From the IMG/VR virus record IMGVR_UViG_3300022074_000286, positions 1 through 28,144 of that record: DNA of 28,144 nt, one strand, 5' to 3'. This DNA comes from a virus. Under the pieces are notes generated by a model. The model had not been told where the DNA came from. It saw only the letters and a program-made list of their open reading frames with translations, and did no database searches. A program made the translations under genes and the position numbers. How positions within the stretch are numbered: position 1 is the stretch's first letter; each line of letters starts with the position of its first letter. Below are positions 1-28,144 of this stretch, one piece after another.

Positions 1-95
1 AATTAGATAGAATAACTGTTTCTCAAAATGTTTACACAAATAATCTTATAACATTATTAAAAGACAAAGAGGTAAAGGATGACCAGAGCCAGTGA
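1..95 (+). CDS. C-terminal end of an upstream gene, cut by the window edge
   Basis: One rightward frame is open from the left edge to a TGA at 93-95, giving about 30 residues that end in charged KDKEVKDDQSQ. It overlaps the ATG of the next gene by 17 bases, which fits the tight packing of the rest of this block. The product cannot be identified from so short a tail; its position before a tail fibre suggests a structural protein. Thirty open codons can arise by chance in AT-rich DNA, so this is moderate evidence only. Confidence 0.5.
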   Translation, partial: LDRITVSQNVYTNNLITLLKDKEVKDDQSQ

Positions 96-1233
96 TCTAG
101 CAAAACTATTAGGAGCAGGTGGTACAGTTGGAGGTGCTGTTACATCCAACTCTGGTGTTGTAGTAGATAACATTACCATAGATGGCACAGAGATAGATTT
201 GTCTAGTGGAAACTTAACACTAGATGTAGCAGGAAAAATTATACTAGATGCAGACTCAACTGGTTCTGTAGAGTTCCATGATGGTGGTACAAAATATGGT
301 ACTGTAAGTACAGCAAGTAATCATATGTATATAACATCTTCTATTCAAGATGGTGATATTGTATTTCAAGGTAATGATGGTGGTTCTGGAATAGAAGCTG
401 CACGATTTGATATGTCAGAAGGTGGTAAATTAGGTCTTGGAACTGGAGAACTTGGCATTGGAATTTCTGAACGTCTTACCATAGCAGGTGCAGGAAATAC
501 AGCTAGAATAAAGTTTTCAAGAAGTAATAGTGCATCTACAGATGATGATTTTGGTAGAATTATATTTAATAACTCAGCAAACACAGATTTAGCTAGTATT
601 AGATGTATAAGTATGAGTGGCAATACTGAAGCAGGTCTTATTTTTGCTTGTGGTGGTGGCGATACGGAGAGGGCTAGAATTGATAATTCAGGCAATTTAT
701 TAATTAATACAACCACTTCAGCAACAGCCGTAGGTATTGTGTTAGGTGGTAATGGTCAAACAACAATGAAAAGAGGAACATTAGGGGATGTTATGTTCTT
801 TGTCAATTCAGGTTCAGGTAACACAGTTGGTAAAATACAAATAGGTTCTTCTGCAACAAGTTATGTGACATCTTCAGACTACAGATTAAAAGAAAATGTA
901 ACAACTTCTTGGGATGCAACCACAAGACTAAAGCAACTCAAGCCATCTCGTTTTAACTTTATTGCAGATGCAGATACTACAGTAGATGGTTTTCTTGCAC
1001 ATGAGGTAAGTAGCATAGTTCCTGAAGCAATTACTGGCAAGAAGGATGGAGTAAAAGTATGGGAAGATGGAGATGAATTACCTGATGGTGTTTCTGTAGG
1101 AGATAATAAACTAGATGCTGATGGGAATACTATTCCAGATTATCAAGGCATAGACCAAAGCAAACTTGTACCTTTACTCGTGAAAACTATACAAGAATTA
1201 GAAGCAAGAATAACAGCATTGGAGAGTGCATAG
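79..1233 (+). CDS. tail fibre/spike protein with C-terminal S74 intramolecular chaperone
   Basis: This 384-residue protein is probably a trimeric tail fibre used for host recognition. The N-terminal and middle parts are Gly/Ser/Thr-rich beta-type sequence. The C-terminal part has the hallmark SDYRLKENV at about residues 266-274, the conserved start of the peptidase_S74 chaperone domain, followed by a stretch with FLAHEVSSIVPEAI. It ends in a heptad-like helix (LVKTIQELEARITALE). In this family the chaperone helps fold the trimer and then cuts itself off at the serine of the S-D-x-R-x-K motif, here S266. A purine-rich site (GAGGTAAAGG) runs up to the ATG. The receptor cannot be predicted. The S74 call is firm; the fibre role follows from the family. 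Confidence 0.88.
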   Translation: MTRASDLAKLLGAGGTVGGAVTSNSGVVVDNITIDGTEIDLSSGNLTLDVAGKIILDADSTGSVEFHDGGTKYGTVSTASNHMYITSSIQDGDIVFQGNDGGSGIEAARFDMSEGGKLGLGTGELGIGISERLTIAGAGNTARIKFSRSNSASTDDDFGRIIFNNSANTDLASIRCISMSGNTEAGLIFACGGGDTERARIDNSGNLLINTTTSATAVGIVLGGNGQTTMKRGTLGDVMFFVNSGSGNTVGKIQIGSSATSYVTSSDYRLKENVTTSWDATTRLKQLKPSRFNFIADADTTVDGFLAHEVSSIVPEAITGKKDGVKVWEDGDELPDGVSVGDNKLDADGNTIPDYQGIDQSKLVPLLVKTIQELEARITALESA

Positions 1234-1715
1234 TGCTAGGTCACTCATCCATTGCCGAAACTTCGATTGCCGATGTAGGGGGTATTGTATTAGGTGGCAT
1301 TGCAGAAATGAGTGCTATATCAACTAAGACTTCTGTAGGTGTTGGTATACTTGCAGGTATTGCAACGATGGATGGTAACTTCACTCAAACATCTACGGCA
1401 ACCTTTATAAGTTCTGGTGCATCAACAAGTCAGAGTTTTGATTTTACACAAAGTGCCGCAGCAAACAGATTAGATGTATCCGAGATAGATTTAACAACGG
1501 AGTTTACTCAAACATCAAATGGTATTATGATAAGGTCAGGTGTTGCAAGTAAAGATCTTAATTTTACTAAAACATCTATTGGAGATATTAAGTTTGTGGA
1601 AGTTAATGCAAGTGCGACACCAGAGAGTTACACAGAGATAACACCAAGTGGTGCAGAAAGTTGGACAACAATAACTCCGTCTGGAACAGAAACATGGACA
1701 GAGATACAATTATAA
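1233..1715 (+). CDS. repeat-rich hypothetical structural protein
   Basis: This 160-residue protein of unknown function starts at a GTG that shares one base with the TAG of the fibre gene, so translation is probably coupled. It is rich in Thr, Ser, Ile and Gly. A phrase like F-T-Q-T-S recurs several times, and the last 35 residues carry three degenerate copies of a W/Y-T-x-I-x-PSG unit ending in WTEIQL. Short beta repeats of this kind are usual in fibre-associated proteins, so an accessory tail role is inferred from composition and position. The stop codon overlaps the first copy of the dispersed palindrome. Confidence 0.6.
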   Translation: MLGHSSIAETSIADVGGIVLGGIAEMSAISTKTSVGVGILAGIATMDGNFTQTSTATFISSGASTSQSFDFTQSAAANRLDVSEIDLTTEFTQTSNGIMIRSGVASKDLNFTKTSIGDIKFVEVNASATPESYTEITPSGAESWTTITPSGTETWTEIQL

Positions 1716-1733
1716 AAGTTAAACTTAACTTTT
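1714..1733. repeat. dispersed palindrome, copy 1 (perfect)
   Basis: AAAAGTTAA-AC-TTAACTTTT is a perfect 9-bp inverted repeat with a 2-bp centre. It overlaps the TAA of the preceding gene and ends 12 bases before the next ATG. It belongs to the family with consensus AWAAGTTAAWWTTAACTTYT seen throughout the window. No T-tract follows, so a simple intrinsic terminator is unlikely. Confidence 0.8.
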
Positions 1734-1745
1734 AGAGAGGCAAAC

Positions 1746-2627
1746 ATGGCAAGTACATATACATCAAACATAGGAGTTGAAAAGATAGGTGCTGGTGAAC
1801 AAGCTGGTACTTGGGGTAATACTACAAATACAAATTTAGATATTATTGACAGAGCTATAAATGGTGTAGGTTCTATTAGTCTATCTGGTACAACTCACAC
1901 ATTAACAACTAGTGATGGCACATTGTCAGAGGGTGGTAATAAAGTTTTGGTTTTAGGTGGATCGCCATCTGGTACAAATACAATTACAATATCACCTAAC
2001 GATCAAGACAAGATGTATTTTGTACATAATAATTCTGGTCAAACTGCTACATTTACACAAGGATCTGGTGCTAACGTATCTGTTCCAACTGGATCTAAAG
2101 CATTAATATTTGCAGATGGCGCAGGATCTGGTGCAGCGGTAACTGATTTGTTAGATGGTTTGTCCTTTGGTGGAACTAAAGTTACCTCTACTGCTGCAGA
2201 GATTAATCTTATGGATGGCGGTACAAGTGCAGGAACTACAGCAGTTGCCGCAGGTGATGGTATTGTTACTAATGATGGTGGCACAATGAGACAGACCACT
2301 GCCGCTACATTTTCTACATATTTTAATGCTAATCTTGTATCAGTGCCAAGTGCTATTACGTCAACATCAACATTAACGCCAAGTGCAGCACAATCTATAT
2401 ATCAAAAAGTTGATACATCTGGCGGTAATGTTACATTAACTTTAGCAATAGGTAGTTTGGCAATAGGTCAGTACATAATTGTGGATAAAACAAGTTCATC
2501 TAACACATTAACTTTAGCTTACCCATCTAACTCACAAGGTGTAAGTCTTGGTAATTCAGCGTCTTTTGCAATAGCTATAAATCAAAATGGAACTATTTTT
2601 ACTTTTGTAGAATCAATTAAATATTAG
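1746..2627 (+). CDS. putative tail fibre-like structural protein
   Basis: This 293-residue protein is low in charge and rich in Gly, Ser, Thr and Asn. It opens with an EKIGAGEQAGTWGNTTNTN-type segment that I recall from tail-fibre-region proteins of marine phages. A middle motif, STAAEINLMDGGTSAG, is typical of fibre shafts. The C-terminal third reads as regular beta strands. GAGAGGC lies 8 bases or so before the ATG. No enzymatic motif is visible. A virion surface or fibre role is inferred from composition and neighbours. Confidence 0.65.
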   Translation: MASTYTSNIGVEKIGAGEQAGTWGNTTNTNLDIIDRAINGVGSISLSGTTHTLTTSDGTLSEGGNKVLVLGGSPSGTNTITISPNDQDKMYFVHNNSGQTATFTQGSGANVSVPTGSKALIFADGAGSGAAVTDLLDGLSFGGTKVTSTAAEINLMDGGTSAGTTAVAAGDGIVTNDGGTMRQTTAATFSTYFNANLVSVPSAITSTSTLTPSAAQSIYQKVDTSGGNVTLTLAIGSLAIGQYIIVDKTSSSNTLTLAYPSNSQGVSLGNSASFAIAINQNGTIFTFVESIKY

Positions 2628-2634
2628 GTGATAC

Positions 2635-3810
2635 ATGGCAATACCATTAATATCAAATGTAGGATTTACTGAAGTAAGTTCATCAGGTGTTTTAAATGAC
2701 AAGGCTGGTACTGCAAAAAGTAAATTGCCTGTTCAATTATTTAAGTTGTCTGGTGCTATTACAGGTAATCTGCAAATGAATAATGATTCTGCGCATAAAA
2801 AAATAATACTTGATACCAATGGTAATAATATAACAAACTCTGGTGGATCACCTCTTACAACTAACTCTAGCACTACACTTGAGTTAAAAGGTAGTGGTAA
2901 TGTGCAATCTACATTAAAGACATTTACGTCTAGTGGAAGCGGTGATACCACAATAAGTGAAGCCGATAACTCTACCGTTGCTGTACAAACAGACACTCAC
3001 GAGTTTGATACATTATTAGTTAATGATGTTAGACCTGATCCGGGCAATAGTTTTGGAAGTGGTGGCGGTACACCTTTTGGAGATGGAAATACAACAGTAA
3101 CAAAGCCAAACACGGGTAGTGCTACTGGTATGCTTGTAAGTGAAGCATACTATAGTACAAATTATGCAACTCTTTTTGGTGGTGTAGGACTTGATAATAT
3201 CAATAGATCTGATTTTGGTATGTCTTTTACACACGCTTTTGTGGAAGATGGCACACGAATAAGTGGTCGTATTTCTGGTCCATCAAGTTCGGGTGGAACA
3301 GGAGGTACAAGTACATTTGATGGTGGCACTTCAAAGCGACCAGATACAAACACAACTCATTCTCATGCAGGTGCAACATATCGTTTTATGAGATGGAATA
3401 CTGCTTTGGTAGGTGTTAATAACGGTAACAGTGGAACATTTGCAATAGAAATGTTTATAGACTCTGCCACAGGTAAAGCAGTTGTTGCAATTGTAGGTGG
3501 TCGTGGAGCTTTTAATCAAATTAGAAACGTAAGTGTTACAGGTCCAACAGCAGGTAGACGATTTATATTTACAAATAATTTAGCAATATCATGTGTTTTA
3601 TCTGGTACCGATCCTTTTAATGCAACAGTATCGGCTGGCGCAACTAATCAAGTAGATAGAGATTCTACAGACAGTTCTTTTAGTTTAACTGGAACTATAT
3701 CTGGTAATGATGGCAGTAGCAGACCTTTTGCTCTAAAAGATATTAATGATGGAACTGGCAGTGTTAATGAAGATGCTTATACAGGAACTAAATCAGTGAG
3801 TGCTTTCTAA
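2635..3810 (+). CDS. putative fibre or virion decoration protein
   Basis: This 391-residue protein has no motif I recognise. It is dominated by Gly, Ser, Thr and Asn, with glycine-rich clusters near residues 141-148 and 220-235. It has no transmembrane stretch and no recognisable signal peptide. It starts 7 bases after the previous stop and ends with a TAATG overlap into the hub-like gene. Composition and place in the block suggest another beta-rich tail or surface protein. Confidence 0.6.
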   Translation: MAIPLISNVGFTEVSSSGVLNDKAGTAKSKLPVQLFKLSGAITGNLQMNNDSAHKKIILDTNGNNITNSGGSPLTTNSSTTLELKGSGNVQSTLKTFTSSGSGDTTISEADNSTVAVQTDTHEFDTLLVNDVRPDPGNSFGSGGGTPFGDGNTTVTKPNTGSATGMLVSEAYYSTNYATLFGGVGLDNINRSDFGMSFTHAFVEDGTRISGRISGPSSSGGTGGTSTFDGGTSKRPDTNTTHSHAGATYRFMRWNTALVGVNNGNSGTFAIEMFIDSATGKAVVAIVGGRGAFNQIRNVSVTGPTAGRRFIFTNNLAISCVLSGTDPFNATVSAGATNQVDRDSTDSSFSLTGTISGNDGSSRPFALKDINDGTGSVNEDAYTGTKSVSAF

Positions 3811-5948
3811 TGCCATTAAATAAATTAACATTCAAAGCAGGTATATCTTCAGACATTACCCCTTACAGTAATGAAGGTGGTTTTGTTGACGGTGATAAAA
3901 TAAGATTTAGATTAGGAACTCCTGAAAAAATGGGTGGTTGGTCTAAGTTTAGTCCTAATACATATGAAGGTTCTGCAAGAAGGCTACATAATTGGGTTGC
4001 TCTTGATGGCTCTGACTTCTTAGGATTAGGAACAGAGTTAAAATACTATATAGAAGAAGGTCAGACATTTAATGACATAACACCTGTAAGAGCAACAACT
4101 AGTTCTGGCGATGTCACTTTTTCTGCATCAAACGGATCTGCTACAATAACTGTTTTAGATCCAGCACATGGTGCTAATGAAAATGATTTTGTTACATTCT
4201 CTGGAGCAGTTTCTTTAGGTGGGTTAATAACTGCAGCAGTATTAAATACAGAACATAAGATTATATCTTTAATAAGTTCTAATTCTTATACTATAACAGC
4301 ATCTGCTACAGCAAATTCATCAGATACAGGAAATGGTGGAAGCAGTGTTATTGGAACCTATCAACTTAATACTGGTTTAAATACAACAGTTGGTGGAACT
4401 GGTTGGGGTGCTGGTCAATGGAGCGGAACAACTAGTAGTGCTTTATCAACACAACTGGCAGAAGCATTAGATAATAGCGAAACTGCTATAAATGTTGATG
4501 ATGAGACAGGCATGAACACAGCTAATGATGTTATACTTATAGATAATGAGCTTATGCTTGTATCGGCAACTACGGATGATAACACAATGACTGTAACTCG
4601 TGGTCATAGTGATACAACAGCAGCAACACATGCAGACAATACATTAGTAAGATTGGCAGTAGGAAATGCTTTAGCTACAGACGATTTTGTTGGTTGGGGT
4701 AGTGCAGCATCTATTACAGTTCCCGGAGCGCAAATAAGACTGTGGTCACATGATAATTTTGGAGAAGATTTGTTAATTAATCCTAGAGATGGTGGACTAT
4801 TTTATTGGGACAGAACAAATGGACTAAGCTCAAGAGCTATAGAGTTAAGTGCAACAAGCACCTTTTCTGGTGAAACAAGTGTTCCACAAATATGTAAACA
4901 GATAATTGTATCAGATAGTGATAGGCATGTAATAGCTTTTGGTTGTGACGGATTAGGAGTATCTTCCACAACAACACAAGGTAATGGAGTTCAAGATCCT
5001 CTTTTAATTAGATTTTCATCACAGGAAAATCCTGTTGATTGGTTTCCTACTACTACAAATACAGCAGGAGATATAAGACTTGGTGGTGGATCTGAGTTTA
5101 TGCAGGCAGTAGAAACAAAAGAGCAAATATTAGTATTTACTAATAAGAGCTTACATTCTATGAGATTTATTGGTCCGCCATTTACATTTGGTATAAAAGA
5201 ACTTTCTAAGAATATAACTATAATGAGTCCCGCTGCAGCCATAGCTGTTGATGATAGCGTTTATTGGATGGGCGTTGATACATTTTATATGTACACAGGT
5301 CAAACACAACAGATACCTTGCAGTGTAAAAGATAAGGTGTTTCTTGATTTTAATTTTGAAGAAAGAGACAAGGTACACGCTGGAGTTAATTCAGAGTTTA
5401 GTGAAATAATATGGTTTTATCCTAGCGCAAGTAGTACTGAAGTTGATAAATATATTACATATAATTATTTAGAAAATGTTTGGTATTTTGGAAGTTTAGC
5501 AAGACAGGCTTGGCTTGATAGGGGTATTAGAACTTTACCATTAGCAACAGGTGGGCAGTATTTATACAATCACGAAACAGGTTTTGATGATGACGGATCA
5601 GCTATGACAGCGTTTGTTGAGTCTGCTCCTATGGCTTTAGGCAATGCAGGAAAGTTTGCATTTGTTAATAGAATTATACCAGATATAAACTTTAGTGGCT
5701 CTACATCTATTAATCCAAGTGTAGACTTTACTGTTAAGGCTAGAACGCACTCTGGATCGGGGTTTACGCAAACAGATACAGAAACCACCCAAAGGTCATC
5801 AACAACTCCTGTAGAAGCGTATACGGATAAACTAGACTTAAGAGTTAGAGGCAGAACATTTGCTCTTAGAGTTGAGTCTACTACTATAGGAACAAAATTT
5901 AAACTTGGATCACCGCAAATTAATGTAGTACCAGACGGAAGAAGATAA
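3810..5948 (+). CDS. putative P22 gp10-like tail hub / packaged-DNA stabilisation protein
   Basis: The start of this 712-residue protein, with a GGFVDGDKIRFR...PEKMGGW pattern at residues 23-45, resembles marine-phage proteins of the tail hub/stabilisation type. A module at about residues 220-290 (SETAINVDDETGM...ILIDNELMLV...VTRGHSDTTAATHADNT) is a small beta domain recurrent in phage structural proteins and looks inserted. The C-terminal half contains repeated W/Y-rich strands such as YITYNYLENVWYFGSL, in keeping with a propeller-like hub. Such proteins sit below the portal and keep packaged DNA in the head. The family assignment comes from remembered sequence patterns and is not certain; a structural role is very likely. 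Confidence 0.6.
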   Translation: MPLNKLTFKAGISSDITPYSNEGGFVDGDKIRFRLGTPEKMGGWSKFSPNTYEGSARRLHNWVALDGSDFLGLGTELKYYIEEGQTFNDITPVRATTSSGDVTFSASNGSATITVLDPAHGANENDFVTFSGAVSLGGLITAAVLNTEHKIISLISSNSYTITASATANSSDTGNGGSSVIGTYQLNTGLNTTVGGTGWGAGQWSGTTSSALSTQLAEALDNSETAINVDDETGMNTANDVILIDNELMLVSATTDDNTMTVTRGHSDTTAATHADNTLVRLAVGNALATDDFVGWGSAASITVPGAQIRLWSHDNFGEDLLINPRDGGLFYWDRTNGLSSRAIELSATSTFSGETSVPQICKQIIVSDSDRHVIAFGCDGLGVSSTTTQGNGVQDPLLIRFSSQENPVDWFPTTTNTAGDIRLGGGSEFMQAVETKEQILVFTNKSLHSMRFIGPPFTFGIKELSKNITIMSPAAAIAVDDSVYWMGVDTFYMYTGQTQQIPCSVKDKVFLDFNFEERDKVHAGVNSEFSEIIWFYPSASSTEVDKYITYNYLENVWYFGSLARQAWLDRGIRTLPLATGGQYLYNHETGFDDDGSAMTAFVESAPMALGNAGKFAFVNRIIPDINFSGSTSINPSVDFTVKARTHSGSGFTQTDTETTQRSSTTPVEAYTDKLDLRVRGRTFALRVESTTIGTKFKLGSPQINVVPDGRR

Positions 5949-6328
5949 TGTTAGTTGTAAGTATACCGCAATATGTACAAGGTCTTACAAATGCTAAAGT
6001 TGATTTAACATCAACTGGTATAACAACTTTATATACCGCCCCAGCGTCTGCTGATTTTAATGCCTCTGTTGTTAATAGCATTATAGTCTCTAATGATTCT
6101 GGTAGTGCTGACACAATAACAGTAACAATTACTAATGGTGGTAATGTGTTTAGTTTATTTAAGGTAAAGGCAGTTGCAGCTAACACATCAGTAGAATTAT
6201 TAACAAGAGATTTAATTTTACAAAGTGGAGAGATAATAAAGGTAACAGCAGCTACTGCCGATAGATTGCATGTTGTAGCAAGTATACAAGAGTTTGCCTT
6301 ACACAGAACTCCACAGAGTGCTTTATAA
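5948..6328 (+). CDS. small beta-rich structural protein
   Basis: This 126-residue protein starts by TAATG overlap with the hub-like gene. A core with TTLYTAPASADFNASVVNSI, then NDSGSADTITVTI, and later LQSGEIIKV reads as a single beta-sandwich. Proteins with this pattern are common in marine phage tail modules, where they are annotated as hypothetical or minor structural. No catalytic residues are visible. It may decorate or cap the neighbouring hub-like protein; that is inference from adjacency. Confidence 0.6.
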   Translation: MLVVSIPQYVQGLTNAKVDLTSTGITTLYTAPASADFNASVVNSIIVSNDSGSADTITVTITNGGNVFSLFKVKAVAANTSVELLTRDLILQSGEIIKVTAATADRLHVVASIQEFALHRTPQSAL

Positions 6329-6525
6329 TGACAGCATTTATGTTGGCATGCTATCTAAACGGAGTCGCAGACGGACAAATATACTTTCGATCAGCGGCAG
6401 ATTGTGTGACGTTTTCTAAATACTTGAGTAAACAAGAGTATGATATGAAAGGTAAGACACAGGTTTATGATTGTATTTGTAAACTTGTGCCATTAGTAAA
6501 TGAAGAGAAGGTGAGGGTATATTAA
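6328..6525 (+). CDS. small cysteine-containing conserved phage protein
   Basis: This 65-residue protein has four cysteines (positions 8, 26, 49 and 51) and aromatic residues grouped around a KYLSKQEYDM helix. It has one-base TAATG overlaps with both neighbours and lies immediately before the holin. Its N-terminus (MTAFMLACYLNG) is hydrophobic but too short for a clear membrane span, so a spanin lipoprotein is not supported. Function unknown; its position suggests a link to the lysis cassette or to the tail. Confidence 0.55.
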   Translation: MTAFMLACYLNGVADGQIYFRSAADCVTFSKYLSKQEYDMKGKTQVYDCICKLVPLVNEEKVRVY

Positions 6526-6920
6526 TGTTACAGGCTTTAATAGGTCCAGTTACAGGACTGCTAGATAAATTTATTCCTGATGCTGATGAAAAGGCAAGAA
6601 TTGCCCATGAGTTGGCTACTATGTCTGAAAAACATGCCCAGCAACTTGCTCTTTCTCAGATAGAGGTTAACAAAGCAGAAGCTGCAAGTGGTTCTATATT
6701 CAAAGGCGGGTGGCGTCCAGCGGTGGGGTGGGTGTGTGCGATTGCTTTTGCTTATCATTTTATACTTAAAGACTTAATTATATTTGGTGCATCATTTGCG
6801 GGTGCAACATTACCAGAATTACCTGAATTTGATATGGGTACACTTCTCACGGTTCTTGGCGGCATGCTAGGAATTGGCGGCTTGAGGACATATGAAAAGC
6901 AGAAAGGATTAACCAAATGA
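6525..6920 (+). CDS. holin, 3-TM (GTA holin-like) family
   Basis: This 131-residue membrane protein is probably the holin that lets the endolysin through the inner membrane. It has an N-terminal amphipathic helix (LIGPVTGLLDKFIPDADEK), a Gln/Ala-rich helix to about residue 55, then the motif GGWRPAVGWVCAIAFAYHF at 61-79. Hydrophobic segments follow near 82-95 and 105-122. The xxWRPxxGW motif before the membrane spans is characteristic of the Holin_3TM family. The lysozyme gene is about 530 bases downstream in the same transcript direction. It ends in an ATGA overlap with the next small gene. Confidence 0.8.
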   Translation: MLQALIGPVTGLLDKFIPDADEKARIAHELATMSEKHAQQLALSQIEVNKAEAASGSIFKGGWRPAVGWVCAIAFAYHFILKDLIIFGASFAGATLPELPEFDMGTLLTVLGGMLGIGGLRTYEKQKGLTK

Positions 6921-7060
6921 GTTTATATAGAAACATACAAGCTAAGAGAAGAAGAATAGCCGCTGGTAGTGGTGAGAAGATGCGTAAGGCAGGTGCAAAA
7001 GGAGCGCCTTCTAAGAAAAATTTTAAAAGAGCAAAGCAGACAGTTAAGAAAAAGAAGTAA
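6917..7060 (+). CDS. very basic 47-residue conserved phage protein
   Basis: The protein reads MSLYRNIQAKRRRIAAG..., with a middle GAKGAPSKKNFKRA and an all-lysine tail. About 17 of its 47 residues are Lys or Arg. Its ATG overlaps the holin stop (ATGA) and its TAA overlaps the next ATG (TAATG), which is strong evidence that it is translated. I recall this motif combination from many marine phages as an unnamed small protein. The charge suggests nucleic-acid or membrane-surface binding, but no function is established. Confidence 0.75.
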   Translation: MSLYRNIQAKRRRIAAGSGEKMRKAGAKGAPSKKNFKRAKQTVKKKK

Positions 7061-7347
7061 TGATTAAGAAAAAAGATCCAAGAGTAGGAACAGGTAAAAA
7101 GCCAAAAGGTTCTGGTAGGCGTTTATATACTGATGAGAACCCTAAAGATACAGTAGGTATTAAGTTTGCTACACCAGCAGATGCTAGGGCTACAGTTGCT
7201 AAAGTTAAGAAAGTTAATAAGCCTTTTGCAAGAAAGATACAAATACTAACAGTTGGAGAGCAGAGAGCAAAGGTTATGGGTAAGGGTGATGTAGCAAGTA
7301 TATTTAAAAGAGGCAAAGAAAGTATTAGGAAAGCAAATAAGAAATGA
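7060..7347 (+). CDS. basic conserved phage protein, lysis-cassette neighbour
   Basis: This 95-residue protein is rich in Lys and Arg. Its central conserved-looking block has KKPKGSGRRLYTDENP, then VGIKFATPADARATVAKV. The block resembles the family I remember as DUF5872, but I hold that name loosely. The end (SIFKRGKESIRKANKK) is strongly basic. It is joined to both neighbours by overlaps of one to four bases. No catalytic motif is visible. A DNA-binding or virion-packaged role would fit the charge but is unproven. Confidence 0.65.
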   Translation: MIKKKDPRVGTGKKPKGSGRRLYTDENPKDTVGIKFATPADARATVAKVKKVNKPFARKIQILTVGEQRAKVMGKGDVASIFKRGKESIRKANKK

Positions 7348-7445
7348 TTTGGACATGGTTAAGGTTATCAAAGTTTTTTAATAAGATAGGTAATTATTTT
7401 TATTACAAACATGTACAATGTGTTAAAAAGAATCAAGGGAGATAG
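7344..7445 (+). CDS. 33-residue aromatic/basic peptide
   Basis: The ATG at 7344 overlaps the previous TGA in the same ATGA arrangement used by its neighbours, and the frame runs to a TAG at 7443-7445, two bases before the lysozyme GTG. The product, MIWTWLRLSKFFNKIGNYFY..., has an amphipathic aromatic N-terminal half and a basic end (KKNQGR). That could associate with a membrane, so a small lysis accessory such as an antiholin is possible. Function unknown. Confidence 0.55.
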   Translation: MIWTWLRLSKFFNKIGNYFYYKHVQCVKKNQGR

Positions 7446-7447
7446 TC

Positions 7448-7894
7448 GTGGATATAGAGCAACTAAGATTAGAGATAGAGGCAGATGAGGGGAACGTTCC
7501 TGAAATATACCTTGATCACCTTTCGCTAGAAACTTTTGGAATAGGTCACCTTGTAAAAAAGACAGATCCAGAGCATGGTATGCCTGTTGGTACACCAGTA
7601 AGTAGAAAACGTATAAACAGTTGTTTTAACGATGATATACAAGGAACTATAGAAGATTGTGAGAAGTTGTATAAAGATTTCTTTAAACTACCAGAAGAAG
7701 TAAAATTAATATTATGCAATATGATGTATAATCTGGGGTACACAAGGCTCTTAAAATTTAGTAAACTAAAGAAAGCTGTAAATGAGAATAATTGGGAAGA
7801 GGCATCATTGCAGATGCATCAATCAAAGTGGAGAACACAAGTACCAAACAGAGCAGAGAGATTAATAAATAGAATGAAAGCAGTAGGAGCTTAA
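7448..7894 (+). CDS. endolysin, T4-type lysozyme (GH24)
   Basis: This 148-residue muramidase is predicted to cut the glycan backbone of host peptidoglycan at lysis. The catalytic triad is visible with T4 lysozyme spacing: E14 (in DEG), D23 (in YLD) and T29 (in LETFGIGHL), matching T4 E11-D20-T26. The helical C-terminal part keeps MMYNLGYTRLLKFSKLKKAV and the near-terminal W-RTQVPNRAERL, the usual W-x-x-Q-x-x-NRA signature. There is no N-terminal signal or SAR segment, so it should depend on the holin for release. The start is a GTG at 7448, with AAGGGAG about 8 bases upstream. Confidence 0.92.
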   Translation: MDIEQLRLEIEADEGNVPEIYLDHLSLETFGIGHLVKKTDPEHGMPVGTPVSRKRINSCFNDDIQGTIEDCEKLYKDFFKLPEEVKLILCNMMYNLGYTRLLKFSKLKKAVNENNWEEASLQMHQSKWRTQVPNRAERLINRMKAVGA

Positions 7895-7895
7895 C

Positions 7896-8945
7896 ATGTT
7901 ACCAGCAATTTTAGGGATGGCAGCATCCTCATTAATACCAACAACTGTTATGCCTGCATTTATGGCATCTGCTTTAGGAACGGGAATAGGAACGTTATTA
8001 CAAGGTGGCAGTGGACAAGATGCATTACAGAGTGCAGCTCTTGGAGGGCTTGGTGGATTTCTTGGAGGAAAACTAGGTGGTGGGTCATCAGCATTTGGTT
8101 CTGACCCTACTCTTGGTGCATCAGAATTAGCTGGTGGAGCAACTAATTTAATACCAAAAGATGTTGGAAGTTATGCAGACTTAGTGGCAAAAACAGGAGG
8201 ACCAGCTACAGCAGGTACAATGTCTGGAGATTTGTTTATGCAAGGATTAACTAGACCAGAGGCAATAGGGACAGGTCTTGGTGGTTTAGCTGCAAGCTCA
8301 ATGCAAATGCCAGAATATCAAAAGCCAAAAGAAGATGAAGAAATGCCAAGAGGTATGCCAATAAAGAATACATCAGTTTTTCCTGAAATGGGATACGATG
8401 CAGGTAAGATGGGTGAATTTGATTATAGAATAGCTAAAAACTATGCTGAAGGTGGTGAAGTAGAAAGTGCAATGTCACCTATGGATATGGGTCTTGGTGG
8501 TATGACTGAAGATGGCATGAATGATAAAGAGCTAATAAGTAGCGCTATAGACGTTATACAAGGCGAAATACAAGACCCAGATCAACAGAAAGTTATATTA
8601 GGTCAATTTATAGCAGAGTTTGGTCAAGAGGCTTTACAAGACCTTATGCAAAGAGTTCAATCTGGAGATATACCAACTGGTCAACAAGAAGGAGATGGCA
8701 TGGTAGAGGGTGCTGGTGACGGCATGGCTGACATGATACCTGCTTCTATGGAAGGAGATCAAGATGTATTACTTAGTGATGGTGAGTTTGTTGTTCCTGC
8801 TGACGTTGTTAGTGGCATCGGAAATGGGTCCTCAGATGCAGGTGCAGATAAATTAGAAGGTATGATGGATAGAGTAAGAGAATTAAGAACTGGTGGTAAG
8901 ACACAGCCACCTGCTATACCTGATGAGATGATGTTGCCTGCATGA
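7896..8945 (+). CDS. glycine-rich virion-associated protein
   Basis: The first 80 residues of this 349-residue protein are hydrophobic and glycine-rich (LGGLGGFLGGKLGGG), which suggests a membrane-interacting segment. A Met- and acid-rich middle follows. The C-terminal block with DVLLSDGEFVVPADVVSGIG and GADKLEGMMDRVRELR is a recurring module of marine phage proteins encoded next to internal virion proteins. AGGAG lies at ideal distance before the ATG. Its function is not known; position and composition suggest a protein carried in the particle and possibly ejected with DNA. Confidence 0.65.
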   Translation: MLPAILGMAASSLIPTTVMPAFMASALGTGIGTLLQGGSGQDALQSAALGGLGGFLGGKLGGGSSAFGSDPTLGASELAGGATNLIPKDVGSYADLVAKTGGPATAGTMSGDLFMQGLTRPEAIGTGLGGLAASSMQMPEYQKPKEDEEMPRGMPIKNTSVFPEMGYDAGKMGEFDYRIAKNYAEGGEVESAMSPMDMGLGGMTEDGMNDKELISSAIDVIQGEIQDPDQQKVILGQFIAEFGQEALQDLMQRVQSGDIPTGQQEGDGMVEGAGDGMADMIPASMEGDQDVLLSDGEFVVPADVVSGIGNGSSDAGADKLEGMMDRVRELRTGGKTQPPAIPDEMMLPA

Positions 8946-9373
8946 TCTTTACAGCGATACCTAGAGAAGTTCTAGACGTTGTATGGCAGGATGTAGCTTC
9001 AATGCTTGCAAAGGCAGTAGCTACAAGTAATGGTAAGTTTCATATAGATGATATTTACCGTGATATAGAAAATGGTACTTATAGTTTATGGCTTGCTATA
9101 GACAAAGAAGCAGAAGGAAACAAAGTGGTAGCTGGTATAACAACAAGAATAATAGCATATCCTAACAAGAAATCACTGGCTATGGATTGGATAGGTGGTA
9201 ATAGAATGTCTGAATGGATGCCACTTGCAATGGAAAAATTAACAAAGTTTGCTCAAGACTGTGATTGCTGTGCATTAGAGGGCTATGGCAGAAAAGCATG
9301 GGGCAGGGTATTAAAGAAGTATAATTGGAAGCCAGATTATATTGCATACAAAATGGAGATAGACAATGGGTAA
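8942..9373 (+). CDS. GNAT-like fold phage protein
   Basis: This 143-residue protein reads like the acetyltransferase-fold proteins found in T7-like and marine podoviruses. It has an N-terminal W-x-x-V-x-x-ML helix and a DDIYRDIENGTYSLWLAID strand-helix region. A VVAGITTRIIAYPNKKSLAMDWIGG core follows, and the end has EGYGRKAWGRVLKKYNWKPDY, a pattern seen in GNAT proteins. A clear acetyl-CoA loop (Q/RxxGxG/A) is not evident, so enzymatic activity is doubtful. It overlaps the previous gene by ATGA and the next by 8 bases. Confidence 0.6.
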   Translation: MIFTAIPREVLDVVWQDVASMLAKAVATSNGKFHIDDIYRDIENGTYSLWLAIDKEAEGNKVVAGITTRIIAYPNKKSLAMDWIGGNRMSEWMPLAMEKLTKFAQDCDCCALEGYGRKAWGRVLKKYNWKPDYIAYKMEIDNG

Positions 9374-10301
9374 AGGTTCAAAGGCGCCACCGCAACAAAC
9401 AGAGCAAAATATAGTACAAAGTAATTTGCCTAAATATTTTGAGCCATATGCTATTGATATGATGAAAAGGGCTGAGGCCGAATCCAAGCGTGAATACACT
9501 CCTTATAAAGGTCAAAGACTAGCTGACGAAAATACAGATACTATGGCATCTAGGCAAATGGCAAGAGATGTTGCTAGTGGTGGTATAGCAGGATTAGGAA
9601 CTGCTCAGAGCGGTACATCTGCTGGAATGAACAGGGCTTTACAAGGAATGGGATTCCAATCACAAGATTTTGACTCTGCTCAAGCACAAAAATATATGTC
9701 ACCATATTTGCAAAATGTATTAGATGTGCAAAAACAACAAGCAGTATTAGATTTTAATAGAGGGCAGGCTGATCGTAACTTTGCAGCTAGTCAAGCTGGT
9801 GCATTTGGTGGATCTAGACAGGGTGTACAACAAGCTCTTGCAGGTGAGGGTCTACAAAGACAGCTTGCAGAAATACAGGCAACAGGGCAACAAAAAGCAT
9901 TTGAGCAAGCTCAACAACAATTTGGGGCAGATAGAGATGCAAGAGCGCAGGCAGAGAAGATGGGTTTATCTGCAGCTGAAAGCCTATCTGGACAATCTGC
10001 TCAACTTGCTGCGCTTGGTGAAAAAGCTAGAGCAGGTGATATAGAGTCAGCTCAATTATTAGAAAAAATAGCAAAGGACAGACAAGCTAGAGAGCAGGCT
10101 GGATTAGACTTAAGTTATGAAGATTTTATAAGGCAAAGAGATATGCCAAGAGAAGATCTTACATTTTTATCTTCTATTCTTAGAGGGGTTCCTGTGCAAC
10201 CTTCTACAGAGACAACTAAGTTTCAACAATACAATCCAATTAAAGATCTATTAGGTACAGGCATAGCAGGTCTTGGACTATATAAAGGATTAACAGGCTA
10301 A
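9366..10301 (+). CDS. Gln/Ala-rich putative internal virion or tail protein
   Basis: This 311-residue protein has a coiled, Gln/Ala-rich middle (about residues 110-220) with motifs such as QKYMSPYLQNVLDVQKQQA and FAASQAGAFGGSRQGV. These recur in hypothetical structural proteins of marine phages. The C-terminus has a short glycine-rich hydrophobic stretch (LGTGIAGLGLYKGLTG) that could touch a membrane. It sits between the GNAT-like gene and two further large virion genes. No enzymatic motif. The role is inferred from context only. Confidence 0.62.
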   Translation: MGKGSKAPPQQTEQNIVQSNLPKYFEPYAIDMMKRAEAESKREYTPYKGQRLADENTDTMASRQMARDVASGGIAGLGTAQSGTSAGMNRALQGMGFQSQDFDSAQAQKYMSPYLQNVLDVQKQQAVLDFNRGQADRNFAASQAGAFGGSRQGVQQALAGEGLQRQLAEIQATGQQKAFEQAQQQFGADRDARAQAEKMGLSAAESLSGQSAQLAALGEKARAGDIESAQLLEKIAKDRQAREQAGLDLSYEDFIRQRDMPREDLTFLSSILRGVPVQPSTETTKFQQYNPIKDLLGTGIAGLGLYKGLTG

Positions 10302-11710
10302 TGATGAATTTATTACAAGTTCAAGATGATTTAAAAAACTTTTCTCAAGATCAGCTTGTTAAAGAAATGCAACAGCCAAGTGGTTCTACACCACAGTTTC
10401 TTGTTTTATCTGAGTTAAATAGAAGAAAAAGAGTTAAGGGCGACTTTGAAGCTAGACAGGCACAACAACAACCTACAGTTGCCGAAGAAGCTGTCGCATC
10501 AGCAGGAGTACCTCAACAAGGTATGATGGGCATGTCGGAAGCAATGGCTCCTCAAAGCGCAGTATCAGATGGTGTTGGTACAAGCGCACCTATGAAGATG
10601 GCTTCTGGTGGATTGGCACAATTTGGTAATGAAATAAGAGAAGGTATGGGTCAGGAGATAGATCCTTATCTAGATGGTGTGCAACAAGAGGCAGAGCAAA
10701 AGTTTAATATTGATTTAGATAATCAATCAAATCCGATGCAAATGCCCGGTCCAAGAATACCAATGCCACAACCTATTGGTTTACAAAGACCGCTACCACC
10801 ACAAATAGGAATAGGTGGAAAGGGTGCAATTAGACCTGCGGTTATGCCTAGAGAATATTTAAGAGGTAACGTTCCTTTTGGTGGTCAGTCTAGAAGGTTT
10901 GCAGAAGGTGGGGTTATAAAAGCGCAAAATGGATTGCCAGAAGAGTCTAAGTTTGGTGATGACTTAGTTAATTATGTTGGTGGTAGCTTTCCCGCTGCTA
11001 TAGAAAATCTTAATACGTTAGGAGGATATTTAAATCCTTTTAATTATTTTGGATCAGACGAAGACAAAGAAACAGAGGCAGTTGAAGAGGTTAATACTGC
11101 AGGAATAGATACAGCAACCAACGATGCTACTGTAAAGATGCCAGAAAAAAAACTTGAGCAAAAGTTAAATTTAACTTCTGCAGAGCCTGAGGTTTTATCA
11201 ATAGAGCAAGAATTATTAAAGAGGCAGGCTGGATTAGATAAAGATAGAAACTTTGATAAGTATATGGCATTAGCTCAAGCAGGGCTAGGTATACTTGCAT
11301 CAGACAAGCCAACACTAGCACAAGCTGTGGGTGAAGGTGGTATGAAAGGTCTAGATGCGTTTAATGAAGCTAATAAGCGTTATGAAGAAGGATTAAACGA
11401 TATCCTCAATGCTCGGTCCAAGCTACAACAAGCTAAGATAAAAGCATCTGGAAAAGGAACGCTTGATCGCAAGGGGGCCTTAGCTGCAATAAGCTCTTAT
11501 AATAATGATATTACTGCTGTTAGAAAAGCAATACAGGATGTAAACAACAGCGCTACAGATCCTAGAGAGCAAGCTGTAAGAAGAGCTGCTTTAGAACAAG
11601 AGCTTAACAGATTAAGGTATGAGCAGTCTCAGTTGTATGATTCAGCAGGTATAAGACAAAGACCAACAGTTAATGTAGCAGGGTTACCAGCAACACAAAA
11701 GAGTGGCTAA
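10301..11710 (+). CDS. putative internal virion protein
   Basis: The N-terminus of this 469-residue protein (LQVQDDLKNFSQDQLVKEMQ...FLVLSELNRRKR) is a helical module that often opens proteins encoded just before giant polyvalent or internal virion genes. A Pro/Gly/Met-rich middle (residues about 145-205) looks disordered. Two copies of a glycine-bracketed module (MASGGLAQF and FAEGGVIKAQNG) are visible. The C-terminal third is helical, with YMALAQAGLGILASDKPTLA and a coiled stretch to the end. It starts at the A of the previous TAA and ends in TAATG overlap. A dispersed palindrome lies inside the frame and encodes KLNLTS. Function unproven. Confidence 0.6.
   Translation: MMNLLQVQDDLKNFSQDQLVKEMQQPSGSTPQFLVLSELNRRKRVKGDFEARQAQQQPTVAEEAVASAGVPQQGMMGMSEAMAPQSAVSDGVGTSAPMKMASGGLAQFGNEIREGMGQEIDPYLDGVQQEAEQKFNIDLDNQSNPMQMPGPRIPMPQPIGLQRPLPPQIGIGGKGAIRPAVMPREYLRGNVPFGGQSRRFAEGGVIKAQNGLPEESKFGDDLVNYVGGSFPAAIENLNTLGGYLNPFNYFGSDEDKETEAVEEVNTAGIDTATNDATVKMPEKKLEQKLNLTSAEPEVLSIEQELLKRQAGLDKDRNFDKYMALAQAGLGILASDKPTLAQAVGEGGMKGLDAFNEANKRYEEGLNDILNARSKLQQAKIKASGKGTLDRKGALAAISSYNNDITAVRKAIQDVNNSATDPREQAVRRAALEQELNRLRYEQSQLYDSAGIRQRPTVNVAGLPATQKSG
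11160..11179. repeat. dispersed palindrome, copy 2 (intragenic)
   Basis: AAAAGTTAA-AT-TTAACTTCT lies inside the 469-residue gene. The symmetry extends to a 24-base element at 11158-11181 (GCA...TGC) with one mismatch pair. It is read in frame as KLNLTS, and the flanking protein shows no obvious matching sequence. Confidence 0.75.
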
Positions 11711-14700
11711 TGGGATTATATTCTACAATAGATCCAACATCTGGTAAGTTATATGACTTCGAGATACAGGGTACTACACCAAATGAAGAAGAACTAGATA
11801 AGATACAAAATTATATATCTAGTGATGGTCTGCCTCCTCAAACTACAGATGTGGAAGCAAAGGAAGACGACAGTTTATTTACTACTGGTATAGGTCGAGG
11901 TGTAGATTTAATACAACAGGGCTATGGTTCTTCCTTAGAGGGGCTTGGTAAAACGCTTGGTCTTCAAGGATTGCAAGATTATGGTGCCAGTGTAGCTGAA
12001 AACAATACAAAAGAACTACAAGAGTCAGCCGCAAGTTCTAGACAGTTAGCTGATATAAATGATGTAGGCAGTTTTATAGATTATATGTCAGCAAACTTAG
12101 GGCAACAGCTACCCAACTTGGCACCTAGTTTAGCTGGTGGATATGCGGGAGCTAAAGCGGGTGCTTTCTTTGGGCCTGTTGGAGCTATAGTTGGAGGAGT
12201 TGTTGGAGCTACTGGTGCCAATATACCTTTTTTCTATGGTCAAAACAGAGAAGCTCAGAAAGAAGAGATAGAAAAAGGCAATAAAATAGAAATAGATGAG
12301 GGTGCTGCGTTTCTAGCATCTATACCACAGTCTGCTTTTGATGCTTTAGCAGATAGATTTCTTGTAAGAGGCTTTATGTCTCCATTAGTTTCTGGCGGAG
12401 GCTTGTTTACCAGAGGAGTAAAAGGAGCAGCGTTAGGTGTTGTTACTGAAACACCAACAGAAATTGGTCAACAAATGCTTGAAAGAGCGCAAGCTGGTAA
12501 AGATGTTTTTAGTAAAGAAGCTCTTGATGAATACATAGAGGTTGGTGTAGCTGCTGGCCTATTAGGTGGAACCATTAGAAGTTCTGGAGAAATAGTAGGC
12601 GGTAAAAGAGCTACCAATAAATCACAAGAACTATCTCAGGACCTTACATTGATGGAGCAACAGTCACAGCAAAGAGCTAAAAATTATCAAGAATTAAAGG
12701 GTATGAAAGCTCAGACTGTTATAAAAGGTCAGTCAGAAAGATTAGAAGACAAGCCTATACAACAAGTAGAGCCTTTTAAACAAAAATTAGGCAAACAGAT
12801 GGTTCAGACAGCTGTCGATAATAAGGTAGCAAGAGAACAGGCTGATCCTACACAAGCGGCTAGAGAAACAAGAACTCCATTTAAGCCCATCCCCTTAGCG
12901 GACCTACCTAAAGACGAAGCGTTAAGAATAGCACAGCTTCGCCAAAGAACCGGAACAACAGAGCCAAGCGCAGATGTAACTATAGACGAGTTAGAATCTT
13001 CTATCGGGCCGGAGTCTGCACAACGCGAAAGAGTTAAGCAAAAGCCTATACTTTCACAAGGCAAGGCTTTGTTTGAAAGACAGATAAATAATGCACAGAC
13101 AGATGAAGATATACAGATATTTGCAGAAGATGCCGCATATGTAACAAATGAGCTTGCCGCTACTGGTAGATTAAATGTTAAAAATCTACAAAGCATTTTA
13201 AATATGACTAAGTCAGAAGCAGAAGACACTATTACATTTTTTAAAGATTCTGGATATGTCAAGGATGCAGGAAAAGGTAAGTTAGTTAAAGATAACGATG
13301 ATATCATTGATCTTAAAACAGAATCTGAAGCTATTAATTCTAGAGCAAAAGAAATAATAATATTACAAAAAGATATAGAAAAGAATAAAGCCAATATACC
13401 AGATGCTGATCAGCAGCTAGACACGCTTGCCCAAGAGTACTTAACGCTACAAGACGAGGCGGCAGCCGTAGAGAAAGCATCAAATCTTGTGTATGGCAAG
13501 GCAAAAAAGAAGTATTCTGCCAGTAAAATAGTTCCTGATTACAATGCAAAAAGAACATCAGATAAAACAGAGAAGGCAGACTTTACTGATGCCTATAAGT
13601 TAAAATTAACTTCTGTGATGAACGCATTAAAGACTCAGCTTAAAGATATGGGATTAAAAGATATTAGTCTTGAGGGTGAGTCAATTATTGAGAATGATGC
13701 ATCTATAGAAGGGTATTTTAGCACATCACCCAGTGGAAAGCGTGTAATTGGATTAGCTATGGATCTATATGATCCCAATCTTACAGAGGCACAGCTTACA
13801 GAAAAACTAGGTGGTGTTATGAACCACGAGTTAATACATGCTTTAAAAGACATGAATTTCTTTAGTGAGCAGGAGTACAGCGTACTGGTTAATGCGGCCA
13901 ACAAGAGAAAGTATGTAACAGAGATAAATGGTCAGCAGACAACAAGAAAATACACATACATGGAAAGGGCTGTACAGTTATATCAAGAGAAGAGTGACGG
14001 TACAAAATATACAAAAGAAGAGCAGGCAGAAGAAGCTATTGCAGAGATGTATCGTGATTATGCAGCGGGTAGACTGTCTGTTGTAGCTAAACCTAAATCA
14101 ATATTTGATAAGATTAGCAGGTTTATCAGAGCTATATTTACATCTCACACTGACACAGGCTTTGCTAAGACTGATGATATATTTGAGAATATTAAATCCA
14201 CTAATCTAGAAGAGAAGATTAAACAAAGAGCAAGTATACCAGCTGGTGCAAAAAGTAAAAGGCAATACTCTACAGCCGGTATAGTAGCAGGATACATAAG
14301 ACCTCAGTTAGGTAATATAGAAAGAATAAAACAGTCATTCAAAGATGTTACAACTAGAATAGATAAATTAACTGAAGCTGCAGAAAAATTATCTCAAGGT
14401 AAAATTGATTACAAAAAGTACGATGAATTAGTTAATGATGTAAAACCAATAGTTCCCTATGAAACCGTACCTGCCCCTGCAACTGTAGAGCAAATGACAG
14501 AGGCATTAGCTGGAGAAAAGAAAAAAGCAATTATAAATAAGTTAGAAGAAATACCAGAAGGTACTAGAATAAAACTAAGATTAGATATACCAGCTTATAC
14601 AACAAAAGGAACATGGGTTCCAACTATACATAATATGGCAGGCAAAGCTATATCACATGAGTCAACTGCTATTATAACAAACGCCGATTTTAGAATGACT

Positions 14701-17700
14701 GAATCTGATCAGCAAACAGGACTTGATATAGCTAGAAGAAAACCATTTGGAGTAGAGTTTAGAGAAACTGGTGATATTACAAAAGCAAAGAGAGTAACAA
14801 AAAGACCATATGCCACTATAACTGGTGATTTAGTAAGAACAACTCCTGACAGTTCTTTTGCAGAGGCTCAAGCGGCATTAAACGATCCCTCATTTATACA
14901 AGTGGGATTTGATCCTGAAAGACATTCCTATTTTTATGACAGAACAACAACACAACCTGTTGTAGCTGCTGAAAGAGTTATACAAGTTGGACCGCTTGTT
15001 ATGGCTAAAAACCCTGTTTTTGAAGGTAAAGAGAACTTTAAGTATTCTAAAACAGGTTCTTCTATAGAAAGGGCCCGTAGAACATTTGACAAAGATGGCG
15101 ATGCTCTTATTGATAGCACTATAGTTGATGATTATGATGATAAAGGCAATATTAAACCACAGCCTGAGTATCAAACTAATCCTGACCAAGCTACAGATGC
15201 TAAAATAGGAAAAGTTTTAAAAATTGATGCACTTAGAAATAATCAAATAAAAAGAAAAAATAAAGTATTTGATATACATTCTGACAATATAGAAGAAAAA
15301 GAAAGTAATAGAGAAAATGTTTCCATTATGCTTGCGGCTGAGGCAGAAAGGGCATTGCAAAAAGATAACAATGCTATTGGTTGGTATGGCAGAACATTAG
15401 ATAAAACAAAAAAGTTAGTTACTAAGTTATTATATCCAAATATTAATAAACCAAGTGACAGACTTGCTTTTGATTATGCTTTATCTGTTACATCTAATGG
15501 CATAGGAGTTATACAAAATTTTGGTTATGCATCAGAACAATATGAGGGTTGGTTAAAATCTAGTGATATAGACTCAGAAAGAAGATTTCCAATAAGTGGT
15601 TGGGGCAAAAGAGTAGATGCTATGGAAAAGGCTTTTTCTTTTTATAATGCCATGAAAGATAATGGTGTATCTACAGAAGAATTTATAGAGTTTATGAATC
15701 ATAAAACTACACCAGCTTTACTAAGACAAAACAGTTATATAATACAAACAGACCAAGAAGTAGACAGTAAAGAAGCCGCTAATGAGCCTGTTAACGGATC
15801 TTATATAATAGGTCCTAAGATAGGTCAGGGTTTTTATCAAAATTTAAATGGAAACTTTGAACCATTAACAATGGATATTTGGTTCACAAGAACTATTAAT
15901 AGACTAACAGGTTTTCCGTTTAAACCACCTAAATTAGCATCTACATTAACAAAACAAATTGAAAGAGTTAATCTTGCTTTATCTGGTAAGATGAGAGATG
16001 GAAAAAAAGCTAATGCTCCTATAATAGATAATGAGCTATCAGATTTAGATATAGAATTAATCCAAAGAGCAGAAGAAGCTACGGGTATAGATGTAGTTAC
16101 TGAAGCTAATATGTTTGAGTTTACTCAAAGACTTTATAAAGAATATGAAAGATGGAGAGGAAGAACAGGAAGAAAGTTTGAGAAAGAAACTGGCAGAAAA
16201 GCTAAAGAATTAACTTTAGAAAAATCAGAATTAATGAAAGCTGCAGATGCTTTTAGACTTGCTAGACAAGATGTAGAGCAAGAAGATCCAAGAGATACAC
16301 AAGACAGGCAGGCATTTAGACAGATTGTAAATAGAGCAAGAGAAATATTAAAAGAAGATACTGGTACTGATATAAGTAATGCAGACTTTCAAGCTCTTAT
16401 TTGGTTTGCAGAAAAACAATTTTTTGCAGCACAGGGCGTTAAAAAAGCACAGGGTGATGATAATGATTATCTTGATGGTGCTGTATTTTTATTACAATCA
16501 AAAGGAATAGAAAATGACAAAATCACAGAAGCACTTCCCGAAGCAGACAGATCAAGAGTCTATAGTAGAGCAAGTCCCTATGGAAGAGATGAACAATTTC
16601 GTGAAAGAGTTGCTGGAGAATTACAGGTCGAATCAGATACAGATGCCGGACTCGAAGGACTAAACGAAACTGACGCTATATACGAGTTTATAGATCCTGT
16701 TAGAAGAGTTGAAATAGAAGAAAAAGGCACTGATATAAAGTATTCTATTCTTTCTAGTATGTTTGCTAAAAACCCTTCATTATCATTTGTTGATAGACCA
16801 ATGAAAGGTTTAGATACAGCATTTGGAGATGTTCTTGGTAATATTGAAGTTAGAAGAAAACAAAGAGAAGCTAGGAATAGCCCTGCAATAAAGCTGTTTG
16901 GTTTAGTAGAGAACATTAATGGCAATCTTGAGCATGTAGTAGTTCAAGAAGGAACTCATGTTGATTTAGGTAATGGTAAATATGGAGGCTTTGGTCTTGC
17001 TCATATAAGGGGTAAAAGATTAAATAAAGAAGGAAAGCCTATATTAAGTCATGAACAAGAAATATTAAGAAATCATGAGTACCCATCTGTTTTACATGCC
17101 ATAGAAGCAATGTTAAGAGCATATAAAACACAAAGAGCTAACTTTAATAAACAGTTTTATGATGAGTTAAGGGATAATATGGGCATCAGAGTAGAGCCTG
17201 ATGGGGGAATAGGCAATAATGATGTTAGAATAGAGTGGACTAAGGGTAGAAATAAGGATGGCAGTGATAATAAGCTAGTCATGTCACTTAAGTATGACAA
17301 TACCACTTTAAAGAAAGGTGGATTGTTTGGTAAACCAGTTCAGGTATTACCGCTATATACGGTAAGAACTATATTTTCTACACCAAAACAGTCTGAAAAA
17401 AGAAAAAGATCACAGATAAGTTCTACACCAGTAAATCAAGTTAGCCCTAACACACCTGAGATCACACAAGATATAGAGGAAAGAAGACAAAAGATTAGAT
17501 ATGACAATCTTTCTGGTATTATTGCAAAAGGACTAGGTTTTATAATGCCACCCGATGTTGCCTCTGAGAAAGCTACAGACCTTTTAGTTGGCTTCCAAGA
17601 TGCAATGCTACCTGTTGGTACATTAATGGATAATCTTAGAGAAAAAGGCATAAAGATAACAGATGCAGTAGATACATATCTAAGAGAAGAGTTGTATCAG

Positions 17701-20367
17701 GGTATAGCTGGTAGAAAAGTAGAGAAAGTTCAAAAAGAATTGTTTGAGCCATTTATGGCACAGATAAGAGGATTAAATATATCTGATGAAAAAGTTCAAG
17801 AGCTTAAAAATATTAAGGGTGCTGTAGATTTAGGGTTCTTTGGATTTGCTTCAGATAAGTATGAGAGCCAAAAGTTAGCGATTGTAGATGCTATTCTTTA
17901 CGCGCGTCACGCTATAGAACGTAACAAGTTTATTAGAGATAAGACAAATGGCGTAAACAACGTTGGTTCTGGTATGACTGACAGAGAGGCTACACAAATA
18001 CTTGATTGGGTTAATAGTTTATCACAAATAGAAAAAGCTAAGATAGATGACATAATAGCATCATCTAGAGAGATAAACGACAACACTATACAACAACGTA
18101 TTGATTCAGGATTACTGCCAAGTGATACATTACAAAGAGATAGAACAGACCCTAACTCTATTATTGTTTATGACAACTATGTTCCATTACAAGGTGACCT
18201 AGATATTGAACAAGAAAAGCTATTGTACGATGAAGGCTATGGAAGAAAAAGGAGACTATCTAACTACTTTGGTATAGCTGGTAAAGAAGATAAAACTGCT
18301 AAAGGTAGAAAATACGATAACTATGCTCAAAACATAGTTGCATCTTTGATGGCTCAAAACAACAATGCTATTGCTAGGGGAGAGAGAAATAAAGTTGGCA
18401 TGTCCTTCCTTAATCTTACCCGGGGCCAAGAAGAACAAGCTGATGGATCAACCGCTACTAACGCTACCTTAATTAAAGAAATGGAGAAAATAGCTGAAGA
18501 TGTAAGTGGTGAGTCATTACAATCAAGAAGAGGTAGAGGTATTGATTCAGATAATGAACTAGAATTAAGAGAAAATGGTCAAAAAAAGATATTATTTATT
18601 AAAGATGCAAGAATAGCTCAAGCCATGAAAGGGGCTATGAACCCTCATCAAAGTAATAAATTAGTAAGAGCTATGGGTAAGTTTAACAGATATCTATCTG
18701 CAATAAATACTACATATAACCCATCATTTGTAATACCAAACTTGTTCAGAGACCTAGAGGCTGCGGGAGTAAACATCCAACAGTATGACGAAAAAGGTAT
18801 AACTTCTGAAATAACTAAAGGTGCTTTTGGTGCTATAAGAGGAATAGTAAAAGAACTAAGAACTCCTAATGATAGCAGTGCTTGGGCTGAAGAATATAGG
18901 AAGTTTGTCGAGGCTGGCGGCAAGAACGCCACTAACCAGATGAGTGACTTACAAGACCAAATGGAAAATGTAAAAGGCTTGTTAGACGACATTAGCGAGT
19001 CTGCTGTTAAGCAAAAATTTGGTTTAAATAAAGGTCAGTTTGTAAATGAGAAAGGTAAAAGTTTAATTAAACTTTTAGATGATGTTAACACTGCAGTTGA
19101 AAATGGTGTTCGTGTAGCAACATTTAAAGCGTTAAAAGAAAGAGGTATGACTGCTTCTCAAGCTGCACAGGCGGCTAGGAACGTTACCGTAAACTTTGCC
19201 AAAGGTGGTGAACACAAGGCTTTCATGAATAGCTTTTACTTATTTTACAATGCATCTCTACAAGGGTCTATGGCACTAATAAACTCAGCTATTAAATCCC
19301 CAACTGTTAGAAAGGTTTGGGGCGGATTAGTATTATATGGAATGTTACAAGATCAAATAAATGGATTATTGTCAGGGGATGAAGATGAAGATGGCATAAA
19401 AGATTATGACGAACTTCCTAAATACATACTGGAGCATAACCTAGTCTTACCAACTTTTGGTTTAATGGATGATAAGTTTGTAACTATACCATTAAGCTAT
19501 GGACTTAATATGGCAGTTAATTTTGGTAGGGCAGTTAGTAGAACTGCAAGGGGAGAATACACCGCTGGCGAGGCAACAAGCACCATAGTAGGAACTGCCG
19601 TAGAAAGTTTAAGCCCGATAGGTGCATTTGATCACTTTACAACATTTGTTGCCCCAACAGTTTTCGATCCATTCCTGAGTTTGGCTATCAACGAAGATTA
19701 TAAAGGCGATCCTATATATAAAGAAAGCCCAACATTCTCATCAACACCTAAGCCTGACAGTCAACAATATTGGTCAAGCACGGGAAAAATACCTAAGTTT
19801 ATTGCAAATGCATTAAATAAACTTTCGCTTGGAGATGAAGTTGAGGGCGGTTTTGCAGATTTCTCTCCTGATGCCATAGAGTTTTGGATGGACTATCTAA
19901 CGGGTGGTGCGGGTAGGTTTGTACAGAGATCAGCAGAAATGCCTTTGAACATAGTAGAATTGCTAAAAGGAGACTTGGAGGTAAGTGTTTGGAGTACAAT
20001 ACCACTAGCCAGAAAGGTCATTGCTTCGCCTTCAGCAAGGCAAGACACGGGTAACTATTTAGATAATAGACAAGACTTATTTACTATATTGGCAAGAGTT
20101 GACTTAGCTAGGAAAGCGGGTAACACAGAAGAAGTTATCGCTATGTACGATAAATATAAAAAAGAACTTAGTATTGCGGGTAGATTAAAAGCCATAGACA
20201 ATGCAAGAAACAGAATGGTAAGGCAGATAAGGGAAATAGAAAAGAACCCTAGAATTCCTGAAGAAACAAAAGAAAATATTGTTAGGCTTAGAAAAGAAAA
20301 GATAAGAGAACTTCAGCAAATGGGTCTAATACTTATGAGATCAGCGGGTTTTAAAAAGGCGGGCTAA
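11710..20367 (+). CDS. giant polyvalent virion protein with metallopeptidase motif
   Basis: At 2885 residues this is by far the largest gene. Near residues 130-180 and 275-295 are glycine/alanine-rich hydrophobic segments that could insert into a membrane. An HELIH zinc-peptidase motif lies at 706-710, with acidic AEEAIAEM near 774-781 as a possible third ligand. Around 1065-1090 a GFDPERHSYFYDR...PVVAAE segment, near 1554-1575 ISNADFQALIWFAEKQFF, and near 2319-2350 RAMGKFNRYLSAINTTYNP match modules I associate with large polyvalent-protein domains. The C-terminus is a basic helical tail. Polyvalent proteins are thought to be packaged and injected to act early in the new host. A channel-forming internal virion role, as for T7 gp16, is an alternative and may coexist. 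It follows the previous gene by TAATG. Confidence 0.75.
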   Translation: MGLYSTIDPTSGKLYDFEIQGTTPNEEELDKIQNYISSDGLPPQTTDVEAKEDDSLFTTGIGRGVDLIQQGYGSSLEGLGKTLGLQGLQDYGASVAENNTKELQESAASSRQLADINDVGSFIDYMSANLGQQLPNLAPSLAGGYAGAKAGAFFGPVGAIVGGVVGATGANIPFFYGQNREAQKEEIEKGNKIEIDEGAAFLASIPQSAFDALADRFLVRGFMSPLVSGGGLFTRGVKGAALGVVTETPTEIGQQMLERAQAGKDVFSKEALDEYIEVGVAAGLLGGTIRSSGEIVGGKRATNKSQELSQDLTLMEQQSQQRAKNYQELKGMKAQTVIKGQSERLEDKPIQQVEPFKQKLGKQMVQTAVDNKVAREQADPTQAARETRTPFKPIPLADLPKDEALRIAQLRQRTGTTEPSADVTIDELESSIGPESAQRERVKQKPILSQGKALFERQINNAQTDEDIQIFAEDAAYVTNELAATGRLNVKNLQSILNMTKSEAEDTITFFKDSGYVKDAGKGKLVKDNDDIIDLKTESEAINSRAKEIIILQKDIEKNKANIPDADQQLDTLAQEYLTLQDEAAAVEKASNLVYGKAKKKYSASKIVPDYNAKRTSDKTEKADFTDAYKLKLTSVMNALKTQLKDMGLKDISLEGESIIENDASIEGYFSTSPSGKRVIGLAMDLYDPNLTEAQLTEKLGGVMNHELIHALKDMNFFSEQEYSVLVNAANKRKYVTEINGQQTTRKYTYMERAVQLYQEKSDGTKYTKEEQAEEAIAEMYRDYAAGRLSVVAKPKSIFDKISRFIRAIFTSHTDTGFAKTDDIFENIKSTNLEEKIKQRASIPAGAKSKRQYSTAGIVAGYIRPQLGNIERIKQSFKDVTTRIDKLTEAAEKLSQGKIDYKKYDELVNDVKPIVPYETVPAPATVEQMTEALAGEKKKAIINKLEEIPEGTRIKLRLDIPAYTTKGTWVPTIHNMAGKAISHESTAIITNADFRMTESDQQTGLDIARRKPFGVEFRETGDITKAKRVTKRPYATITGDLVRTTPDSSFAEAQAALNDPSFIQVGFDPERHSYFYDRTTTQPVVAAERVIQVGPLVMAKNPVFEGKENFKYSKTGSSIERARRTFDKDGDALIDSTIVDDYDDKGNIKPQPEYQTNPDQATDAKIGKVLKIDALRNNQIKRKNKVFDIHSDNIEEKESNRENVSIMLAAEAERALQKDNNAIGWYGRTLDKTKKLVTKLLYPNINKPSDRLAFDYALSVTSNGIGVIQNFGYASEQYEGWLKSSDIDSERRFPISGWGKRVDAMEKAFSFYNAMKDNGVSTEEFIEFMNHKTTPALLRQNSYIIQTDQEVDSKEAANEPVNGSYIIGPKIGQGFYQNLNGNFEPLTMDIWFTRTINRLTGFPFKPPKLASTLTKQIERVNLALSGKMRDGKKANAPIIDNELSDLDIELIQRAEEATGIDVVTEANMFEFTQRLYKEYERWRGRTGRKFEKETGRKAKELTLEKSELMKAADAFRLARQDVEQEDPRDTQDRQAFRQIVNRAREILKEDTGTDISNADFQALIWFAEKQFFAAQGVKKAQGDDNDYLDGAVFLLQSKGIENDKITEALPEADRSRVYSRASPYGRDEQFRERVAGELQVESDTDAGLEGLNETDAIYEFIDPVRRVEIEEKGTDIKYSILSSMFAKNPSLSFVDRPMKGLDTAFGDVLGNIEVRRKQREARNSPAIKLFGLVENINGNLEHVVVQEGTHVDLGNGKYGGFGLAHIRGKRLNKEGKPILSHEQEILRNHEYPSVLHAIEAMLRAYKTQRANFNKQFYDELRDNMGIRVEPDGGIGNNDVRIEWTKGRNKDGSDNKLVMSLKYDNTTLKKGGLFGKPVQVLPLYTVRTIFSTPKQSEKRKRSQISSTPVNQVSPNTPEITQDIEERRQKIRYDNLSGIIAKGLGFIMPPDVASEKATDLLVGFQDAMLPVGTLMDNLREKGIKITDAVDTYLREELYQGIAGRKVEKVQKELFEPFMAQIRGLNISDEKVQELKNIKGAVDLGFFGFASDKYESQKLAIVDAILYARHAIERNKFIRDKTNGVNNVGSGMTDREATQILDWVNSLSQIEKAKIDDIIASSREINDNTIQQRIDSGLLPSDTLQRDRTDPNSIIVYDNYVPLQGDLDIEQEKLLYDEGYGRKRRLSNYFGIAGKEDKTAKGRKYDNYAQNIVASLMAQNNNAIARGERNKVGMSFLNLTRGQEEQADGSTATNATLIKEMEKIAEDVSGESLQSRRGRGIDSDNELELRENGQKKILFIKDARIAQAMKGAMNPHQSNKLVRAMGKFNRYLSAINTTYNPSFVIPNLFRDLEAAGVNIQQYDEKGITSEITKGAFGAIRGIVKELRTPNDSSAWAEEYRKFVEAGGKNATNQMSDLQDQMENVKGLLDDISESAVKQKFGLNKGQFVNEKGKSLIKLLDDVNTAVENGVRVATFKALKERGMTASQAAQAARNVTVNFAKGGEHKAFMNSFYLFYNASLQGSMALINSAIKSPTVRKVWGGLVLYGMLQDQINGLLSGDEDEDGIKDYDELPKYILEHNLVLPTFGLMDDKFVTIPLSYGLNMAVNFGRAVSRTARGEYTAGEATSTIVGTAVESLSPIGAFDHFTTFVAPTVFDPFLSLAINEDYKGDPIYKESPTFSSTPKPDSQQYWSSTGKIPKFIANALNKLSLGDEVEGGFADFSPDAIEFWMDYLTGGAGRFVQRSAEMPLNIVELLKGDLEVSVWSTIPLARKVIASPSARQDTGNYLDNRQDLFTILARVDLARKAGNTEEVIAMYDKYKKELSIAGRLKAIDNARNRMVRQIREIEKNPRIPEETKENIVRLRKEKIRELQQMGLILMRSAGFKKAG
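13595..13614. repeat. dispersed palindrome, copy 3 (intragenic)
   Basis: ATAAGTTAA-AA-TTAACTTCT lies inside the giant gene, about 200 bases before the metallopeptidase codons. It has perfect 7-bp core arms (AAGTTAA/TTAACTT) and is translated in frame as KLKLTS. Confidence 0.7.
19057..19076. repeat. related 20-bp palindrome (variant centre)
   Basis: AAAAGTTTAATTAAACTTTT is a perfect 20-bp palindrome inside the giant gene. Its outer arms AAAAGTT/AACTTTT equal those of the dispersed family, but the centre is TAATTA, read as KSLIKLL. It may be a variant member or an AT-rich coincidence. Confidence 0.4.
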
Positions 20368-20385
20368 AAGTTAATTTTAACTTTT
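20366..20385. repeat. dispersed palindrome, copy 4 (perfect)
   Basis: AAAAGTTAA-TT-TTAACTTTT is a perfect 9-bp inverted repeat overlapping the TAA of the giant gene, at the end of the whole rightward structural block. The arms and the placement on a stop codon match copy 1. A terminator role is possible, but the stem is almost pure A/U and no separate T-tract follows. Confidence 0.8.
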
Positions 20386-20668
20386 GTGCTAAAAGTTTGT
20401 AATATGACTGATGCATTTTCTCGCGGCGAGCTGACGACAATGTTAATAGACGATGTGGCTAAAAGTTTGGGTTTCTAGGTACATTTTTTTACGCAGCGTC
20501 CGCCACATTTTCTACAAGTTTGTGTTTTTAGTATTTATTGGTTATTAAGCAGGTAAATTAGTAACGACTGATTACAATAATGTCGCAGTAGGTTTATATG
20601 GTCTTCGATCTAGGGATCAGATAAATAAGTATAAAAGCGACCATCTTGCACCAACTACTATCATACTA
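20368..20668. other. convergent intergenic gap between late and early blocks
   Basis: This stretch separates the rightward structural genes from the leftward early operon. It holds palindrome copy 4, three direct copies of GCTAAAAGTT (20364-20373, 20389-20398 and 20457-20466) and a possible 24-codon frame. There is also a 7-bp inverted repeat ATGTGGC/GCCACAT (20453-20459 and 20502-20508), an ATGGTC/GACCAT pair (20598-20603 and 20639-20644), and a tandem ACTATCAT duplication (20657-20672). I see no convincing intrinsic terminator, tRNA or attachment site. A bidirectional termination or regulatory role is plausible from position only. Confidence 0.5.
20404..20478 (+). CDS. possible 24-residue small ORF
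   Basis: ATG to TAG encodes MTDAFSRGELTTMLIDDVAK plus SLGF. The composition looks protein-like (alternating charged and hydrophobic residues) and is more GC-rich than the flanks, with a possible CTCGC-G-GCGAG hairpin inside. There is no good ribosome binding site. It may be a real small late gene, a remnant of a longer gene, or chance. Confidence 0.25.
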   Translation: MTDAFSRGELTTMLIDDVAKSLGF

Positions 20669-20887
20669 TCATTTCTTTTTGGATTTAATTAATTCTGAGA
20701 GATACCATTGAGCCTTTTGTAAATCCTCTAATCCATTCTTATGATTAAATCTCCACATATACTTCATGATGTTACCCTGTAGGTAGAATTGGTAGCCATC
20801 TCCCGTAGCACTTTTTATTGCGTCTATGCACTCGACCCTACCTTTTCGATAGTGCTTGGGTCTATTTACGTTGTCATTCTTCTTCAT
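20669..20887 (-). CDS. DUF3310 (SaV-like) phage protein
   Basis: This small protein has the family signature in order: VNRPKHYRKGRVECIDAI, then YLQGNIMKYMWRFNHKNGLEDLQKAQWYL. The N-x-P-x-HY box, the GN-x-x-KY helix and the KxGxEDLxKAxWYL end are all present. Related phage proteins include, as I recall, the T7 gp1.7 nucleotide kinase group, so a role in nucleotide metabolism is possible but not shown here. I chose the second ATG (20887) because AAGGA is 8 bases upstream; the first ATG at 20893 leaves only 2 bases. It is the last gene of the leftward operon and overlaps its upstream neighbour. Confidence 0.85.
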   Translation of the reverse strand: MKKNDNVNRPKHYRKGRVECIDAIKSATGDGYQFYLQGNIMKYMWRFNHKNGLEDLQKAQWYLSELIKSKKK

Positions 20888-21137
20888 TATCATCTTCCTT
20901 ATAATCTTCTATGTTTTTTACACTATGTTGATTTATAAATATTGGAGTGTCATCCCCAACCCACGATCCTATGACATTGAAGTGAAACCAATCTATTGCA
21001 GTTTCCTCATCCATTCCGTAATCATGCATTAATATTAATAGGCATTTATCGTAGTCATATATAGCCACTTGTTTTCTATCGAAGGCACTTATACTACTTC
21101 CTACAAATGCATCGTCATACCCATCTGCTAGTTTCAT
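20874..21137 (-). CDS. small conserved phage protein of unknown function
   Basis: This 87-residue acidic protein contains ADGYDDAFVG, then YDYDKCLLILMHDYGMDEETAIDWFHFNVIGSWVGDDTPIF in overlapping order. The pattern (DGYDxAxxG ... GMxxExAxxWFxFN ... G ... TPxF) is one I recall in many phage hypotheticals. The C-terminus is a run of Asp and Glu. AGGAG lies 6 bases before the ATG. It overlaps the nuclease gene upstream by 23 bases and DUF3310 downstream. No function is known to me. Confidence 0.75.
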   Translation of the reverse strand: MKLADGYDDAFVGSSISAFDRKQVAIYDYDKCLLILMHDYGMDEETAIDWFHFNVIGSWVGDDTPIFINQHSVKNIEDYKEDDNEEE

Positions 21138-21561
21138 TTATATCTCCTACTCTTTTAAAATATTTTAATTCAAAGTGTGCCATTGGCTCTTGATCTTGCC
21201 AATCGTTTCTATCTGATCTACCACCTTGCTTGATGGTGAACGGGGAAAAAAAGTCCAAATAAGCTAATACGTCTAGCCACGATACCAAAAGAATTGGAGT
21301 TGTATTTGTTTCTTTTCCTAATCTCCTAGCCTCTAAAACTTTTGCTAGTGATATTATGTATGTTGGGAATGTTCCAAAATTATGTGTTCTGCATTTTACT
21401 TCAGCCCAGCCAACCAGATTATCCTTGCGATATATCGAATAATCTAACTTATATGACATTGGCAGTTTGTGATAAACTATGCCCCAACATTTTGAGACAT
21501 AGTTTAATGCTTCTTTTTCTCGTTTTCTGTCTTGAGAAGTTTCATATAAAGACCTAGCCAT
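21115..21561 (-). CDS. PD-(D/E)XK superfamily nuclease, resolvase-like
   Basis: The catalytic pattern of the restriction-endonuclease-like fold is visible in this 148-residue protein: E17 in the first helix, D40 in YKLDYSIY, and E54-V-K56 in GWAEVKCR. The helix that follows has TYIISLAKVLEA. This arrangement is typical of small phage nucleases related to Holliday-junction resolvases or VRR-type enzymes, probably used in recombination. There is no Shine-Dalgarno sequence at the usual distance: palindrome copy 5 ends at the ATG. No other in-frame ATG would keep E17. The nuclease fold is likely; the substrate is unknown. Confidence 0.72.
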   Translation of the reverse strand: MARSLYETSQDRKREKEALNYVSKCWGIVYHKLPMSYKLDYSIYRKDNLVGWAEVKCRTHNFGTFPTYIISLAKVLEARRLGKETNTTPILLVSWLDVLAYLDFFSPFTIKQGGRSDRNDWQDQEPMAHFELKYFKRVGDINETSRWV

Positions 21562-21579
21562 AAGTTAATTTTAACTTCT
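21560..21579. repeat. dispersed palindrome, copy 5
   Basis: On the plus strand this reads ATAAGTTAA-TT-TTAACTTCT. On the coding (minus) strand it begins at the stop codon of the HTH gene and runs into the ATG of the nuclease gene, so it fills the whole 9-base intergenic space and takes the place of a ribosome binding site. Confidence 0.78.
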
Positions 21580-21804
21580 AGGACTTTTTTCTAACCACTC
21601 GACTACATCTGCTTTCTTGTAAAGTCTCTTAGGTCTATTCTTTGAAGACTTAATTATCTCAAAACTTTTTGGGAAAGTAGAATTTTCATCGTTGATTATA
21701 TTGTATAACGTCATCCGACTTATAGAAAGATAATTAGCTACACCATCTAAGGTCAGATAATCTGATTGTATATCAGCATTATTCTCCGACTTTTTCTTGG
21801 TCAT
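21571..21804 (-). CDS. AlpA/MerR-like HTH DNA-binding protein
   Basis: This 77-residue protein has one winged helix-turn-helix domain. Residues 17-38 (LTLDGVANYLSISRMTLYNIIN) hold the two helices, followed by a wing with FPKSFEI and RPKRLYKKADVVEWLEK. This is the excisionase/AlpA/HTH_17 type. In phages these are regulators or recombination directionality factors; no integrase is in the window, so a regulator is more likely. I chose the ATG at 21804 because GGAAAG precedes it; an upstream ATG at 21837 would overlap the previous gene more. It is the only obvious sequence-specific DNA-binding protein here and so a candidate reader of the dispersed palindrome, which is speculation. Confidence 0.78.
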   Translation of the reverse strand: MTKKKSENNADIQSDYLTLDGVANYLSISRMTLYNIINDENSTFPKSFEIIKSSKNRPKRLYKKADVVEWLEKSPRS

Positions 21805-22009
21805 CTTCTTTCCTTTCGTCAGGTGTACCATCTTCATTGAGTTTTACCATAACAACCATGTACCTAGAGCCAACCCAATCTTTATGCAACTGTGGTGGCA
21901 CATCATTAGGATGTATGGTCAGCCTTATATTAGTTCCGTTCTTGTCTTGCATCATAGATGTTTTGACTGCCTCAAAACTAACTCCCTCAATTTTATTTTC
22001 TTCTTCCAT
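21779..22009 (-). CDS. small conserved phage protein of unknown function
   Basis: The core of this 76-residue acidic protein, MMQDKNGTNIRLTIHPNDVP, followed by WVGSRYMVVMVKLNEDGTP, is a pattern I recall in early regions of other phages. It looks like a small beta fold. GGGAGAG lies 4 bases before the ATG. It lies directly between the SSB-tail gene and the HTH gene in the same operon, which suggests a replication or recombination accessory role. No biochemical function is known to me. Confidence 0.7.
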   Translation of the reverse strand: MEEENKIEGVSFEAVKTSMMQDKNGTNIRLTIHPNDVPPQLHKDWVGSRYMVVMVKLNEDGTPDERKEDDQEKVGE

Positions 22010-22019
22010 CTAACTCTCC

Positions 22020-22340
22020 CTAAAATGGTATTTCGTCATCTAGTTCATTACTAGATGAGTTTTGTTGTTGAGTTTGCTGAGGCTTGAATTGAGATTTGTC
22101 TTGTCTGTCTCTTTCAATATTGCCTATTATTCTGAGATAAGGACTGCCTGCCTTGCTGAGTTTTTTCCAACCAACTAGATTAAGTTTAGGCTGAGATATT
22201 CCCTCTTGCTTTTGCTTTATCAGGTCTTCTACAACTTCCATCTCTAATGAAAGCATACCTGAGTAGTCAGGGCTTTTTTCTGACTTCTTATCTTTTTGAG
22301 TAAACAAGCCACCCGTTGCGGGGTATTGATTATTTTCCAT
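22020..22340 (-). CDS. small replication accessory protein with SSB-like C-terminal tail
   Basis: This protein of about 106 residues ends in SSNELDDEIPF, an acidic tail closing with Ile-Pro-Phe like that of single-stranded DNA-binding proteins. Before the tail is a Gln-rich linker (KPQQTQQQN). The N-terminal body, with YPATGGLFTQKDKKS and later LNLVGWKKLSKAGSPYLRI, does not look like a full OB-fold SSB but could be a small beta domain. I chose the ATG at 22340: AGGAG is 9 bases upstream, while ATGs at 22346 and 22367 have poor spacing. Its stop is 10 bases before the next ATG. It may replace SSB or bind partners of SSB. Confidence 0.65.
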   Translation of the reverse strand: MENNQYPATGGLFTQKDKKSEKSPDYSGMLSLEMEVVEDLIKQKQEGISQPKLNLVGWKKLSKAGSPYLRIIGNIERDRQDKSQFKPQQTQQQNSSSNELDDEIPF

Positions 22341-23046
22341 CGTCATTTTCTCCTTTGTTGTTGACAATTTCTTCTGCTCTCTTCTTGAAAGCGATCTCTA
22401 CTTCTTCGTAGTCTTTTAAAGAGAGTTCTTTTAGTGTCTCTCTTGCCTCTTTATTATTTTTCCAAAAACCAACTATGTCTGCTCTGTTATGTTGTATTGG
22501 TAAAAATGTTATAAAGACCTCTTTGATGAACTCTATGCCTTTTACAGTCTCTTCAGTATTATCTAACTTTTTAAATGTTACCTCAGGCAGATCATCTTTA
22601 TCTTCGTCTCCCTCTCCACTAACTGTACCGCCTTTTATTTCCTCAGGTCGTTCCTCTTTAAAACTGTCAGCCTCATCCTCTGCATACACATCGCCATGAA
22701 GACCAACTAACTTAAGTATAACTCTGTCCTTAGCCCTCTTCTCAGCCATAGCATATGGATAACTATTTTTATTATTTGATGGGGATGCCTCGCCTATAGA
22801 CCATTCTGATTTATCGCCCATATGCCCCATAACCATTAAGCTAACAACTCTCTTACTGCTATCGCTTTCTAATATTTGAGGGGCATCAAACTTTATCTTT
22901 CTTGCAACTGCAACTTTTTCCAAAGCCTTATGTAAAAGCACATAAGTTCCATGACAGTTCCAACCCGCATCCGTATGGCTCATGCCGATTTCTTTCAAGG
23001 TATCGACAACCTTATCAGGTATATTAAATTTCATTTTTTCATCCAT
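22330..23046 (-). CDS. probable ERF/Rad52-like single-strand annealing protein
   Basis: The folded part of this 238-residue protein covers about residues 5-130. It includes an N-terminal helix, a strand with RVVSLMVMGHMGDKSEW, then EASPSNNKNSYPYAMAEKRA and DRVILKLVGLHGDVYAEDEAD. The YPYAMAEKRAxDRVIL helix with a downstream GLxG resembles ERF/DUF1071-type annealing proteins of phages, which pair single strands in recombination. The C-terminal 100 residues are charged and look like a variable tail. It sits between a RecB-like exonuclease and an SSB-tail protein, the usual company of an annealase. An ATG at 23034 would give an ATGA overlap and may be the true start. The family call comes from memory of the pattern. 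Confidence 0.55.
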   Translation of the reverse strand: MDEKMKFNIPDKVVDTLKEIGMSHTDAGWNCHGTYVLLHKALEKVAVARKIKFDAPQILESDSSKRVVSLMVMGHMGDKSEWSIGEASPSNNKNSYPYAMAEKRAKDRVILKLVGLHGDVYAEDEADSFKEERPEEIKGGTVSGEGDEDKDDLPEVTFKKLDNTEETVKGIEFIKEVFITFLPIQHNRADIVGFWKNNKEARETLKELSLKDYEEVEIAFKKRAEEIVNNKGENDDGK

Positions 23047-23252
23047 AGTTTTATTTTATCTTTTATTTTAAAGAAGATTTTGCAAATAAATAAAACGTCT
23101 TCTGCTTTACCTTTGCTCGTAGCCTCGACTATATGCTCTGCGATTAAAGACCTATCCTTAGGTCTTTCTCCAACTATTGGCTTTAGCTTAACAAAACCAC
23201 TTTTCTTAACCTTTCTTACTACCCTCTTGGGTATCTTTACCTTGTCTTTCAT
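23031..23252 (-). CDS. small basic protein of unknown function
   Basis: This 73-residue protein is strongly basic (MKDKVKIPKRVVRKVKKSG start, KIKDKIKLWMKK end) with one short hydrophobic segment (EDVLFICKIFFKI). It begins with an ATGA overlap with the exonuclease stop and has GAGGAT just upstream. It overlaps the annealing protein gene at the other end, so the three are probably co-translated. A nucleic-acid-binding accessory of the exonuclease-annealase pair is possible; no family recognised. Confidence 0.6.
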   Translation of the reverse strand: MKDKVKIPKRVVRKVKKSGFVKLKPIVGERPKDRSLIAEHIVEATSKGKAEDVLFICKIFFKIKDKIKLWMKK

Positions 23253-24160
23253 ATTATCCTCTCTTTATGTTGGTTACAAAAATCAGCAACAGAACAATAG
23301 TTGCCACAACGAGTATATTCTCCAACTCGTAATTCAATTTCATATGTATGTTTTTTTATGGGAACGTATGCCTTATCAGTTTCAGAGTGCCACTTAACAT
23401 AATCCACCGCCTCTTGATAACTATCTAATACTCTGATTGCCCTCTTCTGACCTTTTTTCTTTACTGCCCATGTATCATTCTTCTTCCACATATCTTCATC
23501 ACTACAAAGACCTACATCTCCATGTAAGTCAGACAAAATCTGTGCCTCTTGATGTAAAGCCATTCTTTCTTTTATGTATTTTGATATCTTTTCGTGATCC
23601 CACAAAGGTACATCAACAAAAACTATAGGTGCTTTTGGATAGTCTTCTTTTCTTTCAGCATCTCTTCTGTTCCAATCTCTCAGGATTGCACATATTTTTA
23701 AGCTATTTACGTTTCTTTTAGAAAGACCAACCTTGTTTGCAACTAAAAAAGCATAACAATTTAATTGATTTTCCCACTCAGGTTTTCCGTATATCACAGA
23801 CCAAACTGATGTAACTTTGTAATCAACTATAGTTACCTGATCGTCTTTTATTTCTTGCCTATCAACTGCACCTGACAAAACCCAACCATCAATTTCTTGA
23901 TAAAGTCTTTCCTCAGTTATAACATCGTTAGATTGTTTTGAGTTTTCTAAAACAGAATGAACCGCAGTCCCAAATAATGCCCAAACCATATCAACTGCAT
24001 CAACCTCTATTTCATGATCGTGCTTTTCTTTCATTAATCTTATCTTGGGGCTATCTATCAAGGTAGTGACAGATATGTCAGCTTTACCTTTACTGTATTT
24101 ATCGTTTATGGCAAAGTCCACAAAAGGTTGTGGCATACCAAACTTGTTGGTTATTTTCAT
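23249..24160 (-). CDS. RecB/Cas4-like PD-(D/E)XK exonuclease with C-terminal cysteine cluster
   Basis: The motifs of the RecB-type nuclease fold are seen in order in this 303-residue protein: H68 in FGTAVHSVLE, D100 in LSGAVDR, D113-Y-K115 in TIVDYKVTS, and Q132/Y136 in ENQLNCYAF. The C-terminus holds C285, C289 and C295 (RCGNYCSVADFC), a cysteine arrangement like the iron-sulfur clasp of Cas4/AddB nucleases. There the fourth ligand comes from further upstream; C135 or another cysteine could serve. It probably resects double-stranded ends for recombination or degrades host DNA. AAGGAG lies about 8 bases before the ATG. First gene of the leftward operon. Confidence 0.82.
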   Translation of the reverse strand: MKITNKFGMPQPFVDFAINDKYSKGKADISVTTLIDSPKIRLMKEKHDHEIEVDAVDMVWALFGTAVHSVLENSKQSNDVITEERLYQEIDGWVLSGAVDRQEIKDDQVTIVDYKVTSVWSVIYGKPEWENQLNCYAFLVANKVGLSKRNVNSLKICAILRDWNRRDAERKEDYPKAPIVFVDVPLWDHEKISKYIKERMALHQEAQILSDLHGDVGLCSDEDMWKKNDTWAVKKKGQKRAIRVLDSYQEAVDYVKWHSETDKAYVPIKKHTYEIELRVGEYTRCGNYCSVADFCNQHKERII

Positions 24161-24185
24161 GTAATTTTCTCCTTACGCAACTTTA

Positions 24186-24214
24186 TAGATAATAGGAATA
24201 CCAACTTATGTCAA
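24186..24214 (-). promoter_or_regulatory. sigma70-type promoter for the leftward early operon
   Basis: On the minus strand TTGACA (24214-24209), a 17-base spacer and TATCTA (24191-24186) precede the first gene of the leftward operon by about 25 bases. The -35 box is perfect; the -10 box is weak by E. coli standards but matches the -10 boxes of two other sites in the window (TATCTT and TATGTT). The -35 box overlaps the start codon of the divergent RusA-like gene. Confidence 0.55.
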
Positions 24215-24600
24215 TAAAAACCCATAAAAAAATAAATTTTATTATCGAGGGAGAACCCGCAAGTAAGGGAAACTCAAGAAAAATAGTCACATTTGGCAAG
24301 AGACCCGCCCTGATAAAATCTGATAAAGCTAGAAACTACGAGAGAATATTTGCTTTGCAATGCCCCCAATTAGAAAATCTTATTGAAACTGATGTAAAAG
24401 TAGAGTTAATTATATACTACTCTTCGAGAAGACCTGATCTAGATGAAAGTGTTGTCTTGGATTGTATGCAAGGAAAAATATATGCTAATGACAGACAAGT
24501 TAAGCAAAAGTACATATATTGGGGATTGGATAGAGAAAGACCTAGAACTCATGTCCGAGTGTCGCCTTTGGAAATATGTGATGTGCCAAGCGATTTCTGA
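24208..24600 (+). CDS. rusA: RusA-like Holliday junction resolvase
   Basis: The N-terminal strand of this 130-residue protein, FIIEGEPASKGNSRK, is the usual start of the RusA family, and the catalytic segment RRPDLDESVVLDCMQG then IYANDRQV supplies D77, D79, D85 and D95. RusA enzymes cut four-way junctions symmetrically as dimers, which would process replication or recombination intermediates before packaging. It is divergent from the RecB-like nuclease across a 47-base gap, with AGGA about 9 bases before the ATG. The 3' end overlaps the next gene by about 50 bases. Confidence 0.88.
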   Translation: MSIKTHKKINFIIEGEPASKGNSRKIVTFGKRPALIKSDKARNYERIFALQCPQLENLIETDVKVELIIYYSSRRPDLDESVVLDCMQGKIYANDRQVKQKYIYWGLDRERPRTHVRVSPLEICDVPSDF

Positions 24601-24808
24601 TCTTTATTTAGGTAGCCCAAAAGAAAAATTAAACGTAGCCACTTGGATGAAGAGCAATGATTTTGATGACGTTTGCGATATGGCTGAACTAAACTCAAGT
24701 AAATTAAAAATACATTTAGAAAATATTGCCACTAGCAAACCCGTTGTCGCTAGGTACTTGGGCGAAAGATTAAAACGAGTAATACAAAACAGAAGTTTCC
24801 CCAACTAG
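24551..24808 (+). CDS. small conserved phage protein overlapping the RusA-like gene
   Basis: The product begins MSECRLWKYVMCQAISDLYL and continues with ATWMKSNDFDDVCDMAELNS and KLKIHL. An S-E-x-RLW helix at the N-terminus followed by a W-x-x-S-x-DF-x-x-VC-x-x-AEL block is a pattern I recall from phage hypotheticals in replication regions. A longer start at 24482 has a better AAGGA site at 7 bases but would overlap RusA by 119 bases and add about 23 residues with no recognisable pattern. Which start is used cannot be decided here. Function unknown; possibly DNA-binding from its helical build. Confidence 0.6.
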   Translation: MSECRLWKYVMCQAISDLYLGSPKEKLNVATWMKSNDFDDVCDMAELNSSKLKIHLENIATSKPVVARYLGERLKRVIQNRSFPN

Positions 24809-24891
24809 TTATAACAATACTAGTTATAAATATATAATATATATATACTAGTTATAGCTAGTATTACTAGTATAAGTTAAAATTAACTTTT
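24804..24891. repeat. AT-rich repeat region, candidate replication origin
   Basis: Three copies of ACTAGTTATA lie at 24804-24813, 24819-24828 and 24847-24856, with a related ACTAGTATA at 24866-24874. The 14-base arms AATACTAGTTATAA (24817-24830) and TTATAGCTAGTATT (24852-24865) form an inverted repeat with one mismatch around a pure AT core. Palindrome copy 6 closes the region. It lies between the recombination genes and the primase-helicase gene. Iterated short repeats next to an easily melted AT core are features of replication origins; a regulatory site for the downstream genes is the alternative. Confidence 0.5.
24872..24891. repeat. dispersed palindrome, copy 6
   Basis: ATAAGTTAA-AA-TTAACTTTT lies at the right edge of the AT-rich repeat region, about 80 bases before a promoter-like site for the primase-helicase gene. 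This is the one non-coding copy that does not touch a stop codon. Confidence 0.75.
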
Positions 24892-24970
24892 GGAACACAT
24901 TGTCTAAGTGGGGGTACTCTAACAAGATAACATTGGTTTCTTAAACTAATAAAATTATTATTTTTTTTCG

Positions 24971-24999
24971 TTGACTAGGAAATTTTATGGCACTATCTT
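24971..24999 (+). promoter_or_regulatory. sigma70-type promoter for the primase-helicase gene
   Basis: TTGACT (24971-24976), a 17-base spacer and TATCTT (24994-24999) follow an A/T tract (from about 24950) that could act as an UP element. Transcription would start near 25005 and leave a short leader containing AGGAG before the ATG at 25024. The site shares its form with those at 24186-24214 and 27295-27323. A 19-codon frame (24987-25046) with its own AGGA starts inside this promoter and would be translated only from an upstream start. Confidence 0.5.
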
Positions 25000-25023
25000 T
25001 TTTGGATTGCGTAGGAGAAAAAT

Positions 25024-26871
25024 ATGGAGTTATCATCAAATATTAGGGCAAATGCCCTCAAGTTAGGTAGTGGTCAACATAAGGTTAACTGCCCTTTTTG
25101 CTCACATAGCAGAAAGAAAAAAGATCAAAAAACAATGTCACTAAAGGTAGATGACGATGCAGTTGTTTATAACTGTTGGCATTGCAACGAAAATGGTTCT
25201 GTAAAGATTGGAGACAATAATTTTAAACTGATAAGGAGAGAGAATGTGGTTCACGCTGTCGATAAAAAGATGTGGGGAAATTTAACAGAAGACAATGGCA
25301 GTATCACATACTTGAAGAGCAGAGGCATATCTGAGAATACCGCTAAACTTGCGGGAGTTAAGTTTAAAAAACATTACATAGCATCAGAGAAAAAGGAGAT
25401 GCCTTGTTTAGTATTTCCATATGTAAACAAGGGGAATACAGAGTTTGCTAAATTGAGATCATTTCCAAATAAAGGTTTTTCGTCTCAGGGATCAGCAGTT
25501 AATTTTTTTAATATAGATAATGTGGAAACAAATGATTGGATAATTATTTGTGAGGGGGAGATGGATGCACTTTCATTCATCGAGGTTGGCTACAAATCTG
25601 TAGTCTCAATACCACATGGGGCAGTAATGAAAGTCGTTGATGGCAAGGTTGATGCCCATGAAGATAATAAGTTTAAATTTATTTGGAACGCAAAAAAGAA
25701 ATTAGAGTTGTGTGACAAAGTTGTCATAGCTATGGATAGCGATAAGTCAGGTCAGGCTATGGCTGAAGAAATAGCTAGGCGAGTAGGCAAAGATAGGTGC
25801 TTCAAAATAGAATATCCTGAGGATTGTAAGGATGCCAATGATGTTTTAGTAAAGCATGGAAAGCAAAAGTTAGACGATTTAGCATCTAATCCAGTACCTT
25901 ATCCAGTTTCAGGATTATACGATGCCTCTCATTTTTATGATGAGGTGGATGAGATTTACGAAAAGGGTGTAGGATCAGGAGTTTCAACGGGATACAAGGA
26001 AGTCGATCCGCTATATACGATTGTTGAGGGGCAGTTAACAGTTGTAACGGGGCATCCATCAAGCGGTAAGTCTGAATTTGTTGATCAGATTATGGTTAAT
26101 ATAGCTAAAGAAAAAGGATGGAAATTTGGTATTTGCTCATTTGAAAACGAGCCAAGAATACATATTGCCAAGCTGATAAGCAAACATATTGGCAAACCAT
26201 TCTTTGATGGTGTAACACCAAAATTAAATAAGGAAGATTTAGATAAGGGAAAGAAGTTTGTGCAAGAACATTTTTCTTTTTTGTATCAGGCTGATGGATC
26301 GCTATCTACGTTAGAAAGCATTATGGAAAGAATGAAAGTTGCCGTTATGAGGCATGGTGTTAGAGGCATAGTCATTGATCCATATAATTATATTTCAAAA
26401 GTTAATTTAACTTCTGAAACTGATTGGATATCAGATATGCTGACTAACCTCAGAGTTTTTGCTCAGGCTCATGGAATACATATTTGGTTTGTTGCTCATC
26501 CAACCAAGATGATCAGGAAAGATGATGGAACTGTCCCGCCACCAAAGGGATATGATATATCAGGATCAGCGAGTTGGTTTGCGAAAGCTGATGTAGGATT
26601 GACAGTACATAGACCTAATCCGTCTTCATCGAGTATAAGTCAAATTATGATTTGGAAATGCAGATTTAGTTGGGTGGGATCGATTGGTGATGTGGGACTT
26701 TCATTTGATAAAGTAACTTCTAGATATAATAGTATGGATAACATAGAAAGCCATGAGGAAATGTTAGCCCCTGATGGATATATATGGGCTAAGAATAAAC
26801 AAAAGACACAAAAAAAAGTAGAGTATAATAACTACTATGAAAAAGAAGATGACGAAGACTTACCATTTTGA
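25024..26871 (+). CDS. bifunctional DNA primase-helicase (T7 gp4/Twinkle type)
   Basis: This 615-residue enzyme is predicted to make primers and unwind DNA at the fork. The zinc ribbon has C23-P-F-C26 and C51-W-H-C54. The TOPRIM domain shows E178 in CEGEMDALSF and D238-S-D240 in AMDSDKSG. The helicase has Walker A G343-HPSSGKS-350, a catalytic-type E374 in FGICSFENEP, Walker B in GIVIDPYNY (D452), H492 in VAHPTK and a DISGSASWFAKADVGL arginine-finger region. The C-terminus, KEDDEDLPF, is acidic and ends in Phe, as in T7 gp4, where such a tail binds the polymerase. AGGAG lies 6 bases before the ATG. Complete length for the family. A palindrome copy lies within the helicase part, just after Walker B. 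Confidence 0.95.
   Translation: MELSSNIRANALKLGSGQHKVNCPFCSHSRKKKDQKTMSLKVDDDAVVYNCWHCNENGSVKIGDNNFKLIRRENVVHAVDKKMWGNLTEDNGSITYLKSRGISENTAKLAGVKFKKHYIASEKKEMPCLVFPYVNKGNTEFAKLRSFPNKGFSSQGSAVNFFNIDNVETNDWIIICEGEMDALSFIEVGYKSVVSIPHGAVMKVVDGKVDAHEDNKFKFIWNAKKKLELCDKVVIAMDSDKSGQAMAEEIARRVGKDRCFKIEYPEDCKDANDVLVKHGKQKLDDLASNPVPYPVSGLYDASHFYDEVDEIYEKGVGSGVSTGYKEVDPLYTIVEGQLTVVTGHPSSGKSEFVDQIMVNIAKEKGWKFGICSFENEPRIHIAKLISKHIGKPFFDGVTPKLNKEDLDKGKKFVQEHFSFLYQADGSLSTLESIMERMKVAVMRHGVRGIVIDPYNYISKVNLTSETDWISDMLTNLRVFAQAHGIHIWFVAHPTKMIRKDDGTVPPPKGYDISGSASWFAKADVGLTVHRPNPSSSSISQIMIWKCRFSWVGSIGDVGLSFDKVTSRYNSMDNIESHEEMLAPDGYIWAKNKQKTQKKVEYNNYYEKEDDEDLPF
26397..26415. repeat. dispersed palindrome, copy 7 (intragenic, 1-bp centre)
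   Basis: AAAAGTTAA-T-TTAACTTCT lies in the helicase domain coding region, just after Walker B, and is read as KVNLTS. The centre is one base shorter than in other copies, but the arms are unchanged. Confidence 0.65.
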
Positions 26872-27298
26872 CAACAAAACTGTTAAGCCTGAGTTTATAG
26901 ATAAAACAAATAAAGTTAGAATGAGAGTGGTTGATCAGACTTGCTTAGACAAGTTGCTACTTGATGATAGTATATCGCTAGATGACTTTATGATCTTGGA
27001 TAAGTTTCAGATGGACTACAATAGATCAGGCATGGTGGGAATAAAGGCATCGAATTACAATCCTAGAATTACGTCTACCTACGACACCACTAGCAATGAT
27101 AATGAAATACTTAGAAGAAAAGTTACTGAGTGTTTAGGATTTTCTAGATCAGCAGGTGGATCTAGGATATACGATATCCTGATGAAAATACTAACTGATA
27201 AGGATTTAACTCGTATTGATATTGAATTTATTAAAAATAATATTTTGGAAATTGTTAAGCCAATAAAAGAATTTTATGAAAGTTGGAGAAATAGTTGA
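26849..27298 (+). CDS. conserved phage protein after primase-helicase, unknown function
   Basis: This protein of about 149 residues starts MTKTYHFDNKTVKPEFIDKT. A helical middle (VVDQTCLDKLLLDDSISLDDF) and a block with DYNRSGMVGIKASNYNPRIT follow. The L-x-x-L-x-x-D-x-I-S-x-x-x-x-x-x-D-x-F-x-x-D pattern resembles the family I know loosely as DUF6456, and I recall similar genes next to replication genes in other marine phages. The ATG at 26849 has a purine-rich GAAAAAGAAG upstream; a start 12 bases earlier (26837) has none. It overlaps the primase-helicase end in another frame. Its stop codon lies inside the -35 box of a promoter-like site. Confidence 0.65.
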   Translation: MTKTYHFDNKTVKPEFIDKTNKVRMRVVDQTCLDKLLLDDSISLDDFMILDKFQMDYNRSGMVGIKASNYNPRITSTYDTTSNDNEILRRKVTECLGFSRSAGGSRIYDILMKILTDKDLTRIDIEFIKNNILEIVKPIKEFYESWRNS

Positions 27299-27323
27299 CT
27301 TAATTAAAAGGTGGGATTATGTT
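27295..27323 (+). promoter_or_regulatory. sigma70-type promoter for a candidate small RNA
   Basis: TTGACT (27295-27300), a 17-base spacer and TATGTT (27318-27323) lie directly after the preceding gene, with the TGA inside the -35 box. There is no open frame of useful size between here and the terminator at 27367-27404. The predicted start is near 27330, where a stem-loop begins. Confidence 0.5.
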
Positions 27324-27329
27324 TCGATA

Positions 27330-27404
27330 AAGTGATTGTTTTCTCAGCATCTCACTTCTTACGCAAGAGGGCGGTGTCTCCAATACCGCCCTCATTCTTT
27401 TTCT
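27330..27404 (+). ncRNA. candidate phage small RNA, about 75 nt
   Basis: The stretch begins about 7 bases after a promoter-like -10 box and ends in a clear intrinsic terminator. It can form a 5' hairpin (AAGTGA at 27330-27335 with TCACTT at 27352-27357), a short linker (CTTACGCAA) and the GC-rich terminator hairpin. It has no coding potential. Promoter, hairpin, linker and terminator in about 110 bases is the usual design of a bacterial regulatory RNA. It could instead be a plain gene-end terminator with a chance promoter upstream. Confidence 0.5.
27367..27404 (+). terminator. intrinsic terminator
   Basis: GAGGGCGGT (27367-27375) pairs perfectly with ACCGCCCTC (27385-27393) around a 9-base loop, followed by ATTCTTTTTCT. 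The stem is far more GC-rich than its surroundings. The T-tract is on the plus-strand side only, so it should stop rightward transcription from the primase-helicase genes and from the candidate small RNA. Confidence 0.9.
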
Positions 27405-27424
27405 AAAAGTTTAATTTAACTTCT
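27405..27424. repeat. dispersed palindrome, copy 8 (imperfect)
   Basis: AAAAGTTTAATTTAACTTCT has the family arms with one altered base in the left half. It starts right after the terminator and overlaps the TAG of the leftward gene that follows, the same placement on a stop codon as copies 1, 4 and 5. Confidence 0.65.
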
Positions 27425-27650
27425 AATCGTCAAATGTACCGCCACCTCGCATATGCTGAATAGTTGAGGTTGATACTTTGTTTACTCTGCCAATCTTATC
27501 TCGATCTGACAGTCTATCAGGAACGTCTTCAAATTTCTCATGCATCCCTAATTCTTTTGGTGTTTTAGATTTGTTTTCTTTTTGGATTTGTATGTGCAAA
27601 TCCTTTAAAGTGTCTCTAATTCTTAGTTGATCGTGCTTTTTCTTTTGCAT
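27423..27650 (-). CDS. small charged protein of unknown function
   Basis: This 75-residue, highly charged protein has a Lys/Gln-rich N-terminal helix (MQKKKHDQLRIRDTLKDLHI) and an end with RLSDRDKIGRVNKVSTSTIQ, then HMRGGGTFDD. No family recognised. The ordered charge pattern and a stop codon on a palindrome copy, as for other genes here, support a real gene. AAGGAG lies 11 bases before the ATG, farther than usual, and is flanked by two copies of an 11-base direct repeat. Confidence 0.55.
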   Translation of the reverse strand: MQKKKHDQLRIRDTLKDLHIQIQKENKSKTPKELGMHEKFEDVPDRLSDRDKIGRVNKVSTSTIQHMRGGGTFDD

Positions 27651-27679
27651 AATAGCGATATCTCCTTTAATAGCGATAT
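27651..27679. repeat. 11-bp direct repeat flanking a ribosome binding site
   Basis: AATAGCGATAT occurs at 27651-27661 and 27669-27679. On the minus strand the two copies (ATATCGCTATT) bracket AAGGAG, and the proximal copy touches the ATG of the 75-residue gene. A protein binding both copies could control translation or transcription of that gene; equally it may be a small tandem duplication. Confidence 0.6.
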
Positions 27680-27685
27680 AAGCCC

Positions 27686-27750
27686 CGTACAGAGCAGTTA
27701 GTTGTTTTTGCTAGTATTCGTACAGAGGGAGGAGGTAACCCCCTCTGTAC
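27686..27750 (+). promoter_or_regulatory. hairpin with two competing 5' arms, possible attenuator
   Basis: GTACAGAGGG (27720-27729) pairs with CCCTCTGTAC (27741-27750) to make a strong 10-bp stem whose loop contains AGGAGG. A second copy of CGTACAGAG lies upstream at 27686-27694 and could pair with the same 3' arm, so two structures exclude each other. The hairpin abuts an intrinsic terminator. On the minus strand the same sequence lies upstream of the 75-residue gene and could act in its leader. Confidence 0.4.
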
Positions 27751-27772
27751 AAGGCTTAAACGAGCCTTTTTT
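27751..27772 (+). terminator. intrinsic terminator
   Basis: AAGGCT (27751-27756) pairs with AGCCTT (27763-27768) around a 6-base loop, and the T-run continues to 27772. It is oriented rightward, although the nearest rightward gene already ends in the terminator at 27367-27404. It therefore either backs up that terminator or ends a separate non-coding rightward transcript. Confidence 0.75.
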
Positions 27773-27952
27773 GTGGCTTTCCATACCTTTGCCCACCATA
27801 GTTTGAGAGATCGAGGCTTTACTCACAATAATCGTCACAAAAATAACGAGGGATCACGATTATGTAGAGAGGCATAGCATTTAGGTCGTTGATGAATTTG
27901 CAACAAGGCATCCACTTTTACCCACCAAGTTAAGGAGTGATCTCTTCCCTCA
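27773..27952. other. gene-poor stretch before the last leftward gene
   Basis: No substantial gene is seen. There is an inverted repeat ATAATCGT/ACGATTAT (27828-27835 and 27856-27863). A 30-codon leftward frame (27911-27819; product starts MPCCKFINDLNAMPLYIIVI and has five cysteines) lacks a ribosome binding site. Two copies of CCCACCA lie at about 27792 and 27922. None is strong enough to call a gene or site. Confidence 0.4.
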
Positions 27953-28144
27953 CTATTCCTTAAAAAAGATACTGTAAAAACTTACAAGTATCATTGTTAA
28001 ACCAATCGAGCCTATGAATATAGTTATGAGTATTCCCTCAATACTTTGCATATAATATCCATTAGGATTGGCTAATGTTACAATAGACATGAGCATTACA
28101 CAAATGCCTAATAAGAATAATAATACTCTATCAATATTATCCAT
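27953..28144 (-). CDS. small two-span membrane protein, possibly cut by the window edge
   Basis: Sixty-three residues with two hydrophobic segments, about 7-25 (VLLFLLGICVMLMSIVTLA) and 38-60 (ILITIFIGSIGLTMILVSF and onward), joined by a polar NPNGYYMQ loop; it ends in FFKE. The ATG is exactly the last codon of the window, so the true start may lie beyond it. Candidates are a small superinfection-exclusion or holin-like protein, but no family is recognised and the lysis cassette is far away. Confidence 0.55.
   Translation of the reverse strand: MDNIDRVLLFLLGICVMLMSIVTLANPNGYYMQSIEGILITIFIGSIGLTMILVSFYSIFFKE

Follow-up and report, generated by a model that had tools for sequence, protein, structure and literature searches.

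The c4 antisense RNA of phages P1 and P7 blocks the translation of a phage mRNA by pairing around its ribosome binding site, and the P22 sar and lambda OOP RNAs are small antisense RNAs that reduce phage gene expression (PMC12197685). Other small phage RNAs, such as PreS of lambda and VpdS of VP882, act in trans on other transcripts; the target of PreS is the host dnaN, and VpdS targets sRNAs of the host and mRNAs of both phage and host (PMC12197685). Non-coding RNAs have also been reported for virulent phages: candidates of phiKZ were obtained by Grad-seq, with no target given in the bearing sections of that paper (PMC8545117), and PAK_P4 has antisense RNAs (PMC12197685). A protein, T4 RegA, represses the translation of ~30 phage mRNAs at their initiation regions, and its gene sits within the replication gene cluster (PMC3014915). 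In our searches of the open-access literature, we found no description of a phage sRNA that targets the primase or exonuclease mRNA of the same phage, and the marine phage RNAs described there are mostly riboswitch-like elements. Among phages that lack lysogeny genes, hardly any base-pairing sRNA is known whose target has phylogenetic support.

Here we describe a phage locus that very likely (we estimate the probability at ~0.86) encodes a trans-acting sRNA that keeps ribosomes from binding to the mRNAs of both replication operons. It resembles c4 (RF01695) in being a phage RNA with a proposed mode of action as a ribosome-binding-site antisense. However, c4 acts on an antirepressor gene in temperate-phage immunity, whereas the present sRNA has its own promoter, a seed in a linker and two replication operons as targets; the c4 covariance model had no match in the window at the gathering threshold, and membership of that family is not met. 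The sar and OOP RNAs have a single target each, tied to the lysis/lysogeny decision. A cis-encoded antisense RNA of this kind was rejected, and the present sRNA is instead of the trans-acting type, because its targets are 2.3 and 3.1 kb away and the complementarity in the window spans only 11-12 bp. PreS and VpdS differ in that they are Hfq-bound and come from temperate phages, and the review cited above (PMC12197685) reports no action of either on the phage's own primase mRNA. The inferred regulatory role would be shared with RegA, which is a protein, whereas the sRNA would act by base pairing and would thus show an RNA counterpart of T4 RegA.

The window, i.e. the whole stretch of DNA analysed, is the viral record IMGVR_UViG_3300022074_000286 (28,144 bases), and the sRNA locus lies near its right end (Table 1). 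The record belongs to a tailed phage whose cultured capsid and terminase relatives are the Pelagibacter phages HTVC023P/HTVC027P, the Roseobacter phages CRP-901/902 and the Planktothrix phage Pag-Yong1; this comparison was run on a relative of the window (G001), not on the window itself. The earlier note had called the phage lytic. This is possible, but it rests only on the fact that no integrase or resolvase genes were found in the ten contigs examined, most of which are incomplete. No DNA match was detected in cultured phages. In Pag-Yong1, the two leaders have no evident common motif, and the primase operon abuts a convergent gene with no gap between them.

Table 1. Positions of the sRNA gene, its two proposed targets and the surrounding features in the window.
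Feature	Position	Strand	Details
sRNA promoter, TTGACT-N17-TATGTT	27295..27323	+	TTGACT 27295-27300, TATGTT 27318-27323; conserved in relatives of families A-C
Predicted small RNA, ~74 nt	27330..27403	+	fold z -5.95; covariance-model matches in relatives; no Rfam family
5' hairpin	27330..27357	+	stem AAGTGA 27330-27335 / TCACTT 27352-27357
Antisense segment CACUUCUUACGCAA	27353..27366	+	unpaired linker CUUACGCAA plus 3' arm of hairpin 1; complementary to both leaders
Linker CTTACGCAA	27358-27366	+	9 nt
Intrinsic terminator	27367..27403	+	9-11 bp stem, CUCC-containing loop, U-tract; compensatory changes
Conserved 153-aa ORF, function not assigned	26837..27298	+	directly upstream of sRNA
Primase operon promoter, TTGACT-N17-TATCTT	24971..24999	+	
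Target 1, UUGCGUAGGAG	25007..25017	+	Shine-Dalgarno region of primase-helicase mRNA; 11 bp with sRNA, 2 G-U
Primase-helicase (TOPRIM + DnaB_C)	25024..26871	+	first gene of operon 1
Probable exonuclease operon promoter, TTGACA-N17-TATCTA	24186..24214	-	TTGACA 24214-24209; -10 uncertain
Target 2, UUGCGUAAGGAG	24169..24180	-	Shine-Dalgarno region of exonuclease mRNA; 12 bp with sRNA, 1 G-U
PD-(D/E)XK exonuclease	23249..24160	-	first gene of operon 2 (recombination)
Single-strand DNA binding protein-like gene	22020-22367	-	operon 2, downstream
HTH_17 DNA-binding protein	21571-21837	-	operon 2, downstream

The earlier note, made without database searches, had proposed a phage small RNA with its own promoter, a 6-bp hairpin, a 9-nt linker and a 9-bp GC-rich terminator with a T-tract, and checking the sequence showed that each of these elements held exactly. 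The spacing and length it gave, ~7 bases and ~75 nt, are here six bases and ~74 nt: the predicted start of the sRNA, inferred from the position of the -10, is the first base of the 5' hairpin, six bases past the -10, and the 3' end was inferred from the T-tract. The terminator stem consists of GAGGGCGGT/ACCGCCCTC at 27367-27375/27385-27393 (11 pairs when a G-U and an inner U-A are included) and is followed by the tail ATTCTTTTT, so that the sRNA carries a U-tail. The 153-aa ORF upstream, whose stop codon overlaps the -35 of the promoter, had no PHROGs or Pfam match and no relative in bacterial and archaeal genomes. The statement that this promoter has the same form as those of the early operons held only partly. 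It is not simply of the early-operon type, because its spacer holds a conserved GGTGGGATTA (27310-27319) that is kept in almost all families and is lacking in the primase and exonuclease promoters. From sequence alone, GGTGGGATTA may be where an activator binds to set the timing of the sRNA. Families E and F retain GGTGGGAT, and their -10 is altered.

The conservation of the locus in related phages indicates that it is an RNA gene. Relatives were collected with the 153-aa ORF, further ones with the linker, and more distant ones with the primase. Not counting the window, 41 related viral contigs extend across this position, and every one of them keeps the locus: a TTGACT/TTGACA box lies at the ORF stop or close to it, accompanied by a hairpin, a GC-rich terminator and, between these two, a short linker. 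The sRNA idea was to be abandoned if relatives kept only the terminator, and this was not what we found. Identity to the window is 76-100% for the promoter, 65-100% for the hairpin and 92-100% for the linker (the TAC/TAT insert of some families being scored as a gap), while four-fold degenerate sites of the primase gene are 42-54% identical, except in L007 (59%) and in L003 (91%), which is near-identical to the window. All three elements are better conserved than the sequence of the terminator stem; no exact copy of the terminator sequence was found in viral contigs. As regards the covariation that the earlier note had asked for, the terminator stem has two-sided changes at 6 of 10 positions without a single broken pair among 13 types, and its loop retains CUCC or a near variant; the 5' hairpin varies in sequence and loop in distant relatives, and its stem is still present. 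These counts are stem-anchored; the covariance model that was matched to the relatives contained a misplaced terminator stem. On the first alignment, RNAalifold also suggested a pairing between CUCCAA of the terminator loop and coding sequence further upstream; this was dropped as a rule, as it is missing in L017.

The 74-nt RNA folds at -26.7 kcal/mol versus -11.2 kcal/mol in shuffles, and none of 200 shuffles equalled it. It should be noted that the promoter hexamers, taken by themselves, occur no more often than expected by chance (40 sites observed versus 51.8 in shuffles); they gain weight because they are conserved in relatives. No Rfam family was matched at the gathering threshold anywhere in the window. 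The claim that the locus has no reading frame also held: frames are broken by indels among relatives, and a 31-codon GTG frame present in the window is not kept in them. An ATG frame of 6-7 codons that overlaps the linker occurs in family D and not in family A, and a coding reading was rejected. Based on the conservation, the two-sided stem changes and the indel-broken frames, we conclude that the locus is an RNA gene under selection; this is shown for sequence and conservation only, and its transcription is inferred. Within that same scope, the locus meets the requirement for a trans-acting antisense sRNA of an own promoter and an intrinsic terminator without a conserved reading frame.

The earlier note suggested action on host or phage mRNAs and named no target. 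This is supported and can be narrowed to two phage targets, the mRNAs for the primase-helicase and the exonuclease at their Shine-Dalgarno regions, with action and timing inferred. In every scanned genome of families A and C, the complement of the invariant linker occurs in the sense direction exactly twice, as GCGTA(N)GGAG, once beside the start codon of the primase-helicase gene and once beside that of the exonuclease gene. The linker pattern itself has no copy in bacterial and archaeal genomes. The sites of the window are TTGCGTAGGAG, just before the start of the primase-helicase gene, which forms operon 1 together with the 153-aa ORF, and TTGCGTAAGGAG, before the divergent exonuclease start. 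Both include Shine-Dalgarno sequences and sit at or just past predicted transcription starts; target 1 is the very 5' end of the primase mRNA, as this is predicted to start at ~25006. The primase and exonuclease starts are the top two of 212-381 ATG starts in 7/7 scanned genomes of family A; individual target sites of families C and D fall outside the genome's best. The linker is predicted to be unpaired in families A-C, but the seed of L072 is predicted to be partly paired, and pairing with the targets partly invades the first hairpin of the sRNA. The remaining requirements for a trans-acting antisense sRNA, namely an unpaired seed, short imperfect complementarity to distant mRNAs and joint change, are also met. 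In a family D phage (L080), a third linker-complementary start is found at 15446-15460 on the minus strand (AGGAGTAACACATG); it belongs to a 77-aa membrane-like protein and, at -13.6 kcal/mol with the linker, is the second best start in that genome.

Leaders and linkers were compared wherever the contigs reach, which yielded six linker families and seven types that were tested. Across the six families, the linker and both leaders differ in concert. Family A has UACGC in the linker and GCGUA in the leaders, and every leader or linker difference within the duplex preserves G-U pairing. In family B (L064, L066), the sRNA has UAUGC and both leaders have GCAUA. The linker of this family has a three-base insert relative to A; the exonuclease leader of L064, GCAUAGUAGGAG, pairs with it over 13 bases, and a GUA insert in one family B exonuclease leader fits the UAC/UAU insert region of the sRNA. 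In family C, the linker is CUACGCUA, and the exonuclease leader UAGCGUAGGAGAAG pairs with CUUCUU-A-CUACGCUA with one A bulged. In family D, whose primase is ~68% identical, the linker AUGUGUUACA is matched by UGUAACACAU in the leaders UGUAACACAUGGAG and UAACACAUAGGAG; a search with this linker pattern returned only the known D phages, plus matches in unrelated contexts. Families E and F were found blind, by searching the region downstream of the primase solely for the complement of the primase leader, and the search reached the same locus, between the TTGACT box and the terminator. Their linkers are UUAUGCUACACAUUA (E) and UUUUCAUGCUAUAUAA (F), and their exonuclease leaders, AGCAUAAUAGGAGAA and GCAUGAAUAGGAG, respectively, pair with a part of the linker that overlaps, but is not the same as, the one used by the primase leader.

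When linkers and leaders were swapped among the seven types, the true assignment was the best for the exonuclease (1/5040 permutations), and 4/5040 permutations were equally good for the primase. Shuffled linkers that fit both leaders were obtained in 1/3000 cases in A and in 0/3000 in the other six types. In every one of the seven types, the duplex extends to the Shine-Dalgarno purines. Since related contigs share ancestry, the permutation counts measure fit and not the probability of independent events. Together with the anatomy and conservation of the gene, the complementarity to the targets and the joint change of the RNA and both targets are shown by sequence.

The following mechanism is proposed. 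A stand-alone phage gene would produce, from its own promoter, an RNA of ~74 nt in which an unpaired linker separates a 5' hairpin from a terminator. The anti-Shine-Dalgarno part (CUUC/CUC) pairing with GGAG would come from the 3' arm of this hairpin, and the gene-specific part from the linker. The sRNA would pair in trans with the 5' ends of the primase-helicase and exonuclease/recombination mRNAs over ~10-16 bp that include GGAG. The resulting duplex would block 30S binding, and hence translation initiation, on both mRNAs, and pairing would probably hasten the decay of the mRNAs of both operons. Replication proteins would be limited or shut off as genome copies and the sRNA build up. Transcription, repression, timing and the involvement of any chaperone are all inferred in this scheme, for which there are no expression data.

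The main rival at the level of sequence is a DNA operator common to the three sites: one regulator would bind the same site in both leaders and, inverted, at the sRNA, and a shift in its specificity would change all three. Three co-varying copies per genome near promoters would indeed also be expected from a shifting DNA-binding specificity. However, an operator leaves unexplained the hairpins and the paired changes of the terminator, as well as the exact placement of the sites on the Shine-Dalgarno sequences and in an unpaired linker. Moreover, the leaders of families E and F carry differing motifs that each fit another, overlapping part of the linker, and the leader and linker differences within the family A duplex all retain G-U pairs. 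Because the E and F leaders differ and yet each fits the linker, and because the RNA fold has paired changes, we consider a shared operator very unlikely.

An RNA that truly pairs with the leaders might, instead of repressing the mRNAs, activate them or make them more stable, for instance through protection of the 5' ends. The position of the targets, at what are predicted to be the mRNA 5' ends, would allow a duplex to shield the mRNAs from decay. Against this, the duplex covers the Shine-Dalgarno purines in 7/7 types, and leaders of merely ~20 nt offer scant room for an inhibitory structure to be opened; activation thus has little to recommend it. It can also be argued that only the terminator matters, as the end of the primase operon, and that the remainder is 3'-UTR. 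From its sequence, the terminator would be expected to end that operon too. Wherever the locus was inspected (window, L003, L005), a convergent gene follows, on account of which a cis-acting leader or riboswitch was likewise rejected. Nevertheless, promoter, hairpin and linker are conserved above the terminator stem sequence, and the linker tracks two distant leaders, which leaves almost no place for a terminator-only explanation. Repression by a trans-acting sRNA therefore remains our preferred reading.

A bolder version of this reading is that a lineage of marine tailed phages runs its replication programme by RNA and not by protein, with one antisense RNA repressing both replication operons and its seed co-evolving with two ribosome-binding sites. 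We lean towards this version as a whole, by a modest margin. If true, related phages hold mutually incompatible 'codes', which may be relevant between co-infecting relatives. The mechanism is readily testable because the sequence by itself reveals the anatomy, the targets and the seed across six linker families. It also provides a search rule for uncultured phages: the complement of an early-gene Shine-Dalgarno region located between a promoter and a terminator.

Two other repeats were observed in the window. The palindrome AAGTTAANNTTAACTT lies at 27405-27422 and also at 1714, 11160, 13595, 19057, 20366, 21560, 24872 and 26397, which amounts to ~8-9 copies in the window versus 0.5 expected; relatives have 11-14 copies. 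Its copies are placed at gene ends and at fixed intragenic positions, and in families E and F AACTTTACGTAAAGTT adjoins the sRNA in its place. The palindrome may serve a phage regulator as a clade-specific binding site, and the HTH_17 protein of operon 2 could be that regulator, although this is a tentative inference from sequence. Another strong inverted repeat, GTACAGAGGG...CCCTCTGTAC with AAGGCTTAAACGAGCCTTTTTT after it, is located at 27719-27772, between the minus-strand genes 27423-27650 and 27953-28144.
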